NCBI GenBank assembly: GCA_035620395.1
Contig: DASPGW010000019.1
Span: 1 to 40,907, forward strand
Source: Desulfuromonadales bacterium
Lineage (GTDB): Bacteria > Desulfobacterota > Desulfuromonadia > Desulfuromonadales > DASPGW01
Direction of reading: 5' to 3'
DNA length: 40,907 nt
A model generated the notes under the pieces. The model was not told the DNA's origin, ran no database searches, and saw only the letters and a list, made by a program, of their open reading frames with translations. The position numbers and the translations under genes are program-made. This document shows positions 1-40,907 of this stretch, piece after piece. Numbering within the stretch: position 1 is the stretch's first letter; the number at the start of each line of letters is the position of its first letter.

Positions 1-1463
1 AAGAGGGCCCGCTGCACCAGTTGGAGAAAGACCGAAGGGTAGAAAAACAGCAGAAGCGAGCAGAGAGCGGTGACGCTCAGCGGCAACAGGCAGTAAAGGG
101 GCGCCTCGCGGATGCCGCCGGTGGCCTCCCCAGCCGGGGCCGGGGCGAAGAAACCCCGGTAGACAATGGGGAAAAAGTAGGCCGCGTTGAGCAGCGAGCT
201 GCCGAGCAGCACCGCCACCAGAACCATCTGTTCGGCCTCTACCGCCCCGAGCAGAAGGTTCCACTTGCTGAGGAAGCCACCCAGGGGCGGCATGCCGATA
301 ATCGAAAGTGCGCCGAGAAAGAAGGCCGCATAGGTGACCGGCATTTTTCGGCCCAGACCATCCATCTCCGAGATGTATTTCTTGTGGCTGGCTACATAGA
401 TCGCCCCGGCGCAGAAAAAGAGGGTGATCTTGCCGAAGGCATGCATGGCGATGTGCAGCACGCCGCCGGTCATCCCCGCTGCGGAGACCATGCCGGCGCC
501 GAGAATCATGTAGGAGAGCTGGCCGATGGTCGAATAGGCGAGCCGCCGCTTGAGATTGTCCTGGGTCAGGGCGACCAGGGAGGCGAACAGGATGGTGATG
601 GAGACGAAGTAGGTCAGGGCCACGCCGAGGTCAAGACTCCGCAGCAGGTCGGGACCGAAAATATCGAAGATCACCCGCAGGATCGAGAAAACCCCGACCT
701 TGACCACCGCCACGCCGTGCAAAAAGGAACTCACCGGCGTCGGTGCCACCATCGCCGCCGGCAGCCAGCCATGAAACGGCATCACCCCGGCCTTGGCGAA
801 ACCGAGCACGAACAGCAGCAGCAACAGGCTCAGGGTTGCCGGCGAGGCCTTGCCGGCAAGAATCCCGCCGTGGGTGAAGTCAAGGGTTCCGGTCAGCTGG
901 TAAACGATCAGCATCGCCGGCAGCACCAGGCCGATGGAGGTGCCGAGGATGTAGGTCAGATACTTGCGCCCCGAGGCTCGCGCCTCGGCGTTCTGCTCGT
1001 GGGTGACCAGCGGATAGGTCGACAGCGAAAGGACCTCGTAGAAGAGGTACAGGGTCAGCAGGTTGGCGGAAAAGGCGACGCCGATGGTGGCGGCGATGGC
1101 GACAGCGAAGGAGGCGAAGTAACGGGTCTGGTCGTGCTCCTTGAGGGCCCGCATGTAGCCGATGGAATAGATGGAGGTGAAGATCCAGAGAAACGAGGCG
1201 ACCAGCGCGAAAAACATCCCCAGGGCATCGACCCGCAACTGGATGGGCACGCCTGGCAACACCTCAGCCAGGGTGAGGACGAAACCACCACCAGCCAGCA
1301 CTGCCGGCAACATCGAGGCGACTATAGTGAACATGCCGACGCCTGCCAGCAGTGTCCAGCTCTCACGCAGATTGGGAGTGCGTCCGGAGAGCATGATCGG
1401 CACGGTAGCGAGCAAGGGGAGCATGACGGCCGCCAGCGGCCAGAAGGAATGGGCGTAGACCAT
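1..1463 (-). CDS. NuoL/M/N-like proton-channel subunit of the Mrp antiporter (partial, runs off left edge)
   Basis: An open frame reads on the minus strand from an ATG at 1463 to the window edge without a stop, giving about 487 residues of a very hydrophobic protein that resembles MrpA/MrpD and NuoL/M/N. It is probably an inner-membrane proton/cation channel subunit. Visible family landmarks are the TM5 glutamate in YLFYEVLSLSTYP (about residue 143), a conserved lysine before MPFHGWLP, and the LAYSTIGQLSYM segment. It is the last visible gene of the operon, 69 bases after mrpD. The ribosome site before the ATG is poor, so the start is less certain than the frame. Because MrpA is otherwise missing as one protein here, this subunit may replace its N-terminal domain, though that is inference. 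The C-terminus is outside the window. Confidence 0.85.
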   Translation of the reverse strand, partial: MVYAHSFWPLAAVMLPLLATVPIMLSGRTPNLRESWTLLAGVGMFTIVASMLPAVLAGGGFVLTLAEVLPGVPIQLRVDALGMFFALVASFLWIFTSIYSIGYMRALKEHDQTRYFASFAVAIAATIGVAFSANLLTLYLFYEVLSLSTYPLVTHEQNAEARASGRKYLTYILGTSIGLVLPAMLIVYQLTGTLDFTHGGILAGKASPATLSLLLLLFVLGFAKAGVMPFHGWLPAAMVAPTPVSSFLHGVAVVKVGVFSILRVIFDIFGPDLLRSLDLGVALTYFVSITILFASLVALTQDNLKRRLAYSTIGQLSYMILGAGMVSAAGMTGGVLHIAMHAFGKITLFFCAGAIYVASHKKYISEMDGLGRKMPVTYAAFFLGALSIIGMPPLGGFLSKWNLLLGAVEAEQMVLVAVLLGSSLLNAAYFFPIVYRGFFAPAPAGEATGGIREAPLYCLLPLSVTALCSLLLFFYPSVFLQLVQRAL

Positions 1464-1532
1464 GATTTATCCAGCATCCATTAGGAAAGACATCAAGGGG
1501 AGCGTTATTACGGCCCTCCCCTGCAAGGCAGG

Positions 1533-3038
1533 CTAGAACCCTCCAGGAATCGCCATCCGGATCACCCCGCTGACCAGTGGCCCGGAGCCGAAACCGACCG
1601 CGATCAGAGCAAGCGCCGCCAGCACGACCGGTGCGAGCATCAGCAGCGGCGCTTCCTCAACCTGGAGCGCCGCATGCCCGTGGTCATGGCCGTGGCCGTG
1701 GCCCGCCTCGCCGGTGCGGAAGTAGGCGATCTCGATGATGCGGAAAAACAGCACCGCGTTCACCAGGCTGCTGAACAGCAAGGCCGCCACATATCCCCAC
1801 TGCCCTGCCTCGATGCCGCCCAGCAGCAGGTACCATTTGCTGAAAAAACCGGCCGTCGGCGGTACCCCGATCATCGAAAAGGCGCCGACGGTGAAGGCGG
1901 CCATGGTAATCGGCATCCGCCGGTACAACCCCTTGAGGCGGCCAAACTCGAGACTGCCGGTGCGATAGGCGATGGCCGCGGCGGCCAGGAAGAGGCAGAG
2001 GGTCATCAAGGCATCGTTGACGATGTGCAGGATGGCTCCGGTCATTCCCTGGGTGTTGGCGAGCCAGACCCCGCCGACCATGTAGCCGACCTCGGCCACG
2101 ATGATATAGGTCAGCATCCGCTTCAAATCCCGCTGGGCCAGGGCCAGGGCCGATGCGCAGACGATCCCCAGGGCCGCGGCCCAGACGATGAGCGATTGCA
2201 CACCGGCATGCTGGACGAACTCGTATTCCGGGGAGAAGATGGAAAACATCACCCGGATCATCAGGAAGACCGTGACCTTGGTCATCAGCGGTGCGATCAT
2301 CACACCGGCCCCGGATGGCGCCAGGGAATAGGCGTTGGGGAGCCAGCCGTGCAGGGGGAAGAAACCCATCTTGATCCACAGCCCGACCAGGATGAAGGCG
2401 AAGGCGGTGGCGAGGGCGGCGCCCGCCGGCATACCGGCAAGGATGCGGGCAATGTCCGCCATGTTCAGAGAGCCGGTGAGCAGATAGAGGTAGCCGACCC
2501 CCAGCAGATAAAAGCAGGCGCCAATCGAGCCCATGATGATGTAGTTGAAACTCGCCAGCGGCGCCCGGCCCCGGCCGATGCCGATCAGCCCGTAGGTGGT
2601 GATGGAGGTGATCTCCAGCAGGACGTAGAGATTGAAGGCGTCGCCGGTCAGCGCCAGCCCATTAAGGCCGGCGATGAGGATCAGGTACATGGTGAAGAAG
2701 AGATACTCGCGTCCCGGCAGCTCGCGCTCAACGCTCGGCAGGGCGGAGCAAGTCGCAGTCATGGCGACCGCCGAGATGAGGAGCAACATCAGGGCGCCAA
2801 GGGGATCGACCACCAATTCGATGCCGTAGGGTGCCCGCCAGCCGCCGACCACATAGTGCAGCGTTCCCTCGCGTAAGATCCGGGCCAGAACGAAGAAGGC
2901 GCCAATGGTGGAGAAGGCCAGGGAGCCGAGCACGATGGGCGCTATCCAGGTGCGGGAGGAACGCCCCAGAATGTTGACGAAGAAGGCGGCCAGCAGAGGC
3001 ACCGCCATAACGAAAACGTGCAGGTTCTGTCCGCTCAT
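1533..3038 (-). CDS. mrpD: Mrp antiporter subunit D (MrpD/MnhD)
   Basis: The 501-residue product is a NuoN/NuoM-like multi-spanning membrane protein, the proton-conducting core subunit D of Mrp-type Na+(K+)/H+ antiporters. Seen in the sequence are the TM5 glutamate in the FNLYVLLEITSITTYG region (E142), the TM7 lysine in GLWIKMGFFPLHGWLP (K223) and the RDLKRMLTYIIVAEVGYM segment. These match the charged-residue pattern used for proton translocation in this family. Its start overlaps the last codons of mrpC by 4 bases, and an AAGG sits 8 bases before the ATG. An oddity is a histidine-rich loop (HGHGHDHGH, residues 447-455) between late membrane helices, which could bind metal. Length is normal for MrpD. 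Confidence 0.93.
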   Translation of the reverse strand: MSGQNLHVFVMAVPLLAAFFVNILGRSSRTWIAPIVLGSLAFSTIGAFFVLARILREGTLHYVVGGWRAPYGIELVVDPLGALMLLLISAVAMTATCSALPSVERELPGREYLFFTMYLILIAGLNGLALTGDAFNLYVLLEITSITTYGLIGIGRGRAPLASFNYIIMGSIGACFYLLGVGYLYLLTGSLNMADIARILAGMPAGAALATAFAFILVGLWIKMGFFPLHGWLPNAYSLAPSGAGVMIAPLMTKVTVFLMIRVMFSIFSPEYEFVQHAGVQSLIVWAAALGIVCASALALAQRDLKRMLTYIIVAEVGYMVGGVWLANTQGMTGAILHIVNDALMTLCLFLAAAAIAYRTGSLEFGRLKGLYRRMPITMAAFTVGAFSMIGVPPTAGFFSKWYLLLGGIEAGQWGYVAALLFSSLVNAVLFFRIIEIAYFRTGEAGHGHGHDHGHAALQVEEAPLLMLAPVVLAALALIAVGFGSGPLVSGVIRMAIPGGF

Positions 3039-3424
3039 CGGCCGACCTTCTCCAGGATCTCGTCTTCCTCCAGTGTCCCATACTCGCGATAGATACGCAG
3101 GAGCATGGCGAGGGCGACGCCGGTAACGCTCACCCCGACGACGATGGCGGTCAGCATCAGCACGTGCGGCAGGGGGTTGACGATCGTGGCCGGGTCCACC
3201 CCGTACTTCAAAGCTGTATATTTGTCGAGGATCGGAATGGCCCCGCCCCGTTTCACCCCGGTGGAGACATAGAACAAGATGATGGCGGTCTGGAAAATGT
3301 TCAGCCCGATCAGCTTCTTTACCAGGTTGCGCTTGCCGATCATGGCGTAGAAGCCGATCATCATCAGCACCACGTAGATCCAGTAGTTGTACTTGGCGAC
3401 GATCTCCGCCACGATCCCGTCCAT
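3035..3424 (-). CDS. mrpC: Mrp antiporter subunit C (MrpC/MnhC, NuoK-like)
   Basis: About 129 residues with three predicted membrane helices; the family is homologous to NuoK. The segment KRNLVKKLIGLNIFQTAIILFY carries the conserved membrane region of MrpC, followed by the typical NPLPHVLMLTAIVVG motif (conserved NPLPxALVLTAIVI in MrpC). I chose the ATG at 3424 because a GAGGG lies 8 bases upstream; an ATG at 3439 would overlap mrpB and has no ribosome site. The gene starts directly after the mrpB stop and overlaps mrpD, so the three are probably translationally coupled. It acts in the inner membrane as a small channel-forming subunit of the Mrp complex. Confidence 0.92.
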   Translation of the reverse strand: MDGIVAEIVAKYNYWIYVVLMMIGFYAMIGKRNLVKKLIGLNIFQTAIILFYVSTGVKRGGAIPILDKYTALKYGVDPATIVNPLPHVLMLTAIVVGVSVTGVALAMLLRIYREYGTLEEDEILEKVGR

Positions 3425-3425
3425 C

Positions 3426-3905
3426 TCAGAGTCCCTCATCCATGTTGCCGGCTGAACCGAGATCCCAGAAAAGGGATACCATGATGCTCATGACCGCCAG
3501 GCCCACGCCCAGTTCGACGATGAATACCCCAAGCGAGCGCCATTCCGCCGCTTCCATGGGGATGAGGACGGTAAAGGCGGTGTAATCGAGGAAGAGCCCG
3601 CCAAGGATGGCAGTCAAGGCCGCGGTTCCACAGTAGATGAGCACGCCGATATTGCCGACAATGGCGTTGGCGCGCTCGGAAAAACGGCCAAAGGAGGCGT
3701 CCAGACCGAAGACCAAGGCGTACAGGATGAAGGAGGCGCCGAGGGCCACCCCCCCCTGGAAACCACCGCCGGGGCTGTAATGCCCGTGGGCGATGACGTA
3801 AAGGCCGAAGAGCTGGATGAAAGGGACCATCAGCCGCACCGACATCTGGGTGATAAGGCTTTCGCCGATCAACTTCCCGCCGCGGCGTTCCTGCACGACT
3901 TTCAC
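3426..3905 (-). CDS. mrpB: Mrp antiporter subunit B (MrpB/MnhB)
   Basis: A 159-residue membrane protein of the MnhB family. The HGHYSPGGGFQGG segment near residues 40-52 is the hallmark of this subunit (GHxxPGGGFQGG), and four hydrophobic helices follow. A GTG at 3905 is the likely start: a GGAGG lies 8 bases upstream and the preceding gene ends by overlap at 3902. No ATG is available before the conserved region. MrpB is needed for assembly and ion transport in Mrp complexes. Its neighbours fit the conserved order B-C-D. Confidence 0.92.
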   Translation of the reverse strand: MKVVQERRGGKLIGESLITQMSVRLMVPFIQLFGLYVIAHGHYSPGGGFQGGVALGASFILYALVFGLDASFGRFSERANAIVGNIGVLIYCGTAALTAILGGLFLDYTAFTVLIPMEAAEWRSLGVFIVELGVGLAVMSIMVSLFWDLGSAGNMDEGL

Positions 3906-4174
3906 GTTTTCGACCTCCGCAGCACGCTGATCACAACCAGGCCGGCGCAGTAGATGACCACCGTCTCGAACATGGTGTCGTAGCCGCGGTAATCGGCCAC
4001 CACCGCGGTAACGATGTTGGGGACGTGCGTTTCCGGCACCGTCTGCTGGATATAGTAAGGGGAAAGGTGGCGGTTGGGAGGAGACTCCGGATCTCCCCAG
4101 GCGGCAAAATCCTGCGTGCCGTAGAGGAGGATTGCCCCGGTGACGAGGGTTGCCAAAAGGGCCAGCGCTTTCAA
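3902..4174 (-). CDS. MbhE-like subunit (C-terminal MrpA segment encoded as a separate gene)
   Basis: A 90-residue protein with one N-terminal and one C-terminal membrane helix around a soluble stretch (SPYYIQQTVPETHVPNIVTA). This stretch resembles the end of MrpA and the MbhE/hydrogenase subunit E family, in which the motif ...TxxPNIVTAVLxDYRGxDTxxE recurs; here it reads NIVTAVVADYRGYDTMFET. The start appears to be TTG at 4174, because AAGGAG lies 6 bases upstream and the TTG overlaps the previous stop (TTGA); no ATG fits. In most bacteria this domain is fused to MrpA, whereas here it is an independent cistron as in archaeal Mbh and Mrp clusters. Confidence 0.8.
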   Translation of the reverse strand: MKALALLATLVTGAILLYGTQDFAAWGDPESPPNRHLSPYYIQQTVPETHVPNIVTAVVADYRGYDTMFETVVIYCAGLVVISVLRRSKT

Positions 4175-4416
4175 TCCTTGCTCCTTCGCGTGGTGCGCAG
4201 AATGGCGCCGATGAACAACACGGTACTGACTCCGGCACCGACCGTGGCCTCGGTAAAGGCGACGTCGACCGCCCCCATTTCCGCCCACAGCAGGCACATA
4301 AGGAAGCTGTAGACGCCGAAGATGACGGTGGCCGAAAGCAGGTCCCGCACGGAGATTGCGGCCACCGCGCAGATTACGACCAGAACCAGAATGAGCAGAT
4401 CCAGTTGCCAGGTCAT
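4171..4416 (-). CDS. DUF4040 / MbhD-like subunit of the Mrp complex
   Basis: An 81-residue, three-helix membrane protein. The sequence MGAVDVAFTEATVGAGVST is the typical DUF4040/MbhD signature (DVAxTEAAVGAG), which in canonical MrpA forms the segment after the NuoL-like domain. The ATG at 4416 has AAGGAG 9 bases upstream and overlaps the mrpG stop as ATGA. It lies between mrpG and the MbhE-like gene, as in Mbh clusters. Its family role is structural support of the ion path. Confidence 0.83.
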   Translation of the reverse strand: MTWQLDLLILVLVVICAVAAISVRDLLSATVIFGVYSFLMCLLWAEMGAVDVAFTEATVGAGVSTVLFIGAILRTTRRSKD

Positions 4417-4736
4417 TTGGTCTTCTTCTCCTTGGTCCAAGGTTGAACCCCGCGGCTCAGCGCCGCCTCGGTGAGGGCGTGCGTAGCGGTGGGACTGGCG
4501 ACAAAGATGAAGCCGGCGATCGCCAGAATCTTGATGCTGACCAGGACGTTGGCCAGGGTCAGCGGCTGCAGGTTGTAGAGGGCGATCCCGAACAGGACCA
4601 GGACCGCCGCCAGCGAGTCGCATTTGCCGGCGGCCTGCATCCGGGTGTAGAAATCCGGCAGGCGCAGCACCCCCAGTACCCCGGCGGCGAAAAAGAAGAG
4701 CCCCAGCACGATCAGGACGACAGCAATAGTGGTCAT
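4413..4736 (-). CDS. mrpG: Mrp antiporter subunit G (MrpG/MnhG)
   Basis: A 107-residue protein with three membrane helices. The segment GVLGVLRLPDFYTRMQAAGKCDSL matches the MnhG signature (GxLRxPDxYxRxHAAxKxxTLG). Its start overlaps the mrpF stop by 4 bases and its stop overlaps the DUF4040 gene, consistent with one polycistronic, translationally coupled message. It acts in the inner membrane as a small accessory subunit of the antiporter. Confidence 0.93.
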   Translation of the reverse strand: MTTIAVVLIVLGLFFFAAGVLGVLRLPDFYTRMQAAGKCDSLAAVLVLFGIALYNLQPLTLANVLVSIKILAIAGFIFVASPTATHALTEAALSRGVQPWTKEKKTK

Positions 4737-5032
4737 GCCTGACCCCCTTCACTCTCGTCTTCCAGGTGGACCGCCTTGCGCCTGAGGAAATACTTGGTCG
4801 CGCCGAGAGTGGCGATGAAATTGAGCAGCGCGTAAGCGATGGCGATGTCAACGAACATGCCGACATTGTTGTAGAGCAGGCCGATCAGCAGCAGCAGCAC
4901 GGTGGTCTTGGTGCCGATCATGTTGCCGCCGAGGATCCGGTCGAGGACCGTCGGTCCGCCGACCGCCCGCACCAGGCAGAGAAGCATCAGCAGCAGCAGG
5001 ACCAGGCCGGCGGCGAGGAAGAAATTCGGCAT
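4733..5032 (-). CDS. mrpF: Mrp antiporter subunit F (MrpF/MnhF)
   Basis: A 99-residue protein with three hydrophobic helices. The RAVGGPTVLDRILGGNMIGTKTT region is the conserved MnhF motif (GPTxxDRVLxxNxxGT). The ATG at 5032 shares one base with the mrpE stop (TGATG). The C-terminal tail is charged (EDESEGG). Family, size and gene order all agree. Confidence 0.93.
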   Translation of the reverse strand: MPNFFLAAGLVLLLLMLLCLVRAVGGPTVLDRILGGNMIGTKTTVLLLLIGLLYNNVGMFVDIAIAYALLNFIATLGATKYFLRRKAVHLEDESEGGQA

Positions 5033-5514
5033 CAGACGCTCCTCTCCAGTGCCCGGGCCACTCGCTGCTCCATCTCGCCGGGCAACGACTCGGCCGAGCT
5101 GCGGGTCAGGGCATAGACGGTGAATTCGTCATCGTCGATGCTGACGGTGATGGTGGCCGGGGTCAGGGTGATCGACTGGGCGAAGGTAACCTTGGAGATG
5201 GGACGTTTCAGGGTGGTTTTGAAACGGATCAGGGAGGGATCGATCAGGTCGAGCATCCTGGGATGGAGCACGACGTAGGCCACATGAAGATTGGCCAGAA
5301 CGATTTCCTTGAACAGATAAGGGAGATAGAGGAGGATTCCGACCAGGTCGCGTGTCCAGGTGCGTGCTTCGCCTTCCTTGAAGAGCAGGTCATGGCTGAA
5401 ATGGGCCACCAGCAGACAGGAGAGGACGCCCAGGGAAAGATGAAAGGCGTCGAACATCCCCGACATGACCACCCAGAAGACAAGCATGACCAAAAAAGTG
5501 GCAACCCTGGCCAT
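5032..5514 (-). CDS. mrpE: Mrp antiporter subunit E (MrpE/MnhE)
   Basis: About 160 residues: two N-terminal membrane helices, then a cytoplasmic domain containing SITLTPATITVSIDDDEFTVYAL, which matches the MnhE pattern (SITLTPGTxTV). It is the first gene of the mrp operon. Two starts are possible, GTG at 5517 and ATG at 5514; a GAGG lies 6 or 9 bases upstream respectively, and the ATG is preferred. The upstream 300 bases must hold the operon promoter, but I could not place one convincingly on this strand. Confidence 0.92.
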   Translation of the reverse strand: MARVATFLVMLVFWVVMSGMFDAFHLSLGVLSCLLVAHFSHDLLFKEGEARTWTRDLVGILLYLPYLFKEIVLANLHVAYVVLHPRMLDLIDPSLIRFKTTLKRPISKVTFAQSITLTPATITVSIDDDEFTVYALTRSSAESLPGEMEQRVARALERSV

Positions 5515-5822
5515 CACCGCAACCCTCGCAAAATAGATTAAAACAACGCTTTATCCCGCCGCGGAACAGTGTGCACTCGAAACGAGCGCCGACAGCGGTT
5601 AAGCGAATGAAGCCTCCAGCAAAATCGGGACCGGGCCCGCATGGCAGAAATAAAACGCCCGAGTTTTTTAGCATGCCTTGCCGAAAGAGGTCAAGCAAAT
5701 CCGGCACGGCCGGTAGCCCTTGCCTCGATGCCCCCGCTACCGTATAATCGGACGCGCTTCGGGCACTTGCGGCCTGTGATTTTTTCAGAACGTTATTTTA
5801 CCGAATCGAAAGTGGGGTTCTG
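5515..5822. other. Divergent intergenic region between mrpE and the nitrilase gene
   Basis: No convincing gene is present in these 308 bases. A 60-codon open frame on the plus strand (5641-5823) contains the likely promoter of the next gene and has no ribosome site, so it is not taken as coding. The left half should contain the mrp operon promoter, but no clear -35/-10 pair was found there. Confidence 0.6.
5720..5748 (+). promoter_or_regulatory. Sigma-70-type promoter of the nitrilase gene
   Basis: TTGCCT at 5720-5725, a 17-base spacer, and a perfect TATAAT at 5743-5748. It lies about 70 bases before the nitrilase start codon and is the best match in the divergent gap. Confidence 0.6.
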
Positions 5823-6614
5823 ATGGAGCGGAAAATTTGTGCGGCGACGGTGCAGTTCAACATCAGCATGGGAGGAATCGACCAGAACCTGCAGAAGGCC
5901 CTGGCGGGGATTCGCCGGGTTCGGGAAAAGGATGCCCGGCTGGCCGTCCTGCCGGAGATGTGGAGCACCGGCTACGACTACAAGCGCCTGGCGGCGCTGG
6001 CCGAGGAAACGCCGCGGGTGATTGCCGCCCTAGGTCAACTTACTGCCGAACTGGAAATGGTGGTGGTCGGCAGCCTGCCGGAGAAGGTCGATGGGACCAT
6101 CTATAACACCGCCTGGGTCATCGACCGCGGCAAAGTCGCCGGCAGCTACCGCAAGCTCCACCTCTTCTCCACCATGGGCGAAGACCGTTTTCTCGGCGCC
6201 GGCGACCGGACTCTGGTCGTCCCTACGTCGGTGGGCCGGCTCGGGGTCGCCATCTGCTACGATCTACGCTTTCCCGAACTGTTCCGTAAACTGGCCCTCG
6301 AAGGGGCCGAAATCCTCTGCCTCCCCGCCGAGTGGCCGAAACCACGGCAGGAGCATTGGCGCACCCTGCTGCGGGCGCGGGCGATCGAGAACCAGTTTTT
6401 CGTCGCTGCCGCCAATTGCTGCGGTCTCCAGGGGAAGCTCGATTTCTTCGGCATGAGCCTGCTGATCTCCCCCCGCGGCGAAATCCTGGCAGAAGGCGGC
6501 GAGAGCGAAACCGAGCTCACCGCCCTTTTCGATTTCGAGGAGATGGCCTCCTACCGCTTCCAGATTCCCTGCTTCCGCGACCGCCGTCCCGAGGTCTACG
6601 GTACCCTGCCCTGA
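5823..6614 (+). CDS. Carbon-nitrogen hydrolase (nitrilase superfamily, omega-amidase YafV/NIT2-like)
   Basis: A 263-residue cytoplasmic enzyme of the nitrilase superfamily. The catalytic triad is visible: Glu45 in LPEMW, Lys111 in YRKLHLF and Cys145 in AICYDLRFPE. The YRKxHLF and CYDLRFPE contexts are those of NIT2/YafV-type omega-amidases, which hydrolyse alpha-ketoglutaramate or alpha-ketosuccinamate, so that is the best functional guess; other small amides remain possible. Length is typical (255-280). The gene stands alone, has its own promoter at 5720-5748, and is followed by a strong hairpin. Only a weak GGGG serves as ribosome site. Confidence 0.88.
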   Translation: MERKICAATVQFNISMGGIDQNLQKALAGIRRVREKDARLAVLPEMWSTGYDYKRLAALAEETPRVIAALGQLTAELEMVVVGSLPEKVDGTIYNTAWVIDRGKVAGSYRKLHLFSTMGEDRFLGAGDRTLVVPTSVGRLGVAICYDLRFPELFRKLALEGAEILCLPAEWPKPRQEHWRTLLRARAIENQFFVAAANCCGLQGKLDFFGMSLLISPRGEILAEGGESETELTALFDFEEMASYRFQIPCFRDRRPEVYGTLP

Positions 6615-6635
6615 AGTCACGCCCCTGTTGGACAC

Positions 6636-6668
6636 GAAGGCCCCGTTGGCCAAGCCAGCGGGGCCTTC
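6636..6668 (+). terminator. Hairpin terminator after the nitrilase gene
   Basis: GAAGGCCCCG (6636-6645) pairs with CGGGGCCTTC (6659-6668), and TTGGC/GCCAG extend the stem inward around a CAA loop. The stem is about 15 base pairs. The following sequence is only moderately T-rich. It lies between convergent genes and could serve both. Confidence 0.6.
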
Positions 6669-6735
6669 ATCTGTTCTGACCAAAACCTGTTTTGAAAACA
6701 TTCATGTTGGTGAGCGTCGACACGTCTCTTCGGGA

Positions 6736-7815
6736 CTATCCCTGTCCCGATCTTTGCCGAAAGCTTCGCCACAGGGAAATCGCCAGAGTCAATAGAGTCA
6801 GAGGGATCACGAACCCGGTCATCGCCTGGGTGAGCATCGAAAGCCCGTGATGCTGCATCGCCGTCAGTGCTATAAAAAGGGTGTAGGCGAGATAATAACC
6901 GAGGAAAAGCCCCCCTTCCCAGCGGGCGATGCGGTAGCCGGCAAGAAAGATGGGGAGACAGGCGACCGCGACGGCAATCATGACCGGCAGGTCAAAGGTC
7001 AGGGCGGTTGGCGGAACGGGCACCCCTTCGGGGGTCAGGGCAGCCGTCAGGCCGAGCACCGACAGAATATTGAAGATATTGCTCCCCACCACGTTGCCGA
7101 CGGCAATATCCCGTTGGCCGCGCAGGCTCGCCAGCACCGAGGTGGCCAGCTCGGGCAACGAGGTCCCCACCGCCACCACGGTCAGGCCGATCACCAGATC
7201 GCTCACCCCGAAGAACGTCGCCACCGACACCGCTCCGTCGACGAGCCATTTCGAGCCGACCCCCAGCAGCACCAGCCCCCCCAGTATCTGAAGGATCTGC
7301 GCCCCTCGTCCCGAACGGCCGCCGGCCGGCGGGGCCGCCTCCGGGGACGCCTGCTCGCGGAGCTCCCGCCGGCTGCGGCGCACGGTCCAGACGGTGTAAA
7401 CGATGATGCCGGCGAAAAGCAGCCCGCCCTCCGCCCGGCCGATGGCGCCGTCCAGGGCGAAGAGCGTCAGCAGCAGCGACACGCCGATCATGATCGGTAC
7501 CTCCAGGCGCACCACCTGACGGGAAACGACCAGGGGTGCAACCAAAGCCGAGAGGCCGAGGATCAGCAGCACGTTGCAGATGTTGCTCCCCACGACGTTG
7601 CCGAGGGCGATTCCGGCTTGACCGCTCTGTGCGGAGAGAACGCTGACCGCCAACTCGGGGGCACTGGTGCCGAAGGCCACCACCGTCAGGCCGACGACGA
7701 GAGGGGAGATTCCGCAGTCGGTTGCCAGTTGCGACGCCCCGCGGACCAGCAGTTCGGCGCCGCCGATCAGCAGCGCGAAGCCGGCCAGCAGCAGAATAGC
7801 CATCCAGAGGCTCAT
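6736..7815 (-). CDS. Calcium/sodium antiporter (CaCA family, YrbG-like)
   Basis: A 359-residue inner-membrane protein with the two inverted alpha-repeats of the CaCA family: GTSAPELAVS with GNVVGSNICN in the first half, and GTSLPELATS with GNVVGSNIFN in the second. These carry the Glu and Asn/Ser residues that coordinate calcium and sodium. A charged cytoplasmic loop (SRRELREQASPEAAPP) separates the halves. The ATG at 7815 has an AGGAAAG ribosome site. A 7-base-pair hairpin (6730-6736 with 6744-6750) spans the stop codon. It lies 25 bases after htpX on the same strand and is probably cotranscribed with it. The transported ion is inferred from the family. Confidence 0.92.
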   Translation of the reverse strand: MSLWMAILLLAGFALLIGGAELLVRGASQLATDCGISPLVVGLTVVAFGTSAPELAVSVLSAQSGQAGIALGNVVGSNICNVLLILGLSALVAPLVVSRQVVRLEVPIMIGVSLLLTLFALDGAIGRAEGGLLFAGIIVYTVWTVRRSRRELREQASPEAAPPAGGRSGRGAQILQILGGLVLLGVGSKWLVDGAVSVATFFGVSDLVIGLTVVAVGTSLPELATSVLASLRGQRDIAVGNVVGSNIFNILSVLGLTAALTPEGVPVPPTALTFDLPVMIAVAVACLPIFLAGYRIARWEGGLFLGYYLAYTLFIALTAMQHHGLSMLTQAMTGFVIPLTLLTLAISLWRSFRQRSGQG

Positions 7816-7840
7816 GGTCTTTCCTTTCCTGTCGCCCGCA

Positions 7841-8713
7841 TCAACGGGATATCCCTTGCCGGGCCAGGGATTCGAGTCGGGCGATGCGCTCCTCCATCGG
7901 CGGATGGGTCGAGAAGAGGGTGCGCAGGCCGCCGCCCGTGAGGGGGTTGACGATGAAGAGATGCGCCGAGGCGGGCCGCGCCTCCTGCATCGGAACGGCG
8001 TGGGCGGCGTTGTGCAGCTTGCGCAGGGCGCCGGCCAGGGCCAGGGGGTTGCCGCAGATCCTGGCGCCGGCGGCATCGGCCAGATACTCGCGGGAGCGGG
8101 AAACCGCCATCTGGATGAGCATGGCGGCCAGCGGGGCGACGATGGCCATCACCAGGGCGCCGATCATGCCGCCGCCCCCCTCCTCCTCGTCGTTGCCGCG
8201 GCCGGCGCCGAGAAGGGCGCCCCACTGCAGCATGCTGCCGATCATCGAAATGGCGCCGGCGAAGGTGGCGGCGATGGTGGAGACCAGAATATCGCGATTC
8301 TGCACATGCGCCAGTTCATGTGCCATCACCCCTTCGATCTCTTCGGCGCTGAGGATGCGCAGGATCCCTTCGGTGGCGGCGACGGCGGCGTGCCGCGGGT
8401 TGCGGCCGGTGGCGAAGGCGTTGGGACTCTCCGAGGGGATGATGTAGACGCGGGGCATGGGCAGTCGCGCCTGCATCGCCAGCCGCTCGACCATGCCGTA
8501 GAAGGCCGGGGCATCGTTCGGGCCGACCTCGCGGGCGCCGTACATGCGCAGGACGATCTTGTCGGAAAACCAGTAGGAGAAGAAGTTCATGCCGGCGGCC
8601 ATCAGGAAGGCGAGCACCATTCCGGTCTTGCCGCCGAGGGCGCCGCCCATGAGGACCATGAGCACGGTGAGCAGGGAGAGAAGCAGGGTGGTCTTGAGCC
8701 GGTTGAGCATCAT
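7841..8713 (-). CDS. htpX: Membrane zinc metalloprotease HtpX
   Basis: A 290-residue M48-family protease. Two N-terminal membrane helices (about 7-45), a second hydrophobic pair around 145-200, the zinc site HELAH at 132-136 and the third ligand Glu209 in [10 protein letters not shown] are all visible. HtpX degrades damaged inner-membrane proteins with its active site on the cytoplasmic face and is commonly heat-inducible. GGAGGT lies 7 bases before the ATG at 8713. The leader is unusual: a sigma-32-like promoter and two mutually exclusive hairpins lie upstream. The CaCA exchanger follows 25 bases downstream and is probably in the same transcript. Confidence 0.95.
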
Positions 8714-8748
8714 GTCTGTTACCTCCGACGATGGTGGTTATCGTCACA

Positions 8749-8800
8749 GGTAAAGAAAAAGACCTTTACCCATGACGTCGTGCGTCTGGATAAAGGTCTT
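8749..8800 (-). promoter_or_regulatory. Competing hairpins in the htpX leader (attenuator- or thermometer-like)
   Basis: On the minus strand AAGACCTTTA (8800-8791) can pair with TAAAGGTCTT (8768-8759), a 10-base-pair stem immediately followed by TTTCTTTA, giving a terminator-like shape. The second arm can instead pair with CTTTACC (8755-8749) through GGTAAAG (8770-8764). The two structures cannot coexist. They lie 36-88 bases before the htpX start codon. That this controls htpX is inference. Confidence 0.5.
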
Positions 8801-8902
8801 GCTGACGATCTCTCGTCCCCTGCCCGGGCCTGGCGGCCGTACTGACGGACACGGGGCCGGCCTGTTCGGCGGCCGGTAGCTACTCCCCTTTATGTGAAAA
8901 CC

Positions 8903-8932
8903 AAAATACGGGAAAGGCCAGGGGCCTGTCAA
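8903..8932 (-). promoter_or_regulatory. Candidate sigma-32/sigma-70 promoter of htpX
   Basis: Reading the minus strand, CTTGACA (complement of 8927-8933) is followed after 18 bases by TATTTT (8908-8903), with CCCGTATT overlapping the -10. CTTGACA plus a CCCgTAtT-like box resembles a heat-shock sigma-32 promoter, and TTGACA-N18-TATTTT would also fit sigma-70. The element begins 4 bases past the stop of the preceding gene and gives a leader of roughly 180 bases. Confidence 0.5.
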
Positions 8933-8936
8933 GAGG

Positions 8937-9368
8937 TTATTTTTCCAGTCGCTGGGCATCCTTGCGGAAGGCGGCGGGGACCTCCTCGAGGCGGTCGACC
9001 ATGTGCAGTTCGCCCTGCCCGTCGACATAGAGGTAGCGGGGATTGCTCGCCCCGGCCGACGGAACCGGACCAGGCTTGGCGGGAACGGATTTTTTCTCCA
9101 GGGGGGGAAACGCAGGCTCGGCCGTCTTCGGTTTTTCAGGAACGGCCTTGGGCCGGGCAGGGGCGGGAGCTTTTTTCCCGGGGTCTACCGGCTTGGCCGG
9201 CAGGCGGTGCCCCAGCCGCAGCAGCCGGCTGCGGAAATCGACGTAGAACGCCCGCACCTCGGCCAGCACCGGCACCGGCATTTCGACCCGCACCAGCAGC
9301 TGGTCGAGGCCAAGACAGACGACCAGGAAGAGAAAACTCCAGAAGAGAAAAGAGCTCAGCCGTTTCAT
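8937..9368 (-). CDS. Membrane-anchored protein with proline-rich linker and DUF4124-like end
   Basis: A 143-residue protein of unknown function. It has one N-terminal membrane helix (about residues 6-23), a basic region, a Pro/Ala/Lys-rich linker (about 57-105), and a C-terminal block YLYVDGQGELHMVDRLEEVP that resembles the DUF4124 motif (YxYxDxxGxxHFTDxxxxVP). The linker probably spans periplasmic space. It lies 6 bases downstream of the CDF exporter on the same strand, so the pair is probably cotranscribed, but no function follows from that. The DUF4124 link is by eye. Confidence 0.7.
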   Translation of the reverse strand: MKRLSSFLFWSFLFLVVCLGLDQLLVRVEMPVPVLAEVRAFYVDFRSRLLRLGHRLPAKPVDPGKKAPAPARPKAVPEKPKTAEPAFPPLEKKSVPAKPGPVPSAGASNPRYLYVDGQGELHMVDRLEEVPAAFRKDAQRLEK

Positions 9369-9374
9369 GGATGC

Positions 9375-10355
9375 CTAATGATGATGGTGGTCGGGGCCAT
9401 GGTCGTGGTCATGTCCGCCATGGCCGTGAGTGCAGAGGCTGGAGCGGCGCTCCCGATGCTTGAGCTGCTGGATGACCGGGCCGGTGACGCAACGCGAGCA
9501 TTCCCCCTGCAGGGTGGTGTGAGTGATGTGGTAGTCGTGGTCGAGCATCTGCTCGATCTCGCCGATGATCTCCCCCTGGCGCAGCCGGTAGTCGGGCAGG
9601 ATGTCGATATGCGCCGACAGCGCCGTGATGTGCGAGCAGATCGACCAGACGTGCAGGTGGTGGATGTCGTTGACCCCGGCGACGGCACGCAGCTTCGCCA
9701 CCAGTTCGTCCAACCTCACATGCGGGGGAACCCCCTCCAGCAGGATGTGCCCTGCCTCGCGCAGGATGCGGACCGATCCCCAGGCGATGACCAGGGCGAT
9801 GCCCGCGGAGATGAGGGCGTCGACGACGTACCAGCCGGTGAAGAGCATGATCACACCGCCGGCAATGACACCCACCGAGGCGATGGCGTCGCCGATCACG
9901 TGCAGAAAAGCGCTGCGCACGTTGAGGTCGTCGTGCGAGTGGGAATGCAGGCGGCTGGCGGCGACCAGGTTCATCACCAGGCCGACGGTGGCGATGATGA
10001 ACATCTCCTTGCTCTTGACCGCCTCGGGATGGAAGAAGCGCTCCCAGGCCTCGAAGAGGATGCCGGCGGCGATGACCAGAAGGGTGGCGCCGTTGATCAG
10101 CGAGGCGAAGATCTCCGCCCGGTGCCAGCCGTAGGTGCGCCGGTCGGTGGCGGGAAAGTTGGCCAGAACGATGGCCGACAAGGAGAGGACCAGGGCGAAG
10201 AGGTCCATGAATACGTGGGCGGCGTCGGAGAGCAGGGCCAGAGAGTTGGTCCAGAAGCCGCCCGCCACCTCGGCCACCAGGGTCACCGCGGTCAGGACAA
10301 TGGCAAAACGGAAGCCGCGGGTGATGCTGCGGTCGAGGTGGTTGCCTTCGGTCAT
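9375..10355 (-). CDS. Cation diffusion facilitator exporter (CzcD/ZitB-like)
   Basis: A 326-residue inner-membrane metal/proton antiporter. Six membrane helices are apparent. The metal site of TM2 is present as LLSDAAHVFMD (His47, Asp51) and that of TM5 as HVIGDAIASV, an HD-HD arrangement typical of zinc exporters. The cytoplasmic domain carries HHLHVWSICSHITALSAHI. The C-terminus is a histidine-rich tail (HGHGGHDHDHGPDHHHH), and another His cluster (SRLHSHSHDD) lies in the loop between TM4 and TM5; both probably bind zinc. It is divergent from trxB. Confidence 0.93.
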   Translation of the reverse strand: MTEGNHLDRSITRGFRFAIVLTAVTLVAEVAGGFWTNSLALLSDAAHVFMDLFALVLSLSAIVLANFPATDRRTYGWHRAEIFASLINGATLLVIAAGILFEAWERFFHPEAVKSKEMFIIATVGLVMNLVAASRLHSHSHDDLNVRSAFLHVIGDAIASVGVIAGGVIMLFTGWYVVDALISAGIALVIAWGSVRILREAGHILLEGVPPHVRLDELVAKLRAVAGVNDIHHLHVWSICSHITALSAHIDILPDYRLRQGEIIGEIEQMLDHDYHITHTTLQGECSRCVTGPVIQQLKHRERRSSLCTHGHGGHDHDHGPDHHHH

Positions 10356-10532
10356 CCGTCGTTTCCTTCCTTTGCTGGGCTAAGGCCATGATAGCCAGAG
10401 CCGGCGGGAATGGCAAGGGGCTTGTCCGCGCCCGGGCCCCTCGCATTCGCTTAAAAAGCGGTGGTCGCCGGTTCCCTTTTGCGCCACCCTGTGCTATGTT
10501 TGCCTCCATTTCAGCGTTCAGGAGAGCAGCGC

Positions 10533-11465
10533 ATGCCCGAAAAAGTCTACGACGTCCTCATCATCGGCGGCGGCCCGGCCGGCCTGACCGCCGGCCTCTA
10601 CACCTCCCGCGCCAAGCTCGACACCCTGCTGGTGGAGCGGATGATCATGGGCGGCCAGGTCATGACCACCACCAAGGTGGAGAACTACCCCGGCTTCCCC
10701 GGCGGCATCGACGGCCCCGACCTGATGGTCCGCTTCCAGGAGCATTGCCAGGAGTTCGGCCTGCAGGTGGAGTACGGTGAGGTGGAAAACCTGATCGACC
10801 ACGGCGCCGAAAAGGTGGTCGTGGTCGACGGCCGCGAGGTGCGGGCTCGCTGCGTCATCGTCACCACCGGCGCCGAGCCGCGCAAGTTGGGGATTCCCGG
10901 CGAGCAGGAGCTGACCGGCCGCGGCGTCTCCTACTGCGCCACCTGCGACGGCGCCTTCTTCCGGGGCGTCCCGGTCGCCATCGTCGGCGGCGGCGACACG
11001 GCCGCCGAGGAGGCGCTCTTTCTCACCCGCTTCGCCAGCAAGGTTTTCCTCATTCACCGCCGCGACCAGCTGCGCGCCACCAAGGTGCTGCAGGACCGGC
11101 TGGCGGCCAACGAGAAGATCGAGATCCTCTGGAACACTCTCGTCGAACGGGTCGAAGGGGATGCCTCGGGACTGAAGGCGGCCGAGATCAAAAACCTGGT
11201 CAGCGGGGAGCGGTGTCCCCTGCCCCTCGAAGGGCTCTTCGTCGCCGTCGGCGTCACCCCCAAGGCGCACTTCCTGGCCGACGTGCTCACCCTGGATGCG
11301 GACGGCTACATCCTGACCGACGCCGAGTGCCGCACCTCGATACCCGGAGTCTTTGCCGCCGGCGACGTGCGCAAGAAGATTCTCAAGCAGATCGCCACCG
11401 CCGTCGGCGACGGCGCGGTGGCCGCCATCATGGCCGAGAAGTACCTGGAGGACCTGGAGGGATAA
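10533..11465 (+). CDS. trxB: Thioredoxin reductase (NADPH)
   Basis: A 310-residue flavoprotein. The FAD motif GGGPAGLTAG is at 12-21, the redox pair CATC at 135-138, the NADPH-binding GGGDTAAEEA follows, and ATG-type C-terminal FAD contacts appear in GVFAAGDV. It reduces thioredoxin using NADPH in the cytoplasm. The ATG at 10533 is chosen because AGGAG is suitably spaced upstream; an earlier in-frame start would include an unlikely extension. It is followed by a compact hairpin and then by the ComM-type gene. Confidence 0.95.
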   Translation: MPEKVYDVLIIGGGPAGLTAGLYTSRAKLDTLLVERMIMGGQVMTTTKVENYPGFPGGIDGPDLMVRFQEHCQEFGLQVEYGEVENLIDHGAEKVVVVDGREVRARCVIVTTGAEPRKLGIPGEQELTGRGVSYCATCDGAFFRGVPVAIVGGGDTAAEEALFLTRFASKVFLIHRRDQLRATKVLQDRLAANEKIEILWNTLVERVEGDASGLKAAEIKNLVSGERCPLPLEGLFVAVGVTPKAHFLADVLTLDADGYILTDAECRTSIPGVFAAGDVRKKILKQIATAVGDGAVAAIMAEKYLEDLEG

Positions 11466-11469
11466 TTGC

Positions 11470-11488
11470 TGCCGGGCAACGCCCGGCA
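11470..11488 (+). other. Intercistronic hairpin between trxB and the ComM-type gene
   Basis: TGCCGGGC and GCCCGGCA form a perfect 8-base-pair stem with an AAC loop, 4 bases after the trxB stop. There is no T-run, so it is more likely an mRNA-stabilising or coupling element than a terminator. Confidence 0.45.
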
Positions 11489-11510
11489 CGCAGACAAGGA
11501 GGGGGGAAGC

Positions 11511-13040
11511 ATGCTGGCCAAGGTACTGTCCGGAGCGTTGATCGGAATCGACGCCTACCCGGTGGAAGTGGAAGTCGATATCGCCCAGGGGCTGCCGCAG
11601 TTCTCGACAGTGGGCCTGCCGGAGGGGGCGGTCAAGGAGAGCAAGGACCGGGTCAAGTCGGCGATCAAGAACTCGGGCTACGAGTTTCCGGCCCGCCGGA
11701 TCACCATCAATCTCGCCCCGGCCGACATCCGCAAGGATGGCGCCGCCTTCGACCTGCCGATGGCGGTGGGGCTGCTCACCGCCACCGGGGCGCTCAAGCC
11801 GGCCCGCCCCGGGCGCTACGTGCTGATGGGAGAACTCTCCCTAGACGGCCGGGTCAAGCCGGTCAAGGGTGCCCTGCCGGTGGCGGTCGCCGCCCGAAAC
11901 TGGGGCGTCGCCGGCCTCATCCTCCCCGAGGAGAACGCCGCCGAAGGGGCGATCGTCGATGCGCTGCCGGTCTACGGCGTACGCGACCTGGGGGAGGCAG
12001 TCGCCTTCCTCAGCGGCGAAAAGGAGCTCGACCCCTGCCGGGTCAACGCCCTCGAGCTCTTCTCCCGGGCCGCCGTCCACTGCGAGGATTTCGCCGAGGT
12101 CCGCGGCCAGGAGCACGTCAAGCGGGCCCTCGAGGTGGCCGCGGCCGGCGGGCACAATCTCCTGATGGTCGGCCCGCCCGGCAGCGGCAAGACGATGCTC
12201 GCCCGAAGGCTCCCCAGCATCCTCCCCGCCCTCTCCTTCCCCGAATCACTGGAGACGACCAAGATCCACTCCATTGTCGGCCTGCTGCCGCGCCAGAACG
12301 CCCTGGTTGCGGTGCGCCCTTTCCGCAGCCCGCACCACACCGTCTCCGACGCCGGCCTGATCGGCGGCGGCACCCTCCCCCGTCCCGGCGAGGTGTCGCT
12401 CGCGCACAACGGCGTCCTCTTCCTCGACGAGCTTCCCGAGTTCAAGAAAAACGTCCTGGAAATGCTGCGCCAGCCCCTGGAGGACGGTCAGGTCACCATC
12501 AGCCGCGCCGTCCAAAGCCTCACCTACCCCGCCTCCTTCATGCTGGTGGCGGCGATGAACCCCTGCCCCTGCGGTTTTCTCGGCGACAGCCAGCACGCCT
12601 GCTCCTGCACTCCGCCGCTGCTTCAGCGCTACCGCACCCGCCTCTCCGGCCCCCTGCTCGACCGCATCGACCTGCACGTCGAGGTTCCGCGCGTCCCCCA
12701 TAGGGACCTGGCCGACCCGCGCGACGGCGAGCCGAGCGAAAGAATCCGCGCGCGGGTCGAGGCCGCCCGGGCCATCCAGTCCGAGCGCCTCGCCCCCTTC
12801 GGCCTGCACGCCAACGCCCGCATGGCCTCCCGCCATATCCGCAAGTTCTGCCCGCTCGACGCCGCGGGGCAAAAGCTGCTGGAGGTGGTCACCGACCGTC
12901 TGGGACTTTCCGCCCGCACCTACACCCGCATCCTCAAGGTCGCCCGGACCATCGCCGATCTGGCCGGCAGCGAGGCGATCCAGCAGGCGCACCTGGCCGA
13001 GGCGATCCAGTACCGCAGCCTTGATCGGCGGGTGCAGTAA
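11511..13040 (+). CDS. YifB/ComM-family magnesium-chelatase-like AAA+ ATPase
   Basis: A 509-residue protein. An N-terminal ChlI-type domain (about 1-180, with VGLPEGAVKESKDRV) is followed by an AAA+ core with Walker A GPPGSGKT at 221-228 and Walker B GVLFLDELPEF near 301-311, and by the MNPCPCGFLGD cysteine motif and a C-terminal helical domain. ComM is a helicase that promotes branch migration during natural transformation; most family members, including those of non-competent bacteria, are uncharacterised. The ATG at 11511 has a strong AAGGAGGGG upstream. It ends at a bidirectional terminator. Confidence 0.93.
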   Translation: MLAKVLSGALIGIDAYPVEVEVDIAQGLPQFSTVGLPEGAVKESKDRVKSAIKNSGYEFPARRITINLAPADIRKDGAAFDLPMAVGLLTATGALKPARPGRYVLMGELSLDGRVKPVKGALPVAVAARNWGVAGLILPEENAAEGAIVDALPVYGVRDLGEAVAFLSGEKELDPCRVNALELFSRAAVHCEDFAEVRGQEHVKRALEVAAAGGHNLLMVGPPGSGKTMLARRLPSILPALSFPESLETTKIHSIVGLLPRQNALVAVRPFRSPHHTVSDAGLIGGGTLPRPGEVSLAHNGVLFLDELPEFKKNVLEMLRQPLEDGQVTISRAVQSLTYPASFMLVAAMNPCPCGFLGDSQHACSCTPPLLQRYRTRLSGPLLDRIDLHVEVPRVPHRDLADPRDGEPSERIRARVEAARAIQSERLAPFGLHANARMASRHIRKFCPLDAAGQKLLEVVTDRLGLSARTYTRILKVARTIADLAGSEAIQQAHLAEAIQYRSLDRRVQ

Positions 13041-13071
13041 GGACAGCGGTAGCAGCCTTCCATCGCACAGG

Positions 13072-13110
13072 AAAAGCGCGCCCTCCATATCGACGGAGTG
13101 CACGCTTTTT
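13072..13110 (+). terminator. Terminator between the convergent ComM-type gene and flhG block
   Basis: AAAAGCG (13072-13078) pairs with CGCTTTT (13103-13109), with CTCC/GGAG strengthening the inner stem, and a T-run follows. The A-run on the other side means it could also act on the minus strand. Confidence 0.6.
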
Positions 13111-13123
13111 CTGCTTGCTTCGG

Positions 13124-13363
13124 CTATTCATTGATTTCCTCTTTGAACTTCTCGCCAGTCGAAGAGCCGGAGGATAGCCCCTGGCCGCATCCAGATAAGC
13201 ATGAGCGTCTGGAAAGGAGCGATGCCTGACGAGAAGTGGCGTCACCGCCCCTCCCCCCCGTTCGCCCGCCGAAGACCTCGGTGCGTCGGACTACCTCCAT
13301 TTCCAGGTTTTCGTTCAGCAGGCGCAGCCGCTCCTCACTTTCCCGAAGTTTGCAGGTCGCCAT
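13124..13363 (-). pseudogene. Remnant of a sensor-type coiled-coil protein after flhG
   Basis: An ATG at 13363 inside the last codons of flhG opens a different frame of 79 codons. Its start (KLRESEERLRLLNENLE followed by VVRRTE) strongly resembles the coiled coil that links PAS domains in sensor kinases and diguanylate cyclases. After about residue 28 the resemblance ends and the sequence becomes Gly/Ser/Arg-rich, with a run of seven G on the coding strand at 13253-13259 where a frameshift may have occurred. No catalytic domain follows. It is best read as the broken 5' end of a sensor gene. Confidence 0.35.
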
Positions 13364-14258
13364 CCGCCCCGAGAAACTGTTTCCAGAAAAATTGCAGGGT
13401 ACCCTTGGGCTGCTGACGCAGGGGCGCCGAATCAAGGCTGTTGGCCAGTGACTCGATGGCGAGAGACGATCTCCCCCCGGGATAAAGCTCGACCACTGTT
13501 TTTTGCCGGCGCAGCGCTTCGGGCATCCGTTTGTCGGCGGTGATACAGCCCAGAAAATCGATGGAGATGTCCAGGTAGCGATGAGATACCATGGTCAGCT
13601 TCTGGAACACCTCGAGCCCCTCCTCGCTGCTGCCGGCAAAGTTGACGACCAGGTAAAACTGCTTCTGGTCATAACGGGTGGAGAGCAGTTTCATCAGGGT
13701 GTAGGCGTCGGTGATGGCCGTCGGATCGGGCGTGGTCACCACCAGAATGTCCTGGGCGGCGGCGTTGAAATAGGTGACGTTTTCGGAAATCCCCGACTCG
13801 GTATCGATGAGCACTACGTCGAATTCCCCGTGCAGAGTGCCGAGCTCTTCGAGGAAATGCATTTTCATCCCGGCATCGAGATGGGTGAAACGCTGGATAC
13901 CGGAGCCGGCCGGCAGAATCTTGATTCCCCGCGGGCCGTCGGCGATGATCCCCCGCAGGCTCTGCTCGCCGTTGAAGAAATTGTTGAGGTTATAGCGGGG
14001 GGCGAGCCCGAAGATGACATCGATGTTCGCCAGACCCAGGTCGGCATCGATGACCAGCACCTTCTTGCCCTTTTTCGCCAGAACCATGGCCAAGTTGGAA
14101 ACGATAGCCGTTTTCCCCACCCCCCCCTTGCCGCTGGTCACGGAAAACACCCGGGTGAACCGCTTTTTCTCTTGCCTCTCCTGCGAGCCATCAGCGGGAC
14201 GACCGCGACGGGAGCGGAGGGTTTGGGCCTGGTCTTGATGTTCAATTGGCACATTCAT
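13335..14258 (-). CDS. flhG: FlhG (MinD/ParA-like flagellar number regulator)
   Basis: A 307-residue P-loop ATPase. The deviant Walker A SVTSGKGGVGKT (residues 39-50), the switch LVIDADLGLANIDVIFG and the DVVLIDTESGISENV block identify the FlhG/YlxH branch of the MinD family, which limits flagellar number and position by acting with FlhF and the C-ring. The ATG at 14258 is preferred; the frame stays open further upstream only because it runs into the remains of flhF and flhA. The gene is intact, although its partner flhF directly upstream is reduced to 186 bases. It may therefore be non-functional in flagellar placement or have been kept for another role. Confidence 0.88.
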   Translation of the reverse strand: MNVPIEHQDQAQTLRSRRGRPADGSQERQEKKRFTRVFSVTSGKGGVGKTAIVSNLAMVLAKKGKKVLVIDADLGLANIDVIFGLAPRYNLNNFFNGEQSLRGIIADGPRGIKILPAGSGIQRFTHLDAGMKMHFLEELGTLHGEFDVVLIDTESGISENVTYFNAAAQDILVVTTPDPTAITDAYTLMKLLSTRYDQKQFYLVVNFAGSSEEGLEVFQKLTMVSHRYLDISIDFLGCITADKRMPEALRRQKTVVELYPGGRSSLAIESLANSLDSAPLRQQPKGTLQFFWKQFLGADGDLQTSGK

Positions 14259-14269
14259 GACAACACCCT

Positions 14270-14455
14270 TTATGCGTGGACCATTGCGTAGTCGACCGTC
14301 AGTCTGGCCAAGGTGGAAGTCTTGCCGCCCCCCCATCTCCCCGTTGCGAAGAGTGCGGGTGGACAGGGTCAGGGCATCGGCCCCAACGTTTTCTTGACCA
14401 TTTTCAGGGCCGAGGACATTTCCTCCGCTTCGAACACTTTCACCAGAATGGACAT
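14270..14455 (-). pseudogene. flhF: flhF remnant (N-terminus joined to P-loop, frameshifted)
   Basis: An ATG at 14455 starts a sequence reading MSILVKVFEAEEMSSALKMV then KKTLG, the typical FlhF N-terminus. A one-base loss in the G-P-D-A codons shifts the frame; the next frame continues ADALTLSTRTLRNGEMG, again FlhF-like. At a run of seven G the third frame supplies GGGKTSTLARLTVDYAMVH, the FlhF/SRP-GTPase P-loop, which normally lies some 150-200 residues later. A TAA ends it 12 bases before flhG. So the basic middle region and nearly all the GTPase domain are deleted. The family assignment is by recognition of these three segments. Confidence 0.72.
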
Positions 14456-14936
14456 TCACCGTTCCCAGAGATCGGACTTTCAGGTTGGCAGCGATTTCAT
14501 TGTGCTCGAGAACCACCAGGCTGGGCAGGTAGCGCTCGGTCAACTATTTGACATGGGGTCAGATTGTTGGCGTGCACAGCAACTCCGGAGACCTCCCGCC
14601 GCTGAACTTCTGCATCCCCGCCCTCAAGCGGACGAACTCGATTAACAGCTCAGGATCGCGGGTGGCGGGAGCCCAGCCTGCCAGGGTCTCGAGGATTGTC
14701 CGGATATCCCGGATGGAGACGTGCTCGCGTAAGAGATTCTGCAGTTCTCGCAAGATGGTTCCCAGCGACATGAGCTCCTTGACCCGCATCGGATAGCCCT
14801 TGGAAACGTTATCCAGCAAGTTTTGGGCCTCTTGTCGCCCGATCAGCTCAATAGCGTTTTTTTGATGATTACGCTGGAGACCAAAACCCGGCTCCCTCTG
14901 GTTTTGATACTTGCCGACCAAGGGTGTGATCCGCAA
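14456..14936 (-). pseudogene. flhA: flhA remnant (C-terminal cytoplasmic domain fragments)
   Basis: Two pieces of the FlhA C-terminal domain survive. The first (14559 to about 14860) reads IELIGRQEAQNLLDNV ... LQNLLREHVSIRDIRTILE ... DPELLIEF, the core FlhA export-gate signature. The second (14456-14543) reads ERYLPSLVVLEHNEI then KVRSLGTV, the usual FlhA C-terminus, running into the flhF start. About 50 residues between them are missing and the frame differs. Near 14858 a run of seven A (T on the plus strand) coincides with another apparent frameshift. The membrane domain is absent. In 14937-15121 I recognise nothing. Confidence 0.75.
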
Positions 14937-15121
14937 CGCAGCGGGGTAGCGCCTTGGAACCGACGAGCCTCGGATTTCAGGATGACGCCAGGGTGTTCCT
15001 GCAGGACAGGGAGGTAAGAGGGATTTTTCTGGTCATGCGTGAGGTGACGGAGGGAGAATTTGCCACCCCCATGAGGGATCCGGTCCGCAGCCAGGGAGGG
15101 CCTGGCGTTTTGTAGATGTGG

Positions 15122-16549
15122 CTACAGGGTGATTTCGAGCTGCTTCTTCTTGATCTTCTCCAGCAAGGTGGTGCGATTGAGGCTTAGCAGCAGGGCCGCC
15201 TCCTTCTTGTTGCCGCCAGTCACTTCCAGCGCCTGAAGAATAAGGCGTGCCTCGAACTCTTCCACCAGGGCATTGAAATCTATTCTGCCCCCCTGCTGAA
15301 GGAGGTACACCTCGGGGGGCACGGAGTTTTCTTCGTTAGCAGGCGTTGCCGGCACCGGACGGTCCATATGGGCGACGTACTTCTCAGGCAGGTCCTGCAG
15401 AGTGGCCATGGCGCCACCATGCAGAATGGCCATGCGCTGCACCAGATTTTCCAGTTCCCGCACGTTCCCCGGCCACGAATAGTTTATCAATCCCTCCAGG
15501 GCTTGCGGTTCAAACCCCAGAAATGCGTTCTGCCGGTTTCGGTTGAAGGCCTGAACGAACTTGTCGATCAGCAGGTGGATATCTTCCTTGCGTTCCCGCA
15601 GTGGTGGGATATGCAAAGGCATGACACTGAGGCGGTAATAAAGATCCTCCCGGAAGGTCCCATCGGCCACCGCCTTCTCCAGATCGCGGTGGGTGGCGGC
15701 GATGACCCGCACGTCGACCGGTACCGGCTTGACGCCGCCGAGCGGTTCGAACTCCTTTTCCTGCAGCACGCGCAGCAGCTTCGCCTGCAGGGAAGGCTTC
15801 ATGTCGCCGATCTCGTCGAGGAAAAGTGTTCCGCCATCGGCATACTGTACCCGCCCGATTTTGGAGGCGGTGGCGCCGGTAAACGCCCCCTTGACATAGC
15901 CGAAGAGCTCGCTCTCCAGAAGTTCGTCGGGGATGGCGGCGCAATTGACGGGGACCAGGTTCTTTCCCTGTCGCGGTCCGCGACCATGAATGGCTCGGGC
16001 AACCAGTTCTTTGCCGGTGCCGGTTTCCCCCTGGATCAACACAGTACTGCGATCGTCTTCGGCCACTTTTTCGATGATGTCGAACAGCCTCCGCATCGGT
16101 GCCGAAACACCGAGGATGCCGTGGCAGCCTTCCGACTTGCGGAATTTCCGACCCTGCTGCGCCCGGTGAACGAGCAGATCATAAAACTGCAAGCCCCGAG
16201 CAGCAGAAATGACCACCTCAGTCAGGTCGTAGGGCTCTTTGATGGTCGAAAACGCGCCGTTCCGCATGGCCTCGACGCCGGCTTCCCATGCCCCCTCGGG
16301 AACACAGACGATAGTAGCCGTCTCCGGATTGAGTTGACGGGTTGCCCGCTGCAGGTCAAGCCCTTTTTTTTCCGGCAGAAAGAGGTCGGTTATCAACAGA
16401 CAGACCGGTTCCTTCTTCAGCATCACCTGGGCGCTGGCAGGGTTTTCCGCCTCCAGCACCACGCACTCGATTTCCTGGCGCAGGAGAGCGGCCAGGCGCT
16501 CCCGCACATGCTTATCGGCCTTGACTATCAGGATAGAGCGCATCGCCAT
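15122..16549 (-). CDS. Sigma-54-dependent transcriptional activator with degenerate receiver (FlgR/FleQ-like)
   Basis: A 475-residue NtrC-family protein. The N-terminal receiver-like domain (1-120) keeps the central Asp55 but the usual acidic pair near residue 10 reads VKADKH, and the Lys-Pro motif is Lys104-Glu. The AAA+ domain has Walker A GETGTGKE (174-181), the sigma-54 contact loop GAFTGA (221-226) and Walker B GGTLFLDEIGD. A Fis-type helix-turn-helix ends the protein (GNKKEAALLLSLNRTTLLEKIKKK). The C-terminus and the location next to flhA/flhF/flhG remains suggest a flagellar regulator such as FlgR or FleQ. The degenerate receiver suggests control other than by standard phosphorylation. 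The AT-rich 120 bases upstream probably hold its promoter. Confidence 0.88.
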   Translation of the reverse strand: MAMRSILIVKADKHVRERLAALLRQEIECVVLEAENPASAQVMLKKEPVCLLITDLFLPEKKGLDLQRATRQLNPETATIVCVPEGAWEAGVEAMRNGAFSTIKEPYDLTEVVISAARGLQFYDLLVHRAQQGRKFRKSEGCHGILGVSAPMRRLFDIIEKVAEDDRSTVLIQGETGTGKELVARAIHGRGPRQGKNLVPVNCAAIPDELLESELFGYVKGAFTGATASKIGRVQYADGGTLFLDEIGDMKPSLQAKLLRVLQEKEFEPLGGVKPVPVDVRVIAATHRDLEKAVADGTFREDLYYRLSVMPLHIPPLRERKEDIHLLIDKFVQAFNRNRQNAFLGFEPQALEGLINYSWPGNVRELENLVQRMAILHGGAMATLQDLPEKYVAHMDRPVPATPANEENSVPPEVYLLQQGGRIDFNALVEEFEARLILQALEVTGGNKKEAALLLSLNRTTLLEKIKKKQLEITL

Positions 16550-16672
16550 TGATTATCTTTCTGCTCCGGAAGAAGGCTTAAATATGAGTCGATTCTTCAA
16601 ATCTCTATTTTAGGGGGATTTAATTTAACTGCATTTTGCTGAAAAAACAAGGATGGAGCGCAGACGAACGGC

Positions 16673-17293
16673 TCAACCGGCCTGCCCCAGTCTTGTCTCC
16701 GTTTCGGCAGCGATGCGCCGGCTCAGCTCTGCCAGCGCCCGGCCCATCGCCTCGACCGTCCCGCCCGCTCCCCCGCCGCGAACCGGCTCGACGATGGCTT
16801 CCTTACCCACCGACAGGAGTTCCCCCTTCTGCTTGCCGTGCAGCGTCCAGAAGACGTCGAGCACCACCGTCTGCTGGTCGGTCCCCTCGAACCGCAGGAC
16901 CGAAACCTGGACCCGGCCATCGGCGCGGGCCGTCGCTTCCCACGGGAGCACCAGGTACCCTTCCTGGCCGAGCAGGGCGGCGAGGTTGTCGACGAGAGCC
17001 CGGGCGAGGTCCCTCTGCAGCGAGCCGGCCCAGCGGTCGACCTCCAGCAGGGCTATGCTCGTCGCTCCGTCGCGCCGGACGATCTGGGGCCGGTCGAGGT
17101 AGTCGGCGATCTCGACCGGGCCGACGGCGATGATCCCCCGCCGCTCTGCCACCTCCTTCGCCGCGGAACTTTCTCCCGCCGGCACCGAGGGCAGGGAGTG
17201 ATAGCGGACCGCCGGGCTGCTGCCGCAGGCGGCAAGGCCGAGCAGCAACACGGCGCAGAGGGCCGTGAACTGGGGATATGAACAGCGCAGCAT
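16673..17293 (-). CDS. ABC-type transport auxiliary lipoprotein (PqiC/YmbA-like)
   Basis: A 206-residue lipoprotein. The signal peptide ends in the lipobox LAAC (Cys23). The body (RRGIIAVGPVEIADYLDRPQIVRR ... WAGSLQRDLARALVDNLAALL) matches the PqiC/YmbA family, outer-membrane lipoproteins that work with MCE-domain proteins in lipid transport. It is the last gene of the mla-like operon, 3 bases after mlaD. It probably serves as the periplasmic or outer-membrane partner of the MCE protein in place of MlaC, which is not present nearby. Confidence 0.88.
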   Translation of the reverse strand: MLRCSYPQFTALCAVLLLGLAACGSSPAVRYHSLPSVPAGESSAAKEVAERRGIIAVGPVEIADYLDRPQIVRRDGATSIALLEVDRWAGSLQRDLARALVDNLAALLGQEGYLVLPWEATARADGRVQVSVLRFEGTDQQTVVLDVFWTLHGKQKGELLSVGKEAIVEPVRGGGAGGTVEAMGRALAELSRRIAAETETRLGQAG

Positions 17294-17296
17294 CTC

Positions 17297-18283
17297 CTAC
17301 TCTCCTTTCAGGGCACCCTTGCCCCGCAGCAGGGCCTCGGGATGCCGCTCGAGGTAATCGACCAGGGTATTGACCGCGCGGGCCGCCGCCGCCGTCTCCT
17401 GCAACGCCCGCTGAAGCTGGTAGGTCGACCGCTCGTCCGATGCCGTCTGCCGCACCGCCTCGAGGGCCTCCTGGGTTTTGTCGAAAGTGGCGCGGGCCTC
17501 GACCAGGGTCTCGTTGATATTTCTGGCCATCTCGCCCGTGGCCCCTTCCTCCATCGTCAGGAATTTCTCCATCTGGTTGAGGGCTTTGGTGGCGGCTGCC
17601 GTCGTCCTGCGGCCTTCCTGCCCCAGAGCCCTGATTTCCCCATCCAGCGTGCGGACCACCTCCTGCACCTCCCTTGCCGTGGTGCCCAGGGAGCTGACGG
17701 CCGCATGCAGTTCGGGGGAGTTGGCCAGGCGGTCGACCCCCTCCATGGCCGAGTGCATCTTTTCGACCAGCTCCTCCAGGGGGAGTTCGGCAAGGGTCTT
17801 CTGCAGCTCTTCGGTCTTGGAGAGGATAGAGGGAATTTCCGGGCGCGCCGACTCCTTGCCCCGCAGCACCACGGGGGAACCGGGAAAGAAGTCGAGATAG
17901 ACGGCAAGCTGGCCGGTGACGATGCTCTGCATCTGCAATTGCGCCCGCAGCCCCTTCGCGATCAGTTCCTGGAGATATTTCCGGTCCATTCCCTCCCCCT
18001 GGAACGTATCCTTCTCGACGTCGATGATGATCGGGATGATTACCACCATCTGCTGTGGGTCGAAGGCGATCTGGATGTCGGTGACCGTACCGATCTTCAC
18101 CCCCCGGAACATGACCGGCGAGCCGACGCTGAGCCCCTTGACCGAGCCTTCGAAGTAGACCACGAATTTCCAGGTGTCGGCGAAGAGCTTGCCCGAACCG
18201 AAGATCAGCACCCCGACCACCAGCAGGACGAGCGCTCCCAGGACAAAGGCTCCGATGACCACCTTGTTCGCTTTGCCGTTCAT
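17297..18283 (-). CDS. mlaD: MlaD-family MCE-domain protein
   Basis: About 328 residues. An N-terminal membrane helix (NKVVIGAFVLGALVLLVVGV) is followed by an MCE domain (about 40-120, with VYFEGSVKGLSVGSPVMFRGVKIG and TVTDIQI), then a long helical and coiled-coil C-terminus. MCE proteins form rings or tubes that carry lipids across the periplasm. Helical extensions of this kind occur in PqiB and in long MlaD proteins. The start is uncertain: ATG at 18283 has GGAG close upstream, and ATG at 18304 in frame lacks a ribosome site. It is cotranscribed with the ATPase upstream. Confidence 0.9.
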   Translation of the reverse strand: MNGKANKVVIGAFVLGALVLLVVGVLIFGSGKLFADTWKFVVYFEGSVKGLSVGSPVMFRGVKIGTVTDIQIAFDPQQMVVIIPIIIDVEKDTFQGEGMDRKYLQELIAKGLRAQLQMQSIVTGQLAVYLDFFPGSPVVLRGKESARPEIPSILSKTEELQKTLAELPLEELVEKMHSAMEGVDRLANSPELHAAVSSLGTTAREVQEVVRTLDGEIRALGQEGRRTTAAATKALNQMEKFLTMEEGATGEMARNINETLVEARATFDKTQEALEAVRQTASDERSTYQLQRALQETAAAARAVNTLVDYLERHPEALLRGKGALKGE

Positions 18284-18325
18284 CTTCTCCGTCCAGCCTC
18301 CCATGGTTTGCGCACACGATTATCC

Positions 18326-19132
18326 CTACAGCGAACCGCCCGGAGCCGGCGGGATCGGCCGGCCGGCGGCTGCCCCGCGCGTCAGGAAATTCCTCACCTT
18401 CGGGTCGTCGGTCTCCGCGAGGAGTTTTTTCGGGTCGCCCGCGGCGATCATCGTCCTGGTCTCCGGGTCGAGAAAGACCGAGTTGGTGCCGATGGCGAAG
18501 ATGCTCGCCAGTTCGTGGGTAACCACCACGACCGTCGCTCCCAGGCTCGCCCGCAGCTCGAGAATGAGGTCGTCGAGCAGGTGCGCGCTGATCGGGTCGA
18601 GGCCGGCAGAGGGCTCGTCGAAGAAGAGGATGTCGGGATCGAGGGCCATCGCCCGCGCCAGTCCGGCCCGCTTCTTCATGCCGCCGCTCAGTTCGCTGGG
18701 ATAGTAGTCTTCGAACCCCGCCAGCCCCACCAGCGCGAGCTTGAGGGAGACCCGCTCGCGGATCTCCTCCCGCGGCAACAAGGTGTATTCCTCCAGCGGC
18801 AGAGCCACGTTCTCGGCCAGGGTCATCGAGCTCCAGAGGGCGCCGCCCTGGTAGAGGACGCCGAAGCGGCGCAGGATCTCCCGTTGCCGCTCCGGCGCCG
18901 CCGCCCAGAAATCCTCTCCCCCGTAGAGCACCTGCCCCTGTGCCGGCGGCATCAGGCCGACGAGGTGCCGCAGCAGGGTGCTCTTGCCGCAGCCGCTTCC
19001 CCCCATGATGATGAAGATGTCCCCGCGGTCGACGGTGAAGCTGAGGTCCCGCTGGATGACCTCGGGGCCATAGGCCATGGTCAGGTCCCGCACCGCGATG
19101 CAGGGAGATCCCTTGTCGATTTCAACGGTCAT
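18326..19132 (-). CDS. mlaF: MlaF-like ABC transporter ATP-binding protein
   Basis: A 268-residue ABC ATPase. Walker A GGSGCGKST, the signature LSGGMKKRAGLARAMA with Walker B DILFFDEPSAGLDP and the H-loop VVVTHE are all present; the M-K-K-R variant of the signature is typical of MlaF/TtgA. A C-terminal extension (TRGAAAGRPIPPAPGG) replaces the usual short tail. The ATG at 19132 is chosen because AGGA lies 7 bases upstream. It energises lipid transport by the STAS-MlaE permease encoded just upstream. Confidence 0.93.
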   Translation of the reverse strand: MTVEIDKGSPCIAVRDLTMAYGPEVIQRDLSFTVDRGDIFIIMGGSGCGKSTLLRHLVGLMPPAQGQVLYGGEDFWAAAPERQREILRRFGVLYQGGALWSSMTLAENVALPLEEYTLLPREEIRERVSLKLALVGLAGFEDYYPSELSGGMKKRAGLARAMALDPDILFFDEPSAGLDPISAHLLDDLILELRASLGATVVVVTHELASIFAIGTNSVFLDPETRTMIAAGDPKKLLAETDDPKVRNFLTRGAAAGRPIPPAPGGSL

Positions 19133-19173
19133 CCACATGTCCTGTAGGCCTTATTTGTCCCATGAGTCCCATG

Positions 19174-20352
19174 TCATATCCCCAGCACGTTGCACATCAG
19201 GGTGATGACACCGGTCGCGACAACGATGCTGACGATGCCGGAGACGACGGCCGAAGTCGTGGCGGCGCCCACGGCCGAAGCGCTGCGGCCGCACTGCATG
19301 CCGCGCAGGCAGCCGCACAGTGCCACCAGCACCCCGAAGACGGCACTGTGAAACAGGCCGACCCAGAAGTCCTTCAACCGCACCGTGGCCTGCGTCATGT
19401 TGACGTATTCCATGACGTTGAGGTCGAGCATGAAGACCCCGACAAAGAGGCCGCCGAGGATTCCCATGAGATCGGCGTAGAGGCAGAGCAGCGGCATCAT
19501 CAGGCTGAGGGCGAGCAGGCGGGGAAGGACCAGGAACTCGAAGGGGGAGAAGCCCATGGTCGCCAGGGCGTCGATCTCCTCGTTCACCTGCATGGTGCCG
19601 AGCTCGGCGGCAAAGGCGGCGCCGGTGCGGCCGGCCATGATGATTCCGGTCATGATCGCCCCCATGACCCGGACGACGGCGATGCCGACCAGGCTGGCGA
19701 CGTAGATCTCGGCACCGAACATGCTCAGCTGGACCGCCCCGACGAAGGCCAGGATCAGGCCGACCAGGACGCTGATCAGCGAAACGATGGGCAGGGCATG
19801 CGAACCACAGTCGCGCATGATGGTGAAGAGGTCGGCCCGGCGGAACCGCGCCCGCCCGGTCAGCAGCCGGCCGAAGGCGACGGCCGCCTCACCGATAAAG
19901 GCGGCCATCGCCAGGTTCTGCTGCCAGGCACCGACGGCGAGGTCTCCCAGGTGCTCGAGAAAGGGGACGGGCGCCGGCTTCTGGTGCGCCCCGACGTGCT
20001 CGGGAACCGCCGTGGCGAGGGCAATCAGCCGCCGCACCCCCTCCGGGAGTTCCGTCTCGTCGACTGCAACCTGCCGCTCGGCGCAGACCTTTCCGACCAT
20101 CAGCACGAAGGTGAGCAGGCCGCTGTCCCAGGCGCCGAGCTGCCGGGCATCGAAGGTGAGACGGCGGACGGCGGGCGCCGCCGCCAGCTCCTGCCGCAGT
20201 TGGTCGGCCGTCACCGGCCGGCGGCAGCCGGTCCAGGCACCCGCCAGCTGCAGGCGCAGTTCACCCGCGACAGGGCGGCTGAAGACCGAACCGTCTTCGG
20301 CCCCTCCCCTTTCCGGCATCTCCCGGCGACTCGCCGCTTTTCCTTGTCTCAT
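19174..20352 (-). CDS. mlaE: MlaE-like permease with N-terminal STAS domain
   Basis: A 392-residue inner-membrane permease. Residues 1-125 form a STAS-like domain (LTFDARQLGAWDSGLLTFVLMVGK), and residues 140-392 are the MlaE permease with MAGRTGAAFAAELGTMQVNEEIDAL, the family signature. In Escherichia coli the STAS function is a separate protein (MlaB); the fusion seen here is common in deltaproteobacteria and in plant TGD1-like systems' relatives. An in-frame TAG directly precedes the ATG at 20352, which fixes the upper limit of the start. It is the first gene of the operon. Confidence 0.92.
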   Translation of the reverse strand: MRQGKAASRREMPERGGAEDGSVFSRPVAGELRLQLAGAWTGCRRPVTADQLRQELAAAPAVRRLTFDARQLGAWDSGLLTFVLMVGKVCAERQVAVDETELPEGVRRLIALATAVPEHVGAHQKPAPVPFLEHLGDLAVGAWQQNLAMAAFIGEAAVAFGRLLTGRARFRRADLFTIMRDCGSHALPIVSLISVLVGLILAFVGAVQLSMFGAEIYVASLVGIAVVRVMGAIMTGIIMAGRTGAAFAAELGTMQVNEEIDALATMGFSPFEFLVLPRLLALSLMMPLLCLYADLMGILGGLFVGVFMLDLNVMEYVNMTQATVRLKDFWVGLFHSAVFGVLVALCGCLRGMQCGRSASAVGAATTSAVVSGIVSIVVATGVITLMCNVLGI

Positions 20353-20514
20353 CGGCTATCCGTCATCCCGGCCGGCGAGGACGTCTTTCCGCGCCCATCG
20401 TCGAACCGCTGGCTGAACCGCCTGGCAATGCCCGGGTCCTCTTCAGACTCGGCCACCTTTCCGGTTTCAGGTTGCAGGGTAAATAATTTACTTTTTAATT
20501 AACTTTTGCAATCC

Positions 20515-20542
20515 CTGATATCAGATGGCGGTGGATTGTCAA
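20515..20542 (-). promoter_or_regulatory. Candidate promoter of the mla-like operon
   Basis: On the minus strand a perfect TTGACA (complement of 20537-20542), a 16-base spacer and TATCAG (20520-20515). It gives a leader of about 155 bases before mlaE. Confidence 0.45.
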
Positions 20543-20636
20543 TCGCCCTGCTCCCCAGGGGTGACCCCTCGCCTGCCCGGCTGGGGCCAAAGCCCTGGAG
20601 AAACTGAGCGCCGCTGGCAAATGCTTCCGGGCACGC

Positions 20637-20664
20637 TTGAAACCGCAAGGCAATGATTTATAGT
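20637..20664 (+). promoter_or_regulatory. Sigma-70-type promoter of gap
   Basis: TTGAAA at 20637-20642, a 16-base spacer, and TATAGT at 20659-20664, about 100 bases before the gap start codon. Confidence 0.6.
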
Positions 20665-20737
20665 GATAAGAATTTTCTAAACGCTCAAGCAAAAAATAGA
20701 GCGACTGCATCTGCCCTGCCCGATAGCTGACACCTGA

Positions 20738-21835
<1,098 letters not shown>

Positions 21836-22093
21836 AGCCCAAGGTGTTCTTGGTTGACAGCGCGGCGGAAACGGCGGGCTGTCGACCGAGAGCAACCCTT
21901 CCTTCTCCAATTTCGCTCGACCGGATGACCGCCTCCACGCTCTCCGCCATGACGGTTCCGCCGATCTCCATTTCGAGCAGGCCCGACCAGATCAGCTGAA
22001 CGGCGACTCGATCGCGCCCGGCCGGTTCATCCAGTGCCCCCCAAGCTGCAAATCAGCAACCGACCTGCATGTCACGCTGGCAGCCTGGCCGGC

Positions 22094-22861
22094 TCAGTCT
22101 TCAACCTCGAACTGCCGGAACTGGGTGTTCAGCATCCGCACCAGCTCGTACTCGAAGGGGGAGCCGGTGCCGTGGTAGCGGAAGGGAATCCGCTTGCGCT
22201 TGTCGACGGCGTACATAATGTTGAATGGAACCTCGTACGGCTCATTATGGTCGAAGTTGAGGGGGTCGATGGCGTTGAAAGCGACCGCGTCGACGACCAG
22301 CCCGGCCGTGTCGCGGATGTTGCTCGGCCCGGCAACCGGCAGCACCACGTAAGCGCCGGTGCCCACCCCGTAGTGGCCGAGGGTCTGGCCGAAGTCCTCC
22401 TCCTGACGGAGCAATCCCCAGCTTGTGGCCGGGTCCCAGAGGCCGGCGATGCCGACCGTGGAGTTGACGACGAATCTGGCCGCGGTAATGCCGGTCTTCT
22501 TGAGCTTGAATTGCAGCAGGCTGTTGGTAAAGGTCCCGATTTCATAAATGTTGTCGTAGAAGTTCGAGACCCTCTGCTCGGCGTAGTCCGGCATGATGAA
22601 AGCGTACCCCTTGACCACCGGCAGAAAAAGGTACTTGTCGAAGTAGTAGTTGAAGCGGTAGGTGCCGCGGTTGAAGCCCTCCATCGGGTCGTTCATCAGC
22701 AGCATCGGCGGCTGCCCCGGGGGGATCTTGACCACCTCCTCATAGCGCCGCAGCGGCGCCTGGCTGTCAGGACCGGTCACCGGGACGGTGCTGCAGCCGG
22801 CAAGAAGCGAAAGTGCAGACAGGAGCAGAGCGGCCAGCAGCGTGCGTTTCGTCTTGGCCAT
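22094..22861 (-). CDS. mlaA: MlaA/VacJ-family outer-membrane lipoprotein
   Basis: A 255-residue lipoprotein with lipobox LAGC (Cys23). The MNDPMEGFNRGTYRFN region, NSTVGIAGLWDPAT and EEDFGQTLGHYGVGTGAYVVLPVAGPSNIRDT are the classic VacJ/MlaA signatures. MlaA sits in the outer membrane and removes phospholipids from its outer leaflet. AGGAG lies 8 bases before the ATG at 22861. It lies directly downstream (2 bases) of the alpha/beta hydrolase gene and is separate from the mla-like operon at 16673-20352. The 258 bases between its stop and the gap stop hold no recognised gene. Confidence 0.94.
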   Translation of the reverse strand: MAKTKRTLLAALLLSALSLLAGCSTVPVTGPDSQAPLRRYEEVVKIPPGQPPMLLMNDPMEGFNRGTYRFNYYFDKYLFLPVVKGYAFIMPDYAEQRVSNFYDNIYEIGTFTNSLLQFKLKKTGITAARFVVNSTVGIAGLWDPATSWGLLRQEEDFGQTLGHYGVGTGAYVVLPVAGPSNIRDTAGLVVDAVAFNAIDPLNFDHNEPYEVPFNIMYAVDKRKRIPFRYHGTGSPFEYELVRMLNTQFRQFEVED

Positions 22862-22863
22862 GG

Positions 22864-24156
22864 TCACTGCTCCTTTCCGGTCAGAAAATCCGTCATGAAC
22901 CGCACCACGTCCGGGTGATTGACGTTGCCGAGATGGCCCCCAGTGGGGAAGATCTTCGCCCGGTCGCCGAAGACCTCCTGCAGGTACTCGATCTCCCCGG
23001 GCATCAGGGTGACGTCGTCCTCGTTCCCCACCAGGCCGATTTTCTCGGCGCTGCGCAGGTAGGGCTCGATGCTGCGCAGGCTCAGCCGCTCGATCAGCGC
23101 CGGCTCGGTCAGGTCTGGCTCCCGCCGCTGGAGGTAGGGGAAGAGATATTCGTGGAAATAGTCGACGAAGCTGGTGCGGAAGGCGACCATCGCGTAGGGA
23201 GTGAGCGAGGTCGAGTTGTTCAGCTGCACCTGCGTCGGCAAGATGTAGCCGCCACCGTTCATCACATCGGCGGTGAAGATCATGTTGGCCGAGTCCATCC
23301 GGAAGGAGAGGCCGATCAAAGCCTTCAAATTCTCTTCGATAGGAGGCTGGCGCTTGTAGGCCTGGTAGAGGAACTCGCCGGTCAGTTCCACATACCCCAT
23401 CTCCCTGGAGACGGCGGCGACGTTGAGCAGGACCGACTGGAACCAGCGGTTGAAGTTCTCCTCCCCACCGGGGATGTTTTCGACCAGCAGCCGGTCGAGG
23501 GCGCTGACCGAGTTGAAGAGGCTGACCGGCGGATTGAGCAGGAGCACCTTGCGGAAGTCGAAGAGCTTCTTCTCCTCGTCCAGCATCGAGACGAAGGCGG
23601 CCTGGGTGCCGCCGAGGCTGTAGCCGGCCAGGGCGAAGCTCGAGACCTCGACCTCGCTGCGCACCTTTTTCCAGGCCTGTTGCATGACCCGGTAGAGGTC
23701 GCGGGCATCCTCCCGCAGGTCGCCCGGCATGAAGCTTTCGGAGGCGTTGACGACGAAATTCATGTGCGTCGGCGAAGTGATCGAGACGACATGAAAGCCC
23801 GCCTGGTAGTAGGCCCGCTGCAGCTTGAGCATGATCGGCGAGTTGAAGCGCGAGCCGGTGCCGGCGATGACGAAGATCAGCGGCGCCCGCTGCGGCTGCG
23901 GCGCCAGCGAGCAGTAGAGCCCGTCTTCGTACCAGAAAACGTCCGGGGTCCTGCGCTTGGGAAAAACCTTCAGTTTGAACACCTTGGTCGGCACCTCTGC
24001 CGGCAGCTCGGCCAGGTAGACCGCCGGCAGGTCCATGACGGTCGCTTCGTAGGGGCTGACGAAGGGATAGAAGTAGGGCTGGACCGCAGCTCCGGCGGCT
24101 TCGCCGCCGAACACCAGTGCCAGCGGCAACACCAGCAGCAGGATCATTTTCCGCAT
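22864..24156 (-). CDS. Secreted alpha/beta hydrolase paired with MlaA
   Basis: A 430-residue protein with an N-terminal signal peptide (about 1-24), so probably periplasmic. It has an alpha/beta-hydrolase fold: the oxyanion region FVIAGTGSRF, the nucleophile elbow GYSLGG with Ser180, a candidate acid in GNEDDVTL, and a candidate His in TGGHLGN near the end. Its substrate is not evident. The direct 2-base linkage to mlaA suggests action on lipids, for example degrading phospholipid withdrawn from the outer membrane, but this is inference from context. Homologues are sometimes labelled kinases, for which nothing in this sequence speaks. Confidence 0.82.
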   Translation of the reverse strand: MRKMILLLVLPLALVFGGEAAGAAVQPYFYPFVSPYEATVMDLPAVYLAELPAEVPTKVFKLKVFPKRRTPDVFWYEDGLYCSLAPQPQRAPLIFVIAGTGSRFNSPIMLKLQRAYYQAGFHVVSITSPTHMNFVVNASESFMPGDLREDARDLYRVMQQAWKKVRSEVEVSSFALAGYSLGGTQAAFVSMLDEEKKLFDFRKVLLLNPPVSLFNSVSALDRLLVENIPGGEENFNRWFQSVLLNVAAVSREMGYVELTGEFLYQAYKRQPPIEENLKALIGLSFRMDSANMIFTADVMNGGGYILPTQVQLNNSTSLTPYAMVAFRTSFVDYFHEYLFPYLQRREPDLTEPALIERLSLRSIEPYLRSAEKIGLVGNEDDVTLMPGEIEYLQEVFGDRAKIFPTGGHLGNVNHPDVVRFMTDFLTGKEQ

Positions 24157-24220
24157 CGGTTCCTCCCAAGGATCGCGTTCGCCGCGGTGAACAAGGCCGC
24201 AGCGGCCGGCAGCGTGAGCA

Positions 24221-25207
24221 TCATTGCAGCAGCCCCGCCTCGCGCAGGTAGTCCTGCGCCCCGGGGTGCAGCGACAGCACCGGCACCGCGGCCATCTCCG
24301 GCGCCTCCAGTGCGGAGATGGCCAGATGCTGGCGGCGGAAGCGGTCGAGATTCTCCAACACCGTCCGCACCAGCAGGCGGACCGTCGCCTCGTCCAGGTC
24401 GGCGCGAGCGAAGAGGACGGCCTTCACACCGATGCTCGGCACCGGTTCGCGTCGCTCCAGCCCGGGATAGTGCTCCACCGGAATGGTGACGGGGTGGAGA
24501 AGGTTCCGGCTGGCAATGAAGGCCTCGACCATCTCCGGAGGCAGCGGCACCAGTTGCACTTTGCGCTCGCCGGAGCTCGCTTCGCGGACCGACAGGTTGG
24601 GATGGCCGACGGTGTAGAAGTAGGCGTCTATCTCGCCCGCCTGCAGCAGGTCGGAGGCGAGGGCGGCCGGCTCCTTGCGCAGTTGGACATCCTCCGGCCC
24701 GACGCCGACCAACTCCAGCAGCTGTTGCGCATTCTCGTTGTCGGCGGAGCCGGGGGCGCCGATGTTGACCCGCTTCCCCTTGAGGTCAGCGAGACCGGTA
24801 ATTCCCGCGTCGTCGGCGGCAACCAGCGTCAACGCCTCGCTGTGCAGGGCGAGAATGCCGCGCAGGTCGGCCTGCGGGTGACCCTCCCAGGGGCCGAGTC
24901 CGTTCGCCGCCTTGAACAGCATGTCGGCCTGGGCCAGGCCGAAGGCGACCTTCCCCTGCAGCACGTCGTCGATGTTCTGTTCCGAACCCTGTGACGGCTG
25001 GTTGATCAGGTACAGGCCGGTGTCCGGGCTGTGGCGGTTGACCACCTTGGCCAGGGCGGCGGCAGCGGCGTAGTAGACGCCTGCGGTATTGCCCGAGCCG
25101 ATGGCCAGTTTTTTCACCTCGCCGGCCCAGCCGGTGACCGGCCTGGCGAACGTGGCCGCCAGCAGCAATGCCAGGATGATCCCGCGCAGAAGACTGCACC
25201 TTCCCAT
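24221..25207 (-). CDS. TAXI-family TRAP transporter solute-binding protein (orphan)
   Basis: A 328-residue secreted protein; the signal peptide spans about residues 1-28. The mature start KKLAIGSGNTAGVYY and the LAQADMLFKAANG and LKGKRVNIGAPGSADNENAQQLLE segments are characteristic of TAXI (TRAP-associated extracytoplasmic immunogenic) binding proteins, which often bind glutamate or related acids. No TRAP permease gene lies in the window, so it is an orphan here. It lies 64 bases upstream of the hydrolase gene and could be in the same transcript. Confidence 0.88.
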   Translation of the reverse strand: MGRCSLLRGIILALLLAATFARPVTGWAGEVKKLAIGSGNTAGVYYAAAAALAKVVNRHSPDTGLYLINQPSQGSEQNIDDVLQGKVAFGLAQADMLFKAANGLGPWEGHPQADLRGILALHSEALTLVAADDAGITGLADLKGKRVNIGAPGSADNENAQQLLELVGVGPEDVQLRKEPAALASDLLQAGEIDAYFYTVGHPNLSVREASSGERKVQLVPLPPEMVEAFIASRNLLHPVTIPVEHYPGLERREPVPSIGVKAVLFARADLDEATVRLLVRTVLENLDRFRRQHLAISALEAPEMAAVPVLSLHPGAQDYLREAGLLQ

Positions 25208-25294
25208 GAAGCCTCCTCAACTCAAGAGAATCGGCAATGCCGGCAGAATGCCAATGCCCGGATTTGCCTGATGACTGCGCTGCAACAGCCGGAA

Positions 25295-25480
25295 TCATTG
25301 ACTCTCCGCCGGCGACCGCGGATCGGGCACCCCCGCGCGGACGCGGGCGGAGAAGAGCAGGTCCTGGTCGGCGGGCATCCGAATCCGGTCCAGGTAGAGC
25401 TGCTCGCCACGGTGGCTGGTGTGCAACCGCGCCACGTCCCGAGACGTCCCCGCTCGCTCCCTGAGCGAAAAGGGCCCCAC
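25295..25480 (-). CDS. Possible small protein, unrecognised
   Basis: A GTG-initiated open frame of 61 codons fills most of the gap between the AI-2E-type permease and the TAXI gene. It contains HRGEQLYLDRIRMPADQDLL, which reads like genuine protein, but the ribosome site is weak and I know no family for it. It may be a fragment of a lost gene or not coding. Confidence 0.25.
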   Translation of the reverse strand: MGPFSLRERAGTSRDVARLHTSHRGEQLYLDRIRMPADQDLLFSARVRAGVPDPRSPAESQ

Positions 25481-25497
25481 AGCGATGCACTGCCTGA

Positions 25498-26565
25498 CTA
25501 TTCGCTCGCCTGCCCTACGTCCCCCTCGATCCAGGCGGTCAGCAGGGTATAGCTGACCGCCAGCAGCACCGGGCCAATGAACAGCCCGATGATGCCGAAG
25601 GCGATCAGGCCGCCGATGCTGCCGGCGAGAATAAGCAGCATCGGCAGGTCGACCCCCTTCCTGATCAGGATGGGACGCAGGACGTTGTCGAGATTGGCGG
25701 CAACGACAGTCCAGACCAGCAGCAGAGTGCCGGCGAATGGATGCCCGCTCCAGTAGAGCCATCCCACCGCCGGGAGCAGCACGGGGATCGGGCCGACCTG
25801 GATGAGCGACGAAATGAACATCACTGCGGTCAGCACCGACACGAACGGTACCCCGGCGACGGCGAGACCGACTCCCCCCAACACCGCCTGCACCATGGCG
25901 GTGACGACCACACCGAGGGCGACACCGCGGACCGCGCGGCCGGCGAGTATGATGGCATCCTCCCCCCGACGGCCGGCCAGGCGACGGGCAAACCGGCAAA
26001 CCCCGTCGGCGGCTCTCTCACCACCGGCATAGAGGAGGGCAGCGAGAAGCACGGTCATCAGGAACTCGACGAACAGCATCCCGAGGCTGCCGGCCTGGGC
26101 AACGAACCAGGCGACGAATTTTCCGGCATACGGGGCCAGGCGAGCGGTCACTGCTTCGTGCCCCGAGACTGCCAACTCCTGCCATTGCTCGACCAGCCGG
26201 CGGCCAACGGCCGGGATTTTGCCGAGCCATTCCGGCGGCGGCCCGAGGGTGGCGGTTCCCAGGGATCTGGCCCACTCGATGATCTCGTCGGCGTTCTGAA
26301 CGATCGCGGCGATGGCGAGGGTGAAGGGGACGAAGAAAACCAGCAGCAGCGCCAGCGTCATGACCGCTACGGCGAGGCCACGCCGGCCCCAGAGCCGGGC
26401 CTGCGCGCCGAGCATCAACGGCCACGTGGCGACGACGATCATCGTTGCCCAGAGCAGCGGCAGCAGGAAGGGGCGCAGGATCCAGATGCAGGCGGCAATG
26501 AGCATGCCGATGAACAGGACGGCCAGAGTGGTGCGGGTGAGGTCGCGGGTGGGCGAGGTCGACAT
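25498..26565 (-). CDS. AI-2E family permease (PerM/YdiK-like)
   Basis: A 355-residue protein with about eight membrane helices. The C-terminal region (LIQVGPIPVLLPAVGWLYW ... NVLRPILIRKGVDLPMLLILAGSIGGLIAFGIIGLFIGPVLLA) is the diagnostic AI-2E transporter motif set (DNxLRPxLI, GGLxxFGxxGxFxGP). The family includes the autoinducer-2 exporter TqsA and Na+/H+ antiporters, so the substrate is open. The ATG at 26565 has AGGAG 10 bases upstream. A longer in-frame extension upstream is basic and unlikely to be translated. Confidence 0.9.
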   Translation of the reverse strand: MSTSPTRDLTRTTLAVLFIGMLIAACIWILRPFLLPLLWATMIVVATWPLMLGAQARLWGRRGLAVAVMTLALLLVFFVPFTLAIAAIVQNADEIIEWARSLGTATLGPPPEWLGKIPAVGRRLVEQWQELAVSGHEAVTARLAPYAGKFVAWFVAQAGSLGMLFVEFLMTVLLAALLYAGGERAADGVCRFARRLAGRRGEDAIILAGRAVRGVALGVVVTAMVQAVLGGVGLAVAGVPFVSVLTAVMFISSLIQVGPIPVLLPAVGWLYWSGHPFAGTLLLVWTVVAANLDNVLRPILIRKGVDLPMLLILAGSIGGLIAFGIIGLFIGPVLLAVSYTLLTAWIEGDVGQASE

Positions 26566-26644
26566 CGGTGATGAACTCCTGCTGGCGGCGAGATGCGAAA
26601 ACCGTGCGGGGCGTCGGCGCGCACCCTTCCGCACGGCGCTAACG

Positions 26645-29038
26645 CTAAACTGACGGGCCGGTCCCGGGGGGCGAGCCACTCTTTTCGGCACCGCGCTCCG
26701 CCCGCCGGACCGGAGTGGCCCGGTCGAGGTGCACGTCGAGCTGCGGGAAGGCCATGACGATGCCGGCTTCGCCGAAGCGGTGGTCGAGCATGTGCCGGTA
26801 GTCGCTCTCTATGATGCGATAATCGTAGCTCGGGCTGACCTGCGCCCAGAAATAGGCGCTGAAGATCAGGGCACTGTCGCCGAAATCCTCGAACAGGACC
26901 ACCGGTTCCGGCTGCTTAAGGATCCGGCCGTGCTCGGCCATCGCTTCGGACATGATCTGTACCACCTCCCGGGTCGGCGAGCCGTAAGCTACCCCGACCC
27001 GCACCTTGAGGCGAATGAGCTCGTCCGCCAGGGTCAGGTTGATGACGCTCTTCTGCAGAAACTCGCTGTTCGGCACCAGCATGTCGAAACCGTCGAAGCG
27101 TCGCACCTGTGAGCAGCGGGCGCCGATCTCGATCACCCGGCCACGGTTGCCATCGACCTCGATCACATCCCCAACCTTGATCGGCCGCTCGAACAGCAGA
27201 ATCATCCCGCTGATGAAGTTGTTGATCAGGTTCTGCGCACCGAAGCCGACGCCGATGGCGAGGGCACCTCCCATGAAGGCGAAAATCGTCAGCGGAATCT
27301 TCACCGTAATCAGGGCAAAGACGAAAACCGCGATGACGACCAGTGCCGTCAGTATTTTTTCGACGAGGACCGCCGTCCCCACCTCAAGCTTCAGGAACCT
27401 GGCTGCCAGCCCACGGACTCGGTCCCGAATCAGAAAAACCAGCCACAGCCCAACCACCAGGATCGCCAGCGCCACCGCTACCTTGCCGATGGTTACCGGT
27501 CGCTCCTTGGTCACTGCCTGACCGTTGACCAGAATGGTGTCCTCGACGACGAACAGCTCGTAGCTCCAGGACCGGCGGACCAGCTCCCAGGCGCGGGCAG
27601 CAGTTCCCTGCAGCTGCTGTTCGCCGCTGGTCTGCTGCCGACGCTCCTGGACCTCGTCGATTAAGTGATTTTGCAGCCGCAGGATGTCGTCGACGGTCCC
27701 CAGCGCCTTGAGCAGAAAATCGCTCCGCTCGACATAATTGTCGAGCTGCTGCTGCACCGGCTCCCGCGCCGCAGCCCCTGGCCCCAGGTCGGCCAGCCGC
27801 TGCCGCTGGTTGAGGGCCAGGTTCTGTGCCAGCTTCAAGCTCGAATCAAGGTAGGAGCGGTACTCTTCCGCCCGGCGTTGGGCGCCCTGCAACCGCTCCG
27901 CGAGCTTCTCCAGTTCGGCACTGTCGACCCCCCGAACCACCCGGTAGCGTTCCCCCCAGATCGACTTCTCGTACCTCAGGACGACGTCACGGATCTTGTA
28001 GAACTCGGCCTTCAGGGCGAGGTTGTCGGATTGTGCCTGGCGCAGCTCAAGGGTCTCCTGCAACTGTTCGATTTCGGCCTGGCCGACGGCGGCGGCACGA
28101 GCGCGCTGCAGCTCCTGTCGCGCCTGTTGCAACCGCTCCTGACCCAGGGAGCTCTCCCGGCCGACCCGGAGCTGCTCGGCTTCGAGCTGCTGCTGCTCCG
28201 TGGCCACGGCAGCGAGCTTTTTTTCCAGCTCCGCCTGGCTGAAAACGGCCGGGGTGGCGTTCGCCACCCGCAGTTGCCGCTCGAGAAAGGCGAGCTTGTC
28301 GTTGTGCAGGGCCAGCGCCATCTCGGTCATCTTCTGCCTGGCACCGGCCGAAAGGATCTCCGCCTGCGCTGAGGCCTCGGCCAGCCGGGCAAGGTCGTCC
28401 AGCCATTCCTGGCGCAGTTGGTCTCCCGCTAGCGCCGGCTTTTCGAGCAGCTCCGCCACCTGGCGCCGGCGCTGCTGTGCCTCCTTCAGCGTCTGGCGCG
28501 CCCGGTCGAGGTCCTGCTGAGCGAAGGACTGAAGAATTCTGTCCTTCTTGATCAAGATATTCTGGGCGCCAATCGAATCGCGAAGCTCGTCGAGGAGGCT
28601 GAGCGGATAGGGTGGTGCGATGCCGAACCCCTCCCAGCCCGCCATCTTGGCCGCCAGGTCCTGGTTGGCCAGGCGCATTTCCGCCAACTCGCGCAGAGCG
28701 AGGATGTGATGGTCGTAAGCCCGCGCCTGCCGATCGAGAAGAACCATTTTTTGCGCGGCCTCTTCATCGGTCGCACCGAACTGCTGCGCCGGCGTCGCCT
28801 CGAGCAGTGCCTGGAAGCTCTGCAGCTGCTCTCGGGTAGCCGTCAGAGCCTGCTCGAGCATTTCGGGAGAGGGGGGAGCGGCTTCGCCCCCTTCGGTCTG
28901 GGCAACAGGCGGCTCCTTTGTCCCAAGCCCGGGCAGTTCCGCCCAGGCGGCGGACGCCAGGGCGACGAGGAGCCAGAGCCCGGCGGCCAAGAGCTGCAGC
29001 GGCGTGGGGCGAGGCGGCATGGCTGTGCGCCTCATCAT
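26645..29038 (-). CDS. Large MscS-family mechanosensitive channel with periplasmic coiled-coil domain
   Basis: A 797-residue protein. A signal peptide (about 1-33) is followed by a roughly 460-residue alpha-helical, Gln/Leu/Arg-rich coiled-coil region that should lie in the periplasm, then about three to four membrane helices (about 525-640), and the MscS core: [22 protein letters not shown] (pore helix) and [36 protein letters not shown] (beta domain). This is the MscK/YbdG-like architecture, but shorter than MscK (about 1100). It releases solutes under osmotic downshock by family inference. Its start overlaps the stop of a small upstream gene (ATGATGA). Confidence 0.92.
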
Positions 29039-29190
29039 CGGGTCGCCCCCAAGTTGTAGAGGTCCTTGATGTACGAGTGGGTCGGGGTGCTGTCGAGGTG
29101 GAAATAGTGCTCCTTGACATCCTCGCCGGTGTTCCCCTCACCTGCCGTTGGCAGCTTGCCATGCTCGACGGTCATTTTATCGGATGGCAT
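29035..29190 (-). CDS. Small conserved-looking protein coupled to the MscS-like channel
   Basis: A 51-residue hydrophilic acidic protein of unknown function. Its last codons overlap the channel start (stop TGA inside ATGATGA), implying translational coupling. It has no membrane helix or signal peptide. The C-terminus ([22 protein letters not shown]) is rich in His and aromatic residues. The ATG at 29190 has AGGTGA upstream; an earlier in-frame ATG at 29220 has no ribosome site. Confidence 0.6.
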
Positions 29191-29350
29191 GTCCTCTTCA
29201 CCTGCAATTGATTTACCCAAGGCGTGGCTGGGTGGAAGCCAGCGGTGACCGGGCCTGAGAACAAGCCGATACTAATGGAAAATATTAACAGGTCACAAGG
29301 GTTCTGCCAGCATGCCCCCCCTGGAAGGATTCCCGTGGCCGTCGAAAGGT

Positions 29351-29379
29351 TTGACTTTTGCCCGGCCGCGGGCAAAATA
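29351..29379 (+). promoter_or_regulatory. glk promoter with an operator-like palindrome in its spacer
   Basis: TTGACT (29351-29356) is followed 17 bases later by AAAATA (29374-29379). Between and partly over them TTTTGCCCG (29356-29364) and CGGGCAAAA (29369-29377) form a 9-base inverted repeat around GCCG. A repressor bound there would block the promoter. It lies 33 bases before the glucokinase start. Confidence 0.5.
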
Positions 29380-29411
29380 TCCTCGTATATGCACTGCAGA
29401 AAGGAGAACAG

Positions 29412-30395
29412 ATGCTGGTTCTGGCAGGGGACATCGGGGGGACGACGACGCGGCTCGCTTTTTTCCGCGACGCCGGCAACGGACTCGAAACGGTGGCGGC
29501 GGGACACTATGCGAGCCGCGAGCGCGGCAGCCTGGCCGCCATCCTGCAGGCCTTCGTTGCCGAACACGGCCTGGCCCCCGAACGTGTCTGCCTCGGTATC
29601 GCCGGACCGGTGTGTGAGGGCCGGGTGCTGACCCCCAATCTCCCCTGGCTCGTCGACGCCGGGGAACTGGCCGGGCTGCTGGGCCTGACACGGGTCTCCC
29701 TGATCAACGACCTGCAGGCCAACGCCTACGGCATTCCCCTGCTGGGCGAGGAGGATTTTGCGGTCCTCAGCCCGGGGCGGCCCGACCCCTCGGGGCCCAT
29801 CGCCGTCATCTCCGCCGGCACCGGGCTCGGCGAGTCGATGGCGGTCTGGGACGGCACCGCCCACCGTCCCCTGCCGACCGAGGGGGGGCATGCCGACTTC
29901 GCCCCCCGCAACGAACTGGAGACAGAACTGCTCCTCTATCTGCGGGCCGAATTCGGCCGGGTGAGTTACGAACGGGTCCTCTCCGGACCCGGCCTGGGCA
30001 ACATCTACCGCTTCCTGCGCGACAGCCGCAACCTCGCCGAGGACCCCGCGATAGTCATGGAAATGGGCCAGGGCGACGCGGCGGCTGCCATCGCCCGGGC
30101 CGCCCTGGCGGGGAGTTGTCCCCTGTGCGGACAGGCCCTCGACCTCTTCGTCTCCCTCTACGGCGCCGAGGCCGGCAACCTCGCCCTGCGCACCCTCGCC
30201 ACCGGCGGCGTCTACCTCGGCGGCGGCATCGCCCCGAAAATCATCGACCGGCTCCAGGGCCCGGCCTTCATGCTCGCCTTCACCGCCAAGGGGCGCCTCA
30301 GCCCGCTGCTCGAAACCATCCCGGTGCGGGTCATCCTCAACGAGCGCACGGCCCTGCTCGGCGCCGGCCGCTGCGCCCTGCTCGGTCCCGCCTGA
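29412..30395 (+). CDS. glk: Glucokinase
   Basis: A 327-residue ROK-independent bacterial glucokinase that phosphorylates glucose with ATP. The phosphate-binding LAGDIGGTTTRLAF lies at the N-terminus, followed by the substrate motif LINDLQANAYG (Asn/Asp contact glucose), ISAGTGLGES and LPTEGGHADFAP (sugar-binding E-G-G-H), and GGVYLGGGIAPK near the end. AAGGAG precedes the ATG at 29412. A palindrome in its promoter suggests repression. It has no sugar-transport neighbour. Confidence 0.94.
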   Translation: MLVLAGDIGGTTTRLAFFRDAGNGLETVAAGHYASRERGSLAAILQAFVAEHGLAPERVCLGIAGPVCEGRVLTPNLPWLVDAGELAGLLGLTRVSLINDLQANAYGIPLLGEEDFAVLSPGRPDPSGPIAVISAGTGLGESMAVWDGTAHRPLPTEGGHADFAPRNELETELLLYLRAEFGRVSYERVLSGPGLGNIYRFLRDSRNLAEDPAIVMEMGQGDAAAAIARAALAGSCPLCGQALDLFVSLYGAEAGNLALRTLATGGVYLGGGIAPKIIDRLQGPAFMLAFTAKGRLSPLLETIPVRVILNERTALLGAGRCALLGPA

Positions 30396-30458
30396 TTCAG
30401 CTGCGCCGGGGTCCGAAGGGTCCAGCCCAGCCACGAAAGTGCGGGGTGGGGGGATGAC

Positions 30459-30486
30459 TTGACGGGTCAAAAAATCGGGATAGAGT
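30459..30486 (+). promoter_or_regulatory. Promoter of the riboswitch-led cassette
   Basis: TTGACG (30459-30464), 16-base spacer, TAGAGT (30481-30486). The same arrangement (TTGAAT-N16-TAAAGT followed by GTGAA) recurs at 34908-34935. Confidence 0.55.
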
Positions 30487-30507
30487 GAATCCGTAATCGA
30501 ATAGTCG

Positions 30508-30612
30508 ATCCCGAAAAGCCAAACCTGCCGCGAGGCGGGGACGGAAAGCGATGGGTCCGCCGAAGCCGAGGCGAAGGCGGATGGCCGAGCTGCCGAAGGA
30601 TGTCACATCCTT
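30508..30612 (+). promoter_or_regulatory. GEMM-I (cyclic dinucleotide) riboswitch
   Basis: The aptamer is recognised by GCCAAACC, then a stem CCTGCC/GGCGGG capped by the GNRA loop GCGA (30524-30539), then GGACGGAAAGC and GATGGG, then a second stem (CCGCC/GGCGG) and the closing TGGCCGAGCTGCCGAA. These follow the GEMM-I consensus in order. ATCC (30508-30511) and GGAT (30598-30601) can close P1. The 3' P1 strand is also half of a perfect palindrome AAGGATGT-C-ACATCCTT (30596-30612), and its right arm TCCTT can pair with the Shine-Dalgarno AAGGAG at 30645-30650. Whether it senses c-di-GMP or cyclic AMP-GMP cannot be told by eye. Confidence 0.8.
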
Positions 30613-30658
30613 GAGAGGTGGTTCGGCCTTTAATTTTCCAGCGAAAGGAGTCCCATCC

Positions 30659-31312
30659 ATGAATTACACGGAACTGCTCAACCCACAGAACTCCGCCGTC
30701 GTCTTCATCGACTTCCAGCCGCAGATGGTCTTCGGTGTGGCTAACATCGACCGGCAGACCCTCTTCAACAACGTCCTGCTGCTGGCCAAGGCGGCCAAAA
30801 TCTTCAAGGTGCCGACTATTCTGACCACGGTGGAGTCGAAAGGCTTCTCCGGCAACATGTGGCCGCAGCTGCTCGACCTCTTCCCCGGCCAGGAGCCGAT
30901 CGAGCGCAGCTCCATGAACTCGTGGGAGGATGCGAAGTTCGTCGCCGCGGTGCAGGCCACCGGGCGCAAGAAGCTGGTCATGGCGGCCCTCTGGACCGAG
31001 GTCTGTCTGGCCTTCCCGGCCCTGGAGGCAATCAAGGCGGGCTATGAAGTCTATGCCGTCGAGGATGCCTCCGGCGGCACCACCGTCACCGCCCACAACG
31101 CCGCCATGCGCCGCGTCGAGCAGGCGGGCGCGGTGCCGATGACCGCCCTGCAGGTCCTCCTCGAGTACCAGCGCGACTGGGCCCGCAAGGAAACCTACGA
31201 CGCCGTGATCGAGGCGGTGAAGGAACACTGCGGCGCCTACGGCCAGGGAGTGGAGTACGCCTATACCATGGTGCACGGGGCGCCTCCCAGCCGCAAAGGC
31301 GCGGGCCGTTGA
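30659..31312 (+). CDS. Isochorismatase-like cysteine hydrolase (YcaC-type)
   Basis: A 217-residue cytoplasmic hydrolase of the isochorismatase superfamily. Asp18 in VFIDFQPQ and the catalytic Cys116 in LWTEVCLAFPAL are visible, the latter in the YcaC context TEVC; Arg83 seems to take the place where many relatives have Lys. YcaC-like enzymes have no agreed substrate. AAAGGAG lies 8 bases before the ATG, and this ribosome site may be sequestered by the riboswitch upstream. It heads a cassette with an ABM-domain protein (4 bases on) and an amidohydrolase. By context the cassette handles small amides or nitrogen compounds, which is inference. Confidence 0.88.
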   Translation: MNYTELLNPQNSAVVFIDFQPQMVFGVANIDRQTLFNNVLLLAKAAKIFKVPTILTTVESKGFSGNMWPQLLDLFPGQEPIERSSMNSWEDAKFVAAVQATGRKKLVMAALWTEVCLAFPALEAIKAGYEVYAVEDASGGTTVTAHNAAMRRVEQAGAVPMTALQVLLEYQRDWARKETYDAVIEAVKEHCGAYGQGVEYAYTMVHGAPPSRKGAGR

Positions 31313-31316
31313 GGAC

Positions 31317-31871
31317 ATGGAAGGTCCCGAACGGGAAGGCGGCCCGCTAACGGTCGTCGTCACTTGGCGGGTCCGGCTGGGATGCGAAGAGGCGTTCGAG
31401 GCGTGGCGCCGGGAGATTGCGGCCGCTGCCCTGGAATTCCCCGGCCACATGGGGATCGACGTGATTCGTCCGGGCGCCACCCCGGGCGAATATGTGGTCA
31501 TCTTCCGCTTCGATACCTACGAGCACCTGCGGGCATGGCAGGAGTCGGATATCCGCCGGAAGCTGCTGAAGAAGGCCGAGTCGTTTCGGGAGAGTGAACC
31601 GTCCTACCGCTTGGAAAGCGGTCTGGAGTTCTGGTTTGCGCCGCCGGGCGTGCCGGCCTCGCCGCCCCGCTGGAAGATGGCCCTGGTCACGGTCATCGGC
31701 GTCTGGCCGGCGAGCCTGCTGGTCCCCCGGCTGCTGCATCCTTTCACCGGCAACCTGCCTGCGCCCCTTAAGGCCCTGCTGATTGCCGTGGGCATCGTGA
31801 TTCTTCTCACCTGGGCGATCATGCCGCTGCTGGTGCGAATTCTTCGTCCCTGGCTGCATCGGCGCGGATAA
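31317..31871 (+). CDS. ABM-domain protein with two C-terminal membrane helices
   Basis: A 184-residue protein. Residues 10-105 form an antibiotic-biosynthesis-monooxygenase (dimeric alpha-beta barrel) domain: VVVTWRVRLGCEEAFEAWRREI and GEYVVIFRFDTYEHLRAWQESD. Two membrane helices follow (about 120-140 and 150-178), with the charged end RPWLHRRG. ABM domains bind or oxidise small hydrophobic molecules without a cofactor, and membrane-anchored versions of this layout occur but are uncharacterised. It is 4 bases downstream of the isochorismatase-like gene and thus cotranscribed. The ATG at 31317 has GAGG upstream inside the previous stop region. Confidence 0.82.
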   Translation: MEGPEREGGPLTVVVTWRVRLGCEEAFEAWRREIAAAALEFPGHMGIDVIRPGATPGEYVVIFRFDTYEHLRAWQESDIRRKLLKKAESFRESEPSYRLESGLEFWFAPPGVPASPPRWKMALVTVIGVWPASLLVPRLLHPFTGNLPAPLKALLIAVGIVILLTWAIMPLLVRILRPWLHRRG

Positions 31872-31882
31872 GGGAGAGCGAT

Positions 31883-33691
31883 ATGAAAGCACCCGAACTG
31901 ATACTGCATAATGGAGCGATTACCACCCTCGATGATTCGCATCCCCAAGTCTCGGCCGTTGCCATTACCGGCGGACGGATAACGGCCACCGGCGGAGAGG
32001 AGCTGCTCGCCGCGGCCGACGACAAGACGCAGCGGATCGATCTGAAGGGACGGCGGGTCATTCCGGGGCTCAACGACTCCCACATCCACGTGATCCGGGG
32101 AGGGCTCAACTTCAACATGGAGCTGCGCTGGGACGGAGTACCATCGCTGTCACTGGCGCTGGAGATGCTCCGCGAGCAGGCCCGACGCACGCCGCCGCCC
32201 CAGTGGGTGCGCGTGATCGGCGGCTGGACGGAATTCCAGTTTGCCGAGCGGCGGCTGCCGACCCTGGAGGAGATCAACGACGCCGCGCCCGACACGCCGG
32301 TGTTCGTCCTGCATCTGTACGACCGGGCACTGGTCAACGGGGCGGCGCTCCGGGCGCTCGGCTACGCGCGGGAGACCCCCGATCCCCCCGGCGGGGTGAT
32401 CGAGCGGGACAAGGCGGGGAATCCGACCGGGCTTCTCATCGCCAAGCCGAACGCCCTGATTCTCTACGCGAGTCTCGCCAAGGGGCCGAAGCTCGGTTTC
32501 GACGACCAGGTCAACTCGACCCGCCACTTCCTGCGCGAACTGAACCGGCTGGGGATCACCAGCTGCATCGACGCCGGCGGCGGTTTCCAGAACTATCCCG
32601 ACGACTACCGGGTCGTCGAGCAGTTGGAGGGAAGGGGTGAGCTGACCCTGCGGATCGCCTACAACCTCTTCACCCAGAGGCCGAAAGAGGAGTACGACGA
32701 CTTTGCCCGCTGGATCGGCATGACCGAACCGGGGAAGGGGAGTGACGTCTACAGGATGAACGGCGCCGGCGAGATGCTGGTCTTCTCCGCCGCCGACTTC
32801 GAGGACTTCCTGGAGCCGCGCCCCGACCTTCTGCCGGGGATGGAAGCGGAGCTGAAGAAGGTGGTCGGCCTGCTGGCGGCGAAGCGCTGGCCGTTCCGCC
32901 TGCACGCCACCTACAACGAATCGATCTCCCGCTTCCTCGACGTCTTCGAGGCGGTCGACCGGGAGATTCCGTTCCAGGGGCTGCGCTGGTTTTTCGACCA
33001 TGCCGAGACCATCTCGGAGAAAAGCATGGAGCGGGTGCGGCGCCTCGGCGGCGGGATTGCCATCCAGGACCGGATGGCGTTCCAGGGAGAATACTTCGTG
33101 GCCCGCTACGGGGCCGAGGCGGCCAGGCGGACCCCGCCCATCAGCCGGATGCTGGAGATGGGCATTCCGGTCGGCGCCGGGACGGACGCCACGCGGGTAT
33201 CGAGCTACAACCCCTGGGTCGCACTCTACTGGCTCGTGAGCGGCAGGACCGCGGGAGGTCTGCCGCTGTATGACGAGAAGAACCGCCTCGACCGAACCGC
33301 GGCGCTCAGGCTCTACACGGTCGGCAGCTCCTGGTTCTCCGGCGACGAGGGGAAAAAGGGGGGGATTGCGGCGGGGCAGCTTGCCGACCTGGCGGTGCTG
33401 TCGGCGGACTACTTCACCGTCCCCGAAGAGGAGATCAAGGGGATCGAGGCGGTGCTGACCGTCATGGGGGGGAAGATCGTCCATGGCAGCGGCGATTTTG
33501 GTCCCCTGGCGCCTCCACTGCCGCCGGTGAGTCCCGACTGGTCGCCGGTAGCCAGTTATGGCGGCTACCACCGTGGAAGTATCTCATCAGGCCTGCATCG
33601 TCAGGGATGCGCCTGCCACAGCCATCGGCTAGTCCGGTCGCCGAAAGAGTTCCGCTTCTGGGGTATCGGCTGCGACTGCTTCGCTTTCTGA
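31883..33691 (+). CDS. YtcJ-type amidohydrolase with cysteine-rich tail
   Basis: A 602-residue metal-dependent hydrolase of the amidohydrolase-3 family. The metal site begins with NDSHIHV (His67, His69), continues through LHATYNES and FDHAETIS, and ends with the Asp in GAGTDATRVSSYNPW. The C-terminal tail (about 555-602) is unusual: GCACHSH and a terminal GCDCFAF, rich in Cys and His. I believe such tails occur in relatives, so it is probably not a frameshift artefact. AGGGAG precedes the ATG at 31883. It is the third gene of the riboswitch-led cassette; its substrate is unknown. Confidence 0.88.
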   Translation: MKAPELILHNGAITTLDDSHPQVSAVAITGGRITATGGEELLAAADDKTQRIDLKGRRVIPGLNDSHIHVIRGGLNFNMELRWDGVPSLSLALEMLREQARRTPPPQWVRVIGGWTEFQFAERRLPTLEEINDAAPDTPVFVLHLYDRALVNGAALRALGYARETPDPPGGVIERDKAGNPTGLLIAKPNALILYASLAKGPKLGFDDQVNSTRHFLRELNRLGITSCIDAGGGFQNYPDDYRVVEQLEGRGELTLRIAYNLFTQRPKEEYDDFARWIGMTEPGKGSDVYRMNGAGEMLVFSAADFEDFLEPRPDLLPGMEAELKKVVGLLAAKRWPFRLHATYNESISRFLDVFEAVDREIPFQGLRWFFDHAETISEKSMERVRRLGGGIAIQDRMAFQGEYFVARYGAEAARRTPPISRMLEMGIPVGAGTDATRVSSYNPWVALYWLVSGRTAGGLPLYDEKNRLDRTAALRLYTVGSSWFSGDEGKKGGIAAGQLADLAVLSADYFTVPEEEIKGIEAVLTVMGGKIVHGSGDFGPLAPPLPPVSPDWSPVASYGGYHRGSISSGLHRQGCACHSHRLVRSPKEFRFWGIGCDCFAF

Positions 33692-33743
33692 TCTAATCAG
33701 CGCTTCGACCTGTTCCACGAACCCCGTACGTGAACGGAGGGTC

Positions 33744-33813
33744 GGGGACGTAGGTAACTTGTGTAACTTTTGCAGCTGAAGGCGAATAAGTTACATAAGT
33801 TACCAGCGTCCCC
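33744..33813. repeat. REP-like imperfect palindrome, left of the methyltransferase gene
   Basis: Arms of 26 bases (33744-33769 and 33788-33813): GGGGACG pairs with CGTCCCC, and GGTAACTTGTGTAACTT with AAGTTACATAAGTTACC apart from one G/A difference. The loop is 18 bases. The outer arms are GC-rich and the inner arms AT-rich. It resembles extragenic palindromes mobilised by RAYT transposases; no transposase gene is in the window. Confidence 0.7.
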
Positions 33814-33852
33814 TGGGACCGGCAAGGCCCCTTAGCATGCCTGGGCAGGAAG

Positions 33853-34617
33853 ATGACCAAAAGCGTGGAGTGCAACAAGATGGCAATGGAATACTTCTAC
33901 GAACTCTTCGAAGAACTGCCCCGACAGGGACCGGGTTGCAGGGAAGCCACCCTTAGGGCGCTTGGTCTGCTGAAGGATCTGCCATCAAAACCCAGAGTGC
34001 TGGATATCGGCTGCGGGTGCGGTATGCAGACGCAGATCCTCGCTCAGGAACTGAAGACGAAAATCCTGGCGATCGACAACCACCGGCCCCTGCTGGATCG
34101 CTTGGACCGGGCCGCCGCACGGAAGGGTTTGGACATCGAAACGCGCGAACTGTCCATGATCGACATGCCCTTTGACGCAGAGAGCTTCGACCTGCTCTGG
34201 GCCGAGGGCTCCATTTTCATCATCGGACTTGCGCGCGGGCTGCAGGACTTCAGGGCCTACCTCAAGACAGGCGGCTATCTGGCCTTCACCGAGTTGTGCT
34301 GGTTCGAGAGCGAGCCTCCGGCCGAGGCCAGGACCTACTTCGACAACGTCTATCCGGACATCAGAACCGCGGACGAAGTGCGCCGGTTGGCGGCCGCCAG
34401 CGGCTACAAAGTGATCGAAAGCTTCAATCTGCCCGACAGCGCATGGTGGGACGACTACTACACGCCGATGCTCGAGCGCATGAAGGAACTGAGGTTCAAG
34501 AACGCCGGTGTGGCCGAGGCAGAAGCGGTCTGCGCCGGGTGCGAGGCCGAGATCGAGATGTTCCGGCGGCATTCGAAGAGCTACGGCTACGCCTTCTTCG
34601 TGCTGCAAAGGATCTGA
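33853..34617 (+). CDS. Class I SAM-dependent methyltransferase
   Basis: A 254-residue methyltransferase. Motif I VLDIGCGCGMQTQIL (about 49-63), the acidic end of strand 2 in ILAIDNHRP, and motif IV FDLLWAEGSIFIIGL are present. The C-terminal part holds WWDDYYTPMLERM, a pattern seen in small-molecule methyltransferases. The substrate is unknown. AGGAAG lies directly before the ATG at 33853. Base composition is somewhat less GC-rich than the neighbouring genes, and the gene lies between two long palindromic repeats (33744-33813 and 34744-34797). That suggests it was acquired or moved as a unit. Confidence 0.87.
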   Translation: MTKSVECNKMAMEYFYELFEELPRQGPGCREATLRALGLLKDLPSKPRVLDIGCGCGMQTQILAQELKTKILAIDNHRPLLDRLDRAAARKGLDIETRELSMIDMPFDAESFDLLWAEGSIFIIGLARGLQDFRAYLKTGGYLAFTELCWFESEPPAEARTYFDNVYPDIRTADEVRRLAAASGYKVIESFNLPDSAWWDDYYTPMLERMKELRFKNAGVAEAEAVCAGCEAEIEMFRRHSKSYGYAFFVLQRI

Positions 34618-34743
34618 CCCCTCAGGCGCGCTCTGGTTCTCCGGCGATGAGAAGGAGCGACACAACCCTTCAAACCTCAATTTCACCTCAAGGTCAAAAC
34701 CTGCACGCGGATAACATCTGATCCAATCGGATATTCGCGGGTC

Positions 34744-34797
34744 AGGTGTCAGGTCTACACATTGACAGGTAATTGTCAATGTGTAGACCTGACACCT
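34744..34797. repeat. REP-like perfect palindrome, right of the methyltransferase gene
   Basis: Two perfect 24-base arms (34744-34767 and 34774-34797) around the loop GGTAAT; the arms begin AGGTGTCAGGTCTACACATT. The sequence type resembles REP elements linked to RAYT-type transposases in deltaproteobacteria, though this is recollection and not a search result. Confidence 0.75.
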
Positions 34798-34907
34798 CCA
34801 TTCCCCTCAACCCGCAGCCCTCCCCCCCCTCATTGTCAATCCGTTCGACCATCAGCTCCTGAGCTCCGATGCCCTACGCATCGAATACGCGCCTCCGAGC
34901 CGACGGC

Positions 34908-34935
34908 TTGAATGGTCGTGAAATGGGGATAAAGT
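34908..34935 (+). promoter_or_regulatory. Promoter of the truncated GEMM leader
   Basis: TTGAAT (34908-34913), 16-base spacer, TAAAGT (34930-34935), then GAAAC. It has the same spacing and downstream context as the promoter at 30459-30486. Confidence 0.5.
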
Positions 34936-34960
34936 GAAACGGGAAGCCTGCCGATTCCGA

Positions 34961-35000
34961 CCGAGCCGAACCTGCCGAAAGGCAGGGGCGGAAAGCGATG
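34961..35000 (+). promoter_or_regulatory. Truncated GEMM-I-like RNA (first half only)
   Basis: GCCGAACC, the stem CCTGCC/GGCAGG with loop GAAA (34971-34986), and GGCGGAAAGC then GATGGG match the first half of the full aptamer at 30508-30612 nearly base for base. The second stem and the closing GCCGNGCTGCCG block are missing: the sequence runs straight into a ribosome site (AAGGG) and the next start codon. It is either a decayed riboswitch or a leader retained for another reason. Confidence 0.6.
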
Positions 35001-35015
35001 GGAAGGGTGGTCATC

Positions 35016-35531
35016 ATGAGAACAACCCTGCTGGCGATGGTCGTGGCGGGACTGGTGATGGGATGCGCCGCCATGGGCAGCAAGATCGATCCCGCCGGTC
35101 TCGAAACGACTAGGAGAGGAGAAGCCGAGATGGAGACGATATTGCCCTCCCGGACCTTGAGTGTATCCATCCGCTGCAGTCCCGACAAAGCGTATGAATT
35201 CGTCACCAACCCGCAGAATCTGCCGAAGTGGGCACAGGGACTGGGCCGGTCGGTGAGGAAACAGGGCTCCGATTGGATGGTCGACACGCCGCAGGGGCCC
35301 ATGAAAATCCGCTTCGCCGACCAGAACCGATTCGGCGTGATGGACCATTATGTGACCACGCCATCCGGGGTCGAGGTCTATGTCCCCATGCGCGTTCTCG
35401 CCAACGGTTCCGGCAGCGAGGTCATCTTCACCCTGTTCCGGCTGCCCGACATGTCGGATGCGAGGTACGCCGAGGATATGCAACTGGTCGAGCGCGATCT
35501 GCGGACGCTGAAGAATTTGCTGGAAAAATGA
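35016..35531 (+). CDS. SRPBCC-fold lipoprotein of unknown function
   Basis: A 171-residue protein. The start MRTTLLAMVVAGLVMGCAAMG is a lipoprotein signal with Cys17. After it comes a START/SRPBCC-like domain: LSVSIRCSPDKAYEFVTNPQNLPKWAQGL and RFADQNRFGVMDHYVTTPSG. Such domains bind hydrophobic ligands in a deep cavity; a lipid-anchored version would work in the periplasm. The ATG at 35016 is preferred over the one at 34998, which lies inside the GEMM-like RNA and would place charged residues before the signal. The leader contains half of a GEMM aptamer. Confidence 0.78.
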   Translation: MRTTLLAMVVAGLVMGCAAMGSKIDPAGLETTRRGEAEMETILPSRTLSVSIRCSPDKAYEFVTNPQNLPKWAQGLGRSVRKQGSDWMVDTPQGPMKIRFADQNRFGVMDHYVTTPSGVEVYVPMRVLANGSGSEVIFTLFRLPDMSDARYAEDMQLVERDLRTLKNLLEK

Positions 35532-35613
35532 CCGCCCAAAGACCCGGGTCGCAAGGGGCACTGCCGGCAGGAATAACCAGGTCTATGCAAGCGGCATGAG
35601 AAGGAGAAGAAAC

Positions 35614-36120
35614 ATGGCCACAGGAAAAAGTCCCGCCACGGGGTCAGCAGGATCGGAGCTCGTCATCACCCGCGTCTTCAAGGCGCCGCGCGATCTCGTG
35701 TGGCAGGCATGGACCGAACCCGAGACGATGAAGCGCTGGTGGGGGCCGAAAGGCTTCACGGCCCCAGTCTGCAGGATCGATCTGCGCGTGGGCGGGGTCT
35801 ATCACAACTGCATGCGTTCGCCCGAGGGTCAGGACTTCTGGAGCACCGGCATCTATCGCGAGATCGTGCCGTCGGAGCGACTGGTCTGCACGGATTCATT
35901 CGCGGACGCACAGGGCAACGTCGTCCCGGCTACGCACTACGGCATGAGTGCCGACTTCCCCCTGGAATTGCTGGTGACGGTGACCTTCGAGGAACTGGAT
36001 GGGCAGACCAGGCTCACCCTGAAGCACGTCGGCCTGCCGCCCGGCAAGGACCTGGACGACTGCCGGGACGGCTGGAGCGAATCGTTCGACAAGCTGGCCG
36101 AAGTTCTGGCGAAGGCATGA
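35614..36120 (+). CDS. AHSA1/SRPBCC-domain protein
   Basis: A 168-residue cytoplasmic protein of the AHSA1 (Hsp90 ATPase activator homologue) family. The pattern ELVITRVFKAPRDLVWQAWTEPETMKRWWGPKGFT is the family hallmark, with VGGVYHNCMRSPEGQDFWSTGIYREI and the C-terminal GWSESFDKLAEVLA. These proteins bind small hydrophobic ligands and are generally uncharacterised. AAGGAG precedes the ATG at 35614. It is the second SRPBCC-fold gene in a row, 82 bases after the lipoprotein, and is likely cotranscribed with the DoxX-like gene. Confidence 0.9.
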   Translation: MATGKSPATGSAGSELVITRVFKAPRDLVWQAWTEPETMKRWWGPKGFTAPVCRIDLRVGGVYHNCMRSPEGQDFWSTGIYREIVPSERLVCTDSFADAQGNVVPATHYGMSADFPLELLVTVTFEELDGQTRLTLKHVGLPPGKDLDDCRDGWSESFDKLAEVLAKA

Positions 36121-36194
36121 GGTGAGCCTCCCGCGCCCCTTTCGCCAGGCGGATCGAGGAAGGCACGCTCTTGCGGCAAAAGGAGAAAGCCAAA

Positions 36195-36608
36195 ATGGAA
36201 TGGCTTAACTACGACGCCCGTCGATTCTTTCTCTGCGGCATGCGGCTCTTTTTCGGGGTGTGGCTGCTCTACGTCGGTCTCTATAAATGGGTCGCCATGG
36301 GGCCGGAGGTGTTCGTCGGCTACATCACTGCCGAGTTCGACAAGACCTGGTCGCCGCACCTGCTGAATGTGCTGCTCGCCTGGCTGATCCTGATCGCCGA
36401 GCCGCTTCTGGCGGCACTGATTCTTTCCGGCAGGAAGGCGCGCCTCTTCTGGACGCTGACGGCGCTGCTCATGTTCCTTTTGACCCTCGGCCAGACCATC
36501 CTGCTGAAGCCGGATGTGATCGCCAACTGGCAATACCTCGTGCTGACCCTGGCCTGCGCCGCCCTGAGCGATCCGGAAAAAACCGGCAGCGGCGGGTCGA
36601 CCCATTGA
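36195..36608 (+). CDS. DoxX-like four-helix membrane protein
   Basis: A 137-residue inner-membrane protein with four helices (about 10-30, 50-75, 78-100, 108-125). The arrangement FFLCGMRLFFGVWLLYVGLYKW followed by LLNVLLAWLILIAEPLLAALILSG resembles the DoxX/SURF4 superfamily. The exact family and function are unknown. AAAAGGAG precedes the ATG at 36195, better than an upstream TTG. It lies downstream of the AHSA1-type gene. Confidence 0.7.
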   Translation: MEWLNYDARRFFLCGMRLFFGVWLLYVGLYKWVAMGPEVFVGYITAEFDKTWSPHLLNVLLAWLILIAEPLLAALILSGRKARLFWTLTALLMFLLTLGQTILLKPDVIANWQYLVLTLACAALSDPEKTGSGGSTH

Positions 36609-36722
36609 CAAGGCTCCGGCCGGTCACCGAGTGACCCCCGCCATGGTCGTTGAAATTCGTCCGCCAGGTGCTATTGTCGGAGCAGGAAGGAGGCGGCTAC
36701 CTGGCGCGGGGGGCGGCCGGAA

Positions 36723-36801
36723 GTTGAAAGCACGGCTTTTCAACGGGGAGACGCGAAGCCCGCAGAGAACGCCCTGTTGGCCTTCCTTTGCGATCTCTGC
36801 G
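36723..36801. repeat. Two small inverted repeats in the gap before the VOC gene
   Basis: GTTGAAA (36723-36729) with TTTCAAC (36738-36744), and CGCAGAGA (36761-36768) with TCTCTGCG (36794-36801). The second looks like a worn REP element. The rest of the 36609-36891 gap shows nothing clear; a TTGACT near 36845 could be part of a promoter for the next gene. Confidence 0.4.
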
Positions 36802-36891
36802 CCGTTAGTGCGGGGAGCGAACGCACATGGGCGTGGGTTTGCGTTGACTTCAGGCTGTTAACTCGAACTTTTCAAGGAAGAGAGGACTCCC

Positions 36892-37365
36892 ATGGCAAAA
36901 ACAACCCCGGAAGGCTTTCACAGCGTTACCCCGATGTTCATGTTCAAGGACGCCCGCAAGGCCATAGATTTCTATAAACGGGCCTTCGGCGCCCAGGAGC
37001 TGTTCGTCATGCCGGGACCCGACGGCAAGGGGGTGATGCACGCCGAGATCCGGATCGGCAACTCGATCATCATGCTGGGCGAAGAGCATCCCCAGGAGGC
37101 CTGCAAAAGCGCGGAGACCTTCGGCGGCTCGCCGGTCAGCTTCTACCTTTACCTGGAGAACGTCGACGAGGCCTTCAGAGTCGCGGTCGCCGCCGGCGCC
37201 GAGGCCCGGATGCCGGTCCAGGAGATGTTCTGGGGGGACCGGGTAGGGACCGTGCAGGACCCCTTCGGCTACAGCTGGAGCCTCGCCACCCATACCAGGG
37301 ATTTGACGCCGGAGGAAATCCGGCAGGGCGCGCAGGCCTTTTTCGCCCAGATGAAGAAGAAATAG
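36892..37365 (+). CDS. VOC-family protein (PhnB/glyoxalase-like)
   Basis: A 157-residue cytoplasmic protein of the vicinal-oxygen-chelate superfamily, PhnB/YdhR-like branch. Typical elements are FHSVTPMFMFKDARKAIDFYKRAFGA at the N-terminus and DPFGYSWSLATH near the end, where the DPFG(Y/H)xW motif supports the fold. Proteins of this group have varied or unknown activity. Its last 30 residues form a charged helix (LTPEEIRQGAQAFF). It ends at a strong terminator. Confidence 0.9.
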   Translation: MAKTTPEGFHSVTPMFMFKDARKAIDFYKRAFGAQELFVMPGPDGKGVMHAEIRIGNSIIMLGEEHPQEACKSAETFGGSPVSFYLYLENVDEAFRVAVAAGAEARMPVQEMFWGDRVGTVQDPFGYSWSLATHTRDLTPEEIRQGAQAFFAQMKKK

Positions 37366-37405
37366 GCCGTTTCGGCAAAGCAGCGAGTACTGTAATTGAG
37401 GCACG

Positions 37406-37437
37406 AAAGCCCGCAGCAGAGCGGGCTTTGCTTTTTT
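37406..37437 (+). terminator. Intrinsic terminator after the VOC gene
   Basis: AAAGCCCGC (37406-37414) and GCGGGCTTT (37421-37429) form a 9-base-pair stem with loop AGCAGA, followed by GC and six T. A textbook terminator on the plus strand. Confidence 0.88.
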
Positions 37438-37552
37438 GGGGGACGCCGGAAGAGGTGGTATCGAGCCGGAAGTATCCGGCCAGGAGCGGCGAGGCCGGAA
37501 ATATGGGAGTCCCGGCAACGCGGCAGGCTGCGAGTCAGCGCCTGCCGGTGCG

Positions 37553-38068
37553 TCAGTGGGGGATATTCGCGGCAGCCTGCTGCAGGGAGAAATAGAAGGC
37601 ACTGCCTTTTCCCAGTGTGCTTTCGACCCAGATTCGGTCGCCGTGATTCTCCACGATGCGGCGCACCATCGTCAGGCCCAGGCCGGCGCCGCACGTTTTT
37701 CGGGTTTCGGGCCGGTCCACCCGGAAAGATTTTTCGAAGATGCTCTCCAGGCTCTCCTCCGGAATACCCAATCCTTCGTCCTGCACGGAGACCACCACGC
37801 GATCACCACTTCGCCATGCCGAAAGAAGCACCGCCCCCCCTTCGGGAGAATATTTCAGCGCATTGGCGACCAGATTGCGCAGGACAAGGTCGAGCTTCGG
37901 CCTGTCCCCCTGGACCGGCGGCAAGTCATCCGCGAGGGAGACCTGGAGATCATACTTCGGGGAGATGTTCCGGAATCGGGCGGCTGTCTGCAGGAGCAGA
38001 TCGGGGACCTGAATGATCGAGAAGGTCATCCTCGACAGCCAGGTTCCAGCGTCCTCGTGGCAAACCAT
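37553..38068 (-). pseudogene. N-terminally truncated sensor histidine kinase (ATPase domain only)
   Basis: The ATP-binding domain of a histidine kinase is complete: N-box LRNLVANALKYSPEGG, G1 DEGLGIPEE, F-box FEKSFRVDR and G2 GAGLGLTMVRRIVENHGD, preceded by the end of the dimerisation domain (VPDLLLQTAARF). The phosphoacceptor H-box and all sensory domains are missing. Upstream the sequence becomes AT-rich and unrelated. If translated, a weak ATG at 38068 would give 171 residues. Its more likely status is a 5'-deleted pseudogene, though stand-alone HATPase proteins exist. Confidence 0.7.
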
Positions 38069-38541
38069 TTTCGCTATGTAATATTTTTTTCCAAATAAAT
38101 GAAACACCCGCTTGCCAAGAGCCCCTCTTTGCGGTATACGAAATAATGTCTGGCGAAAAATCTCAAAAAATACTCTATGTGTTTGAGCGGGGATGATTGC
38201 TTCGGTTATTTCGGACGCAGCCCATTGGCAGGTCGGACAGGGTTGTTCGCTTTCCAGGGAGGGCCGGAACATGAATACGGAACAGGCAACCGGCTGCAGG
38301 CCGATCGCGCATGGACGTCTGATCACCCTGTCCCAGTGGGACGGTTCAGCCTTCCTGTCCCCTGGGCTGAGCAGTCTTCCGGCCGCGGAGAGCGAAGATG
38401 GAACGACCGTTACCGAGAGGCCTGGCAGCGAGGGGACGGCCCCGGCGACAGCCTGAGACAGCGGGTACCACAAACGGAGCAGGAGGAAATAACCCGGAGG
38501 TTTTTCAAGCGAACCTCCCCGGCGGATCAAGGAGGCTACTC
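38069..38541. other. Mostly non-coding region between kinase fragment and MoaD-like gene
   Basis: The first 110 bases are notably AT-rich. The rest is GC-rich and contains one possible small gene (38271-38456). I looked for a molybdenum/tungsten-cofactor riboswitch because of the downstream MoaD-like gene and could not find one. Confidence 0.5.
38271..38456 (+). CDS. Possible small protein, unrecognised
   Basis: An ATG at 38271 with GGAGG 8 bases upstream opens 61 codons (MNTEQATGCRPIAHGRLITL then SQWDGS ...). The C-terminal half is low-complexity (Ser/Glu/Thr/Ala). The CRPIAHGRLITLS part faintly recalls segments of DprA-like predicted Rossmann proteins, so it may be a gene fragment. No function is proposed. 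Confidence 0.3.
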   Translation: MNTEQATGCRPIAHGRLITLSQWDGSAFLSPGLSSLPAAESEDGTTVTERPGSEGTAPATA

Positions 38542-38865
38542 ATGGAAGGGAAAGGACTGGTGACGATTCTGATGTTCGGTTCTCTTTACAGCTTCCGGCA
38601 GGAGAGGGGACTTGCGCCGGCGCTGGAGTTGCCGCTGCCGCCGGGAGGGAAGCGGGCCCTGGACATCGCCGGGGAGCTTGGCCTCCCCCTCGACGCCATC
38701 GGCGCCATCTACTGCAATCATCGGCCCGCCGGCCTTCAGCGGCTGATCCATCCGGGGGACCGGATAGCCTTTGTGCCCAAAAGCATCCCCGGACCGCACA
38801 ACGGCCCGCTGGGCTTCCCCATTCTCGATAGCGACGAAGCTCTGCGCCAGGTCGCCCGGGGGTAA
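38542..38865 (+). CDS. Orphan MoaD/ThiS-like ubiquitin-fold protein
   Basis: A 107-residue protein with a beta-grasp sulfur-carrier fold: LVTILMFGSLYSFRQ at the start, LELPLPPGGKRALDIAGELGLPLDAIGAIYCNH, and the characteristic HPGDRIAFVPKSIPGPH. Canonical MoaD and ThiS end in Gly-Gly, which is thiocarboxylated; here the protein continues about 25 residues past the fold and ends RG, so it may not act as a sulfur carrier. Similar proteins accompany tungsten or molybdenum enzymes, but none is encoded in this window. AAGGAGG precedes the ATG at 38542. Confidence 0.75.
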   Translation: MEGKGLVTILMFGSLYSFRQERGLAPALELPLPPGGKRALDIAGELGLPLDAIGAIYCNHRPAGLQRLIHPGDRIAFVPKSIPGPHNGPLGFPILDSDEALRQVARG

Positions 38866-38955
38866 GGCCGACCGCAGCGAAATCGGCCCCTGGGGCGCAT
38901 GTATCGGGCTGGGGCTTTGTGACGGGGCAAGGGCGGTCGCTGCGCAGGGCCGGGC

Positions 38956-39300
38956 CTAATGCAGGGTCCTGAATTCTTCGGCGGTGAAAACCAGCACCCG
39001 CGTCGTTTTGCCATCAGGGTTGATCTGCAACTCGGTGATGTCCATCATCTTGTCCGAGAGCCACGCCTCGGTGACAATGGCCAGGAGAACTGCCTCAGGC
39101 TCATATTTCGGACCCGTCAGTCTGGCGTTCTTCAGGAATTCGACGACTCTCTCCCTGTTCGACCAAACCGGCAATGAAACCCCCCTGTCGTCAATTTCCT
39201 CGGCGTAGATGTTTTTGTAGATGCTTCTTGCCACCCATACCTGCCCGCTTGCTGCGACTTCGTCACGGAATATTTTCTCGCCAAGATATTCGATGCTCAT
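38956..39300 (-). CDS. DUF2750-like protein
   Basis: A 114-residue soluble protein. The core ASGQVWVARSI ... GVSLPVWSNRERVVEFL resembles DUF2750 (xxGxVWxLxxxxG ... PxWpxxExA), a family without known function. The C-terminal part (ITELQINPDGKTTRVLVFTAEEF) would form a beta hairpin and helix. The ribosome site before the ATG at 39300 is weak. It is a single gene between a plus-strand neighbour and the exonuclease gene. Confidence 0.65.
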   Translation of the reverse strand: MSIEYLGEKIFRDEVAASGQVWVARSIYKNIYAEEIDDRGVSLPVWSNRERVVEFLKNARLTGPKYEPEAVLLAIVTEAWLSDKMMDITELQINPDGKTTRVLVFTAEEFRTLH

Positions 39301-39560
39301 CGCTTCTCAGCTTTCCGGCGGCCGATGGGGTCTGAGGTCCGGGCCGCCTCCCGAGGGGTGCCCTTTTGATTAAAATCTATCACAGGCTAATGGTTTCTGT
39401 CATGTTTTGCCCTCGGCAAAAGGGGACCGACCTGTTTTCTCGAAGATAGCACCCCGACGCCTTGCCCGCTGCGCGGGTTCCCTCCGCGAGGCGGCGAAGG
39501 GAGGCTCAGGGCAAGAGAAATGGGAGGGAAAGCGGGCGGGATTGCAGAATGGCGGGCTGG

Positions 39561-40229
39561 CTAGAACCGCGCCGCATCCTCCGGCCGGGAAAGGTTCAGC
39601 ACCTCGGCCCTGGCCCCCTTCCGGTCGAGAAAGCGGGTGAGGATCTTGTAGCTGTCGAGGTCGAAGGGGAGCAGGTTCGGCTGCTTGAGCTGGCTGCGGA
39701 CGGCCCGGCCGACGGTTTCGGCGGGCAGCTCGTCGCGGATTTTCTGGACGAACTCCCGGATGAGCCGGGCATCGCCGAGCGCCCGGTGGCGGTTCTGGGC
39801 GCCGAGGGCGTGCCGCTCGACGAGGGCGTCGAGGTTGTGCCGGCGGTGCTCGGGGAAGAGGGCGCGGGAGAGCTTGACGGTGCAGAGGGCCTTTTCCTGA
39901 AAGGCGATCCCCTGGCGGCGGAATTCGTTCTTCAGAAAGCCGTAGTCGAAGCGGGCGTTGTGGGCGACGAGGACCTTGCCGGCGAGCCGGTCGAACAGCT
40001 CTTCGGCGATCTGGTCGAAGGTGGGCGCCTCGGTCACCATGCCGTTGGCGATGCCGGTGAGCTGCTCGATAAAGGGGGAGAAGCTCTTCTCCGGATTGAC
40101 CAGGGTCGACCATTCCCGGTCGGGCTGGCCGTCCGCCACCTCGCAGAGGCCGATTTCGATGATCCGGTCGTGCAGGGGATTGGTGCCGGTGGTTTCAAGG
40201 TCGAGGAACACGAGATTCTGCGGAAGCAT
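39561..40229 (-). CDS. DnaQ-like DEDDh 3'-5' exonuclease
   Basis: A 222-residue nuclease. The DEDDh residues are seen: Asp10 and Glu12 in FLDLETTG, Asp95 in HNARFDYGF, and His148/Asp153 in HRALGDA. This matches the exonuclease (epsilon-like) domain of DnaQ, PolC or RNase T relatives; the polymerase-binding clamp motif of true DnaQ is not obvious, so it could be a repair or RNA exonuclease. Extra C-terminal 45 residues (about 178-222) have no recognised domain. A perfect 7-base-pair hairpin, TTTTGCC/GGCAAAA at 39405-39421, lies downstream. Confidence 0.9.
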   Translation of the reverse strand: MLPQNLVFLDLETTGTNPLHDRIIEIGLCEVADGQPDREWSTLVNPEKSFSPFIEQLTGIANGMVTEAPTFDQIAEELFDRLAGKVLVAHNARFDYGFLKNEFRRQGIAFQEKALCTVKLSRALFPEHRRHNLDALVERHALGAQNRHRALGDARLIREFVQKIRDELPAETVGRAVRSQLKQPNLLPFDLDSYKILTRFLDRKGARAEVLNLSRPEDAARF

Positions 40230-40436
40230 CGGCTGAATGACTCAAGAGGGAATGGCGGAGGGGCGCTGGAGGCTTTCGCTAAGGATAAGGGAATCGGGTG
40301 GACCGGGTCAACCCCGCCTCCCCTTCGTCCTCCCGCCCGGAGTTGGGGATGCTGGCGAAATCCGTCAGGCATCGTATACTCATAATTAGAAAAAACAGCG
40401 AGCGGCCCCCAACCCAACGAATGAAAGGAGCACCTC

Positions 40437-40907
40437 ATGCTCAGCAAAGCGATGGTCAAGCAGTTGAACGAACACGTCACGCTCGAATTCTACTCCTCCA
40501 ATCTCTACCTGCAGATGAGCGCCTGGGCCGATCTCAAGGGGCTCGAAGGGTGCACCGCGTTTCTGCGGGCCCACGCCCAGGAGGAGATGGGACACATGCA
40601 CAAGCTCTTCAACTATGTCAACGAAACCGGCGCCATGGCGGTCATCGGCGAGATCAAGGCGCCGCCCAGCGACTACAGTTCGGTCGGCGAGCTCTTCCAG
40701 AAGGTCTACGAGCACGAGTGCTTCATTACCGGCAAGATCAACCAGCTGGTCGCCGCCGCCTTGAAGGAACAGGACTTCTCGACCTTCAATTTCCTGCAGT
40801 GGTACGTGGCCGAGCAGCACGAGGAGGAATACCTCTTCCAGCAGGTCCTCGACAAGATCAAGATCATTGGCGAGAAAGGGAGCGGGGTCTTCTTCATCGA
40901 TCGGGCG
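40437..40907 (+). CDS. Ferritin (partial, runs off right edge)
   Basis: The first 157 residues of a bacterial non-haem ferritin. The ferroxidase ligands Glu17 (TLEFYSSNLYL), Glu50 and His53 (AQEEMGHMHK), and a later Glu in YVAEQHEEE are present, as is the four-helix bundle. It oxidises and stores iron in the cytoplasm. AAAGGAG lies 7 bases before the ATG at 40437. A TATACT at 40375-40380 is a likely -10 element, without a good -35 and without a visible Fur site. About 10-20 residues are probably missing past the edge. Confidence 0.94.
   Translation, partial: MLSKAMVKQLNEHVTLEFYSSNLYLQMSAWADLKGLEGCTAFLRAHAQEEMGHMHKLFNYVNETGAMAVIGEIKAPPSDYSSVGELFQKVYEHECFITGKINQLVAAALKEQDFSTFNFLQWYVAEQHEEEYLFQQVLDKIKIIGEKGSGVFFIDRA

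Follow-up and report, generated by a model that had tools for sequence, protein, structure and literature searches.

The leader and its genes

The window, by which we mean the whole stretch of 40,907 nucleotides of Desulfuromonadales DNA that was analysed, carries on its forward strand a structured leader followed by three genes. The first gene encodes an isochorismatase-family (YcaC-like) hydrolase of 217 aa (30659-31312; PF00857, 92 bits), for which the nearest solved structures are YcaC 1yac and 4wgf, the second an ABM-domain protein of 184 aa with a hydrophobic C-terminus (31317-31871; PF03992, 38.2 bits) and the third an amidohydrolase (Amidohydro_3) of 602 aa (31883-33691; PF07969, 423.6 bits). 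An earlier note on this DNA had placed a GEMM-I aptamer before an isochorismatase-ABM-amidohydrolase cassette, and both parts of that description hold: the three Pfam families were matched, and a covariance search of the window returned an aptamer at 30509-30598 (+) with 60.9 bits for RF03167 (gathering threshold 59, E 4.1e-12) and 56.2 bits for RF01051 (gathering threshold 35). The Rfam matches place it in GEMM-I (c-di-GMP-I clan, Rfam CL00126), and it scores 86.4 bits with our own model, whose training set includes the window copy itself.

P2 and P3 of the aptamer fit the RF03167 and RF01051 models, with a C-G pair in P2 replacing the consensus G-C beside the ligand pocket. Alignment to the Rfam model puts a G at 30518 (the position-20 equivalent), an A at 30545 (the position-47 equivalent) and CC at 30593-30594, which provides C92; in Vc2 numbering the conserved pocket bases are thus G20, A47 and C92. 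The RF03167 score exceeds its cut-off by a mere 1.9 bits, and the consensus of that family, c-di-GMP-I-GGC, has a G at the position-47 equivalent where the window has an A. A literature search for the definition of the 'GGC' label in the RF03167 name returned none, and we infer that G47 is the defining base of the variant. As the window does not have it, we do not file the aptamer as c-di-GMP-I-GGC despite the score, and the RF03167 label may reflect other features of its sequence.

The 5′ strand of P1, AUCC at 30508-30511, is able to pair with GGAU at 30598-30601, which lies within the left arm of a palindrome, as the note had observed. The palindrome, AAGGATGTCACATCCTT, was likewise found exactly as described (a perfect AAGGATGT-C-ACATCCTT, 30596-30612), and an equally long perfect hairpin stem arose in that stretch in 37 of 5000 dinucleotide shuffles. 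Absent from that account were a 12-bp outer stem and a U tract. In folds of the leader GGCCGAGCUGCC (30583-30594), which is also the 3′ strand of aptamer P3/P1, pairs over 12 bp with GGUGGUUCGGCC (30617-30628), encloses a 7-bp tip and is directly followed by UUUAAUUUU (30629-30637), a U tract broken by two As. When the downstream stretch was shuffled 5000 times with its dinucleotides preserved, an outer stem of such length arose only once. A simple terminator scan reported no terminator at the leader, its loop limit of 3-8 excluding the 22-nt enclosed tip. Folds, alignment and shuffles all bear on the 3′ arm and the palindrome, the pairing of the 5′ arm and the U-rich tail are kept in relatives, and the palindrome is, as modelled, the tip of an intrinsic terminator incompatible with the aptamer. 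Upstream, a promoter (TTGACG-N16-TAGAGT, 30459-30486) agrees with the consensus at 9 of 12 positions, with 0.0 such matches expected in shuffles, and would start the leader RNA just 5′ of the aptamer.

A second aptamer of the window (34956-35002, +; RF01051, 36.2 bits) consists of a 5′ half only: our own R2 model matched it over positions 1-47 and then skipped 64 positions. It has no 3′ half or terminator, is preceded by a similar promoter (TTGAAT-N16-TAAAGT) and is fused to the start of a SRPBCC-like lipoprotein gene at about 35016. This element is probably a remnant and looks like a copy of the same module that has been cut short.

A tight subfamily in the Desulfuromonadales

We searched 136 genomes of the order with a pattern, aligned the matches and built a model of aptamer plus terminator, which led to a tight subfamily of 12 copies, all scoring above 100 bits and spread over 7 of the genomes, which belong to 7 families; the next match stands at 89 bits. 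Nine of the copies went into the model, which in part accounts for their high scores; the remaining three, two in G001 and one in G126, were picked up by the model. Because the 3′ arm lay outside the search pattern, the pairing of the outer stem does not depend on the way in which the copies were discovered; that of the tip does, the tip having been part of the pattern. Across the nine copies 97.2% of the outer-stem cells are paired, and at six pairs one partner varies without loss of pairing. Compensation on both sides of the terminator stem was absent among the nine aligned copies, because the aptamer dictates the 5′ arm, which hardly varies, and the two covariance-model controls that count such changes lend no support. 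In a few copies the outer stem is shorter or bulged; for two UBA6093 alpha/beta-hydrolase copies and other bulged ones the automated stem finder returned chance matches, and the folds show the bulged stem. The AUCC/GGAU P1, or a G-U equivalent, is kept in 9 of the 12 copies, and the tip motif GGAU-N-AUCC in most of them as well as in lower-scoring GEMM-I copies. A promoter pattern with the same 16-nt spacer (TTGA-N18-TA..GT) stands ahead of 10.

A protein search in named genomes found this leader, ahead of the same gene trio, in the MAG Pelobacter sp. UBA6093, and the cassette with its leader is present in changed form in G001. Among the loci searched, other isochorismatase homologues had the switch directly upstream only in UBA6093; a same-family search returned the window's own genome alone, and a plasmid search with the leader gave no match. 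One tight copy (119-128 bit class) precedes a DUF1579 gene in G135, which is probably the cultured bacterium Desulfuromonas soudanensis. For strain WTL of that species 16 GEMM elements have been predicted, counted there without a description of targets in the passages concerned (PMC4914508). With at least one carrier thus probably in culture, the subfamily is open to experiment.

At G000:C43 (L006, L007) two GEMM-I aptamers, spaced by about 280 nt, seem to be arranged in tandem. About 160 nt upstream of an isochorismatase-like gene of Oryzomonas japonica (L040) stands GGCCGGGCCGCCGAAGGACATACCCTTCGCGCTGCCCGGCCTTTCTTATT, which looks like the 3′ half of the switch with its terminator and has no recognisable 5′ half.

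Proposed direction of the switch and its probable ligand

We propose that the leader is very probably a transcriptional ON riboswitch, in which ligand prevents termination before the isochorismatase-ABM-amidohydrolase operon, a direction that we infer from the anatomy it shares with the pilM switch. Transcription would start about 20 nt upstream of the aptamer. In the absence of ligand, the newly made 3′ arm (30617-30628) would capture the P3/P1 3′ strand of the aptamer (30583-30594), the palindrome would close as the tip, and the polymerase would halt at the U tract (30629-30637). When a cyclic dinucleotide is bound, P1 and P3 would retain the 30583-30594 strand, with AUCC at 30508-30511 paired to GGAU at 30598-30601, so that no terminator would form and the operon would be transcribed. 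Relative to the best fold, the aptamer fold (without P1) is less stable by about 2.6 kcal/mol in a transcript ending at 30612 and by 10.5 kcal/mol in one ending at 30628, energies that exclude tertiary contacts and ligand. This rise once 30628 is out means that ligand would have to act before the 3′ arm emerges, and the modelled energy profile along the transcript is as expected of a kinetically controlled switch. Another aptamer of the same genome (L008) has the same overlap with its terminator, followed by eight Us.

The closest parallels come from Geobacter. The pilM GEMM-I leader of G. metallireducens can form either the aptamer or the terminator, C75, which pairs with the ligand, is tied up in the terminator, and transcription is switched ON by ligand (PMC9262584); in G. 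sulfurreducens loss of cGAMP leads to more termination near GEMM-I aptamers (PMC6456294). Like the pilM GEMM-Ib switch, the window leader uses the aptamer 3′ strand as the terminator 5′ arm, with the U tract next to it, has exclusive folds and would be turned ON by its ligand. The two differ in that the pilM switch senses cGAMP, has A20 and controls pilus genes, whereas the window has G20 and a hydrolase cassette, and in that the GGAU-N-AUCC tip of the window doubles as a P1 competitor. The pgcA (GSU1761) GEMM-Ib switch of G. sulfurreducens, an order-level relative, has a ligand-stabilised anti-terminator and is ON (PMC6456294), as we expect of the window, but it is cGAMP-selective and controls an extracellular cytochrome, which sets it apart from the window.

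For the ligand, c-di-GMP is the better guess over cGAMP, as predicted from G20. In Geobacter A20 confers cGAMP selectivity, and the A20G change makes a cGAMP aptamer into one for c-di-GMP (PMC6456294). In the window and in all 12 subfamily copies the equivalent of position 20 holds G, the c-di-GMP-type base, rather than the A20 of cGAMP aptamers. It is against this base that an unlikely alternative has to be weighed, namely that the same transcriptional ON switch senses cGAMP, as GEMM-Ib, or both dinucleotides. In its favour, A20 is present in 3 of the 11 complete aptamers of this genome, and among the 21 GGDEF matches, most of them canonical GD, there is one Hypr-like GS. This domain (L212, G000:C271:4886-5344) carries GHLAGS and GGDEF, the Hypr signature of cGAMP synthases, which suggests cGAMP synthesis in this organism; with A20 aptamers and a GS GGDEF beside the canonical GD, both signals may exist. 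The altered P2 next to the pocket also favours it: changes in lower P2 are reported to alter ligand selectivity (PMC9262584), and the C-G pair of the window could affect it. In four subfamily copies (G115, G105) the P2 pair beside the pocket is C with A, an unusual mismatch.

The earlier note had read the palindrome as a translational OFF switch, in which ligand binding would free its right arm, ACAUCCUU (30605-30612), to mask the Shine-Dalgarno AAGGAG, while the palindrome would expose the ribosome site when ligand is absent. We consider this highly improbable. P1 formation would indeed release the right arm, and complementarity to the Shine-Dalgarno (AAAGGAG, 30644-30650) exists, but it amounts to just UCCUU/AAGGA over 5 bp and is ordinary, as 12% of 10-mers sampled from the window match the purine-rich Shine-Dalgarno equally well. 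In folds constrained to contain the aptamer, the pair probabilities between right arm and Shine-Dalgarno add up to 0.16-0.25, spread over several pairs. The complementarity falls to 4 bp in UBA6093, and in 9 of the 12 copies, built on the same platform, 88-174 nt separate the start codon from the terminator; a distance of 30 nt or less occurs among the 12 only in the two isochorismatase leaders, the MsrA copy being the one in which our script did not locate it. A stable, conserved anti-Shine-Dalgarno pairing is therefore not what these leaders present, and such a switch would leave the conserved outer stem and U tract unaccounted for. The GGAU-N-AUCC motif is better explained as P1 competitor and terminator tip. 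Since the palindrome would be the apex of a terminator that consumes the aptamer, the translational-OFF model is not supported; the GEMM-I leader of the cassette and the sharing of sequence between P1 and palindrome survive from the earlier reading, and a terminator apex would take the place of the blocked ribosome site. The case shows how a palindrome adjoining an aptamer can be taken for a translation switch if the outer terminator stem is overlooked.

Least probable of all is a decayed aptamer ahead of a gene that has lost its regulation, for which the origin of the sequence from a MAG only and the truncation of the second element (34956-35002) might speak, but against which stand the full-length Rfam match with its key positions intact and the retention of the leader ahead of this gene trio in UBA6093, where P1, P3 and terminator drift yet stay paired.

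Target genes of the subfamily

The transcriptional ON switch that we favour stands before a varied set of genes. The isochorismatase-ABM-amidohydrolase cassette follows the copy of the window and one copy of UBA6093. In G001 one copy precedes an alpha/beta hydrolase, an isochorismatase-like protein and an amidohydrolase, and the other a second YcaC-like hydrolase with thioesterase-like and reductase-like proteins after it, the latter two being putative labels. Further copies of UBA6093 stand before an alpha/beta hydrolase, before the broken start of an alpha/beta hydrolase, after which comes a DJ-1/PfpI protein, and before an AHSA1 protein. An alpha/beta hydrolase with VOC-like and YcaC-like proteins follows the G105 copy, a VOC protein and a FAD-binding protein the two copies of G126, DUF1579 and then an alpha/beta hydrolase the G135 copy, and MsrA the G023 copy. 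Promoter, riboswitch and leader are nearly identical in two UBA6093 copies (L117 and L118; G115:C31 and G115:C10), one of which lies before the intact alpha/beta hydrolase and the other before the hydrolase start and DJ-1/PfpI gene, a likeness which suggests that the module was copied and later rearranged. Many of the 22 lower-scoring GEMM-I copies inspected lie ahead of proteins with an apparent signal peptide or lipoprotein signal, their targets including a CxxCH-rich cytochrome, a subtilisin-like protease and several lipoproteins; the contrast with the subfamily targets was judged by eye. In Geobacter relatives, GEMM-I is described as acting on genes for cytochromes, pili and polysaccharides (PMC6456294).

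The mechanism itself, that of the pilM-type GEMM-I ON switch, is already known, and it is the gene association that is apparently new. The earlier note knew of no cyclic-dinucleotide control of such a cassette, and our search of the literature, which took in few subscription papers, agrees with it in having found no report that connects a riboswitch with an isochorismatase; a GEMM-I link to this enzyme set, in several relatives, is apparently undescribed. More tentatively, and with some doubt on our part, we suggest that a portable promoter-aptamer-terminator module may have been copied before unrelated small-enzyme genes in scattered Desulfuromonadales (isochorismatase-like, amidohydrolase, alpha/beta hydrolase, VOC, AHSA1/SRPBCC, DUF1579, MsrA, DJ-1 and FAD), which would form a c-di-GMP-induced regulon of a kind unreported for GEMM-I. 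Such a regulon would be one of detoxification or chemical stress. If small hydrolases and redox-repair enzymes are under cyclic-dinucleotide control, the signal network of these bacteria would reach from surface life to small-molecule chemistry.
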